This document shows, piece after piece, positions 1 through 43,093 of a DNA stretch of 43,093 nucleotides. Both the position numbers and the translations under genes were made by a program. The notes under the pieces were generated by a model, which made no database searches, had not been told where the DNA came from, and was given only the letters and a program-made list of their open reading frames with translations. Numbering within the stretch: the stretch's first letter is position 1; each line of letters starts with the position of its first letter. The DNA is from Bacteroidota bacterium (GTDB taxonomy: Bacteria > Bacteroidota > Bacteroidia > Bacteroidales > Prolixibacteraceae): NCBI GenBank assembly GCA_023251435.1, contig JAHEYU010000055.1:1-43093 (forward strand). Reading direction: 5' to 3'.

Positions 1-328
1 CAATTGTAACGCTATTCCCATCATTCGACAATTCCGTTGCTAATGTAGTCCTGGCTATATATAGATATTGCATACCAGTATTATACCCAGCCGGGTGAAG
101 TCTTGAAACCTCTACCTCGATACCATTGGTTGTAACCGTTGTATTTGCATCGAGTGCTGTCCATTCAACAGAGGAGGCCTTCAATGTCCATACATTCATC
201 TGATCTTTGGTCAGTAAATTAAATTCGTTGTTTGTTACAGTCTTAGCAAATACCATCACGATGCTCGATGCCATCAGTATGATGGCTATGACCATCACTT
301 TACCTGTAATTGTAAATAAAGATCTCAT
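1..328 (-). CDS. Secreted protein of unknown function, N-terminal part (cut by window edge)
   Basis: An open frame starts with ATG at 328 and runs without a stop to position 1, giving about 109 residues. The start reads MRSLFTITGKVMVIAIILMA, a basic then hydrophobic segment ending near VFAKT, which looks like a signal peptide, so the product is probably exported. The mature part is rich in Thr, Val, Asn and Leu (for example SVEWTALDANTTVTTNG), typical of a beta-rich secreted protein. I do not recognise the family. It is the last visible gene of the polysaccharide utilisation locus, about 30 bases after the GH29-like gene on the same strand, so it is probably cotranscribed and may be another glycan-active or glycan-binding protein. 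That role is inferred from position only. Confidence 0.6.
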   Translation of the reverse strand, partial: MRSLFTITGKVMVIAIILMASSIVMVFAKTVTNNEFNLLTKDQMNVWTLKASSVEWTALDANTTVTTNGIEVEVSRLHPAGYNTGMQYLYIARTTLATELSNDGNSVTI

Positions 329-358
329 AGTTGTAATTTTTTTTATTATTATTATTGA

Positions 359-1990
359 TCAGTTGTTGTTTTTTATTTTGACTACCCATGCATGTTCACA
401 GGGCTTATTCTTATCATTTTTAAGCTCATCCGGAAATCTCACAACTATTCCGTCTCCAGAATCAATCCACTCCAATGCCTTCTTATATCCCAGCAATTCA
501 ACTTTACTTCCTTTTACCGCCTTAACCCCTTTGATTCTTAGCTGATCTCCTGGCCATTCCTTGAGGATTGCATAAATATTTTTACCGTCTTTACTTTGAG
601 TGTAGGAAATACTACCTTCAGTTTGTTGTTGATAAGGGCGCGTGGCATATATTCCTTCTCCATTGACTTTTAACCATCTTCCAATATCCATTAACCGGGT
701 TTTCTGTACCTGAGGCAAAGCTCCTTGCCCATCAAGGTTTACAATCAAAAGAAGATTTCCTCCATGAGCGACAATATCAACAAACATGTCAATGAATGCT
801 TTAGAGGTTATTACATTATGCTCTGTATCCTGCCAGTTAAAGCCAAACGACTGGCTTATTCCACGACATTCCTCCCAGGCATGGATGGATTGTTTGACCT
901 CCTTTTCCATATCACCGTATTCGTTAGTGAAGAAGTCGCCTCGCTTCGACCTTTGCCATTTTTCCCCTTCATTCGCCCCATAGCGATCGTTTACTGCAAC
1001 TTGTTTCCTTCCCTCTGCTTTATTATAGAAATAAGCGGCTATATCGTATGTGTGCAGCTCCTTAACATTGGTATTCCAATCCCCGTCATACCAAATCAAA
1101 TCAGGGTCATACCTTTCTATAAATTCTATAGCCTGTGGTACTAAATAATCTTTAGCAAAATTCCTAACTGCAATTTTCCCCGTACTCTTATGCTCAAGTT
1201 CAGGTTCAAAGGGATTTATTTTTCCACCCCATTCTCGTTTTTGCAGATTTCCACTCTCATCAATAATAGGGTATTCCCATTCTTCAATACTGAAATAAAA
1301 CCCAAATTTTAGTCCTTCTTTCTGGCAATTTTCAACCAATGGTTTTATCAGGTCCTTTTTGGGCCCCATATCTCCAGCATCTCTTAGTGTAAACGATGAT
1401 GGCCAAAGGCAAAAACCGCTATGATGTTTGTTAAACGGAACGATATATTTCATTCCGGCTTTTTTGGCAATGTTGACTAACTTTTCCGGATGATATTCTC
1501 GCGCCTGAAAAAAAGGAATAAAGTCATCTCTTCTAAAATCTTTGCCCCAGTTCTTCTCATGATATGCCATAAAAGCGGAGTCTGTGTGGAGCCTTAGCTC
1601 ATACCAGTCGGGGTACATAGGTCCGTTTTCCGTTTTAGGGGCCCACCCGGCAATAGACCAAAGCCCCCAGTCAATAAACATTCCGAACTTTGCATCCAGA
1701 AACCATTCGGGAGCTTTGTGCAGGTCAATTGATTCAGGTACAGGTTTCCATTTGCCTTGTTCATTGAATTTGCCAACACGCTCAAACAATTCTGCCGACT
1801 TTTTCATCAATTCTTCTGAAAACTTTTCTTTTAGTTCATTTAAGGAATATTGATAATGTTCCGGCTTATAGTTTTCCGGCTTTCTGTATTGGTCCGGGGC
1901 ATATGGTATTAATTTATTTTGCGCCCTAAGCGAAGTAAAGGCTATAAGCGAAATTGTAAAAACAAATAACCCGATTCTAAAATTTTTCAT
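359..1990 (-). CDS. GH29 family alpha-L-fucosidase-like glycoside hydrolase with altered active-site residues
   Basis: A 543-residue protein with a signal peptide (about residues 1-23, ending SLRAQ), so probably periplasmic. The GH29 landmarks appear in order: KFGMFIDWG (101-109), PDWYELR (127-133), the KHH motif (188-190), FGFYFSIEEW (229-238), WYDG with the expected nucleophile Asp302, NDRYG with Arg336, and TNEYG with the expected acid/base Glu357. GH29 enzymes remove terminal alpha-L-fucose by a retaining mechanism. Two residues that contact fucose in characterised members differ: the His of the HWG motif is Asp107 and the Glu of the EWY motif is Asp128. The Asp after KHH is Ser191. The catalytic pair is kept, so the protein is likely active, but its sugar may not be fucose. 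It lies 21 bases after the MFS porter gene in the PUL. Confidence 0.85.
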   Translation of the reverse strand: MKNFRIGLFVFTISLIAFTSLRAQNKLIPYAPDQYRKPENYKPEHYQYSLNELKEKFSEELMKKSAELFERVGKFNEQGKWKPVPESIDLHKAPEWFLDAKFGMFIDWGLWSIAGWAPKTENGPMYPDWYELRLHTDSAFMAYHEKNWGKDFRRDDFIPFFQAREYHPEKLVNIAKKAGMKYIVPFNKHHSGFCLWPSSFTLRDAGDMGPKKDLIKPLVENCQKEGLKFGFYFSIEEWEYPIIDESGNLQKREWGGKINPFEPELEHKSTGKIAVRNFAKDYLVPQAIEFIERYDPDLIWYDGDWNTNVKELHTYDIAAYFYNKAEGRKQVAVNDRYGANEGEKWQRSKRGDFFTNEYGDMEKEVKQSIHAWEECRGISQSFGFNWQDTEHNVITSKAFIDMFVDIVAHGGNLLLIVNLDGQGALPQVQKTRLMDIGRWLKVNGEGIYATRPYQQQTEGSISYTQSKDGKNIYAILKEWPGDQLRIKGVKAVKGSKVELLGYKKALEWIDSGDGIVVRFPDELKNDKNKPCEHAWVVKIKNNN

Positions 1991-2011
1991 GATTGTTAGT
2001 CTTTGGTTGAT

Positions 2012-3421
2012 TTATGATTTGTTTAAAATCTTTTCTATTTCTTCTAATGATTTACCTTTGGTTTCTGGTAATTTGTAAAGAAGCACAACAAAGCCAACCC
2101 CGCAAATAGCGGCATAGAGCCAGAAATTCAGCGTCCAGCCCAAATTTTCTTTGATAGCCGGAAAAGTAAACGTAAGTGAAAAATTACCGACCCAATGTGC
2201 TACTGCGGCAACTGACATAGCAGTCCCTCTGATCCGGTTAGGGAATATCTCGGATAAAATGACCCACAGTACCGGGGCAAGTGTAAGGGAGTAAAAAGCG
2301 ACACTGGCCAGAGTTAAAATTACGATTGGAAGCCCCTGCACCCCTATTTGGAATAAATAACCTTCGAGTGTATAAATCAGGGCCAATGATCCGGTGCCAA
2401 GCAACATCAGAAATTTGCGGCCTATTTTGTCGACTATGAAAATAGTGACAATAACTGACATCACCATGATAGTGCCGATGACCACAATTTGTAACATCAT
2501 TTCCCTAATATTGTAACCCGCAGCTTGAAAAATATCTGCTGCATAGTAGAAAACTACATTCATTCCACTCCACTGTTGGAGAAAAGCCAAAAAGATACCG
2601 AGAAGAAGTATTTTGAGAAGTCCTGGTTCCAGCAGTTCCTTAAAATGGACTTTAGCTGTTTCTTCTTCCGATATAGTTTTTTGTATCAATGCCACTTCAT
2701 TACGTGCATATTTTTCTCCTCCAACCTTTTTGAGAATTCCTATTGCCTTATTATTTTGTCCGTTTTTGACTAACCAACGAACGCTTTCTGGCATAAAGAT
2801 CATCAACAAGAAAAATAGGAAAGCAGGCAAGGTCTCCGCCCCGAACATCCATCGCCATCCAATCTGTCCGTTCCAACTCTGCCGGATGATTTCTTCTGTT
2901 GCATCAACTGGCATTTTCGTATCGATAAGCGATATACGCCAGTTAACTACCTGTGCAGCCAAAATTCCAAACATCACTAATAACTGGTTGACTGAAACCA
3001 TTTTCCCCCGAATGTGTGGGGGAGACATCTCGGCAATGTACATCGGCGATAGGTTTAAGGCAATACCTATGCCCAAACCACCGATGATACGATAAATGTT
3101 AAATGAGTTAAAGCTTCCGGCAAGTCCTGTTCCGATAGCAGAAACAGTAAATAATGCTCCAGATAATATCAATAGTCGCTTTCGCCCCAATTTATCACTT
3201 AATATAACACAAAGAATCGCCCCCAATATGCAACCTATCAATGCTGAGCTGGTTCCCCATCCCTTCTGAGAGGGTGTGGTTAAATGGAAATAGGGTTCAT
3301 AAAACGGTTTTGCACCACCCACCACCACCCAGTCATATCCAAACAGAAAGCCCCCCATAGCTGCTACCAGGCATATCAACCATAAAAATGTTTGGTTATA
3401 TCTTATATTAGAAGTCTCCAT
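2012..3421 (-). CDS. MFS sugar porter (XylE/GLUT-like)
   Basis: Inner-membrane sugar:proton symporter of the sugar porter family, 469 residues from METSNIRYNQ. An in-frame start 20 codons upstream at 3481 would run into the cupin gene, and ATG 3421 sits just 4 bases after that gene's stop at 3426, so 3421 is the better start. Family signatures are clear: a GFLFGYD segment in the first helix, DKLGRKR in the loop between helices 2 and 3, PESVRWLV after helix 6, a second DKIGRKF, and PETKGKSLEEIE at the C-terminus. About 12 hydrophobic segments are visible. Its place between a sugar isomerase-like gene and a glycoside hydrolase suggests it imports the monosaccharide freed by the PUL enzymes. The substrate cannot be read from the sequence. 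Confidence 0.9.
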   Translation of the reverse strand: METSNIRYNQTFLWLICLVAAMGGFLFGYDWVVVGGAKPFYEPYFHLTTPSQKGWGTSSALIGCILGAILCVILSDKLGRKRLLILSGALFTVSAIGTGLAGSFNSFNIYRIIGGLGIGIALNLSPMYIAEMSPPHIRGKMVSVNQLLVMFGILAAQVVNWRISLIDTKMPVDATEEIIRQSWNGQIGWRWMFGAETLPAFLFFLLMIFMPESVRWLVKNGQNNKAIGILKKVGGEKYARNEVALIQKTISEEETAKVHFKELLEPGLLKILLLGIFLAFLQQWSGMNVVFYYAADIFQAAGYNIREMMLQIVVIGTIMVMSVIVTIFIVDKIGRKFLMLLGTGSLALIYTLEGYLFQIGVQGLPIVILTLASVAFYSLTLAPVLWVILSEIFPNRIRGTAMSVAAVAHWVGNFSLTFTFPAIKENLGWTLNFWLYAAICGVGFVVLLYKLPETKGKSLEEIEKILNKS

Positions 3422-3425
3422 TCTC

Positions 3426-4667
3426 TTATTGTTTTTGATTTGCTTTATACCATTTTTCCCATTCCGGATTTTCAGGACCAAAATGTTTAAGCATTACAAT
3501 TGGGTCTGTTTTAGATTGATTAATGATTTGTACCCCTTCAAAAGCAGCCTGTTCGCTTACAAAGTATTCATCGTGGGTCAGTTCTCCATAACGGATCAAC
3601 GAGGGAGTTTCAACATCCCAAACTCCCATCGTTCCATGTCCCTGCATCATGATCATCCCATATGCAGCTTCATCTTTTATAATTACTTCAGCTCCGGGAA
3701 ATATTGTTAGTTCTTTAGCGCTAAATGCTTTCGATTTATAACAAATCCAATTTTCTATGTAACCAGACTGCTTCATTTCCTGCAATGGACGAACAGGTAT
3801 TGGCCGCATAAAACGGTTCTTTACAAAATCTGGATCAACATTCAAATTCCAGTCAATAACCTCCATGAGGTGGTTGTAATCTCCACCTTTTTCTATTGGA
3901 GAGTCTTTCCAAAGCAAAGCTTCCGGTACGATTGTATTACCTACCAGTGACTGATACATGGCATATACATCTGAAGCTTTTTGAGGTTCGTATGTACAAA
4001 GACTTCCCGGAGCATGAAGCACTCCGGGCGGAACATCCCACCCTGTTCCCGGTTCAAGACGATGTGCATGAGAAAGGTTAGTGATCTTATTGTCTCCCTT
4101 TGAAAAATTCATCAGGCATTCCAAAACTTCCTGTTTGGTTGTTCCTGGGTTAAAACCGAAGAACGTAAAAGGGAAATCGCCTCCGTGGTTGTTAAGTTGT
4201 GGTGGAAAATAGTAAGCCTCCGGTTTTCCTTTTTGCCCAGTCAGACTGGCATGCTCATCCCGGTGATGAACATGATGAGGCAACGCCCCAAGGTTATCAA
4301 AGAATTTTGAGTATATGGGCCAACATCTGTATTCTTCCCATATCCGTTTTCCAATCAATTTTTCTTTCAGTTCATTCACCGCATCCTTTAGAAGAATGCG
4401 TTCATTTTGTCCGTTTCCCACGAGAACAACTTCGCTGAGGCCTTCATTTTTTCCTGTCAAAGGACCATTGTCGGCAGGTGTGGTAGAAGAAAGCCAGCGT
4501 TCATCGATGCCTCCCCGTTCTCCTCCCAACGCATAATAATCATCGGGATGCAGTTTGATTCTCCTCCCCGGAATGCAAAAAGAGCGTGGTACCCAATTGG
4601 GAACCAACCGCAAAATCCCCTGTCCCTGATCCAGAGCTTTCTCTGCAAGTGTTATCAATTTAGTCAT
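3426..4667 (-). CDS. Cupin protein related to class I mannose-6-phosphate isomerase
   Basis: A cytoplasmic protein of 413 residues without a signal peptide. The middle carries what look like the metal ligands of a type I phosphomannose isomerase cupin: HHVHHRDEH (131-139), a KPE motif (148-150) followed by AYYFPPQ, and WDVPPGVLHA with His218 in place of the usual isomerase PxGxxHA. A second cupin-like half follows (about 310-410). It is unlike housekeeping ManA at the N-terminus (IPGRRIKLHPDDYYALGGER). Known relatives interconvert aldose and ketose sugars or their phosphates. With the DUF4432 epimerase-like gene 24 bases upstream and the sugar porter 4 bases downstream, a role in intracellular processing of the imported PUL sugar is the natural inference. 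The exact substrate is unknown. Confidence 0.7.
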   Translation of the reverse strand: MTKLITLAEKALDQGQGILRLVPNWVPRSFCIPGRRIKLHPDDYYALGGERGGIDERWLSSTTPADNGPLTGKNEGLSEVVLVGNGQNERILLKDAVNELKEKLIGKRIWEEYRCWPIYSKFFDNLGALPHHVHHRDEHASLTGQKGKPEAYYFPPQLNNHGGDFPFTFFGFNPGTTKQEVLECLMNFSKGDNKITNLSHAHRLEPGTGWDVPPGVLHAPGSLCTYEPQKASDVYAMYQSLVGNTIVPEALLWKDSPIEKGGDYNHLMEVIDWNLNVDPDFVKNRFMRPIPVRPLQEMKQSGYIENWICYKSKAFSAKELTIFPGAEVIIKDEAAYGMIMMQGHGTMGVWDVETPSLIRYGELTHDEYFVSEQAAFEGVQIINQSKTDPIVMLKHFGPENPEWEKWYKANQKQ

Positions 4668-4690
4668 CGTTCGGTATTTATTGTTAATAT

Positions 4691-5749
4691 TTATTTTTTG
4701 TGAATTACTTCCAGTACCAGGTTATATTCCCGTGTTTCTCCGGGGTGAATAAAAATCAGGCTGCCCTCTTTGCGAGCTCTTGATTGTCCGATTGGGGGAT
4801 GGGTCGCAGGTTCAAGTGCGGTTACATATTCATTTTTCCCCCAGTGTTGCCAGTTGGTCAACCAAGGGAGTTGTGCTTTCTTAAATCGTAATTTAATTCC
4901 CAATTTTATGTATGGGTTATAAATTGCACATTCACATATCCCAGATGAATCCGGATTGATATCAATAAAAGCAACTGATTCTCCATTGCCTTTATGCTCT
5001 TCAATAGGGGTAGTACATGTTTTGAAATTATTATCGAAATTAAAAATAGAACTATCTGCCTGGCTTCCTCTTGATTCCCATTTTCCCTCCCAAAAGATTT
5101 TTGTTCCGTCAGTGATCAAAGGCCAACCAAAATTAAAATGGTATAGCAACATGTGAGGAGTCGGTTCGTTGCCCAAATTAGTCACCTCATCTGTAATATT
5201 GATTTCAGGACATCCCAGTTCAACCGCAATAGTTCTTCTTAACTCGATATGTGGGCCAAACACAGAGGATTGCAGCATTCTACCGGTAATACTCATTTGG
5301 AGGTTACCCGTTCGCAAATTAGGTTGGACGATCGATTCAAGTAGTAAAGGAATATGGCTGATGCGGTCATGCAGCCCCCTTTCTCCGAACTCATCTTTTT
5401 CGGGACCTCCAATATGGGTCAACCCACAGGTGGTGAGTAATCCACCGCCGAAAGAATGAAGCCAGTTCATTCCTGATGCTGATGTAATATTCCCAGGCAT
5501 AATTCCCAAATGGCTTAACCAAGCCAAACTAAACTGATTGTAAAAAGCATCGGCAATGTCCATAGCACGATCAAGAACGACTTTAAATCGTAACCCACTC
5601 CCTGTATTTATCCAAGCTATCCGGACTCCTTTCTCTGTTCCATTATCCAGAATGGATGTCTCGATTCCTCCTAATTGATGAAAGTTGGAGATTTTCTCAC
5701 TTATGATAGCACTGTTATGAAAACTATCTTTTAAGTCATTAATTATCAT
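4691..5749 (-). CDS. DUF4432 family aldose 1-epimerase-like protein
   Basis: 352 residues, no signal peptide, so cytoplasmic. It has the galactose-mutarotase-like beta-sandwich pattern of DUF4432 proteins: GSGLRFKVVLDRAMDIADA (51-69), a GGGLLTTCGL stretch, GERGLHDRIS (the usual HGR segment), then HMLLYHFNFGWPL and a C-terminal EPATHPP motif. DUF4432 proteins are related to aldose 1-epimerases, which speed interconversion of sugar anomers. Most members are uncharacterised. Its neighbours, a cupin isomerase and an MFS porter in tight tandem, suggest it prepares the imported sugar for isomerisation. The substrate is not predictable from sequence. Confidence 0.8.
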   Translation of the reverse strand: MIINDLKDSFHNSAIISEKISNFHQLGGIETSILDNGTEKGVRIAWINTGSGLRFKVVLDRAMDIADAFYNQFSLAWLSHLGIMPGNITSASGMNWLHSFGGGLLTTCGLTHIGGPEKDEFGERGLHDRISHIPLLLESIVQPNLRTGNLQMSITGRMLQSSVFGPHIELRRTIAVELGCPEINITDEVTNLGNEPTPHMLLYHFNFGWPLITDGTKIFWEGKWESRGSQADSSIFNFDNNFKTCTTPIEEHKGNGESVAFIDINPDSSGICECAIYNPYIKLGIKLRFKKAQLPWLTNWQHWGKNEYVTALEPATHPPIGQSRARKEGSLIFIHPGETREYNLVLEVIHKK

Positions 5750-5822
5750 AGGTTGTATTAATTGCTTTTATGTAATGTATCTAACCGTTACTAAAAAGTT
5801 CTAAAGTATGGATGTGAACTTT

Positions 5823-7889
5823 TCATTCTTTATATGAGAATCTTGTAAACTTTAAATGAGAAACGACCATTCCTGAATTTTCATCATATATTGAGTTGTC
5901 AAATGGGAATGGCCCGCTACTGTAGACTAACATGCCATTAATAATAATTTCATTTGAGTAACTGAGTCTTATAGCAGAATAAGAAGGAACCGAAACTGCT
6001 GCAATGCGATAACATAAAAGATTGGCAAATTTTATTTGACTACTGTTTTCAATAAATATTGGAGTGACATACTCTCCTCCCAGATTTTCTTCTGTCTGTA
6101 ATGCGTAAAATTCCCAGTTCTTTACATTTTGCAATTTCAATTCCCAGTCTTTATGATGTTCCAAGGATACTTGGTATAATCTACCGGAAGTATTGGTATT
6201 GCTTACAAAAAAAGGACATTGTGCAAAATCATTTGGAGCCCATATATTTTTAAAAGTTCCTCCACCTCCATTGGTGACCCATAAACCAATGCACTGCCCT
6301 TTTCCTAATTTGACCATTCTGTCTGACGGATTCCCGGGAGTAAAGAACACATCATTAACACAGGAAGAACTGCCAGCTAACCATTTCATCCCAATTGCTC
6401 CGGGATTTGATTTAAGATCGAACCCGATGCCGGTAATAATATTTGTTCCTTGCGGAGGAGTCAATAATACAGGTCGACAATTGATTGAATCAGTGAATCC
6501 CGGTGTATCATTTTTTAAAACAAACCGAGTCATTGCTGAATGAAGACCAATTATTATAGTTGAATCACGCAGTTCCAATGTTTCAGAAATAAGGAATTGC
6601 CCCATAGGCAAGTATATGACTTTAAACTCCTTTATAGCTTGTTTAAATATTTGGGTGCAATCCATGATCCCATCTCCCACAGCGCCCAATTCAACAATAT
6701 TCTTCCATGTTTGGTGTTGAGGTATCACCGGAACGTCACTGCTCTGAAATTTCCCTAAAGAATCAATAGGTGCCTGATCAATTAAAGTGACAAATTTTCT
6801 TTCAAGAATATTACTCCCCTCTTTGGTTGAAATATGCAATCCATGAGAAAAACTTTTAACGTTACATACAGGAGAAATAGCTTTGTAATGTAAGGCATCT
6901 TCAGGAAGTGATGCAATTATTCCATATGTAATTGCAAAATTAATGATGAATGGAACATGCGACAAGCTTATATTTTCAAGGTTTATTTGGGTTTCTGGAT
7001 TAAAATAATTGTTGATATCGATGGCAGATTTATCAACATGCTCAAACCAAGAATCTTTAACAAATAACTGCTCATTACTATAAGGAACCTGAATCCCAAT
7101 GGGAGAATTCATAAATTTGCACCGAATAACAGTCATACCTGCATCGGTAGTTATGATGGAAGATGAACGCTGTCCTGCAAAATTGCAATCTAAGATTGTT
7201 ACCGGCCAACCAGGGGCGGTATTTCCTGTCTTAATAGCCCATTCTCCTCCTGAGAACGTACAATTTTCAATCAGATTCCCCATTTCCTCAATTGCTCCCT
7301 TGGCTGTTCCGATCTGAAAATTACTATATTCAATAAAACAATGCTGAGATACGTGGAACCTAATTGCAACAGCGGCAGGATTACCTTTACCCAAATCAAA
7401 ATTAATATTACTGATGCCGGAAAAAAATGTGTTGTTGTTCGCATCCTGAATGGGGTTATTTCCCTTGGGTTTGCTATGACAAAAGTGAATTAGATACTTC
7501 ACTTTTCCTTCCTGAAAGTAGGGTGAATAATCTTTTAATTTAAAAATGGGTCTTGTTTGACCATACCCAATTAGACGAATTCCTTTCCATAAATTTAAAG
7601 TCTTGCCGAAACGATAGATACCTTCGGGGATAAATATTATGCCACCGCCTGATTGTTTAGCAACCTGATCAATAGCAGCCTGAAGAGCTATTGCATCATC
7701 GTCGTTGTCATTTGCCTGAGTTTTGAATTTGTCCTTTTCGAAATATACAGCTTTCCGATCGACTGGTGCACTTGTATATATCGATTGTCCCGTTTGTTTA
7801 CCAGCAATGTAAGGAGACAAAGATAATTCTATAGACATGGCTATTCCATAATAACCTAACAACATGGCTATTGACAAAAAATATTTCAT
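5823..7889 (-). CDS. Secreted tandem beta-helix protein (pectate lyase 3 / GH55-like fold), putative glycan depolymerase
   Basis: A 688-residue exported protein. I start it at the ATG at 7889 because MKYFLSIAMLLGYYGIAMS there forms a signal peptide, whereas the longer frame from 7928 adds 13 polar residues. Two copies of a pectate-lyase-3-type opening are visible: DDAIALQAAIDQ followed by GGGIIFIPEGIYRF near residue 65-95, and GAVGDGIMDCTQIFKQAI followed by VIYLPMGQFLISETL near 405-440. Each leads into repeats of short strands ending in small or Asn residues, the pattern of a right-handed parallel beta-helix. Two tandem helices recall GH55 enzymes, but polysaccharide lyases and GH28-like proteins share the fold, and I cannot assign catalytic residues. 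A terminator-like hairpin separates it from the SusCD-side genes. Confidence 0.7.
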   Translation of the reverse strand: MKYFLSIAMLLGYYGIAMSIELSLSPYIAGKQTGQSIYTSAPVDRKAVYFEKDKFKTQANDNDDDAIALQAAIDQVAKQSGGGIIFIPEGIYRFGKTLNLWKGIRLIGYGQTRPIFKLKDYSPYFQEGKVKYLIHFCHSKPKGNNPIQDANNNTFFSGISNINFDLGKGNPAAVAIRFHVSQHCFIEYSNFQIGTAKGAIEEMGNLIENCTFSGGEWAIKTGNTAPGWPVTILDCNFAGQRSSSIITTDAGMTVIRCKFMNSPIGIQVPYSNEQLFVKDSWFEHVDKSAIDINNYFNPETQINLENISLSHVPFIINFAITYGIIASLPEDALHYKAISPVCNVKSFSHGLHISTKEGSNILERKFVTLIDQAPIDSLGKFQSSDVPVIPQHQTWKNIVELGAVGDGIMDCTQIFKQAIKEFKVIYLPMGQFLISETLELRDSTIIIGLHSAMTRFVLKNDTPGFTDSINCRPVLLTPPQGTNIITGIGFDLKSNPGAIGMKWLAGSSSCVNDVFFTPGNPSDRMVKLGKGQCIGLWVTNGGGGTFKNIWAPNDFAQCPFFVSNTNTSGRLYQVSLEHHKDWELKLQNVKNWEFYALQTEENLGGEYVTPIFIENSSQIKFANLLCYRIAAVSVPSYSAIRLSYSNEIIINGMLVYSSGPFPFDNSIYDENSGMVVSHLKFTRFSYKE

Positions 7890-8016
7890 CTTAAAATATT
7901 TGAATTTATCTTCAGAAATAACTGACAATAATGCTGTCTAGCAATGACATCAAATCTTATGATTTATTAGAGATGGTGCTGTGATGAGTGTTGAAGTGAC
8001 ATAAGATTCAAAAGAA

Positions 8017-8068
8017 TCAAAGACTCACAGGATATATGCAAACAGTTCCATCCCCGTGAGTCTTTTGA
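8017..8068 (-). terminator. Hairpin between PUL lipoprotein and beta-helix gene
   Basis: TCAAAGACTCAC (8017-8028) pairs with GTGAGTCTTTTGA (8056-8068) with one extra T, and inner GGAT/ATCC pairing extends it. It lies 12 bases after the lipoprotein stop on the minus strand, followed by a broken T-run (TTTGATTCTTTTG). A second inverted repeat, AATCTTATG (7953-7961) and CATAAGATT (8000-8008), lies between it and the beta-helix gene. It may partly end the SusCD transcript. Confidence 0.6.
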
Positions 8069-8079
8069 TACTATTAAAT

Positions 8080-9063
8080 TTACTCTATTTTTAAACGTTT
8101 TATGCTGATTGTCATTTCCTTTCTGGCATTGTCGACCTTATTTACATACAAATACGAAGTATAGTTTCTATCTTGTGTTTGTACTAAGGCTCCCTGATCA
8201 GCAGATAATGTTAAAGCATAGTCAGCGGCACTATTAAATTGTGGATTCTCCAAATCTATATCATCAATGAATACAGTAGGAGGGGCACCTTTTAACTGAC
8301 CATCCTTCATGTTATCAATGCGTTTCTCCATCTTTGTTGTTAATTTTGTCCATGAATTTGGAATTGAAAGGCTGGTAACATAATTTCCATTGGCAAGAGA
8401 AACTATTGAATGTCCGAATGCTCCTCCACTCATCCCCATTGTTGCTTTATACAGATACACAAAATCTATTTTCCCGGAAAGATTTTGTCCATCAACTTGT
8501 TCCTTGGTATATGCTGTCATATCTGCAATTGAGAAATAGCAAACCCCTCCATCTTTTAAAAGGATGTTTCTCTTCATATCCATTTTACTGATATTATATT
8601 CCGGCGTCCGCATACTAACTTTGTCCCCAGAAGTGTTAATTCCACTAAACTCAAAATATACTTTTTTCCCTCGGGCAGCTTCTGGTATTACATAATAATA
8701 TCGAAGAGTAACCGCATTTGTGTCCACCAGTTGAACGGTTGAAACAGATCCGTTAGTGATACTATCTTTTACAGTTAATACATTCTTGTCGATACCTGTA
8801 CCGCGATCCGTATAAATCGAATACCGACTAAAACCGGTTCCTGCGAAACCTTCGATAGAAGCTTCAACAGATGCTGATTTCAACTTGCCAATTAATGTTC
8901 CCAAAGCGTATTTAAATTCTAACTTCTGTCCAACAATAGCTGGTTCAACAGATTGCTTTATAAAATCGTTTTTAAATGAAGTTTGAGTTTCATCTTTCTC
9001 ACATGAAAGAAAAAAAACAGTAATAAAAACGACAAATATTATATTCTTAAGATTTATTTTCAT
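8080..9063 (-). CDS. Surface lipoprotein of the PUL (DUF4466-like), putative glycan-binding protein
   Basis: 327 residues from ATG 9063, which gives a clean lipoprotein signal MKINLKNIIFVVFITVFFLS followed by Cys21. The longer frame from 9081 adds six residues and spoils the charged N-terminus. After the lipobox come CEKDE and a beta-rich body with no obvious enzyme motif. Its length, position after SusD and tone resemble DUF4466-type lipoproteins of Bacteroidota PULs, but that match is from memory and tentative. Proteins in this slot often act as surface glycan-binding partners of SusD. The gene ends 12 bases before a strong hairpin, so the SusC-SusD-lipoprotein transcript may partly stop here. 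Confidence 0.65.
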   Translation of the reverse strand: MKINLKNIIFVVFITVFFLSCEKDETQTSFKNDFIKQSVEPAIVGQKLEFKYALGTLIGKLKSASVEASIEGFAGTGFSRYSIYTDRGTGIDKNVLTVKDSITNGSVSTVQLVDTNAVTLRYYYVIPEAARGKKVYFEFSGINTSGDKVSMRTPEYNISKMDMKRNILLKDGGVCYFSIADMTAYTKEQVDGQNLSGKIDFVYLYKATMGMSGGAFGHSIVSLANGNYVTSLSIPNSWTKLTTKMEKRIDNMKDGQLKGAPPTVFIDDIDLENPQFNSAADYALTLSADQGALVQTQDRNYTSYLYVNKVDNARKEMTISIKRLKIE

Positions 9064-9088
9064 AGCAAATAATTCTAACATTTAACAA

Positions 9089-9475
9089 TTAGTTCTGTAT
9101 AGTAATAGTAATCGTATAGGTTTTTCTTATTTTTCGATTGCCTGATACGACTGTATATTGACGTGGTTCTGAAAAATCGATCCATTGTCCCATTGCTGGT
9201 TCAAGTATTGCATCAGTAACTACACTACAATAGGGTTTAACATGCTTCAGATTTGTACCAAATTTGGCAACTCCTGTTACTGTTTGAGCAACAGTATCAA
9301 TTAAAGCCTTCCCTGTTAAAACCGAGACATTCTCGGTACCTAGTAGATCAAAAAAACTCATGTAGCATTCACTTCTTTGTGTTATTAGCAATCCACTATC
9401 ATCTAGGGTGTTGTTTTCACATGAGATAGCTCCCAGTATTGTAACGAACAGTGTAATTATAATTATCTTTTTCAT
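9089..9475 (-). CDS. Small PUL lipoprotein with a DUF5018-like beta domain
   Basis: 128 residues with a lipoprotein signal (MKKIIIITLFVTILGAIS then Cys19). After a short Ser/Asp/Asn linker there is a single beta-sandwich-like domain with the sequence logic of DUF5018/Ig-like repeats in Bacteroidota lipoproteins: VTDAILEPAMGQWIDFSEP followed by QYTVVSGNRKIRKTYTITI. Such domains usually serve as spacers or carbohydrate-binding parts of surface lipoproteins. It lies between SusD (18 bases) and the larger lipoprotein (25 bases) on the same strand. A glycan-binding or scaffold role in the SusCD complex is inferred. The family name is tentative. Confidence 0.65.
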   Translation of the reverse strand: MKKIIIITLFVTILGAISCENNTLDDSGLLITQRSECYMSFFDLLGTENVSVLTGKALIDTVAQTVTGVAKFGTNLKHVKPYCSVVTDAILEPAMGQWIDFSEPRQYTVVSGNRKIRKTYTITITIQN

Positions 9476-9493
9476 CTTTTCTGTTTTTAGAAT

Positions 9494-11266
9494 TTATAAC
9501 CATGGGTCATTTTGTGTAAGCTTTGGATTAACATCTCTTTCTGCTGGAGGTATCCTGAAAATGTAATACCTCTGATAATCTCTGGTTTGTGCATTCTTAA
9601 ATTCATCTCTAACCTTTTCTCCCCAAGTATTATAATATACCAATCCATCAGGAGCAGGCCATGTTTCTTCAACTTTTTTCCATCTGCGTAAATCAAAGAA
9701 TCGTAACCCCTCTCCAACAAATTCGACAATTCTTTCTTGTTCGATCGCCTTAAAAAATGATTCTTTTGAACCAAATTTTGATTTATCAAGAGGAGGTAGT
9801 TTCCCTCTATATCTGATTTTATCAATTAATGTAAATAGTTCATCTGTCGGTCCATTTTGAATTTCATTAACAGCTTCACAATACATCAACCATACATCAG
9901 GTAATCTCATAAGATAAAAATCCTGGGGTCCATCATAGGTCTGGTAACCACCTATTACTCTAACATATTTACGAAATACATAACCTGATTTCATTCCACC
10001 ATAATTTATATAGGTAACACCATTGGGATTTTTAAATTTTAAAGCAATGCTGTCCAAGTAGACTGTACCATCAGCATTGGTCCTCGGATATTTTTCTCCA
10101 TCCCATAGCATGGTTGCTCTCATACGCCAATCCCTTCCTTGATATGTTTTTGGATTAATGGCACCATTTATTGTTGATGGATTACTGCTTAAGATTAGAG
10201 GAGGAGCATAACTACCTGTTGATATCAACTGATATTTATCGACTAATCTGACATTTGGTGAAAACCAACATTCTCCCCAACCTGTATTCCTTGTTCCAAA
10301 TGCACGTAGTATTGATTCGCCTTGATTTAAAAGAGGTCCACCATATTGTACTGAAAAAATTATTTCTGAAGCATATTCATTATCAGGTTGAAAAAGTTTA
10401 AAATAGTTCGGAGTTTGATAAGTTCCTGGATCACCATTATTGAAAAGATTAAGCCCATAAGTAGGATTCATAACTTCCTTAAGATCCTGTGCAGCAGAAG
10501 TGTAATAGGTTGATGCTTCTCCCAATTTATTATCATTTTTCATCCAACAAGCCCAATATAGTTTTACTTTGCCACTGAAGCTTAAAGCTGCCATTTTGGT
10601 TGCCCGTCCACGGTCAGAAGTTGTATAAGACTTTGGTAATACTGACGAAGCAAAAGCTAAATCGGCAAGAATAGTATCTTTGATAATAGTTTTTGATGTT
10701 CGGTCGAAACTATAAGCTTCATTGTTATTGATTTTCTTTGTATAAAATGGTACATCACCCCAAAGATCAATTAAACGAAAGTAATTTAATGCACGCATAA
10801 ATCTTGCTTCACCTTCTAGTCGATTTAATAAAGTTAAACTTGAAGCATCACTCATATTGGGCTTCATTAACCTTATATTCTCAATAGCATCATTGGCTCT
10901 ATTGATAGTTTTATAACAATTGCGCCAGTGAAAATCAAAATTTCCACCAATCCCTGATGGATTATAATAATCTGTATATCCATCATCAAACCTTGTATGT
11001 ACAAATTCACCGGCACCATCCCAGTTATAATCTTTACCAAAAGTACTTCTATTTGCATCATAGACACCATTCACAGCAAATACAGCATCATCTGTTTTTT
11101 TCCAGAAAAGATCACTTGACATCTCTGATCTGGGTGTTTGTTCCAGCAAATCTTTCGTACAAGCGTTAAATAAATAAACCGAGAGAATCAAAAATAAAGT
11201 CACAAAAATGTTTAAATATTTATTCCCTCCATAGGAAAACTTTGTTATATATGTTATATTTTTCAT
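9494..11266 (-). CDS. SusD/RagB family outer-membrane lipoprotein
   Basis: 590 residues. The N-terminal hydrophobic segment ends YLFNAC, a lipobox with Cys36, so the protein is lipidated and likely displayed on the cell surface. Family signatures are strong: DLLEQTPRSEMSSDLFWKK after the lipobox, AVNGVYD, EARFMRALNYFRLIDLWGDVP near residue 152-172, LMRLPDVWLMYCEAVNE (TPR part), and a C-terminal QERIVEFVGEGLRFFDLRRW, the hallmark RagB/SusD tail. SusD proteins bind glycan and form the lid on the SusC channel. The gene follows susC by 21 bases on the same strand. The substrate cannot be predicted. Confidence 0.97.
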   Translation of the reverse strand: MKNITYITKFSYGGNKYLNIFVTLFLILSVYLFNACTKDLLEQTPRSEMSSDLFWKKTDDAVFAVNGVYDANRSTFGKDYNWDGAGEFVHTRFDDGYTDYYNPSGIGGNFDFHWRNCYKTINRANDAIENIRLMKPNMSDASSLTLLNRLEGEARFMRALNYFRLIDLWGDVPFYTKKINNNEAYSFDRTSKTIIKDTILADLAFASSVLPKSYTTSDRGRATKMAALSFSGKVKLYWACWMKNDNKLGEASTYYTSAAQDLKEVMNPTYGLNLFNNGDPGTYQTPNYFKLFQPDNEYASEIIFSVQYGGPLLNQGESILRAFGTRNTGWGECWFSPNVRLVDKYQLISTGSYAPPLILSSNPSTINGAINPKTYQGRDWRMRATMLWDGEKYPRTNADGTVYLDSIALKFKNPNGVTYINYGGMKSGYVFRKYVRVIGGYQTYDGPQDFYLMRLPDVWLMYCEAVNEIQNGPTDELFTLIDKIRYRGKLPPLDKSKFGSKESFFKAIEQERIVEFVGEGLRFFDLRRWKKVEETWPAPDGLVYYNTWGEKVRDEFKNAQTRDYQRYYIFRIPPAERDVNPKLTQNDPWL

Positions 11267-11287
11267 AATAGCAATTTATTGACTAAA

Positions 11288-14200
11288 TTAAAAATCTAAA
11301 TTTACACCGAATGAAAAGGTGGAGAGCAAGGGATATGGGTCATTATTCGTACGAGATTTTTCAGGATCAATACCCCTAAATTTAGTAAGAGTAAATAAAT
11401 TCTCTGACGAAAAGTAAAGCCTAAGTTTTTCTACGCCTAGAACTTCTAATGTTCTTACAGGCAAGTTATATCCTAGCATAACATTTTTCAATCTTAAGTA
11501 ACTCATATTGTCTAACCAAAAATCTGTTCCTGAGTTATTATTACCTCCATTCCCAGTTAAAAGACGGGGCAGTGTAGCACTTCGGTTGTCTAAATTCCAA
11601 GTGTCAGACCAGAGAAAGTCTGCAAAACCTCGTCTTGCTGCAGGAATTGTAGTGTTATTAAATAAATCTAACCAATAATCTTTTCTTAGTGCTGCCCCCT
11701 GGAATAAAACACTAATGTCAAAGCCAGCCCATTTAGCATATAGATTTAATCCGCCTTGCAATGGAAAACTGGTTTGATTTAGCTTGGGATAAGCTTTTCT
11801 ATCCTCACTAGTATATTGTCCATCTCCATTCAAATCTTTATAAAGAATATCTCCAGGTGCAACATAGCGATTGTTTTGGTATGGAGCATTTTGAATATCT
11901 TCCCAGCTTTGTGCTATTCCATAACTTTCTGAAGTATAGACAAATTGATATGGTAAGTTCAAATAGGTATTTCCCTTTGCAAGAAATTCATTCCATTTTA
12001 ATAACTTATTATGATTGTAAGCTAGATTTAAGTTCGCACTAAATTTAACTTCACCAATACTTGAATTCCAGGTAATATTTGCTTCAACACCCCTATTTTG
12101 AAGTTCTCCAATATTTACCCTTGGCGCATTATACCCGGATAAAAGGGAGGAGAGTTGAGATGGACGGATCATATCAGTTGTTAAACGGTTATATAGATCA
12201 AATTCTGAAGTAATTTTTCCATTAAGAAAGACTAAATCCAATCCTATATTAGTTACTGAAGTTTCTTCCCATGAAAAATCGGGATTAATGATCTTATTTG
12301 CACTAAAACCTTTAACTAGTTTTCCATCAAAGATATAATTGGTCATTTGATATGTATCTTTCTGTTCATATCTTCCAACTCCTGAATTGTTACCCAATTT
12401 TCCATACGAAGCTCTTAGTTTACCTGAAGAAATTATTTCTTTTATGGATGTAAAGAATTGTTCTTCAGAAAATCTCCAACCTAATGCTGCCGACGGGAAG
12501 AATCCAAATTGTGAACCAGATAAGAACTTTGATGATCCATCATATCGTGCATTTGCTTCAAATAAATACCTATTTTTGATGCTGTAGTTAAATCTTCCAA
12601 TATAAGAAAGCAACCCTTCAGCATTGGAAGTGCCATTATTTGTCTGGTTTGTCGACAATGCTGCATCTAATTCCGTTAACGATGGATGGATGCGATCTGT
12701 TCTCGAGGCATTTAATGACCGACCATCCCAGTATTCTTCCGTTGCTCCAACAAGAAAGCTTATTTGATGATCATCAAACAAATTCCTCTCATAGGTAATC
12801 CGACCTTGAAGAAGTGTTTTATAACCATTTAAATTAGCATTGCTCACTCCAGCTGTTTCACCAATAAGCACTCTACTCATCTGTCCGGTCTGAAAGTTCC
12901 ATTCGATAGTGGGATCTTCATAATATTTATTGAAATGATCGTAATACCTTAATCCATAATCAACACGAAATTTTAGTCCATTTATGGGAGCCCATTCTCC
13001 CATCAAATTTCCATTAAATTCCCTTTTATCCTGAATATTGTGAATGTTTGCATATCTTGATAAATTATTCTGGGCAAATACGTCTTCGCCATAAGCCATT
13101 GCACCTCCATATTTACCTGTTAAAGGGTCGATCGGTAGAATTCCAGCAATAGCACCTTGGACATCACCCATCGTCGGGGTAATAAAACCATCTGAAAGAC
13201 TATAGTACATTTTAGACCATTGTCCATCCATCCTGAGCCCAATATTTATTTTAGGATTTATTTTATAATCAAGATTCACCCTGAAATTATAACGTTTAAG
13301 ATCATTATAAATCTGAAGACCGTTTTCGTCAATAATTCCTGTAGAAATAAAAAAGACCATTTTTTCCGATCCTCCTGTTGCAGAAAGATTATGTGTTTTA
13401 ATTTTTCCTTGTCGAATCATGATATCCCATTGGTCGGTATTAGGATAAAGAAATGGATCGACCATTCCTTTGGCAAGCCACTCATCTATTGTCCCTTGTT
13501 TAAAAACTTGACTACTTTGACCGTTATCAGCAGCTCGCATATGCATCGTTAATGATCTAGGATAATCAGCAAAATAGTTATAGAAATTTGTTGGGTTAGA
13601 AAAAGCGTATGTTCCTGTGTAACTTATTAGTGATTTGTTTCTTGAACCTGTCTTTGTTGCAATAAGTATAACTCCATTGGCAGCACGTGATCCATAAATT
13701 GACGCTGATGCTGCATCCTTTAAAACTGATATGCTTTCAATATCATTCATATTGATGCGGTTAATATCGACATCTGGCATTCCGTCCACAACGATTAAAG
13801 GAGATGAATTATTTACAGTACCTAATCCTCGTATCTGTAAATATGCACCATCCTTTCCTGCCATTCCTGTGGATTGTTGTACTGATAGCCCCGGAATTAA
13901 TCCCGATAAGCCTGTTGAAATATTAGTCAAAGTTCTGCTTGCGAGATTGTCATTTATTTTGATTGCAGCTACAGAACCAACAAGATTAACTTTCTTCTGG
14001 GTCCCATACCCAACTGCAACCACTTCTTCAATCCCAATGGCATCTTCAACCAACGTAACATTCACAGTTTTTTTCCCAGCCACAGCCACTTCCTGTGCCT
14101 TCATCCCCACAAACGAAAATTGCAGAGTGGAATTTTCAGTAATGTTGGAGATTGAATAGTTACCATTGGCATCCGTAATAACTCCAGTGGTAGTTCCTTT

Positions 14201-14665
14201 TACAACCACCGAAACACCAGGTAGCGGCGAGCCCGAGGAGTCGGTCACTTTTCCTGAAACGGATTTTTGCTGCTGTGAGTTCATCTCACTTTTTGCAGCT
14301 CCTTTGGTACTGATTACGATGTCTTTGTCTAAAACATGGTATGTTAATCCAGTTCCGGTTAGTATTTTATCCAGAATTACTTCAATAGATTCGTTCTGGT
14401 ACTGGATTGAAACACGGGCTTCTGCAGGAATCTGTTCGTTTTTGTAGAAAAAATCGAACTCCGATTGATCCTGAAGTACTTTAAAAACCTGTTGCAGGCT
14501 TGCATTTTCAACCCGGATGTTCAGCTTTGTTTTTTGGGAATAAACCGAAGCCGAAACGTGAATGAGTGAAACAAAAAAGAGCAATACGATTAGTCGCATG
14601 GTCAACCAAATTTTACGGAGCTTTTCCCGGTCAAGGGAAATGCCCCTGATTAATTTTTTTTTCAT
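11288..14665 (-). CDS. SusC/RagA TonB-dependent outer-membrane transporter with STN signalling domain
   Basis: 1125 residues. Domains in order: N-terminal basic segment and signal (about 1-43, ending VYSQ), an STN (secretin/TonB N-terminal) domain (about 46-118), a carboxypeptidase-regulatory-like domain (about 135-208, VSGKVTDSSGSPLPGVSV), the TonB-box-like stretch IEEVVAVGYGTQKK, the plug with LQIRGLGTVNNSSPLIVVDG, then a 22-strand-type barrel ending FSFGVNLDF. SusC proteins import oligosaccharides using TonB energy. The extra STN domain marks the signal-transducing class, which contacts a FecR anti-sigma factor in the periplasm. A FecR gene and an ECF sigma gene lie directly upstream, which fits. 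A hairpin at 14717-14744 lies in the leader. Confidence 0.97.
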   Translation of the reverse strand: MKKKLIRGISLDREKLRKIWLTMRLIVLLFFVSLIHVSASVYSQKTKLNIRVENASLQQVFKVLQDQSEFDFFYKNEQIPAEARVSIQYQNESIEVILDKILTGTGLTYHVLDKDIVISTKGAAKSEMNSQQQKSVSGKVTDSSGSPLPGVSVVVKGTTTGVITDANGNYSISNITENSTLQFSFVGMKAQEVAVAGKKTVNVTLVEDAIGIEEVVAVGYGTQKKVNLVGSVAAIKINDNLASRTLTNISTGLSGLIPGLSVQQSTGMAGKDGAYLQIRGLGTVNNSSPLIVVDGMPDVDINRINMNDIESISVLKDAASASIYGSRAANGVILIATKTGSRNKSLISYTGTYAFSNPTNFYNYFADYPRSLTMHMRAADNGQSSQVFKQGTIDEWLAKGMVDPFLYPNTDQWDIMIRQGKIKTHNLSATGGSEKMVFFISTGIIDENGLQIYNDLKRYNFRVNLDYKINPKINIGLRMDGQWSKMYYSLSDGFITPTMGDVQGAIAGILPIDPLTGKYGGAMAYGEDVFAQNNLSRYANIHNIQDKREFNGNLMGEWAPINGLKFRVDYGLRYYDHFNKYYEDPTIEWNFQTGQMSRVLIGETAGVSNANLNGYKTLLQGRITYERNLFDDHQISFLVGATEEYWDGRSLNASRTDRIHPSLTELDAALSTNQTNNGTSNAEGLLSYIGRFNYSIKNRYLFEANARYDGSSKFLSGSQFGFFPSAALGWRFSEEQFFTSIKEIISSGKLRASYGKLGNNSGVGRYEQKDTYQMTNYIFDGKLVKGFSANKIINPDFSWEETSVTNIGLDLVFLNGKITSEFDLYNRLTTDMIRPSQLSSLLSGYNAPRVNIGELQNRGVEANITWNSSIGEVKFSANLNLAYNHNKLLKWNEFLAKGNTYLNLPYQFVYTSESYGIAQSWEDIQNAPYQNNRYVAPGDILYKDLNGDGQYTSEDRKAYPKLNQTSFPLQGGLNLYAKWAGFDISVLFQGAALRKDYWLDLFNNTTIPAARRGFADFLWSDTWNLDNRSATLPRLLTGNGGNNNSGTDFWLDNMSYLRLKNVMLGYNLPVRTLEVLGVEKLRLYFSSENLFTLTKFRGIDPEKSRTNNDPYPLLSTFSFGVNLDF

Positions 14666-14789
14666 AAATTTGTTTTGCTTTAAGTGAAGTTTTAATTTAT
14701 TAAGACTCTACAACGGAACGGAGGATGGTGGTACATTCTCCGTTTTTGTTTTTCATTCTTTTTGTGTTTACCTCCTTTTTTTAATTATC

Positions 14790-14828
14790 ATTGGATATTG
14801 GTTATTGAAAATTCGATATTGGATATTT
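14790..14828. repeat. Intergenic word array (GGATATTGG type)
   Basis: The spacer repeats GGATATT at two sites with the variants GGTTATTG and CGATATTGG between them. The words are imperfect and in one orientation. It does not encode a protein. It belongs to the class of spacer word arrays seen through the window. Confidence 0.55.
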
Positions 14829-14981
14829 ATTTTTCTTCTTTTTCTTCTTCTTTGTTTCTATTCCGTCCGAATAATCGGAAACGCTCTGATCTACTTCATT
14901 TCGCGGATGGTAAAAAACCTTGATGTTCTCTTTCTACAACTATTTCGCAACGCTGATGCTTTGAAATTCTACTTTTATTAC

Positions 14982-15003
14982 TGCGACTGAACAATGCGAC
15001 TGA
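14982..15003. repeat. Direct repeat TGCGACTGA (two copies)
   Basis: TGCGACTGA is at 14982-14990 and again at 14995-15003. Read on the minus strand the block contains GGTCAGTCGCA and TTCAGTCGCAG, closely matching the TTCAGTCACAG words after carA at 41021-41049 and the words near 39171-39195. Confidence 0.6.
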
Positions 15004-15037
15004 CCACTTTTGCCTTTTCCTAGGCCTATGCCTTTTT

Positions 15038-16015
15038 TTACTTCTTCATTATCCTGATTTTATCCGCCTTCATTTCGTACCTGATCGGAACAGTCAGATT
15101 CAGTAATTCGAGGAAATGTTTGGCATCTTTGTTCCGTTTGATTACTCCGGAAAAGTGCATTCCGCTGAAATAGGTTTCATCAGCAGTAATCTCAACATCG
15201 TACCAACGTTCCACCACTTTAAATACCTCCAGCAAATCTTCGTTCTGGAACTCATACCGGCCATCTTTCCAAGAACTGAATGTTTCAGGATTAACCTTGC
15301 TGATTAACAGTTGTTTTTCCGATTTATTAAAAAGGCTTTGCTCTCCCGGTTTGAGCAGCGTAGTCTGGCTGCCGATGTGTAATTGAATTTGGCCGGTTTC
15401 GAGTGTAGTTTCAATTTCGTTTGAATTTTCGTAAGCCCTTACATTGAAGGAGGTTCCGAGTACTTCAATCTGCTGGCCATTCACTTCAACACGGAACGGG
15501 CGTTTTGCATCTTTGGCAACTTCAAAGAAGGCTTCACCATTCAACTTTACCACCCGTTCGTTGGTTGAAAAAACGGAAGGTGTAATCAGCTTTGTTTCAG
15601 AATTGATCCAGATACGGGTTCCGTCAGCCAGGAAAACCTGATTCACCTGTCCTTTTGGCACAAAGATTTCTTGCATAGTAACTTCGTCAGTTTGCTCGCT
15701 GGTAAATGAGATATAGCGGCTTCCCCAACCCAGTCCGAAAGTAACCAGCAGGATTGCTGCTATTTGGAGAACCTGTTTTAAGTTGATTGTGGTCCGTTTT
15801 GGTTCGATGCGTTTTTTTAGCAACCCCAGTTCAGAACTTACTTCGTAATTTTTTTTGTTCGAATGGAAGCCGAAGCTGTCCCAGATGTCTTTTTCTGCAA
15901 ACAGGCGCTTTTTATTTTCGGGCGATTGCTGCATCCATTGGTGTAGTTGTTGGTTTTCTTCTTCTGAAGTTTTTCCCTGAAGGTATTTTGGTATGATTGA
16001 TTCGATTTCGGACAT
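15038..16015 (-). CDS. FecR family anti-sigma factor
   Basis: 325 residues with the layout of Bacteroidota FecR proteins: a cytoplasmic N-terminal part (1-80) that holds the sigma factor, one membrane segment (about 80-103, QVLQIAAILLVTFGLGW), a periplasmic FecR domain (about 118-212, with IFVPKGQVNQVFLADGTRIW and FRVEVNGQQIEVLGTSFNV) and a C-terminal DUF4974 domain (about 250-323, VVERWYDVEITADETYF). It keeps the partner ECF sigma factor inactive until the STN domain of the SusC transporter signals that substrate is bound. It lies between the sigma gene and susC on the same strand, 368 bases after the sigma gene. Confidence 0.96.
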   Translation of the reverse strand: MSEIESIIPKYLQGKTSEEENQQLHQWMQQSPENKKRLFAEKDIWDSFGFHSNKKNYEVSSELGLLKKRIEPKRTTINLKQVLQIAAILLVTFGLGWGSRYISFTSEQTDEVTMQEIFVPKGQVNQVFLADGTRIWINSETKLITPSVFSTNERVVKLNGEAFFEVAKDAKRPFRVEVNGQQIEVLGTSFNVRAYENSNEIETTLETGQIQLHIGSQTTLLKPGEQSLFNKSEKQLLISKVNPETFSSWKDGRYEFQNEDLLEVFKVVERWYDVEITADETYFSGMHFSGVIKRNKDAKHFLELLNLTVPIRYEMKADKIRIMKK

Positions 16016-16383
16016 GATTTTTTTCTTTTACTATTCTATGATCGGAAAAGGTGAAAAAACCCTACCACGGTGAGGAATATTTTTTGTGAAAATGATAAAA
16101 GGTAAGAGAAAGTGATCAGTCGCGGTGATCAGTTTTCAGAAACAATATGGAAACTGGGATCGGGAAGCGTTATTTTTAAAGAATAATCAGTCCAATTTGA
16201 TTGCAATAAAAATCAAATGATTTGAAAATGTATTATTCCATAAATCTGAGATACGCATATCAAGGCAGTACCTAAACTTGGTGTCTGGAAACTCTGTGGT
16301 ACTCTGTGTAATTAATTGTTTTACAAAGATAAAGGATATCGTTTTTTTACTTTTAAGACACCTCGTGGAAGGGGGCTTCTCTT
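16016..16383. other. Spacer between ECF sigma gene and fecR
   Basis: No credible gene in either strand. The gap includes a direct repeat GTGATCAGT (16112-16120 and 16125-16133), each copy containing the palindrome TGATCA. The length is long for a cotranscribed sigma/anti-sigma pair and leaves room for a separate fecR promoter, but I cannot mark one with confidence. Confidence 0.5.
16112..16133. repeat. Direct repeat GTGATCAGT upstream of fecR
   Basis: Two exact 9-base copies start 13 bases apart, separated by CGCG. Each contains the self-complementary TGATCA. The block also holds TCAGTCGC, the same core as the spacer words at 14982-15003. It could be a regulator site or part of the spacer word family. 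Confidence 0.5.
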
Positions 16384-16968
16384 TTAGTTCTTGAACAAAT
16401 GTCCGGATAAAAACATCAGCAAGGGCAGGTAATCTTTCATTTCTGTCCGGATGGTGGCCAACGCTTTTGTAATTTGCTTTTCCACCGCTTTTACCGAAAT
16501 GTTCAGTTCTTCAGCAATTTCCTTGTTCTTTTTGTTCTCAAAGCGGCTCATCACGAAAATCTGCCGGCAGCGATCGGGTAGGTCACCCAGCACTTCGTTT
16601 AATTTATTTTCAAGCTCCTGTTCAATTAAGCTTGTTTTTTCTTCCATGTAAAACCGGAGTTCTTCTTCCTGAAGTTTTAATTTGGCCGATTCGAAGTATT
16701 TGTTCCTGACTTTTTGTTTTTCAATTTGCTGAAGACAACTGTTTCGAATCATGGTAAACAGCAGTGCATTTAGCGAATGCCTGATGGTAAGGTTTTGGTC
16801 GTCCCAAAGCTTTACGAACACATCCTGCACAATATCACGGGCAACTTCATCATCAACAAATTTGGCGGCATAGTAAAACAAAGGTTTAGAATATTGCTTG
16901 AAAAGATCATCAAACAATTCAGGATTCCTGCTTTTGATTAACAGACCTTTGTTTTCGAACTGAACCAT
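16384..16968 (-). CDS. ECF-type RNA polymerase sigma-70 factor
   Basis: 194 residues, cytoplasmic. A sigma-70 region 2 is visible at about 18-85 (FDDLFKQYSKPLFYYAAKFV, then DIVQDVFVKLWDD) and a region 4 helix-turn-helix at about 128-178 (LPDRCRQIFVMSRFENKKNK, then EIAEELNISVKAVEKQ). There is no region 1 or 3, as usual for ECF factors. It directs RNA polymerase to its target promoters, most probably including susC, once released by the FecR partner encoded next. It is the first gene of the PUL block. Confidence 0.96.
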   Translation of the reverse strand: MVQFENKGLLIKSRNPELFDDLFKQYSKPLFYYAAKFVDDEVARDIVQDVFVKLWDDQNLTIRHSLNALLFTMIRNSCLQQIEKQKVRNKYFESAKLKLQEEELRFYMEEKTSLIEQELENKLNEVLGDLPDRCRQIFVMSRFENKKNKEIAEELNISVKAVEKQITKALATIRTEMKDYLPLLMFLSGHLFKN

Positions 16969-17068
16969 GTTAGGAGAAGAAGTTTTTATTCAGTGGGCTA
17001 AAATAGAGAATTAGAAATTGGTTTCAAACTATGGAATTGCCAATTGTCTTTTCGTTGTGGTGTCTCAT

Positions 17069-17101
17069 AAAAAAGCCCGCTCCTGAAATCAGAAACGGGC
17101 T
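17069..17101 (-). terminator. Intrinsic terminator after the holin gene
   Basis: On the minus strand AGCCCG pairs with CGGGCT (17096-17101 with 17074-17079), with an inner CTGA/TCAG pairing, and the stem is followed by six T. It lies 22 bases after the holin stop, so it ends the lysis pair transcript. Confidence 0.85.
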
Positions 17102-17122
17102 GTTGGACATGAAAATTGAAGT

Positions 17123-17608
17123 TTATTTTTCCCTCATATTGGCAAGTGTCTGCGACTTGGCAGCACTTCCTGCCGATGACCCGAAGTAGTAACTATATAC
17201 TTGTGTCAGTATGGCGCTTAAAACCCCCAAAATGTAAAGCACGATATCTTTGCTTTCCGAGGTAATACTATCAGGTTTAAAAATCAGGATATAAAAAAAT
17301 AGGAGTGTAATCAGGGTCGTTCCCGCAGCGATTAAGTGCTGAATATTTTTTGCCATCCATGAGGCTTTTTCGCTGGTTTGAACCTGTACTTCGCGCTGGC
17401 GGGCGCTGCTGATATCGCCAAGTATCATTTGCTGCTCTTCATTCGAAAGCTTTTTTATATCGAGCTGAAACTGCATCTCCGATTTACGGATTTCGTTTTC
17501 GAGCTGCATTTTTTCTTCCTTGGTTGTAACCACATTGTCGAGCACTTTGCCTACCGAATCGACAAGCGTATTGGCTCCTCCTGAAAAAAGATCTTTTAGA
17601 AAACTCAT
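17123..17608 (-). CDS. Holin, 3TM gene-transfer-release type (PF11351-like)
   Basis: 161 residues. The N-terminus is amphipathic (MSFLKDLFSGGANTLVDSVG), followed by a predicted coiled coil (about 30-62, rich in Lys and Glu), and two clear hydrophobic segments at about 91-110 and 122-142. The C-terminal YYFGSSAGSAAKSQTL is the feature I associate with the 3TM holin family first noted in gene transfer agents and prophages. Such proteins make inner-membrane lesions that let an endolysin reach the cell wall. The muramidase gene lies 97 bases upstream on the same strand, and a strong terminator follows. No capsid, tail or integrase gene is nearby, so this is not part of a recognisable prophage. 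Confidence 0.75.
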   Translation of the reverse strand: MSFLKDLFSGGANTLVDSVGKVLDNVVTTKEEKMQLENEIRKSEMQFQLDIKKLSNEEQQMILGDISSARQREVQVQTSEKASWMAKNIQHLIAAGTTLITLLFFYILIFKPDSITSESKDIVLYILGVLSAILTQVYSYYFGSSAGSAAKSQTLANMREK

Positions 17609-17611
17609 AAT

Positions 17612-17703
17612 ATTTAGATTTACGATTTAAAGATTTACGATTGACTATTTTGTTGAACTCTGGCAAAGTTGTATGTAAATAGTAAATCGTCTAATAGTAA
17701 ATG
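17612..17703. repeat. Inverted word array between muramidase and holin genes
   Basis: The left arm (17612-17652) repeats GATTTACGATT. The right arm (17675-17703) reads GTAAATAGTAAATCGTC, then AATAGTAAATG, broadly the reverse complement of the left arm. The arms are degenerate, not a clean hairpin. The word resembles those after argB's start (30154-30234) and before proC (34761-34796). Confidence 0.65.
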
Positions 17704-17705
17704 TT

Positions 17706-18242
17706 TCAGGCACTTTCGCCAAGGGCGCGCAGCACCCATCCGTAGAAATATTTACGGCTGGCAGATCGTTTTTTTACTATGCTGACATAGCGGGCAATTT
17801 TGGCAACTGTAAATGCTGCCAGAAAATGTTCGGCATTGAATGCATTGAGCTCGGCGATAGATTTTGGCCCGATAACCCCATCAGTTTTTGCACCGATCAC
17901 CATTTGTGCCAGGGAGGCACTGGTGCCCATTCCGGCATTTACCCCGAAGTCGAAAATAGAGTTGGCAACTGGCTGGTCGGTAATATCGTCTCCTTTCATT
18001 TTATCCCAGAAAGTTACCCGGTAAAAATCGGCAATAGCTTCCTGAAGTTCGGCATCTTTATCGAGATTGGCCGGAAAACCGGTTTGCCGTTTTAGCATAT
18101 CAACTGTCGTCCAGCCGTTCCATTTGCTGTGAATTTTGCGGGCAACACCTTTGTAGGTTTCGCCCCCCGGGTCGTCCGGGTCGTTGACGTAGCCACCTTC
18201 ATGGGCGATCATCAACTGGAAAGCATTGGTAAAATCAGCCAT
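17706..18242 (-). CDS. GH108 peptidoglycan muramidase (phage endolysin type) with PG-binding domain
   Basis: 178 residues, no signal peptide. The N-terminal MIAHEGGYVNDPDDPGGET segment (11-29) with Glu15 is the catalytic signature of GH108 N-acetylmuramidases, which cut the glycan backbone of peptidoglycan. The C-terminal half has a PG_binding_3-like domain (IFDFGVNAGMGTSASLAQMV, then KTDGVIGPKSIAELN). The lack of a signal peptide means it needs a holin to leave the cytoplasm, and a holin gene follows 97 bases later. Homologues are phage endolysins or host proteins annotated as secretion activators. It is preceded by a terminator at 18351-18388, so it has its own promoter. Confidence 0.9.
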   Translation of the reverse strand: MADFTNAFQLMIAHEGGYVNDPDDPGGETYKGVARKIHSKWNGWTTVDMLKRQTGFPANLDKDAELQEAIADFYRVTFWDKMKGDDITDQPVANSIFDFGVNAGMGTSASLAQMVIGAKTDGVIGPKSIAELNAFNAEHFLAAFTVAKIARYVSIVKKRSASRKYFYGWVLRALGESA

Positions 18243-18350
18243 AGGATAATGATTTAAAGTAAATTAGAAAAATAAGAGTATTTTGTCTTTATTTAATTCT
18301 TATCTAAGTACGATGTTTTTTTTAAATTTTTAACATGAATTTTTAAAACA

Positions 18351-18388
18351 AAAAAGACCCGCTCCGCATTCGCGAAACGAGTCTTTTT
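18351..18388 (-). terminator. Intrinsic terminator after the first M3 peptidase gene
   Basis: AAAAAGAC (18351-18358) pairs exactly with GTCTTTTT (18381-18388). On the minus strand the stem runs into TTTTTTG. It lies about 170 bases after the peptidase stop and isolates the lysis pair from upstream transcription. Confidence 0.75.
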
Positions 18389-18425
18389 GTGTGGGAAAAC
18401 AACTTTTATGAATATCCTTAAATCT

Positions 18426-18530
18426 ACCTAATTTGCTAAAAGCCATTTAATTGTCATTTGATGGTCATTCGATTGTCTTGGAATGACAACAGAATGACAA
18501 CAATTGACTGTCATAAAAAAACGATTAGGT
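18426..18530. repeat. Degenerate inverted repeat built of GTCATT/AATGAC words
   Basis: Outer arms ACCTAAT (18426-18432) and ATTAGGT (18524-18530) are exact complements. Inside, the left side has TTGTCATTTGATGGTCATTC (18451-18470) and the right side GAATGACAACAGAATGACAA (18481-18500), each with tandem 11- to 12-base words. The same word recurs after pheT at 25741-25830. Confidence 0.65.
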
Positions 18531-18560
18531 AATTTTAAACTGACAATCAAATAACCTCTT

Positions 18561-20669
18561 TTATTTGAGTCCCCGGCGTTTCAGCAATGGTTCAATCGAA
18601 GGTTCCTGTCCACGGAAGGTTTTGTAAATGGCCATTCCTTCGTCTGATCCGCATTTGCTCAACAGGGTGCGGAATTTAGCGGCGTATTCAGGATTGAAAA
18701 GATCGCCGCTTTGTTCGAAAGCATCAAATGCATCGGCATCCAAAACTGCTGCCCAAATGTAAACATAGTATCCGGCAGAATATCCTCCGGAGAAAATGTG
18801 TGAAAAATAAGTGCTGCGGTATCGTGGTACAATTTCGTCGATCAGGCCGATTTGATCCATCGACGTTTTTTCGAATGCTTCCACATCGTTTTCAAAGGTT
18901 TTGGTGTGCCAGTCCATGTCGAGCAACGAAGCAGCAAGGTATTCTACGGTTTCGAATCCCTGATTAAACTGTGCACTTTTGACCAGTTTTGCAATCAATG
19001 CTTCAGGAATAACTTCGCCGGTTTGGTAATGTTTGGCATAAGCGCGGAGAACTTCAGGCTCTTTTGCCCAGTTTTCCATGATTTGTGACGGAAGTTCAAC
19101 AAAGTCGCGGGCAACCACTCCGGCGGTGCGACGGTAGGTTCCGTGGGTGAACAGCGCGTGGAAAGCGTGTCCGGCTTCGTGGAATAATGTCGTTACTTCG
19201 TCGAAACTCAGCAATGCAGGCACATCGCCTGCCGGACGTGTAAAATTACAAACGATGGAAACAACCGGTGTAATCATTTGCCCGTTAATGTATGATTGAT
19301 CGCGGTAACCGGTTTGCCATGCTCCGTTGCTTTTTCCGGGGCGCGGGTGAAAGTCCATGTAGAAAACACCAATGTGTTTGCCGTCGGCTTCCTGAACTTC
19401 GTAAGCAATGGCTTCTTCGTTGTAAACCGGAATATCGGTACGTTTTATGAATTGCACACCATAAAGTTTGGTGGCTACATAAAACATTCCGTCAACCACA
19501 TTTTCGAGTTTGAAATAAGGTTTCAACTGGGCCTCGTCTAAATCATATTTGGCTTTGCGAACTTTCTCGGCATAATACCACCAGTCCCACATTTCCAGTT
19601 CAAATTTTCCGCCTTCTTTGTTTATCATGGCTTGCATGTCGGCGCGTTCTGTTTTGGCTCTTTCGAGGGCTGGCGTCCAAAGTTTCATCAGGAATTCGTT
19701 GATGGTTTCAGGAGTTTTTGCCATGTTAACATCAACTGTGTAAGCTGCATGATTGGCAAAACCAAGCAATTTGGCGCGTTGGTCGCGGAGTTTTACGATT
19801 TTTTCGATTACCTGTTTGTTGTCGAATTCGTTGTTGTTATTGCCGCGGTTGGTGTAGCCTTTGTACAGTTTTTCGCGCAATTCGCGGTTTTCGGCATATT
19901 GCAGGAATGGGATCATGCTGGGTTTTTGCAGTGTGAACATCCATTTTCCTTCCAGACTGTCATTCTTCGCAAGTTCGGCAGCGGCGGCAATCACATCGGC
20001 AGGCAAACCTTTCAGGTCGGCTTCATTTTCGACCACCATTTTGAAATTCTTGTTGGTTTCAGCCAGTGTATTTTCACCGAATTTCAGTTCCAGCATCGAT
20101 AGTTCATCGTTCAGTTTGCGCAGTTCAGCCTGTTTTTCGTCTGATAGATTGGCGCCGTTGCGTTCAAAATCCTGGTAGTATTTTTCTACAACACGCAATT
20201 GCTCGACATCCAGATTTAACTCATTGCGTTTTTCGTAAACAGCTTTCACCTTTGCAAACAATTCTTTGTTCAGCATGATGTTGTTGCTGTGAGTGGTCAG
20301 TTTTGGCGTTATATCACGTGCCAAAGCCTGTATTTGGTCGTTGGTATTTGCCGAATTCTGGTTGAAGAATACGTAAGATGCTCTTTTTAGCAAATCTCCT
20401 GAAAGGTCGAAAGCCAGAATGGTATTGTCAAAATTAGCATCTTCCTTGTTGTCGGTGATGGCCTTAATTTCAGCAACCTGTTCCGAAATTCCCTCTTCGA
20501 TGGCTGGCAGGTAATGTTCCATCTTTATTTCATTAAAAGGTGGAACCTGATGAGGTGTTTTGTACTCGCTGAAGAATGGATTACTCATGTCTTTCTGTGG
20601 TGCTTTTGATGTGTTGCAGGCACTAAAAATTAGCGCAATGGCAACAATTGAAATTCCTGTTTTGAGCAT
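18561..20669 (-). CDS. M3 family metallopeptidase lipoprotein (peptidyl-dipeptidase Dcp-like), copy 1
   Basis: 702 residues. The signal segment MLKTGISIVAIALIFSAC gives a lipobox with Cys18, so the enzyme is probably a periplasm-facing lipoprotein. The zinc site HEAGH is at 497-501 with the third ligand Glu525 in FVELPSQ, and the tail YYVYIWAAVLDADAFDAF matches the M3 oligopeptidase/Dcp family, which removes dipeptides from peptide C-termini. The neighbouring gene at 20799-22904 is a close paralogue with near-identical C-terminal halves, so this is a tandem duplication. One patch differs strongly: residues about 98-108 read SYVFFNQNSAN here. The genes are separated by a hairpin of 12 perfect pairs. 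Confidence 0.93.
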   Translation of the reverse strand: MLKTGISIVAIALIFSACNTSKAPQKDMSNPFFSEYKTPHQVPPFNEIKMEHYLPAIEEGISEQVAEIKAITDNKEDANFDNTILAFDLSGDLLKRASYVFFNQNSANTNDQIQALARDITPKLTTHSNNIMLNKELFAKVKAVYEKRNELNLDVEQLRVVEKYYQDFERNGANLSDEKQAELRKLNDELSMLELKFGENTLAETNKNFKMVVENEADLKGLPADVIAAAAELAKNDSLEGKWMFTLQKPSMIPFLQYAENRELREKLYKGYTNRGNNNNEFDNKQVIEKIVKLRDQRAKLLGFANHAAYTVDVNMAKTPETINEFLMKLWTPALERAKTERADMQAMINKEGGKFELEMWDWWYYAEKVRKAKYDLDEAQLKPYFKLENVVDGMFYVATKLYGVQFIKRTDIPVYNEEAIAYEVQEADGKHIGVFYMDFHPRPGKSNGAWQTGYRDQSYINGQMITPVVSIVCNFTRPAGDVPALLSFDEVTTLFHEAGHAFHALFTHGTYRRTAGVVARDFVELPSQIMENWAKEPEVLRAYAKHYQTGEVIPEALIAKLVKSAQFNQGFETVEYLAASLLDMDWHTKTFENDVEAFEKTSMDQIGLIDEIVPRYRSTYFSHIFSGGYSAGYYVYIWAAVLDADAFDAFEQSGDLFNPEYAAKFRTLLSKCGSDEGMAIYKTFRGQEPSIEPLLKRRGLK

Positions 20670-20731
20670 TATAAATGGTTTTAAAATGATTTTTGTTCTA
20701 TTATTATCTATAACAATGTCAGGTTTTTCAA

Positions 20732-20769
20732 ACGCTGACAGGTTGTGCCTATATTTGACCTGTCAGCGT
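20732..20769. repeat. Perfect 12-bp inverted repeat between the two M3 peptidase genes
   Basis: ACGCTGACAGGT (20732-20743) and ACCTGTCAGCGT (20758-20769) are exact reverse complements around a 14-base loop. An upstream TGTCAGG (20718-20724) can pair with the CCTGTCA or CTGACA words instead, and GACCTGATAGCG follows at 20775. No T-run follows on the minus strand, so it is not a standard terminator. It may control read-through or stability of the duplicated gene pair. Confidence 0.75.
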
Positions 20770-20798
20770 AAATAGACCTGATAGCGTCAATAACCATA

Positions 20799-22904
20799 CT
20801 ATTTCAGTCCTCTTCTTTTCAGCAATGGTTCAATCGATGGTTCTTGTCCCCGGAAGTTTTTGTAAACAACCATTCCTTCGTCCGATCCGCATTTGGTTAG
20901 CAAGGTACGGAATTTGGCAGCGTATTCAGGATTGAACAAATCGCCGCTTTGTTTAAACGCGTCGAAAGCATCGGCATCCAAAACTGCGGCCCAGATATAA
21001 ACGTAGTATCCGGCTGAATATCCGCCGGAGAAAATATGCGAAAAATAGGTGCTGCGGTAGCGTGGCACAATCTCGTTGATCAGGCCGATTTTATCCATCG
21101 AAGCCTTTTCGAAAGCTTCCACATCGCCGTTAAAAGGTTGGGTGTGCCAGTCCATATCGAGCAACGAAGCAGCCAGATATTCAACTGTTTCGAATCCCTG
21201 ATTGAATTGTGCGCTTTTGGTCAGCTTGGTAATCAATGCTTCAGGAATTACTTCGCCGGTTTCGTAATGTTTTGCATAAACGCGGAGAACTTCAGGTTCT
21301 TTGGCCCAATTTTCCATGATTTGAGAAGGAAGCTCAACAAAATCGCGGGCAACGTCTCTGGAAGTCCGGCGATATTGGCCGTCAGCAAAAAGGGTATGGA
21401 AAGCATGACCGGCTTCGTGGAACAAGGTGGTTACCTCGTCGAAACTTAGCAGGGCAGGAACATCACCCGCAGGGCGTGTGAAATTACAAACAATCGAAAC
21501 TACCGGAGTAATGCGTTGCCCGTTTTCATAAGATTGTCCGCGGTAGCTGGTACACCATGCACCGGCGTTTTTTCCGGGACGTGGATGGTAATCCATGTAG
21601 AAAACCCCGATGTGTTTACCGTCGGCTTCCTGAACTTCATAAGCGATTGCTTCTTCGTGATAAACGGGAATGTCAGCGCGTTTAATGAATTGCACACCAT
21701 ATAGTTTGCTGGCCACGTATATCATTCCGTCAACCACATTTTCGAGCTTGAAATAAGGTTTCAACTGGGCTTCGTCCAAATCGTATTTTGCTTTGCGTAC
21801 TTTTTCGGCATAATACCACCAGTCCCACGATTCGAGATTGAAATTTCCGCCTTCTTTGGCGATCATTGCCTGCATATCGGCGCGTTCAACTTTGGCGCGT
21901 TCAAGTGCCGGTGTCCAAAGTTTCATCAGGAAATCATTGATGTTTTCGGGTGTTTCTGCCATGTTGATATCCACAGCATAAGCAGCAAAATTATTGAACC
22001 CTAACAATTTTGCGCGTTTGTCGCGAAGGGTGATCATTTTGCCGATAATTTCTTTGTTGTCGTTGGCATTGTTATTATTTCCGCGGCTTATATATCCTTT
22101 ATACAGTTTTTCGCGCAGTTCGCGTTTTTCGGCGTACTGAAGGAAAGGTAACATACTCGGTTTTTGTAAGGTGAAAACCCATTTTCCTTCCATGCTGTCT
22201 TTTTTTGCCTGTTCGGCAGCAGCAGTAATTACATCGGCCGGAAGTCCTTTCAGATCGGCTTCGATATCGACCACCATTTTGAAATTCTTGTTTGTTTCGG
22301 CCAGCATATTTTCACCGAACTGGAGGCTCAACATCGAAAGTTCGTCGTTCATCTTGCGAAGTTCGGCTTGTTGTTCATCCGATAGGTTGGCGCCGTTGCG
22401 TTCAAAATCCTGATAATATTTTTCGACTACCCGTAATTGTTCCGCATTCAGATTTAGCTCATTACGTTTTTCGTAAACGGCTTTTACCCTTGCGAACAAT
22501 TCTTTGTTCAGCATGATATTGTCGCGGTGAGCCGACATTTTTGGGGTTATTTCACGGGCAAGCGCCTGCATTTCGTCGTTGGTATTGGCCGATTTCAAGG
22601 TTGAAAAAATACTGGCTTTCCGAAGCAGTTCTCCCGATTGGTCGAATGCAAGCATGGTGTTGTCAAACGATGGTTCTTCCTTGTTGTCGGTAATTGCTTT
22701 TATTTCAGCAAGCTGTTCTTCAATTCCGGCGTCAATTGCCGGCATAAAATGTTCCAGTTTAATTTCACTGAAAGGCGGAACCTCGAAAGGAGTTTTGTAC
22801 TCGTTGAAGAATGGATTGCTCATGTCTCTCTTTGGTTCTTTACTTGTGTTGCACGCAGTCGCGAACAGAGCAAGACCGATGACTGATAAAACGATTTTTT
22901 TCAT
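20799..22904 (-). CDS. M3 family metallopeptidase lipoprotein (peptidyl-dipeptidase Dcp-like), copy 2
   Basis: 701 residues with a lipobox after MKKIVLSVIGLALFATA (Cys18). HEAGH lies at 496-500 and the third zinc ligand at Glu524. It is collinear with copy 1 along the whole length, and the C-terminal ends (EPSIEPLLKRRGLK) are identical. The patch equivalent to copy 1 residues 98-108 reads SIFSTLKSAN, one residue shorter, which looks closer to the usual M3 sequence. Copy 2 is first in transcription order and has a plausible promoter at 22958-22986. The duplicates probably take different peptides or conditions, but nothing in the sequence shows which. Confidence 0.93.
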   Translation of the reverse strand: MKKIVLSVIGLALFATACNTSKEPKRDMSNPFFNEYKTPFEVPPFSEIKLEHFMPAIDAGIEEQLAEIKAITDNKEEPSFDNTMLAFDQSGELLRKASIFSTLKSANTNDEMQALAREITPKMSAHRDNIMLNKELFARVKAVYEKRNELNLNAEQLRVVEKYYQDFERNGANLSDEQQAELRKMNDELSMLSLQFGENMLAETNKNFKMVVDIEADLKGLPADVITAAAEQAKKDSMEGKWVFTLQKPSMLPFLQYAEKRELREKLYKGYISRGNNNNANDNKEIIGKMITLRDKRAKLLGFNNFAAYAVDINMAETPENINDFLMKLWTPALERAKVERADMQAMIAKEGGNFNLESWDWWYYAEKVRKAKYDLDEAQLKPYFKLENVVDGMIYVASKLYGVQFIKRADIPVYHEEAIAYEVQEADGKHIGVFYMDYHPRPGKNAGAWCTSYRGQSYENGQRITPVVSIVCNFTRPAGDVPALLSFDEVTTLFHEAGHAFHTLFADGQYRRTSRDVARDFVELPSQIMENWAKEPEVLRVYAKHYETGEVIPEALITKLTKSAQFNQGFETVEYLAASLLDMDWHTQPFNGDVEAFEKASMDKIGLINEIVPRYRSTYFSHIFSGGYSAGYYVYIWAAVLDADAFDAFKQSGDLFNPEYAAKFRTLLTKCGSDEGMVVYKNFRGQEPSIEPLLKRRGLK

Positions 22905-22957
22905 GTGTGTATATTGTTTTGATTATTAAGTGATTCGAGTTTTTTGCGATTTGGCCC

Positions 22958-22986
22958 GAAATATAGAGATTATGCTTTGTTACAAA
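22958..22986 (-). promoter_or_regulatory. Candidate promoter of M3 peptidase copy 2
   Basis: On the minus strand TTTG (22983-22986) is followed after 17 bases by TATATTTC (22958-22965), close to the Bacteroidota pattern TTTG - TAnnTTTG with one mismatch. The start codon is 54 bases downstream. Confidence 0.4.
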
Positions 22987-23178
22987 GCTGATAAAAGTCG
23001 CAAAAATGAGAGAAACATGATTTAATTCAGTAAAAGTGGAAGTCGGTTCAGCATAATTTTATTTCAAACCAAAAACTGCTGAAATAAATAGACAGGCACA
23101 GCAGCATAGAATACCAATTTCAGCAATTATTTTACGGAGCTGAATGTCATTGTTAAGGATGTCATTTTACGGTTATTT

Positions 23179-23212
23179 TTTGTTTCCTCACCCCAATTTT
23201 TGTTTACTTTTG
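23179..23212 (+). promoter_or_regulatory. Candidate pheT promoter
   Basis: TTTG at 23179-23182 and TACTTTTG at 23205-23212 (exact TAnnTTTG), 22 bases apart, match the Bacteroidota housekeeping promoter. The pheT start is 36 bases downstream. Confidence 0.55.
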
Positions 23213-23248
23213 CCGATCGTTGAATTTCAGAAGTAAAAGACAAAAATT

Positions 23249-25699
23249 ATGAATATATCTTACCGCTGGTTAAAAGATTACATTGATCTTGACTATACGC
23301 CAAATGAAGTTGCAGCATTCCTCACCCAGATTGGACTGGAAGTTGGAAGCATGGAAGAAGTGGAAACCGTTAAAGGTGGCCTGAAAGGATTGGTAATCGG
23401 TGAAGTTGTTACCTGTGAACAACATCCGGATTCTGATCATTTGAGCAAAACTACCGTGAATGTTGGCACTGGCGAAATCCTGCCGATCGTTTGTGGCGCT
23501 TCGAATGTGGCTGCCGGGCAAAAAGTGGTGGTGGCAACTGTCGGAACGACTTTGTACGATGGCGATAATGAGTTTAAAATCAAGAAATCGAAAATACGAG
23601 GTGAAGCTTCGGAAGGAATGATTTGCGCTGAAGACGAAATTGGTTTGGGCAGCAGTCACGATGGAATTATGGTACTCCATCCGGCAGCGGTTCCCGGAAC
23701 TCCGGCCAGCAAATATTTCAATATCGAATCTGATTTTGTGCTCGAAGTGGATTTAACGCCCAACCGTATTGACAGCGCTTCGCACATCGGCATTGCCCGT
23801 GACCTCGCAGCCTACATCTCACAAAAACACGAGATATCCTACCACCGCCCATCGGTTGAGGCTTTTAAAGTTGACAATCATTCGCTTGAAATTCCGGTCG
23901 AGGTTCATAATGCCGATGCCTGTCACCGTTATTCAGGAGTTACCATTTCAAATGTGGTGGTAAAAGAATCTCCTGAATGGCTGAAAAATAAACTGAAATT
24001 AATCGGGTTGAAACCCATCAATAATATTGTTGACGTTACCAATTTTGTGCTTTTCGAAACCGGGCAGCCGCTTCATGCATTTGATGCTGCCGAGATTGAA
24101 TGTAACAAAGTGGTGGTTCGCACGCCCGATGCAGGCGCCAAATTTGTGACACTCGATGGCATCGAACGCGAAATGCATCCCGATGATCTGATGATTTGCA
24201 ATGCAAATTCTGCCATGTGCATCGCCGGAGTTTTTGGCGGTTTACATTCAGGAGTAAAAGAAACAACTACGAGCGTATTTCTTGAAAGCGCTTATTTCGA
24301 TTCGGTTTACATTCGCAAAACCGCGCGTCGCCATACTTTGAGTACCGATGCTTCGTTCCGTTTTGAGCGCGGTACCGATCCGAACGGAACAATTTACGCG
24401 TTGAAACGTGCAGCGCTGCTGATTAAAGAAGTGGCCGGCGGCGAAATTTCTTCGGAAATTGTGGATGTTTATCCAAATCCGGTAGCCGATTTTAAAGTGG
24501 ATGTTACCTATTCAGGAATTAAACGCCTGATTGGCGTTGATCTTGGAAAAGAGCGCATCAAAAGTATTCTGGGCGCACTCGAAATCAGGATCGAAACTGA
24601 AACAGAAACGGGACTGTCGTTGCTGGTTCCGCCATACCGTGTTGATGTAAAACGTGAATGCGATGTGATTGAAGAAATTCTGCGCATTTATGGTTACAAC
24701 AACATCGAATTGCCCAGTCAGGTGAATTCTTCGCTGCAATATTCTGTAAAACCAAATCCGACCAAAATCCGCAACCTGATTGCAGAAATGTTGACGGCAC
24801 AAGGATTTAATGAAATCTGGTCGAATTCGCTCAACAAAACTTCCTACTACGAAAACAACGCGGTGTTCCCGATTGAAAATACCGTAAAAATATTCAATCC
24901 ATTGAGCAACGATTTGGGAAGTATGCGCCAGACTTTGCTGTACGGCGGTTTGGAGTCGATTGCGCACAATGCAAACCGCAAAAATCCTGATTTACGTTTG
25001 TACGAATTCGGAAACTGCTACTTTTTCAAGGGAAGCAGCCTGAAGGAAAATCCGATTATGAATTACCGCGAAGAGGAACATTTGGCTTTGTTCGTTTCGG
25101 GCGAGAAGGAAGGCGCCAACTGGGCGATTCCGGCTGCAAAATCAAGTTTCTTTCAATTGAAAAGTTATACTGAGAATGTATTGAAACGTATGGGTTTCCA
25201 GGTTGCGAATCTGAAAACTGAAGGTGTTTCGAATGAGATGATCAGCGAAGGAATCAGCTATTTGGTAAACGGTAAAAAATTGGTTGAGTTTGGAACAATT
25301 TCAGGAAAAGTATTGAAGCCATTTAGCATTGAAAACCCTGTTTATTATGCCGATTTTAGCATGGATACGCTGTTTGTTGAACTGAAAAACAACAAAGTTG
25401 TATTTGCTGAATTGCCCAAGTATCCTGAAGTTCGCCGCGATTTGGCTTTGTTGCTCGATAAAAATGTTCAGTTCAATCAGTTGCGTGATTTGGCTTTCCG
25501 TTCGGAACGGAAACTGCTGCAATCGGTTGATTTGTTTGATGTTTACGAAGGTAAAGGCGTTCCTGAAGGCAAGAAATCGTATGCCATCAGCTACATTCTG
25601 CGCGACGATGAAAAAACGCTCAACGACAAACAGATCGAAAAAATCATGCAAAAACTGGTTTCAACTTACGAACGCGAATTGGGCGCGCAGTTGAGATAG
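23249..25699 (+). CDS. pheT: Phenylalanine--tRNA ligase beta subunit
   Basis: 816 residues, about the usual length for bacterial PheT. Recognisable parts in order: an N-terminal region MNISYRWLKDYIDLD, the tRNA-binding EMAP-like domain (about 45-150, VIGEVVTCEQHPDSDHLSKT), the B3/4 editing region (about 210-385, with GQPLHAFDA and CIAGVFGG), the B5 domain (about 405-475, ending RVDVKRECDVIEEILRIYGY), a catalytic-like core and the FDX-ACB anticodon-binding domain at the C-terminus (about 722-815, YPEVRRDLALLLDKNVQF). With PheS it charges tRNA-Phe and edits mischarged tyrosine. pheS is not next to it. The gene is alone in its orientation up to a word-repeat spacer. Confidence 0.98.
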   Translation: MNISYRWLKDYIDLDYTPNEVAAFLTQIGLEVGSMEEVETVKGGLKGLVIGEVVTCEQHPDSDHLSKTTVNVGTGEILPIVCGASNVAAGQKVVVATVGTTLYDGDNEFKIKKSKIRGEASEGMICAEDEIGLGSSHDGIMVLHPAAVPGTPASKYFNIESDFVLEVDLTPNRIDSASHIGIARDLAAYISQKHEISYHRPSVEAFKVDNHSLEIPVEVHNADACHRYSGVTISNVVVKESPEWLKNKLKLIGLKPINNIVDVTNFVLFETGQPLHAFDAAEIECNKVVVRTPDAGAKFVTLDGIEREMHPDDLMICNANSAMCIAGVFGGLHSGVKETTTSVFLESAYFDSVYIRKTARRHTLSTDASFRFERGTDPNGTIYALKRAALLIKEVAGGEISSEIVDVYPNPVADFKVDVTYSGIKRLIGVDLGKERIKSILGALEIRIETETETGLSLLVPPYRVDVKRECDVIEEILRIYGYNNIELPSQVNSSLQYSVKPNPTKIRNLIAEMLTAQGFNEIWSNSLNKTSYYENNAVFPIENTVKIFNPLSNDLGSMRQTLLYGGLESIAHNANRKNPDLRLYEFGNCYFFKGSSLKENPIMNYREEEHLALFVSGEKEGANWAIPAAKSSFFQLKSYTENVLKRMGFQVANLKTEGVSNEMISEGISYLVNGKKLVEFGTISGKVLKPFSIENPVYYADFSMDTLFVELKNNKVVFAELPKYPEVRRDLALLLDKNVQFNQLRDLAFRSERKLLQSVDLFDVYEGKGVPEGKKSYAISYILRDDEKTLNDKQIEKIMQKLVSTYERELGAQLR

Positions 25700-25740
25700 T
25701 AAATTAAACATATCAGCAAATTGAATGTAATTTTTTGCAG

Positions 25741-25830
25741 GTCATTGGTAGTCATTTGCTTCGCGTCATTGGTAGTCATTGACTTCGCATCCGTTTACAA
25801 TTGAATGACAATTGAATGACCACCAATGAC
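25741..25830. repeat. Inverted and tandem GTCATTGGTAGTCATT repeat after pheT
   Basis: GTCATTGGTAGTCATT occurs exactly at 25741-25756 and 25765-25780. AATGACCACCAATGAC at 25815-25830 is its reverse complement with one mismatch, and AATGACAATTG lies between. It can form a large cruciform or RNA hairpin. It shares its core word with 18426-18530. Without a T-run it is not a standard terminator. Confidence 0.75.
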
Positions 25831-25927
25831 TAAATGAATATTTGCCGTGGCTAAATCGGAACTTGTCCTATAGCTAGTGCATGAATCCTGTAACCCGAAA
25901 TATATTTTATCTTTGAAAGAAAAAAGT

Positions 25928-26251
25928 ATGCTAATCGCCAATAAAACAGATGCTGTAAGAATTATAAGAGAATCGGTTAACGAACTTTTACCCGATAGCT
26001 CAATATTTCTTTTTGGCTCAAGGGCAAGGCAGGATTACAGCGAAGACAGCGATTATGATCTGATGATTGTTACTGAAAACGAACATGAAAGCAAGGAATT
26101 ACGTTTGTTGAAAGCTATGATCAGAAGAAAATTAGCAAAAAACAGAATTCCTGCTGACATCATTATTCAAAGTAAAAAGGAAGTTGAATTAAATCAGAAA
26201 GTTACAGGTCATATCGTCAGGCAGGTTCTAAAGGAAGGCATTCCGATATGA
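25928..26251 (+). CDS. MNT-type nucleotidyltransferase antitoxin (MntA-like)
   Basis: 107 residues from MLIANKTDAVR. A longer frame from 25877 adds 17 residues with no family resemblance. The minimal nucleotidyltransferase signature GSRARQDYSEDSDYDL gives the GS-x10-DxD catalytic motif, and the later ADIIIQ matches the third acidic strand. In HEPN/MNT toxin-antitoxin pairs this protein transfers AMP to the HEPN RNase toxin and blocks it. Its stop overlaps the start of a HEPN reading frame by ATGA (26248-26251), the usual operon arrangement, but that HEPN gene is truncated, so this antitoxin has no visible partner. Confidence 0.85.
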   Translation: MLIANKTDAVRIIRESVNELLPDSSIFLFGSRARQDYSEDSDYDLMIVTENEHESKELRLLKAMIRRKLAKNRIPADIIIQSKKEVELNQKVTGHIVRQVLKEGIPI

Positions 26252-26391
26252 ACGAGGAAACCAAACAGTACATCAGACAATGGATTGCAAAAGCTGGTGA
26301 CGATCTGATTGTAATTGAAAAACTGACACAATTTGAGGTTGTTGCTACTTCAGCGGTTTGTTTTCATTGCCAACAGGAATTCGTCAAATGA
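26248..26391 (+). pseudogene. Truncated HEPN toxin gene remnant
   Basis: An ATG overlapping the antitoxin stop opens a 47-residue frame, MNEETKQYIRQWIAKAGDDL and on to SAVCFHCQQEFVK, then TGA. The pattern W-I-x-K-A-x-D-D-L followed by SAVCFHCQQ is the N-terminal third of HEPN-domain toxins of the HEPN/MNT family. The family normally continues with a QQxxEKYLKA-type helix and a catalytic R-x4-6-H motif. Both are missing, and no frame downstream restores them because the EamA gene begins within four bases. It is best read as a toxin inactivated by a deletion that joined it to the transporter gene. Confidence 0.85.
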
Positions 26392-27302
26392 GCAATCAGG
26401 CAAAAGGAATACTTTACACATTAATTACTGTTCTGATGTGGGGCGTTTTGGCCATTGCGCTAAAAGTTGCTTCCCAGGAAATCGATTCTCCTACAATTGT
26501 ATGGTTCCGCTTCTCGCTGGCGTTTTCCGGAATGTTTGTCTGGATGGCTGTCAGCAATCCGAAAGAGCTGAAAATACTTTATAAACCCAGTTGGCTGATT
26601 GTAATTTCTTCGTTGGCGCTTGCCTGGAATTACATCGGTTTTATGCTGGGAATTCAATACACCAGTCCGAGTAATGCGCAGGTGGCCATTCAGTCGGGAC
26701 CGGTTTTGCTGGCTGTTTTTGGTATTTTCTTCTTTAAGGAAAAGATTTCGCGGATTCAGATTATTGGATTTTTATTGACGATTATTGGATTTTGGATCTT
26801 TTATCAGCAGCATGTTGGCGCGGTTCCGGCAGGGCAGGAGGGACAATACACCAAAGGCATGCTGATTACACTTACCGGCGCAGTGGCCTGGGCAATTTAT
26901 GCCATTCTGCAAAAGAAACTTGTTCTAAGTTATTCGGTGGGTACGCTCAATGTGTTTATTTTCGGATTGCCCGTTTTAATTTATTTGCCGTTTGTCGATT
27001 TCGCAAATCTGGCACACATCAGTTTTGGTTATTGGGCGCTGCTGGTATTTCTTGGCGCCAACACGCTGATTTCCTATGGTTGTTTATCGCTCGCCCTCAA
27101 ATACCTTGAAGCCGGAAAAGTCAGCGTCATCATCGTGTTAAACCCGATTATCACTTTTATCCTAATGGGAGTTTTAACCTGGATGCAGGTCGCCTGGATT
27201 GACGGAGAACATTTCTCGGTACTCTCCATCGTGGGCGCTTTGATTGCACTGGCCGGTGCTATTTTGGTGGTCAGGAAAAAGAAAAATCCCAAAGTTATTT
27301 GA
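26388..27302 (+). CDS. EamA/DMT family transporter, copy 1
   Basis: 304 residues from MSNQAKGILYT. An upstream in-frame ATG at 26358 would extend it into the HEPN remnant, so I prefer 26388. About ten hydrophobic segments and two EamA repeats are visible (first at 8-140, second at 160-300, each with a P-x-N/G-x-x-E-like end). Drug/metabolite transporters export amino acids, nucleosides or drugs across the inner membrane. The substrate is unknown. The start overlaps the stop of the HEPN remnant by ATGA, so translation may be coupled to it. A second EamA gene follows 73 bases later. Confidence 0.9.
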   Translation: MSNQAKGILYTLITVLMWGVLAIALKVASQEIDSPTIVWFRFSLAFSGMFVWMAVSNPKELKILYKPSWLIVISSLALAWNYIGFMLGIQYTSPSNAQVAIQSGPVLLAVFGIFFFKEKISRIQIIGFLLTIIGFWIFYQQHVGAVPAGQEGQYTKGMLITLTGAVAWAIYAILQKKLVLSYSVGTLNVFIFGLPVLIYLPFVDFANLAHISFGYWALLVFLGANTLISYGCLSLALKYLEAGKVSVIIVLNPIITFILMGVLTWMQVAWIDGEHFSVLSIVGALIALAGAILVVRKKKNPKVI

Positions 27303-27340
27303 GAATATTTATTGATTTGGAATAACATAGACAAAAGCAG

Positions 27341-27371
27341 ACTTGAAACTTTAACTTTGAACTTGAAACTG
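27341..27371. repeat. Direct repeat ACTTGAAACT (two copies, 20-base period)
   Basis: ACTTGAAACT is at 27341-27350 and 27361-27370 with TTAACTTTGA between. It fills the end of the spacer between the two EamA genes, just before the second start codon. Confidence 0.65.
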
Positions 27372-27375
27372 TTTT

Positions 27376-28278
27376 ATGTGGGTGATTTTAGCGTTGGCGT
27401 CGGCTGTACTTCTTGGAATTTATGAGGTTTTCAAAAAGCTTTCAGTACAGAAGAATGCGGTTATTCCGGTTTTGTTTTTATCAACTTTAACCAGTTCTCT
27501 CATTTTTTTGCCCTTTGTAATCGGGTCGTATTTTGCTCCTGAATTTTTCACCCGCATTCAACTTTTTATTCCTGAAATTAATCTGGTACAGCACGGATTA
27601 ATCCTGATCAAATCGGTAATTGTTGTTGCAAGCTGGATACTTGCTTTTTACGCAGTCAAAAACCTGCCGATCACCATTGTTGGACCCATTCGCGCTACCG
27701 GCCCACTCTGGACACTACTGGGGGCAATACTTATTTTTGGCGAACACCTGAATTTATATCAATGGTTGGGCGTATCGGTTACCTTGCTTTTCTTTTACCT
27801 GCTTTCGACCACCGGAAAGTTGGAAGGCATTCATTTCAAGACCAATAAATGGGTGTTATTTATAGTGGCCGCCACTTTTATCGGAGCTGCCAGCGGCTTG
27901 TATGATAAATTTATAATGAGAAGGGTTGACCGGCTGGCGGTACAGGCATGGTTTTCGTTTTATCAGGTGGCGATTTTGCTGCCAATTTTGGCAGTTAACC
28001 GGTGGCGATTACCCAAATCAGAACGTACGCCGTTTCACTGGCGTTGGTCGATTCCGATGATTGGCATTTTTTTGGTGCTGGCCGATTTTCTGTATTTCAA
28101 CGCGCTCACTTATGAAGATTCGCTGATATCAATCATCTCGTCGCTGCGAAGGGGTGGGGTAGTCATTTCATTCGTGGTTGGTGCAATTGTTTTTCGTGAA
28201 AAGAACCTCCGGAAAAAAGGATTGTACCTGGCCGGAATATTAATCGGCATTTTACTGATTTCGCTGGGAAGCCATTGA
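27376..28278 (+). CDS. EamA/DMT family transporter, copy 2
   Basis: 300 residues, about ten membrane segments, two EamA repeats (about 3-135 and 152-298). The C-terminal RRGGVVISFVVGAIVFREKN matches the end of the DMT fold. It differs clearly from copy 1, so the two are not a recent duplication. Function beyond inner-membrane export of a small molecule cannot be assigned. No terminator follows directly. The next 500 bases are empty before tRNA-Pro on the other strand. Confidence 0.88.
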   Translation: MWVILALASAVLLGIYEVFKKLSVQKNAVIPVLFLSTLTSSLIFLPFVIGSYFAPEFFTRIQLFIPEINLVQHGLILIKSVIVVASWILAFYAVKNLPITIVGPIRATGPLWTLLGAILIFGEHLNLYQWLGVSVTLLFFYLLSTTGKLEGIHFKTNKWVLFIVAATFIGAASGLYDKFIMRRVDRLAVQAWFSFYQVAILLPILAVNRWRLPKSERTPFHWRWSIPMIGIFLVLADFLYFNALTYEDSLISIISSLRRGGVVISFVVGAIVFREKNLRKKGLYLAGILIGILLISLGSH

Positions 28279-28784
28279 TTTGAAAATTCAAACTTTCAGA
28301 AAGATAACACACCATGGCATGCAATTTCTATGTCATGGACGGAGGGTATATAAATCTTGAGTGTCTTCAGTGTAGTTATTTGCTCTTAACAGTGCGGAAA
28401 GTGTTCCGGCAATACCCACGAGTTAGAATAATTTCAGTAAAAATTCCGATCGGGACAAAGTTTTATATCTAAATGAACAATTTAGCCCCTCATGAACAAT
28501 CATTGCCACATCAATGGGATATACCTTACCCAGGATTAATCCTGCAAGATATAGCTGGCATGATTGACTCGGTTGGTTATGTTTTCCATTTTAATCACGA
28601 ACATCATCTGAATCCAACTCTTCCAAATCGATGGTTATACTTTTCTCAAACATAATTAGATAGGACACGAGATAGTTCACATACACCCTGGCATAAAGTG
28701 TTTTATTTTGATTTGATAAGAAATCAAAAAGACCGCAAAATCAACGTTTTGCGGTCTTTTACTTGGGTTTGGCTCCCAATTTTG
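28279..28784. other. Gene-free spacer between EamA copy 2 and tRNA-Pro
   Basis: I see no gene. A 60-residue frame at 28473-28655 has no recognisable feature and I do not call it. A perfect terminator lies at 28727-28760. The rest has no repeats or promoter that I can support. It might hold a decayed gene or a small RNA. Confidence 0.55.
28727..28760 (-). terminator. Intrinsic terminator after tRNA-Pro
   Basis: AAAAGACCGCAAAA (28727-28740) and TTTTGCGGTCTTTT (28747-28760) are perfect complements with a 6-base loop. It lies 24 bases beyond the tRNA 3' end on the minus strand and is followed there by more T. It could also work for the plus strand. Confidence 0.9.
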
Positions 28785-28858
28785 TCGGGGTGGCCGGATT
28801 TGAACCGACGACCTCGTCGTCCCGAACGACGCGCGCTACCAAGCTGCGCTACACCCCG
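28785..28858 (-). tRNA. tRNA-Pro (anticodon CGG)
   Basis: Read on the minus strand this 74-base segment folds as a standard cloverleaf: acceptor CGGGGTG pairs with CACCCCG, the D arm GCGC pairs with GCGC around AGCTTGGTA, the anticodon stem CGTCG/CGACG holds the loop TTCGGGA with anticodon CGG, and the T arm GTCGG/CCGGC holds TTCAAAT. The discriminator base is A. The 3' CCA is not encoded and is added after transcription. It decodes the proline codon CCG. Confidence 0.96.
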
Positions 28859-29097
28859 TGCAATAGATTGAAAACTCATTATTCCTTTCAGGAAATATCC
28901 TTTGGAAAGATTGAAAGGTGAATCTTTTTTTGCGTTGCAAATCTAAAATTTTCAATCTAAAATTAACCATTTTTCGCCAAGAAATTCCATTAACGACAAT
29001 ACTTTTATGTAATGCTTTTAATTTGTCTGAAGATATAATTCCAAATGCAATTCCAACCCAGTCCAAAGACCCATCTGATATGATACGAGCAAAAATG

Positions 29098-29134
29098 AAG
29101 AAGCCGTTACAAACATTGTTTGAAACGGCTTCTT
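29098..29134 (-). terminator. Strong hairpin terminator downstream of argB
   Basis: AAGAAGCCGTT (29098-29108) and AACGGCTTCTT (29124-29134) are exact complements, with inner CAAAC/GTTTG pairing. On the minus strand it is followed by CATTTTTG. It is about 235 bases past the argB stop. Confidence 0.7.
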
Positions 29135-29310
29135 ACCACACAATCAATCCACACTAAAAAACCAATCACCTCTTAAATCTACAAAACGATTTGTTTTAAC
29201 TAACCCCAAATCCTAATCCACCAACAAATCCATTTCTCCTTTAACCTTTCCCTAAATTCTCCACCTCTAAATTGTGCGTTTTTCTTTTACATCCATTCAT
29301 ATAAACGTAA

Positions 29311-29343
29311 AACAGAGGAAAAAGTTATGAATTTTCCCCTGTT
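29311..29343 (-). terminator. Hairpin directly after argB
   Basis: AACAGAGGAAAA (29311-29322) pairs with TTTTCCCCTGTT (29332-29343) with one mismatch or wobble. It lies 25 bases after the argB stop. The T-run on the minus strand is short (TTTTACG), so it may be a weak terminator or a 3' end stabiliser. Confidence 0.5.
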
Positions 29344-29367
29344 TGTATTTTTTTTAACAGCTTTTTG

Positions 29368-30147
29368 CTAATCTCTTTTTAGACTTAATCTGGTTCCTCT
29401 GGCCATCGAAATAAGGAAGGGATTGGTAATTAAAACCTGACTAACTCCGTTTCTCATAGCACTGAATCCATTGTCAAGCTTCGGAATCATTCCTTCTTTA
29501 ATTACTCCTTCTTCCTGAAGCTGTTTAAACCTATCGTAACTCAATTCAGATATTACAGAGTTCTCGTCATCAGGATTTAGTAGAACGCCTTTTTTTTCGA
29601 AGCAGTAGAAGAGGTTGACTGTGTAATAATTAGATAATTCTATAGCCATATCAGCGGCAATTGTATCGGCATTCGTATTTAGCAGCTGTCCTTGACAATC
29701 GTGAGTTATTGGAGCCATTACAGGTACAACTTCTTCGTTAAGTAGAAGTCTTAATTCTGAAGTGTTTACGCCCATTATATCGCCAACGTAGCCGTAATCA
29801 ATATCTTTTACAGGTCGTTTTTTTGCTCGAATTACATTTAAATCAGCACCAGTGAGCCCAATAGAATTACAACCTTTGGCCTGTAATCCGGCAACAATAT
29901 TTTTGTTTACCAATCCGGCATACACCATTGTAACTACCTCAAGTGTGGCGGCATCTGTTATTCTGCGACCTTCAACCATTTGCGTTTCAATACCTAGTTT
30001 TTCAGCCAGATTGGTTGCCAATCGTCCGCCACCATGCACCAGAATGCGTTTGCCTCTAATCTGAGCAAATTGGCTGAGCAACGAATCGAGTGATTCTTTA
30101 TCTTCAACTACTTTTCCACCAACTTTTACAATGGTCAATCTTTCCAT
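29368..30147 (-). CDS. argB: N-acylglutamate kinase
   Basis: 259 residues with the amino acid kinase fold: IVKVGGKVVED (6-16), ILVHGGGRLATNLAEKLG (35-52), IGLTGADLNVI and LNTNADTIAADMAIEL. It phosphorylates the gamma-carboxyl of N-acylglutamate with ATP, the second step of arginine synthesis. In this organism the acyl group is probably succinyl, as inferred from the ArgF' gene next to it. It is the last gene of the operon, 81 bases after argF', across a word-repeat spacer. No arginine-inhibition N-terminal helix is visible. Confidence 0.95.
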   Translation of the reverse strand: MERLTIVKVGGKVVEDKESLDSLLSQFAQIRGKRILVHGGGRLATNLAEKLGIETQMVEGRRITDAATLEVVTMVYAGLVNKNIVAGLQAKGCNSIGLTGADLNVIRAKKRPVKDIDYGYVGDIMGVNTSELRLLLNEEVVPVMAPITHDCQGQLLNTNADTIAADMAIELSNYYTVNLFYCFEKKGVLLNPDDENSVISELSYDRFKQLQEEGVIKEGMIPKLDNGFSAMRNGVSQVLITNPFLISMARGTRLSLKRD

Positions 30148-30153
30148 AATGAT

Positions 30154-30234
30154 TATTTACAATTTTACTATTTACAATTTACCATTTATCTCATTCGAAA
30201 GAATTGTAAATCGTAAATTGTCAAATGGTCAATT
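30154..30234. repeat. Inverted word array between argF' and argB
   Basis: The left arm (30154-30192) repeats TTTACAATTT, TTTACTATTT and TTTACCATTT. The right arm (30201-30234) reads GAATTGTAAATCGTAAATTG and then TCAAATGGTC, approximately the reverse complement. The same words occur at 17612-17703 and 34761-34796. Confidence 0.7.
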
Positions 30235-31182
30235 TTTTATTTCGTCTAAAATCATTTTTAATACGGCCTGTGCCGAATACAGGCGGTTTTCTGCTTCCTG
30301 AATTACAATTGAATTTGGGCCATCAATTACTTCATCGGTAACAATCATATTGCGACGAACTGGCAAACAATGCATAAACTTTGCATTATTGGTTACACCC
30401 ATCTGACGTTCAGAGACAGTCCATGAACGATCTTTCGACAGGATTTTGCCATAGTCGGTATACGAGGCCCAGTTTTTTGCATAAATGAAATCTGCACCTT
30501 CAAAAGCCTTCATCTGGTCGTATTCCGGTTTCAGGTCTCCCATAAATTCAGGAGCCAATTCGTAGCCTTCAGGATGTGTTACCACTAATTCGTATTCGGT
30601 TTGGCGCATCCATTCCACAAATGAGTTCGGAACAGCCTGTGGCAATGCACGTGGGTGTGGTGCCCAGCTTAGAACCACTTTTGGGCGTGGTTTGGTCTTG
30701 AATTCTTCGATGGTCAACTGGTCGGCAAACGATTGCAGTGGGTGACGCGTTGCTGCTTCCATGCTAACAACAGGAACTCCTGAATAATCGACAAATTGTT
30801 GAATGATTTTTTCCTGGTAATCATCTTCGCGGTTTTCGAATTTGGCGAATGAACGCACGCCAATAATATCGCAATAGCGGCCAATAACTGGCACTGCTTC
30901 GCGGATGTGTTCGGGTTTATCACCGTCCATAATTACACCCAATTCGGTTTCCAGTTTCCAGCCGCCTTCGTTGATGTCGAAAACAATCACATTCATACCC
31001 AGATTTAATCCGGCTTTTTGTGTGCTTAGACGGGTGCGGAGGCTTGAATTAAAGAATACCAGCAAAAGCGTTTTGTTTTTACCCAAATCCTGATATTTGT
31101 AAGGTGATTTTTTAAGTTCGAATGCAAGTTTTAAAGCTTCGTTCATATTTTTGAGATCATGAACGGATGTAAAATGTCTCAT
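30229..31182 (-). CDS. argF': N-succinylornithine carbamoyltransferase (ArgF', SOTCase)
   Basis: 317 residues with transcarbamylase signatures: the carbamoyl-phosphate site SSLRTR (46-51), a WAPHPRALPQAVPNS segment and HCLPVRR near residue 279. It transfers carbamoyl from carbamoyl phosphate to an N-acylated ornithine. Residue 90 is Pro (MDGDKPEHI). In the studied pair of enzymes, Pro here goes with N-succinylornithine in Bacteroides and Glu at the matching loop position with N-acetylornithine in Xanthomonas. Gene-specific regulation may come from an inverted repeat and promoter-like region at 31233-31264. Product and substrate choice rest on that residue and on lineage. Confidence 0.92.
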   Translation of the reverse strand: MRHFTSVHDLKNMNEALKLAFELKKSPYKYQDLGKNKTLLLVFFNSSLRTRLSTQKAGLNLGMNVIVFDINEGGWKLETELGVIMDGDKPEHIREAVPVIGRYCDIIGVRSFAKFENREDDYQEKIIQQFVDYSGVPVVSMEAATRHPLQSFADQLTIEEFKTKPRPKVVLSWAPHPRALPQAVPNSFVEWMRQTEYELVVTHPEGYELAPEFMGDLKPEYDQMKAFEGADFIYAKNWASYTDYGKILSKDRSWTVSERQMGVTNNAKFMHCLPVRRNMIVTDEVIDGPNSIVIQEAENRLYSAQAVLKMILDEIKN

Positions 31183-31232
31183 TTTAGTTTAATTTATCTT
31201 CTGAAAATATTGTTTTTCAATGTTTTATAATG

Positions 31233-31264
31233 AAATAGCTAATTTGATAAAGATACAGCTATTT
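31233..31264. promoter_or_regulatory. Inverted repeat upstream of argF'
   Basis: AAATAGCT (31233-31240) and AGCTATTT (31257-31264) are exact complements. On the minus strand TATCTTTA lies between them, one mismatch from TAnnTTTG. The 293-base gap between proA and argF' leaves room for an internal operon promoter. Whether a regulator binds is not shown. Confidence 0.4.
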
Positions 31265-31475
31265 TCAATTCTGAAAAGGATTTTTATTCATTTTGGAATT
31301 TCATTTTTAGACGATTAACCAAGTTTCGTCCGAAAGAAGACCATTGCTATTTATACTTGTTCTCGCGGACGATTAGCTTCTTTGATTCTTTTTCTATAAA
31401 TATTTCACTCCTCTGGAGTTATTTTCAGCAGACAAGTATTCCTCTTTTCTATTGACTTATAACTTTTTTCTGATC

Positions 31476-32726
31476 TTATTTTGCCCTGATTTGCCCATCC
31501 CCATTGACAATCCATTTGTAGCTGGTCAGTTCTTCGAGCGCCATTGGGCCCCGGGCATGGAGTTTTTGGGTTGAAATGCCGATTTCAGCGCCCAAACCAA
31601 ATTGTGCTCCATCGGTAAAAGCAGTCGAAACATTGCAGTAAACTGCTGCGGCATCAACCGATTTTTGGAATATTTTCAGGGCTTCTTTATTTTCAGAAAC
31701 AATGGCTTCTGAATGTTTTGAGCTGTATGTTGCGATGTGATCCAACGCTTCATCCAGGTCAGCTACTGTTTTTACAGCCATTTTATACGATAGAAATTCG
31801 GTTCCAAATGATTCTTCTGTAGCGTGTTCGAGCAGTTCTGAAGGGTATTTCCCATCAAGTACCCGATATGCTTTTTCATCAGCATAAATTACAACTTGGC
31901 TTTGTGGTAAAAGTTCGGTGAGAAAAGGCAAATCATTCAGTCGGCTTTCGTGAATAATAAGGCAATCGAGTGCATTGCAAACACTCACACGTCGGGTTTT
32001 AGCATTGTTTATGATAGCCTGTCCTTTGGCGATGTCGCCAGCTTCATCAAAATAAGTGTGGCAAATTCCGGCTCCGGTTTCAATTACCGGAATAGATGAG
32101 TTTTCGCGTACAAAATTGATCAGGCTTTGTGATCCGCGTGGTATAATCAGATCAACTAAACCGTGTGCATGTAAAAGTTCAGTGGTAGCTTCACGATCCA
32201 CCGGAAGTAATGAAAGGATGTTCTCATCCAATTCATGTTTCCGGAGAACTTCCTGAATGACTTTTACAATAGCCACGTTCGAATCGTTGGCATCGCTTCC
32301 TCCTTTTAAAACACAGGCATTTCCTGATTTCAGGCACAATGAAAATACATCGAAAGTAACATTTGGGCGGGCTTCGTATATGATTCCAATTACCCCGAAT
32401 GGCACACTTATTTTTTTAATAGAAAGTCCGTTTGGTCTGCTTGTTTCACTTAAAATCCGGCCAAGAGGCGATGGGAGTGAGGCCACATTACTGATGTCTG
32501 ATGCGATTCCTTTTATACGGTCTGTGGTAAGCATCAAACGGTCATATTTCGGATCAGCCTGATCCATTCGGTTCAGGTCTTTTGCGTTTTCCTGAAGAAT
32601 AAACACAGTATTTTCGATTGCGGCTGTAGCCACATCCTGTAACACCTGATTTATTTTCTCAACTGAAACAAGGTTCAGTTTTCTGCTGGCTTTCAAAACC
32701 AGTTTAAGTTGGTCTTTTACTGTCAT
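31476..32726 (-). CDS. proA: Glutamate-5-semialdehyde dehydrogenase (gamma-glutamyl phosphate reductase)
   Basis: 416 residues from [17 protein letters not shown], the usual length. The frame opens earlier at 32795, but the extra 23 residues run through a hairpin repeat and do not resemble ProA. Signatures: [46 protein letters not shown] with the catalytic Cys in the VCNALD motif, and [19 protein letters not shown]. It reduces gamma-glutamyl phosphate to glutamate semialdehyde with NADPH, the second step of proline synthesis. proB lies 138 bases upstream, across the 32744-32770 hairpins. Confidence 0.96.
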
Positions 32727-32743
32727 AGTTTTTAAATATAAAG

Positions 32744-32770
32744 CCCCCTTCCAAAGGGGGAGGAAGGGGG
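32744..32770. repeat. Alternative hairpins in the proB-proA spacer
   Basis: CCCCCTTCC (32744-32752) can pair with GGAAGGGGG (32762-32770), a perfect 9-bp arm. Alternatively CCCCCTT (32744-32750) can pair with AAGGGGG (32754-32760), since both GGGGG tracts are complementary to the same C-tract. The two folds exclude each other. It lies just upstream of the proA start. Confidence 0.65.
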
Positions 32771-32864
32771 AATATAACTCAGGAAATGCTGCCATAAGTT
32801 CGGCATTTAAAAAAGGGGTCTATGAAAAGGGTATCAATAAACAAATCCCGAGTCAGTATTTTTA

Positions 32865-33968
32865 TTATTCCATTAAGTATAGATAGTCGTAATGTACGAC
32901 GGCTTTTTTGTTTTTGTTTCCTTTGTATTTTTCAGCTTTTTCCGAATTATACTCCGATTTTCCGATTCCGATGAGCTTTCCGCTTTCATCTATAATTTTC
33001 ACTAAATCTCCTTTTTCAAAAGAGCCTTCAATAGATGTGACTCCTACTGGTAAAAGACTGGTAGCCTGGCTTGAAAGAAGTGCAATTCGGGCGCCTTCGT
33101 TCACTATCAATTCTCCTTTGGCAAAGCTTTCAGAATACGAAATCCATTTTTTTACGTTCGATGACTTCTTATTTTCAGATAAGAAAGTGGTATGGACAAT
33201 ATCTTCAGCCGGATTCATAATCCGTAGAAGCGTATTTTGCTTCATTCCGTTGGCAATGTGAACGTTAATGCCACCTTTTGCTACCTTTTTTGCGATATGG
33301 TATTTGGTCAGCATTCCACCACGTCCGAAACTCGATTTGCTGGTCGAAATAGCCTCGTTCAGCGGTTTGCTTTTAGAAGTAATTTCACGGATTACTTTCG
33401 ATTCGGGCAATTCGGGGGAACCATCGTAAATTCCATCAATGTTACTCAGGATAATTAATGCTTCAGAATTTTCCATCGAAGCGATTAATCCTGAAAGTTC
33501 ATCGTTGTCAGTAAACATCAGTTCGGTAACAGAAATGGTATCGTTCTCATTCACAATCGGAATAACCTTATTCTCAATCAGCGTCGAAATGCAGTTCTTC
33601 ATGTTCAGGTAATGAACCCGGTCGCTGAAATTTTCCTTGGTAGTGAGTACCTGTGCGCATGAAACCCCATATTTCCGGAATGCTTCCGCATAACTGTTGA
33701 TCATTTTTACCTGACCCACTGCCGACCACAACTGGCGGGCAGAGACCGTGTCCAACTTTCGGCCGTTCCCAATTTCACCGCGTCCTGCTGCCACCGCTCC
33801 TGATGATACCAGAACGATTTCAACACCTTTTTGGTGCAAAAAAGCGATCTGATCAACCAAATGCGAAATGTTGGCATCATTTAATGTTCCATCAGACTTG
33901 GTTAGAACGTTACTGCCCACTTTGACAGTTATTTTTTTATAGCGTAAATGTGTCTTCAAAATCAGCAT
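32865..33968 (-). CDS. proB: Glutamate 5-kinase
   Basis: 367 residues with an amino acid kinase domain (about 8-255; KITVKVGSNVLTKSDG, VLVSSGAVAAGRGEIG, VNENDTISVTEL, FGRGGMLTK) and a PUA domain at the C-terminus (about 278-360). It phosphorylates glutamate to gamma-glutamyl phosphate, the first committed and usually proline-inhibited step of proline synthesis. Its start overlaps the proC stop by seven bases, so the two are translated together. The PUA domain, an RNA-binding fold, is common in ProB. Confidence 0.97.
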   Translation of the reverse strand: MLILKTHLRYKKITVKVGSNVLTKSDGTLNDANISHLVDQIAFLHQKGVEIVLVSSGAVAAGRGEIGNGRKLDTVSARQLWSAVGQVKMINSYAEAFRKYGVSCAQVLTTKENFSDRVHYLNMKNCISTLIENKVIPIVNENDTISVTELMFTDNDELSGLIASMENSEALIILSNIDGIYDGSPELPESKVIREITSKSKPLNEAISTSKSSFGRGGMLTKYHIAKKVAKGGINVHIANGMKQNTLLRIMNPAEDIVHTTFLSENKKSSNVKKWISYSESFAKGELIVNEGARIALLSSQATSLLPVGVTSIEGSFEKGDLVKIIDESGKLIGIGKSEYNSEKAEKYKGNKNKKAVVHYDYLYLME

Positions 33969-34753
33969 TTATTGTATGAGGCGATCAGTCCCTGAATCAG
34001 CGAAGAACTGAATCCCTGATGCTCCATTTCATTCAATCCGGTAATGGTGATTCCGCGCGGAGTGGTTACTTTGTCGATTTCCTGTTCCGGATGCCTGCCC
34101 GATTCGAGAATCAACATTGCTGCACCTTTTACCGTTTGTGCGGTAATAAATTGAGCCATTTCTGCACTGAATCCCATTTCTATTCCCCCTTGCATAGCTG
34201 CCCTCATGTATCTTAGCGCGAATGCAATTCCGCATGAGCCAAGCACTGTTGCTGCTGCCATTAAATCTTCAGTAATAATGAGTGCTTTACCCAATTGATC
34301 GAAAATTTGGACAACCAGATTGCGAACTTCCTCCGATTTTACATTGGTGGAAATCAAGGTCATCGATTCCTGAATTGCAATAGCAGTGTTGGGCATAATT
34401 CTGAACGTCTGCACGCCAGAAGCACTAACTGCTTCTTCAAGTTTTAGAAGGCCGAGTCCAGCAACCGCTGAAATCAGAATTTGATTTGAATTCAAAACAG
34501 GTTTAATTTCTGCAAGAATTTCATTTGCCTGATAGGGTTTTATCGCCAGAATAATAATATCGGCATTTTGAACAGCTTCAATATTGTTATCAGTAGTTGT
34601 TGCACCTTGTTCCTGAAATTTTTTCAAAACACTGGTATATCGATCGGAAACAGTTAAAGCAGATGGTTGAATTTGCTTTGATTTAATCAATCCAAATGCA
34701 ACAGCGCCTCCAAGATTTCCTCCGCCAATAATGGTAATTTTCTGGTCAATCAT
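33962..34753 (-). CDS. proC: Pyrroline-5-carboxylate reductase
   Basis: 263 residues. The dinucleotide-binding motif ITIIGGGNLGGAVAFGL is at the start, IILAIKPYQ follows, and the C-terminal signature VTTPRGITITGLNEMEHQGF is present. It reduces pyrroline-5-carboxylate to proline, the last step of the pathway. It lies between argD and proB, so genes for both glutamate-derived pathways share one operon. The gap to argD is 76 bases and holds a TTTACTATTT word repeat. Confidence 0.96.
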   Translation of the reverse strand: MIDQKITIIGGGNLGGAVAFGLIKSKQIQPSALTVSDRYTSVLKKFQEQGATTTDNNIEAVQNADIIILAIKPYQANEILAEIKPVLNSNQILISAVAGLGLLKLEEAVSASGVQTFRIMPNTAIAIQESMTLISTNVKSEEVRNLVVQIFDQLGKALIITEDLMAAATVLGSCGIAFALRYMRAAMQGGIEMGFSAEMAQFITAQTVKGAAMLILESGRHPEQEIDKVTTPRGITITGLNEMEHQGFSSSLIQGLIASYNKC

Positions 34754-34760
34754 TTTATAA

Positions 34761-34796
34761 ACATTTACTATTTAGTAATTTACCATTTACTATTTT
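34761..34796. repeat. Word array between argD and proC
   Basis: TTTACTATTT occurs twice (at 34764 and 34786), with TAGTAATTTACC between. TACTATTTAGTA is nearly palindromic. The word matches those at 17612-17703 and 30154-30234. Confidence 0.65.
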
Positions 34797-34829
34797 AACG
34801 ATTTGAAATACTTTATTATTTCTTTTTCC

Positions 34830-35957
34830 TCATTCCGAAATCGTTTGAGCCAATGCTTCAAGGAATACATCGGCTTGTTCTTTGGTCAAAGTTAGCGGAG
34901 AAAGTAACCTGATGGTATTTGCTCCACTTACGCCGGTAAAAATATGATGTTTTTTTAATAAAACATGACGAATGTCATTAATTTGTTGTTCAAATTCGAG
35001 TCCGATCATTAACCCTTGTCCTCTGACCTCCTTTATTTGGGGAAATTCTTTCAGTTTATTGATCAGATATTCACCGACTTCGGCAGCATTTTCGACCAGT
35101 TTTTCGTCCTCCATAATTTCCAAAACAGCCAGACTTGCTGCACAAGCCAGGTAATTTCCACCAAAAGTAGTTCCCAACATTCCGTGCCATGGCTTAATTT
35201 TAGGAGCAATTAGCAAGGCGCCAACCGGAAATCCGTTGCCCATTCCTTTGGCTACTGTGATTAAATCAGGTTTTATCGTAGTATATTGATGAGCGAAGAA
35301 TTTCCCACTACGACCGTATCCCGATTGTATTTCGTCCAAAATCAGCAAAGCTCCGTATTGCTTGCACAGCTTTTCGGCCTGAACCAAAAAACCTTCAGCC
35401 GGAACATGAATACCACCAATTCCTTGAATGCCTTCGATAATTACTCCGGCAATTTCGTTGGTTTTCAGCTGTTCTTCGAGCAATTCCAGATTGTTGAATG
35501 GAATAATAATGGCATTGGATGTTTCATTTACAGGAGCAATAAGTTTTGGATTGTCGGTAACTGCAACAGCTGCCGAAGTTCGCCCATGGAATCCTTTTTT
35601 GAAACTCACAATTTTTTTTCGGCCAGTCACGAATGAGGCCAGTTTAAGAGCGTTTTCGTTGGCTTCGGCTCCTGAATTAACCAGAAAAAGCTGGTAATCA
35701 GGATAGCCGGAAACTTGTCCCAATTTTTCGGCCAGTTCTTGCTGTTGCGGAACCTGCACTGAGTTGGAATAAAATCCGATCTCGTTCAGTTGGCTGGTCA
35801 GTCTTTTGATGTAATGCGGGTGCGAATGCCCTACAGAAATTACAGCATGACCACCATACAGATCAAGGTATTTGGTTCCGTTTTCGTCCCACATGTAACA
35901 ACCTTCTCCTTTAACCGGAGTGATGTCGAGTAACGGATATACGTCGAATAAATTCAT
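34830..35957 (-). CDS. argD: N-acylornithine aminotransferase (class III, PLP-dependent)
   Basis: 375 residues. Class III aminotransferase landmarks: FLVNSGAEANENALKLA (91-107), FKKGFHGRT, ILDEIQSGYGRSG with Asp208, and the PLP lysine 237 in ITVAKGMGNGFP. It transfers an amino group from glutamate to N-acylglutamate semialdehyde, giving N-acylornithine. By context (Pro90 ArgF') the acyl group is probably succinyl. The neighbours are argC upstream (85-base word-repeat spacer) and proC downstream. Confidence 0.95.
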   Translation of the reverse strand: MNLFDVYPLLDITPVKGEGCYMWDENGTKYLDLYGGHAVISVGHSHPHYIKRLTSQLNEIGFYSNSVQVPQQQELAEKLGQVSGYPDYQLFLVNSGAEANENALKLASFVTGRKKIVSFKKGFHGRTSAAVAVTDNPKLIAPVNETSNAIIIPFNNLELLEEQLKTNEIAGVIIEGIQGIGGIHVPAEGFLVQAEKLCKQYGALLILDEIQSGYGRSGKFFAHQYTTIKPDLITVAKGMGNGFPVGALLIAPKIKPWHGMLGTTFGGNYLACAASLAVLEIMEDEKLVENAAEVGEYLINKLKEFPQIKEVRGQGLMIGLEFEQQINDIRHVLLKKHHIFTGVSGANTIRLLSPLTLTKEQADVFLEALAQTISE

Positions 35958-35966
35958 AATAAAAAT

Positions 35967-36034
35967 GTTACGAGTTTCGCGTTGCGAGTTTCGTGTTGGG
36001 ATTGACTCGTAACCCGCAACCCGTAACTTGCAAC
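35967..36034. repeat. Inverted word array between argC and argD
   Basis: The left arm (35967-36000) runs GTTACGAGTTTCGCGTTGCG and then AGTTTCGTGTTGGG. The right arm (36005-36034) runs ACTCGTAACCCGCAACCCGT, then AACTTGCAAC. The arms are approximate reverse complements. Related words GTAACTCACAACACGTAAC occur after carA at 41052-41085. Confidence 0.75.
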
Positions 36035-36041
36035 AATTATT

Positions 36042-37010
36042 TTAAAATGCCACCGCTTTCAAATTCAAGCCCATCGTTTCTTCGAGGCCAAAAATAAGGT
36101 TCATGTTCTGAACAGCCTGTCCTGAGGCACCTTTCAGCAGATTGTCAGTTACCGAAAGGATCATGAGTTTATTGCCATGTTTTTCGAGGTAAACAATCGC
36201 TTTGTTGGTGTTTACCACTTGTTTCAAATCAGGATTGGACAGGCTAACAAACACAAAGGGATGCGATGCGTAATAATCCTGATACAACTTGACGGCTTCT
36301 TCTAAAGAACCGTCAAATTTGGTATAAACAGAGGCAAAGATGCCTCGGGTGTGATTTCCACGGACGGGAATAAAATTAATGTTGTACTGAAAATCAGGCT
36401 GTAACTGTTTAAAGCTTTGGCCAATTTCGCCCAGATGCTGATGCTCGAATGCTTTGTAAACCGACACATTATTGTTTCTCCAGCTAAAATGTGAAGTTTC
36501 GCTTGGCGCTTGTCCAGCTCCGGTTGAGCCGGTAATAGCATTTACGTGCAGTTCGTCTTCGAGCAATCCGTCAGCAGCCAATGGCAAAACTGCCAGTTGA
36601 ATTCCGGTTGCAAAACAACCGGGGTTGGCAATGCGGTTCGATTTCCGGATGATCTCACGATTCAATTCAGGCAAGCCATAAACGAAGTTGTTTCCTTCAC
36701 GTTTTAACCTGAAGTCGTGGCTCAAATCGATGATTTTTACGCTTTCAGGAATGCTGTTTATCTGAAGAAATTCTTTTGATTTTCCGTGCCCCATGCAGAA
36801 AAAGGCTACATCGATCAGCAAAAAATCTGCTTCAGCAACAAATCGAATGTCGGTATCGCCGAGTAAATCAGTATGCACATCCGACAGCAAATTACCACTG
36901 TTGCTACTGCTCTGAACAAAAGTCAGTTCAGCCTGCGGATGGTTCAGCAAAATCCTGATGAGTTCACCGGCTGTATAGCCTGCACCACCTATAATTCCTA
37001 CTTTTATCAT
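36042..37010 (-). CDS. argC: N-acylglutamyl-phosphate reductase
   Basis: 322 residues. The N-terminal MIKVGIIGGAGYTAGELIRI is the NADP-binding start typical of ArgC, and NPGCFATG holds the catalytic Cys132. RGNHTRGI carries the usual active-site His. It reduces N-acylglutamyl phosphate to the semialdehyde. The gene lies between argG and argD, each across a short word-repeat spacer, which fits one operon. Confidence 0.97.
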   Translation of the reverse strand: MIKVGIIGGAGYTAGELIRILLNHPQAELTFVQSSSNSGNLLSDVHTDLLGDTDIRFVAEADFLLIDVAFFCMGHGKSKEFLQINSIPESVKIIDLSHDFRLKREGNNFVYGLPELNREIIRKSNRIANPGCFATGIQLAVLPLAADGLLEDELHVNAITGSTGAGQAPSETSHFSWRNNNVSVYKAFEHQHLGEIGQSFKQLQPDFQYNINFIPVRGNHTRGIFASVYTKFDGSLEEAVKLYQDYYASHPFVFVSLSNPDLKQVVNTNKAIVYLEKHGNKLMILSVTDNLLKGASGQAVQNMNLIFGLEETMGLNLKAVAF

Positions 37011-37044
37011 TTCCCTAAATATCAGAATGTCATGTTGAAATAAT

Positions 37045-37105
37045 GCTACTGGCTACTTGTTACTGTCAACTGGCAAAAAGCCAGCAGCTAGTTGCCAGTT
37101 GCTAG
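37045..37105. repeat. Inverted word array between argG and argC
   Basis: The left arm (37045-37074) is GCTACTGGCTACTTGTTACT followed by GTCAACTGGC. The right arm (37080-37105) is GCCAGCAGCTAGTTGCCAGT then TGCTAG. The right arm is roughly the reverse complement of the left. It overlaps the last bases of argG. Confidence 0.7.
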
Positions 37106-38295
37106 AAACTGTGATTTACCGAATTGTGAATCTTCAGCGAAGTGGAAAGCACTTTGGTAAAGCCTTTTACATCGTCGGCCGTCCATGCCGAGTTTTTCTC
37201 GCCGTATTCGCCAAATTCCGAACGCATTAAATCATGATCAGATTCAACACCAACCAGCACAAAGTTGTATGGTTTGAGTTTTATAATCACTTTGCCGGTA
37301 ACATTTTCCTGCGAGTGTTCAAGGAATTTCTCGATGTCGCGCATAACCGGTTCAAAATATAGAGATTCGTGTAGGAACATTCCGTACCAGTTGCCCAGCT
37401 GTTCTTTCCAGTATTGCTGCCATTTGGTGAGCGTGTGTTTTTCGAGCATCTGGTGAGCTTTAATCGCAATGATTGGCGCAGCAGCTTCAAAACCCACACG
37501 ACCTTTAATCCCGATAATAGTGTCGCCAATGTGCATGTCGCGACCAATCGCATAAGGTGAAGCAACGGCTTCCAAAGCACGGATCGCATTCACCGGATTT
37601 TCGAAAATCTCGCCATTCACACCTTTTAATTCTCCGGCAACAAAATCGATCGTGATTTCTTTTTCTTCGGTTTCTGTCAATTGTGATGGATAAGCATCTT
37701 CAGGAAGTGTTTTGTTTGATTTCAACGTTTCTTTTCCGCCGATGCTGGTTCCCCAAAGTCCTTTGTTGATAGAGTAATCCATCTTTTTCCAGTCGGCTTC
37801 AACGCCATGGGCTTTCAGGTAATCTATTTCTTCCTGACGGCTCAGTTCCAAATCGCGTGTAGGAGTGAGGATTAGAATTTCGGGGGCCAGAATCTGGAAT
37901 GTGAGGTCGAAACGAACCTGATCGTTTCCTGCGCCGGTACTTCCGTGGGCTACATATTTTGCGCCAATTTGTTTGGCATATTCAATAATGGCAATGGCCT
38001 GAAATACGCGCTCCGAACTCACTGAAATCGGGTAGGTATTGTTTCGGAGAATATTGCCGAAAACCATGTATTTGATGCTCTTTTCGTAATACGAATCGGT
38101 AACGTCGATGGCAATATGTTTGATTGCTCCAAGTTGATAAGCCTTTTTTTCAACTGTGTCAAGGTCGGATTGAGTAAAACCCCCAGTGTTGGCAATGGCA
38201 GTGTAAACGTCCAGGTTTTTTTCTACCGACAGGTATTTTGCACAGTACGAAGTGTCCAGACCTCCGCTAAATGCTAAAACTACTTTATCTTTCAT
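37102..38295 (-). CDS. argG: Argininosuccinate synthase
   Basis: 397 residues. The N-terminal AFSGGLDTSYCAKYL is the PP-loop ATP site, KYVAHGSTGAGNDQVRF follows, and a C-terminal multimerisation tail is present. It joins citrulline and aspartate with ATP to give argininosuccinate. Its start overlaps the stop of the GNAT gene by four bases (ATGA), a sign of coupled translation. Because citrulline here arises after deacylation, a deacylase (argE-like) must be encoded elsewhere. Confidence 0.98.
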   Translation of the reverse strand: MKDKVVLAFSGGLDTSYCAKYLSVEKNLDVYTAIANTGGFTQSDLDTVEKKAYQLGAIKHIAIDVTDSYYEKSIKYMVFGNILRNNTYPISVSSERVFQAIAIIEYAKQIGAKYVAHGSTGAGNDQVRFDLTFQILAPEILILTPTRDLELSRQEEIDYLKAHGVEADWKKMDYSINKGLWGTSIGGKETLKSNKTLPEDAYPSQLTETEEKEITIDFVAGELKGVNGEIFENPVNAIRALEAVASPYAIGRDMHIGDTIIGIKGRVGFEAAAPIIAIKAHQMLEKHTLTKWQQYWKEQLGNWYGMFLHESLYFEPVMRDIEKFLEHSQENVTGKVIIKLKPYNFVLVGVESDHDLMRSEFGEYGEKNSAWTADDVKGFTKVLSTSLKIHNSVNHSF

Positions 38296-38996
38296 GTTCT
38301 TTGTATTTTCTTTTTAAATAAAAATGTCAGGATGGTTGCTTCTTTTGGCAATGTTTCTTTTTTGTTTCGCTTAAGTTTTTTGATGATGTCCAGCAAAGTG
38401 CCTTTAATTGCCCAGCCATTTTTCTTTTTCTCTTCTACTTTTTTTTCCTGCTCCCATGCCGGATCGTATAACATTCCGGTACACAAGCATTTGCTTTTGT
38501 TGGTTCGTTCCAAGATGTCATAGTTTACACAGCTTTGGCAACCCTTCCAGAAATCTTCATCGTCAGTTAGTTCCGAGAATGTAACCGGACGATAGCCCAG
38601 TTCGTGGTTGATTTTCATAACAGCCAATCCAGTTGTTAAACCAAAAATTTTGGCATTTGGATACACCTGCCTTGAAAGCATGAAAGCTTTTCTCTTGATT
38701 TCGGTTGCAAGACCTATTCCGCGGTAATCTTTCACGACGATTAATCCGGAGTTGGCCACAAAACTTTTGGCGCCCCAGGTTTCCACATAACAGAATCCGG
38801 CAAAAGTATCGCCATTTTCAAGGGCAATAATTGCTTTTCCTGCAAGCATTTTGTCGGCAATATATTCGTAAGTACGACGGGCAATACCGGTTCCACGCTC
38901 TTTTGAAGCAATATCTATGGCATCGTTTACTGCATCAACATATTTCAGGTGCTCTTCGGTGGCCACCAGTATCTGAATATTTTTTAATTCTTTCAT
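38292..38996 (-). CDS. GNAT acyltransferase of the arginine operon, probable N-acylglutamate synthase, with a Cys cluster
   Basis: 234 residues. A GNAT fold is visible (about 10-145): GFCYVETWGAKSFVANSGLI, the CoA-binding-like DYRGIGLATEIKRKA (90-104), then LTTGLAVMKINHELGYRPV. It is in the arginine operon between argR and argG, where Bacteroidota carry the first-step enzyme in place of argA or argJ, so N-succinylglutamate (or N-acetylglutamate) synthase is the likely role. The family is known from Bacteroides genetics. A less usual part follows the fold: C153-x2-C156 and C170-x-C172 around KGCQSCVNYD and SKCLCTG, followed by a Lys-rich tail (about 187-234). The four Cys could bind a metal. 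Confidence 0.8.
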   Translation of the reverse strand: MKELKNIQILVATEEHLKYVDAVNDAIDIASKERGTGIARRTYEYIADKMLAGKAIIALENGDTFAGFCYVETWGAKSFVANSGLIVVKDYRGIGLATEIKRKAFMLSRQVYPNAKIFGLTTGLAVMKINHELGYRPVTFSELTDDEDFWKGCQSCVNYDILERTNKSKCLCTGMLYDPAWEQEKKVEEKKKNGWAIKGTLLDIIKKLKRNKKETLPKEATILTFLFKKKIQRT

Positions 38997-39170
38997 TTTT
39001 CGTTTTAACTTTTATAACACTCTTTTTTTCGTTATTACAATTCCGTCCGAAAAATTTTGTCTCTTTTATCATCGCTATCTCGCTGACGGTTTTTCTTTTT
39101 ATTTCCCTATCCGTCGGCTTAAGCCAGACGGCAAAGAATATTGTTGTTCTGAATCAGTAACTGCCATTTG

Positions 39171-39195
39171 AATACTGAGACTGAACACTGAACAC
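39171..39195. repeat. CTGAACA word repeat after argR
   Basis: ACTGAGACTGAACACTGAAC lies at about 39174-39193 (three ACTGA words). Read on the minus strand it gives GTGTTCAGTGTTCAGTCTCA, the same word as in 14982-15003 and 41021-41049. It sits just past the argR stop. Confidence 0.6.
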
Positions 39196-39199
39196 TTTT

Positions 39200-39682
39200 T
39201 TATCCCAGTTTGTCTTCCAGTTTTGGCATGATCAATATCAGGCTGTTGATCAAGTCGCTATGCGTAATTCCTTCGCGCATGATCAACAAAATGGTGTCAT
39301 CGCCAGCAATAGTTCCGATGATTTCATACGGTTCAGAATTGTCGATCACAGCAGCCAAACTACTTGCATAACCAGGCATCGTTCGCATTACGGCCAGATT
39401 TCCGGAGAATTGCAAATCGCGAAATCCATCGGCCAAAAAATTGATGCGCGAATTTTCGCGCTGATTTTCTGTATTCACACCTTCAGGAATAACATAGACA
39501 TAGCCTAAAGCCTGATCGGAAACTTTTGCAACTTTCAGGATTTTTAAATCGCGTGACAAGGTAGCTTGGGTCAACTCAAAGCCCTGATCTTTCATGATGT
39601 GCAAAAGCTCATCCTGACTGCTGATCCGGCCACTGAGAATTGCCTGTTTAATTGCAAGCTGTCTTTTGGTGCGATTCTTCAT
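39200..39682 (-). CDS. argR: Arginine repressor ArgR
   Basis: 160 residues with the ArgR layout: an N-terminal winged helix (about 1-75; RQLAIKQAILSGRISSQDEL, then TQATLSRDLKILKVAKVS) and a C-terminal arginine-binding hexamerisation domain (about 90-160; GTIAGDDTILLIMRE). ArgR represses arginine synthesis genes when arginine is plentiful. It stands at the head of the cluster and divergent from carAB, and an operator-like pair of ATGCAAAAATATGCAA words lies in the shared intergenic region (39705-39735). Confidence 0.97.
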   Translation of the reverse strand: MKNRTKRQLAIKQAILSGRISSQDELLHIMKDQGFELTQATLSRDLKILKVAKVSDQALGYVYVIPEGVNTENQRENSRINFLADGFRDLQFSGNLAVMRTMPGYASSLAAVIDNSEPYEIIGTIAGDDTILLIMREGITHSDLINSLILIMPKLEDKLG

Positions 39683-39704
39683 TTTGAATATTTATACATT
39701 TTCG

Positions 39705-39735
39705 ATGCAAAAATATGCAAAAATATTAATTGCAA
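39705..39735. promoter_or_regulatory. Candidate ArgR operator in the argR-carA intergenic region
   Basis: ATGCAAAAATATGCAAAAAT (39705-39724) repeats the word ATGCAAAAAT twice and is followed by TTGCAA (39730-39735). TGCAAAAATATTAATTGCA (39716-39734) is close to palindromic. ARG boxes in other bacteria are A/T-rich palindromes of about this length. The assignment is by position and symmetry only. Confidence 0.5.
39708..39735 (-). promoter_or_regulatory. Candidate argR promoter
   Basis: On the minus strand TTG (39733-39735) is followed 17 bases later by TATTTTTG (39708-39715), an exact TAnnTTTG box. The start codon is 26 bases further. It overlaps the candidate ArgR operator, which would fit autoregulation. 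Confidence 0.45.
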
Positions 39736-39759
39736 GCTTTTTTTTTAGAAAATAATATC

Positions 39760-39767
39760 TATTTTTG
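39760..39767 (+). promoter_or_regulatory. Candidate -7 box of carA leader transcript
   Basis: TATTTTTG at 39760-39767 is an exact TAnnTTTG match. It lies 9 bases before the leader ORF, so the transcript would start almost at that ATG. The nearest TTG is 27 bases upstream, longer than usual, so the -33 box is unclear. Confidence 0.4.
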
Positions 39768-39775
39768 TGGCCGTA

Positions 39776-39862
39776 ATGAAAAACAAAAACGAATTGAAAC
39801 TTGAAAAGAACCAGGTTGAAAATCCGAAGTTATATAGTACCGACAGTTTGTTTAATAAATAA
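39776..39862 (+). CDS. 28-codon leader ORF upstream of carA
   Basis: ATG at 39776 opens a frame MKNKNELKLEKNQVENPKLY and ends after SLFNK with TAA at 39860-39862. It is rich in Lys and Asn and has no Arg. The stop is only five bases before a perfect intrinsic terminator and about 65 bases before carA. The ORF is short, so it could arise by chance, but its spacing to the terminator looks like a leader peptide of an attenuator. It is not a known family to me. A near-leaderless start is expected from the -7 box. Confidence 0.4.
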   Translation: MKNKNELKLEKNQVENPKLYSTDSLFNK

Positions 39863-39867
39863 CAACC

Positions 39868-39907
39868 ATGCGTTTGCCCTACAGCCGTAGCCAAACGCAT
39901 TTTTTTT
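39868..39907 (+). terminator. Intrinsic terminator/attenuator in the carA leader
   Basis: ATGCGTTTG (39868-39876) pairs exactly with CAAACGCAT (39892-39900). CTAC/GTAG (39879-39882 with 39887-39890) extends the stem above a small bulge with an AGCC loop. Eight T follow (39900-39907). It lies between the -7 box and the carA start codon, 19 bases before ATG, so it should cut off most carA transcription unless it is prevented from forming. Confidence 0.85.
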
Positions 39908-39926
39908 AATATTTAGCATTGCAACG

Positions 39927-41018
39927 ATGACACAACTTAGAAAAGTCAGATTGATTCTTGAAGACGGGACAACTTTTGAAGGAAAGTCGTTCGGATATGA
40001 AAAGTCAGTAGCCGGAGAAGTCGTTTTTTACACCGCTATGACCGGGTATCCGGAAAGTTTAACAGATCCTTCATATACGGGCCAGATCCTCGTCTCAACC
40101 TTCCCGTTGATTGGAAATTATGGTGTGCCAAGTGACTCGAAAGAGCAAAATTTATACGAATTTTATGAATCGGACAAGATTCATATCAGCGGTTTAATTG
40201 TTTCGGATTATTCGTTTGAATACAGCCACTGGAACGCCATAAAAAGTTTAGGCGACTGGCTGAAAGAACATAAAGTGCCCGGTTTATTCGGAATTGATAC
40301 CCGTGCACTAACCAAGATTATTCGTGTAAAAGGATCTTTACTCGGCAAAATTGAGTTTGATGATGAAGTGATCGATTTTTACGATCCGAATCAGGAAAAT
40401 TTAGTCGCCATTGCCAGTTCTGATAAAGTTGAAACTTTCGGAAACGGCGACCACCGAATAGTTCTGGTCGATTGTGGGGTAAAATACAATATAATTCGCT
40501 GTTTGCTAAATAGAAATGCAACAGTTATTGTTGTGCCATGGGATTACGATTTCAACAACGAAGATTTTGACGGTATCTTCCTTTCTAACGGTCCTGGCGA
40601 CCCTGCTTTGTGTGATGCAACAGTTGAAAATATTCGCAAAACAATGGTTGCTGAAAAGCCAATCATGGGAATTTGTTTAGGAAACCAGTTGCTTGCACGT
40701 GCTGCCGGAGCCGAAACTTACAAACTGAAATTCGGTCACCGCAGTCACAACCAACCGGTTTTGCTGCAAGGAACCGACCGCTGTTTCATTACTTCGCAGA
40801 ACCACGGATTTGCAGTGGATACAAAAACATTACCAGCTGATTGGGAACCTTTGTTTACCAACGTAAACGACCAAACCAACGAAGGAATTCGCCACAAAAC
40901 CAAACCATTCTTCTCGACTCAGTTCCACCCTGAAGCTGCCAGCGGCCCGGTTGATACCGAGTTTTTGTTCGACGATTTCATGAACAGTGTGATTGAATAC
41001 AAAAAGACGAAGAAGTAG
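39927..41018 (+). CDS. carA: Carbamoyl phosphate synthase small subunit (glutaminase)
   Basis: 363 residues, about the usual length. An N-terminal domain (RLILEDGTTFEGKSFGYEKS, TAMTGYPESLTDPSYTGQI) and a class I glutamine amidotransferase domain follow, with Cys250 in GICLGNQL and the His334-Glu336 pair in FHPEA. It splits glutamine and passes ammonia to the large subunit, which makes carbamoyl phosphate for ArgF' and for pyrimidine synthesis. It diverges from argR and is preceded by a leader terminator. carB follows at 41101 across an 82-base word-repeat spacer. Confidence 0.98.
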   Translation: MTQLRKVRLILEDGTTFEGKSFGYEKSVAGEVVFYTAMTGYPESLTDPSYTGQILVSTFPLIGNYGVPSDSKEQNLYEFYESDKIHISGLIVSDYSFEYSHWNAIKSLGDWLKEHKVPGLFGIDTRALTKIIRVKGSLLGKIEFDDEVIDFYDPNQENLVAIASSDKVETFGNGDHRIVLVDCGVKYNIIRCLLNRNATVIVVPWDYDFNNEDFDGIFLSNGPGDPALCDATVENIRKTMVAEKPIMGICLGNQLLARAAGAETYKLKFGHRSHNQPVLLQGTDRCFITSQNHGFAVDTKTLPADWEPLFTNVNDQTNEGIRHKTKPFFSTQFHPEAASGPVDTEFLFDDFMNSVIEYKKTKK

Positions 41019-41020
41019 AA

Positions 41021-41085
41021 AAGTCACAGTGTTCAGTCACAGTTGGCAGAAGTAACACAACACGTAACTCACAACACGTAACACG
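41021..41085. repeat. Word arrays between carA and carB
   Basis: 41021-41049 holds AGTCACAGTGTTCAGTCACA and GTTGGCAG (word TTCAGTCACAGT). 41052-41085 holds GTAACACAACACGTAACTCA followed by CAACACGTAACACG (word CAACACGTAAC). The first word recurs at 14982-15003 and 39171-39195 and the second at 35967-36034. Confidence 0.7.
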
Positions 41086-41100
41086 AAACAAAGAAGCATC

Positions 41101-43093
41101 ATGATAAATAAAGACATTAAAAAAGTAATCGTACTGGGGTCGGGAGCGCTGAAAATTGGTGAAGCCGGTGAGTTCGACTATTCCGGATCTCAGGCGCTGA
41201 AGGCGTTGAAGGAAGAGAATGTAGAGACCATCCTGATCAATCCGAATATTGCGACCATTCAAACCTCGACAGATATTGCCGACCGGATTTATTTTCTTCC
41301 TGTTACTCCCTTTTTTGTGGAGCAGGTGATTATCAAGGAAAAACCTGATGGAATTCTGCTGGCTTTTGGCGGACAAACTGCACTGAACTGTGGTGTGGCA
41401 TTATTCCGTCAGGGAATTCTGGAAAAATACAATGTAAAAGTGGTAGGAACTCCGGTACAGTCGATTATTGATACCGAAGACCGTGAAATTTTCGCCGGAA
41501 AATTGGCGGAGATTGACGTGCTAACTCCACGAAGCATCGCCTGTTTAAATATGGAAGAAGCTTTTGCTGCGGTTAAAATCGTTGGTTATCCAATCATCAT
41601 CCGTGCAGCTTATACACTAGGCGGATTGGGAAGCGGTTTCTGCGCCAACGACAAAGAACTGGAATCGCTGGCTTCGAAAGCATTCACCTATTCACCACAA
41701 ATTTTGGTTGAAGAATCGATTAAAGGCTGGAAAGAGGTTGAATACGAAGTGGTACGCGACCGTTTCAACAACTGTATCACCGTCTGTAACATGGAAAACT
41801 TCGATCCGCTGGGAATTCACACCGGCGAAAGTATCGTGGTTGCTCCATCGCAAACGCTTTCAAATTCAGAATATCACAAACTGCGTGCACTGGCTATCAA
41901 AATTATCCGACACATCGGAATTGTGGGCGAATGTAATGTACAATATGCCCTCGATCCGCACTCTGAAGATTACCGCGTAATTGAGGTAAATGCCCGTCTG
42001 TCGCGCTCTTCGGCACTGGCTTCGAAAGCAACTGGTTATCCACTGGCTTTTGTTGCTGCCAAATTGGGTTTAGGTTACGGATTGCACCAACTGAATAATC
42101 AGGTAACAAAAGTAACCACTGCAGCTTTCGAACCTGCACTCGACTATATCGTTTGTAAAATTCCACGCTGGGATTTGAATAAATTCTCCGGAGTATCGAA
42201 AAACCTCGGAAGTTCGATGAAATCGGTGGGCGAAATCATGTCGATTGGTCGGTCATTCGAGGAAGCTATTCAGAAAGGTATCCGGATGGTTGGTATCGGT
42301 ATGCATGGTTTTGTCGCCAACAAGGAAGAAATTACCATTGAACAGATCGATGAAGAACTGATTCACCCGACTGATCGCCGAATTTTTGCAATTGCCGAAG
42401 CGTTCAACAAAGGCTATTCGGTGGATGACATTTACGAAAAAACCAAGATAGACTGTTGGTTCCTGCAAAAATTACAGAACATTCATGTCACAAAAAATAA
42501 GCTTGAAGCAGTAAATTCGCTTCCTGCATTAGAAGATTCATTGCTTCTTCAGGCTAAAAAAGAAGGATATTCCGATTTTCAGATTGCCCGGTTGGTGCTG
42601 AAATCGTCGAACAAAGCGATTAACGAAGATTTGCTGAAAGTACGCGATTGGCGTAAGAGCAAAAACATTTTGCCTTCGGTAAAACAAATTGATACGCTGG
42701 CGGGTGAATATCCGGCACAAACGAACTACTTATACCTGACTTACAACGGAAACGAACACGATGTGGAGTTTCAGCACGACGACAAATCGGTGATTGTTTT
42801 GGGTTCCGGAGCATACAGAATCGGAAGTTCGGTGGAGTTCGACTGGTGTAGCGTGAACGCGATTACCACTATTCACAAGGAAGGTTACCGCTCGATCATG
42901 ATCAACTACAATCCGGAGACGGTGAGTACCGATTACGATACCTGCGATCGATTGTATTTTGATGAATTGACTTTCGAACGCGTGATGGATATTGTTGATC
43001 TGGAAGTGCCAAAAGGTTTGGTGCTCTCGATGGGAGGCCAGATTCCAAACAACCTTGCTATGAAATTGCACCGTCAGAATGTGCCAATTTTGG
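41101..43093 (+). CDS. carB: Carbamoyl phosphate synthase large subunit, N-terminal part (cut by window edge)
   Basis: ATG at 41101 opens a frame that stays open to the window end, 664 residues of an expected 1,070 or so. The start is [20 protein letters not shown], then [16 protein letters not shown], the CarB opening, followed by [15 protein letters not shown], the ATP-grasp domain with [17 protein letters not shown] and [20 protein letters not shown], and, near residue 565, the second-half opening [19 protein letters not shown]. It makes carbamoyl phosphate from bicarbonate, ammonia and two ATP. The second ATP-grasp half and the allosteric domain lie beyond the window. Confidence 0.98.

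Follow-up and report, generated by a model that had tools for sequence, protein, structure and literature searches.

The element ahead of carA in the window (the whole stretch of 43,093 nucleotides that was analysed, from a Prolixibacteraceae metagenome-assembled genome) is real and conserved; it is most likely a ribosome-gated attenuator and a variant of known attenuation. At carA, the arginine and pyrimidine pathways part. If a ribosome-gated terminator is retained across a Bacteroidota family and pyrB has a PyrL-like counterpart, one could test in the phylum whether transcription and translation are coupled tightly enough for terminators to be gated.

The terminator and its promoter ahead of carA

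The order of elements in the window is promoter, intrinsic terminator, and carA, with no other full gene in between (Table 1), and at the level of sequence the attenuator layout, with a premature terminator before carA, can be considered established. The −7 box, the 28-codon open reading frame (ORF), the hairpin, the T8 tract, and the carA start were all read directly from the sequence where the initial annotation had placed them. The RNA is predicted to start at about 39772 because the σA box occupies positions −12 to −5 relative to the RNA start (relevant passages of PMC9723704), and the AUG of the leader ORF would then sit ∼4 nt from the 5′ end of the RNA. The outer stem of the hairpin is a perfect 9-bp helix between 39868-39876 (5′ arm) and 39892-39900 (3′ arm), and an inner stem pairs CTAC (39879-39882) with GTAG (39887-39890). 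The first T of the T8 tract closes the stem, which leaves 7 T beyond it. A gap of 19 nt separates the tract from the carA ATG, and the leader ORF stops 5 nt upstream of the stem.

Table 1. Features at the carA leader of the window
Feature	Position	Strand	Basis or remark
Divergent gene, presumably argR-like (from its sequence), head of the arg cluster on the other strand	39200..39682	−	translation
Candidate ArgR site: ARG-box-like 14-mer palindrome TGCAAAAATATGCA	39706..39719	+	between divergent argR and carA
−7 promoter box TATTTTTG	39760..39767	+	read from sequence
Predicted transcription start	39772	+	inferred from box at −12 to −5 (passages of PMC9723704)
Leader ORF, 28 codons, peptide MKNKNELKLEKNQVENPKLYSTDSLFNK	ATG 39776, TAA 39860-39862	+	read from sequence
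Terminator hairpin ATGCGTTTG..CAAACGCAT	39868..39900	+	sequence, predicted fold, family comparison
Possible hairpin ORF MRLPYSRSQTHFF*	39868..39909	+	AUG in start-like context; codon 2 is Arg CGU
T8 tract of terminator	39900..39907	+	read from sequence
carA, carbamoyl-phosphate synthase small subunit	39927..41018	+	PF00988, 173.6 bits (cut-off 27)

The hairpin alone has a predicted folding energy of −13.8 kcal/mol, and the predicted fold of the whole leader includes it at −28.1 kcal/mol (z −2.11), with 7 of 200 shuffles equally stable. A generic terminator scan did not detect the carA hairpin, probably due to its demand for an uninterrupted stem and a loop of 3-8. No Rfam family matched the leader element at gathering score, and a known Rfam element was rejected, the three matches below the threshold (two CRISPR repeat models and Yfr19) being taken as chance. 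Within the window, a tRNA gene (28785-28858, − strand) is the only feature to reach an Rfam gathering score.

The hairpin pattern occurs in 113 of 140 family genomes, compared with 8 of 140 for the reversed control, showing that it is found more often than by chance. Among genomes G000 to G036, the pattern lies upstream of carA and on the same strand in 35 of 37 (177 nt ahead of the carA match in G029), and the remainder are G007, which shows no carA, and G033, which has a variant stem. A lenient search of 80 named loci, requiring only GCG..CGC and T4, placed the hairpin ahead of carA in 76. The cultured relative Draconibacterium orientale (L070) also carries the element. The loci without a call are L077, where the same hairpin is seen by eye with an interrupted T run, L089, which is cut by a contig end, and L105 (Salinivirgaceae) and L109 (Culturomica), which are without such a hairpin. 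In the 76 hairpins of this search, from which invariance is quoted, the 5′ arm ATGCGTTT is exact in 72. The exceptions are GTGCGTTT with CGCAC (L071, compensated), TTGCGTTT (L076), ATGCGATG with ATCGCAT (L087, compensated), and ATGCGTTC (L095). Opposite positions 6 and 7, the 3′ arm has either A or G, with G in 27 and 16 hairpins, respectively, and the loop and inner loop differ between clades. Within the genus of the window, the hairpin is variable at 1 of 33 columns versus 61 of 100 for the leader; the 17 nearest carA loci (L032-L048) share 92-97% identity with the carA of the window.

For the wider comparison, 128 loci gave 93 unique leaders. The regular expression behind this set required [AGT]TGCG[AT]T and CGC, so that the search itself fixed stem pairs 2-5 and, for pairs 6-7, their 5′ side. 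Left out were L161-L165, L192, L201, and L202 (carA start not found by rule), L071 (regular expression), and L077, L089, L105, and L109 (no match in the lenient search). A TAnnTTTG box lies upstream of the hairpin in 90 of the 93 leaders and between hairpin and carA in 2. The distance from box to hairpin clusters by clade at about 100, 80, 70, or 48 nt, with single outliers. From the T run to carA, the distance is mostly 14-27 nt, rising to 44-54 nt in clade B and in two relatives with variant stems; in L111, carA follows 255 nt after the T run. Given that the hairpin is family-wide and near-invariant in the genus, and that the box lies upstream of it, a premature terminator (attenuator) before carA is well supported by these comparisons. 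The family comparison thus bears out the attenuator layout proposed in the initial annotation, which had also suggested ArgR acting at the promoter. In agreement with the latter, TGCAAAAATATGCA is found at 39706, and of 87 leaders, 62 have an ARG-box-like palindrome ahead of the promoter box, where shuffling predicts 3.2. At one locus (G038:C20:267539), the carA match lies inside an open frame of 1457 aa, and a carA-carB fusion is possible there.

Outside the family, 3 of 18 carA genes from other families of the order (L214, L223, and L224) have a terminator and 15 do not, as first judged by eye and later scored. In these three, a TAnnTTTG box is followed by a terminator with an unrelated stem and then by carA, with no box in between. 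The hairpin sequence is thus a family trait, and the layout is found in at least three further families. A class-wide carA motif was rejected, since the pattern is no more frequent there than by chance, with 26 of 295 class genomes (own included) matching it and 20 matching the reversed control; among the 26 matches, which were fetched, only the own one adjoins carA. The own genome has a single copy of the pattern, and a genome-wide regulon was rejected on this count. Two further observations concern hairpins of this kind. Locus L123 (G195:C2, same order) has a clean TGCGTTT..AAACGCA hairpin with T6 and no carA within 3 kb, and in genus g8 (L161-L166) the hairpin palindrome is flanked on both sides by A and T runs, with five genomes matching the pattern on both strands.

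Leader reading frames, start codons, and pairing of the 5′ arm

The hairpin is conserved family-wide, but the 28-codon ORF of the initial annotation is so only in part, its ATG being found in 9 of the 16 leaders of its genus and absent from 7. The frame itself has no stops over 21 codons in these 16 leaders, which is reached by 6 of 1000 column permutations. Its pN/pS of 0.59 is not significant alone (103 of 1000 permutations as low), and zero stops and a pN/pS as low occur jointly in 1 of 1000. Small indels ahead of the hairpin shift the frame, which ends, in the 15 leaders scored, at +20 in 8, −8 in 3, +39 in 3, and +45 in 1, i.e., always at most 8 nt before the hairpin or past its start. 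The stop of the leader ORF in the window is at −8 relative to the hairpin.

Among 48 non-redundant leaders that belong neither to clade B nor to the genus of the window, 42 carry an ATG or GTG between −48 and −36 that opens an ORF of 9 codons or longer; these 48 were retained from 57 by shared 8-mers, which removes relatedness in part. The −48 to −36 interval was picked after inspection, and hence the best interval was taken in each of 100 shuffles, giving an average of 13.0 and a maximum of 19. The ORFs from these starts end between −16 and +76 of the hairpin, in all frames, a range from which the 9-codon rule excludes earlier ends. A purine at −3 precedes 20 of the 42 starts, which are without the Bacteroidota start preference. 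In clade B, a start at −16 or −19 with an ORF ending at +26 is present in 12 of 18 leaders, and no frame stands out by pN/pS, the hairpin overlapping the ORF there. This clade (L096, L099, L102-L104, L110, and related loci) has a conserved short leader, GUGCGACAUC..AGAAUAUCGAUG, whose peptides, like MNKTPENAFLLLIKR, overlap the terminator. No single leader peptide is common to the family, and neither the frame nor the peptide of the ORF is fixed. The recurrent features are a start codon 36-48 nt ahead of the hairpin and an ORF ending near or beyond the hairpin base. Leader ORFs within reach of the hairpin for a ribosome are found on this comparison, more weakly in the genus of the window (9 of 16) and in clade B (12 of 18).

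The phylum of the window lacks Shine-Dalgarno sequences. The first three bases of the 5′ arm of the hairpin are AUG, present in 91 of 93 leaders, and leaders without A at position 1 carry GTG (L071, L162, and L190) or TTG (L076). This AUG has a purine at −3 in 92 of 93 leaders (A in 59, G in 33; 47 of 48 when non-redundant) and an A at −6 in 64 of 93; L046 and L047 were left out of the analysis that scored frame ends and the context of this AUG (no anchor). For comparison, carA starts outside the genus have a purine at −3 in 67 of 73. According to passages of PMC6847099, A at −3, −6, −12, and −13 goes with higher ribosome density in F. johnsoniae, whereas U at −3 accompanies lower density; in the vicinity of starts, AUG is rarer than expected across the phylum. 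By its bases, the hairpin AUG has a Bacteroidota-like start context. Both the upstream start and the hairpin AUG may be used, in which case ORFs stopping near the hairpin AUG could hand ribosomes on to it. The putative ORF from the hairpin AUG begins AUG CGU UUG, and its codon 2 is CGU in 75 of the 76 hairpins, the other one having CGA, a count constrained by the stem as well as by the GCG that the search required.

The terminator is part of the consensus folds of five clades, and the fold for the genus of the window additionally has two short stems elsewhere. The 5′ P1 hairpins that inspection by eye had suggested for several clades are absent from these folds. With the 3′ arm cut off, four of the five clades show no conserved pairing between the 5′ arm and the upstream leader. 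Clade B has 4 conserved pairs, of an upstream ACGC with GCGU of the 5′ arm, as an alternative to the terminator. Pairing of at least 5 bp between the 5′ arm and the upstream leader is available in 41 of 84 leaders, compared with 61.9 expected from shuffles, and is reduced in every clade. An antiterminator was rejected on these numbers. Given that upstream pairing is below the level of shuffles, the 5′ arm seems rather to stay unpaired, in keeping with a site for the ribosome and contrary to an antiterminator. In sum, comparison of the leaders supports the promoter box, leader length, hairpin, T tract, position, conservation, and leader start codons as features of the sequence.

Probable gating by ribosomes, its likely signal, and rival explanations

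With moderate confidence, we interpret the carA element as a transcription attenuator gated by a ribosome translating the leader, as at E. coli pyrBI and pyrE. Terminator function, its prevention by ribosomes, and the signal are what we infer here. RNA polymerase would start at the TAnnTTTG promoter, make a leader of ∼45-107 nt, and by default stop at the intrinsic terminator next to carA. Once it has reached the hairpin or entered it, a ribosome on the leader ORF would occupy the 5′ arm, so that the terminator would not fold and carA would be read; initiation at the hairpin AUG possibly helps this occupancy. The position of the ribosome would count, and the peptide sequence would not. Low pyrimidine nucleotides would act as the signal by slowing the polymerase, so that the ribosome catches up. 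A ribosome over the 5′ arm as antiterminator had been put forward in the initial annotation and remains plausible in light of the comparison. When, in E. coli, a stop codon ahead of terminator tR2 was brought closer, from 28 to 5 bp, termination fell from ∼90% to <10%, and uncoupling translation abolished this effect of stop distance (passages of PMC4824070). The stop 5 nt before the stem in the window resembles the tR2 case, an analogy that bears solely on whether such an arrangement can work, and ribosome gating at carA would presuppose transcription-translation coupling in Bacteroidota.

The likeliest signal at carA would be pyrimidine nucleotide supply, with arginine handled by ArgR at the promoter, because pyrB has a similar terminator and leader ORF. 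The layout at pyrB of the own genome (L226:1267-1492, G000:C23) is similar to that at carA, which lends support to the pyrimidine or translation-linked signal mentioned in the initial annotation. A T-run terminator, with a stem that is mostly ACCAACAG..CTGTTGGT, precedes pyrB in all 29 loci that were readable, counting the own one and with 1 of 30 dropped, and the leader ORF runs through it in 26 of the 29 (L226 and L229-L258; L243 was left out, its pyrB start not being resolved). This ORF is rich in Phe, Pro, and His by eye, and its first 75 nt have, in the genus, no stops and a pN/pS of 0.51 (10 of 1000 permutations as low). Arguably, pyrB has a PyrL-like attenuator, on sequence a stronger case than carA. 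No such terminator was found in the 300 nt before the script-chosen starts of pyrE, pyrF, and pyrD. The 60 nt ahead of the carA hairpin are A-rich, with 24% T in the genus of the window and 28% in clade g11, the two clades measured, compared with 34% at pyrB. A U-rich pause region was thus not found before the carA hairpin in either clade, and a UTP-sensitive pause is not obvious there, which counts against a simple copy of pyrBI.

Arg-rich leader ORFs were rejected as an arginine readout, since Arg codons are at the level of shuffles (43 of 496 codons versus 39.1); leaders with at least one Arg codon number 30 of 42, versus 26.2 in shuffles. The initial annotation had argued against arginine from the lack of an Arg codon in the 28-codon leader. 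This argument overlooks the second possible ORF, at the hairpin, with its Arg CGU. A ribosome on the hairpin AUG might wait at CGU when charged Arg-tRNA is scarce, cover the 5′ arm, and let carA be read, with no need for a competing hairpin. We consider this unlikely, although it is the likeliest of the alternatives. In its favor are the AUG in 91 of 93 leaders with a purine at −3 in 92, the GTG or TTG in leaders without A at position 1, the match with the A preferences of F. johnsoniae (passages of PMC6847099), and the retention of CGU in 75 of 76 hairpins although G faces U in 27 of the 76, where CGC would pair too. Against this, CGU is one codon and not a run, ArgR boxes already serve arginine, and an estimated ∼24 nt from AUG emergence to the T tract leave little time for a fresh ribosome; moreover, both searches demanded GCG in the stem, making codon 2 CGN (Arg) by construction. 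Slightly less probable still is that the start codon within the 5′ arm makes initiation and terminator folding mutually exclusive, with CGU at codon 2 as the arginine sensor. If true, such control by one codon, with neither a control peptide nor an antiterminator, would represent attenuation in a new minimal form.

We give marginally less credit again to a constitutive brake, i.e., a fixed-leak terminator that merely lowers carA relative to its promoter, with incidental ORFs. The free variation of ORF frames and peptides and the lack of a demonstrated signal would fit such a brake, but start-codon positions kept far beyond shuffles and the extreme conservation of the hairpin would not. A trans-acting RNA-binding protein or small molecule that binds the hairpin directly would account for how little the 5′ arm AUGCGUUU varies; ATGCGTTT is intact in 72 of 76 hairpins, whereas the 3′ arm has A or G at the two places given above. 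This asymmetry is partly mechanical, however, since most single changes in the 5′ arm would break the pairing, and the loop and inner loop vary between clades. The own genome has no match to the PyrR profile NF003549, which matched 12 of 14 controls (above cut-off in 6), and PyrR control was rejected; with no Rfam match either, direct binding seems quite improbable. Least probable of all is that the hairpin ends an independent small transcript (a small RNA or peptide gene) and that carA has its own later start. Leader and hairpin do make a tidy transcription unit, but the T tract and carA are mostly 14-27 nt apart (44-54 in clade B), with a TAnnTTTG box between hairpin and carA in just 2 of 93 leaders.

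Comparison with known systems

Attenuators of the his and trp type share a leader ORF and a terminator with the carA element, whose leader differs in having neither Arg codon enrichment nor an excess of antiterminator pairing. PyrR-controlled pyr attenuators have a terminator ahead of pyrimidine genes in common with it, and here there is no PyrR match and no antiterminator signal. The carA motif RNA of Polynucleobacter (SRC-12-1) likewise combines a promoter with a structured RNA immediately ahead of carA; it differs as an extended imperfect hairpin of beta-proteobacteria that is thought to be translational and is not described as a terminator in the passages of PMC8632094 that deal with it. 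E. coli controls carAB at two promoters. Attenuation plays no part at the arginine-regulated one (passages of PMC6245113). Transcriptomes of B. thetaiotaomicron (PMC7366714) and F. psychrophilum (PMC9723704) treat short leader ORFs or leader-peptide attenuation in general, and the main-text passages concerned do not mention carA. No paper on the carA element was found among those listed by the literature searches, which covered openly accessible main texts.

The E. coli pyrBI system (PyrL) resembles the carA element in its promoter, its translated leader, and its intrinsic terminator beside a pyrimidine-pathway gene. At the pyrBI attenuator, the position of the ribosome decides. A distance dependence at pyrBI is cited in passages of PMC4824070. 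Compared with pyrBI, the carA leader is shorter, is A-rich instead of U-rich, and has no peptide common to the family; its ORF in many cases ends ahead of the hairpin or within it. The pyrB leader of the family matches pyrBI more closely than the carA leader does. At E. coli rph-pyrE, the distance from the upstream stop to the attenuator matters for control of pyrE by the uracil level (passages of PMC2784333). The carA element of the window is similar in that the stop lies near the attenuator, 5 nt from the stem, and it differs in that the upstream ORF is a full gene at rph-pyrE and a short leader ORF at carA.
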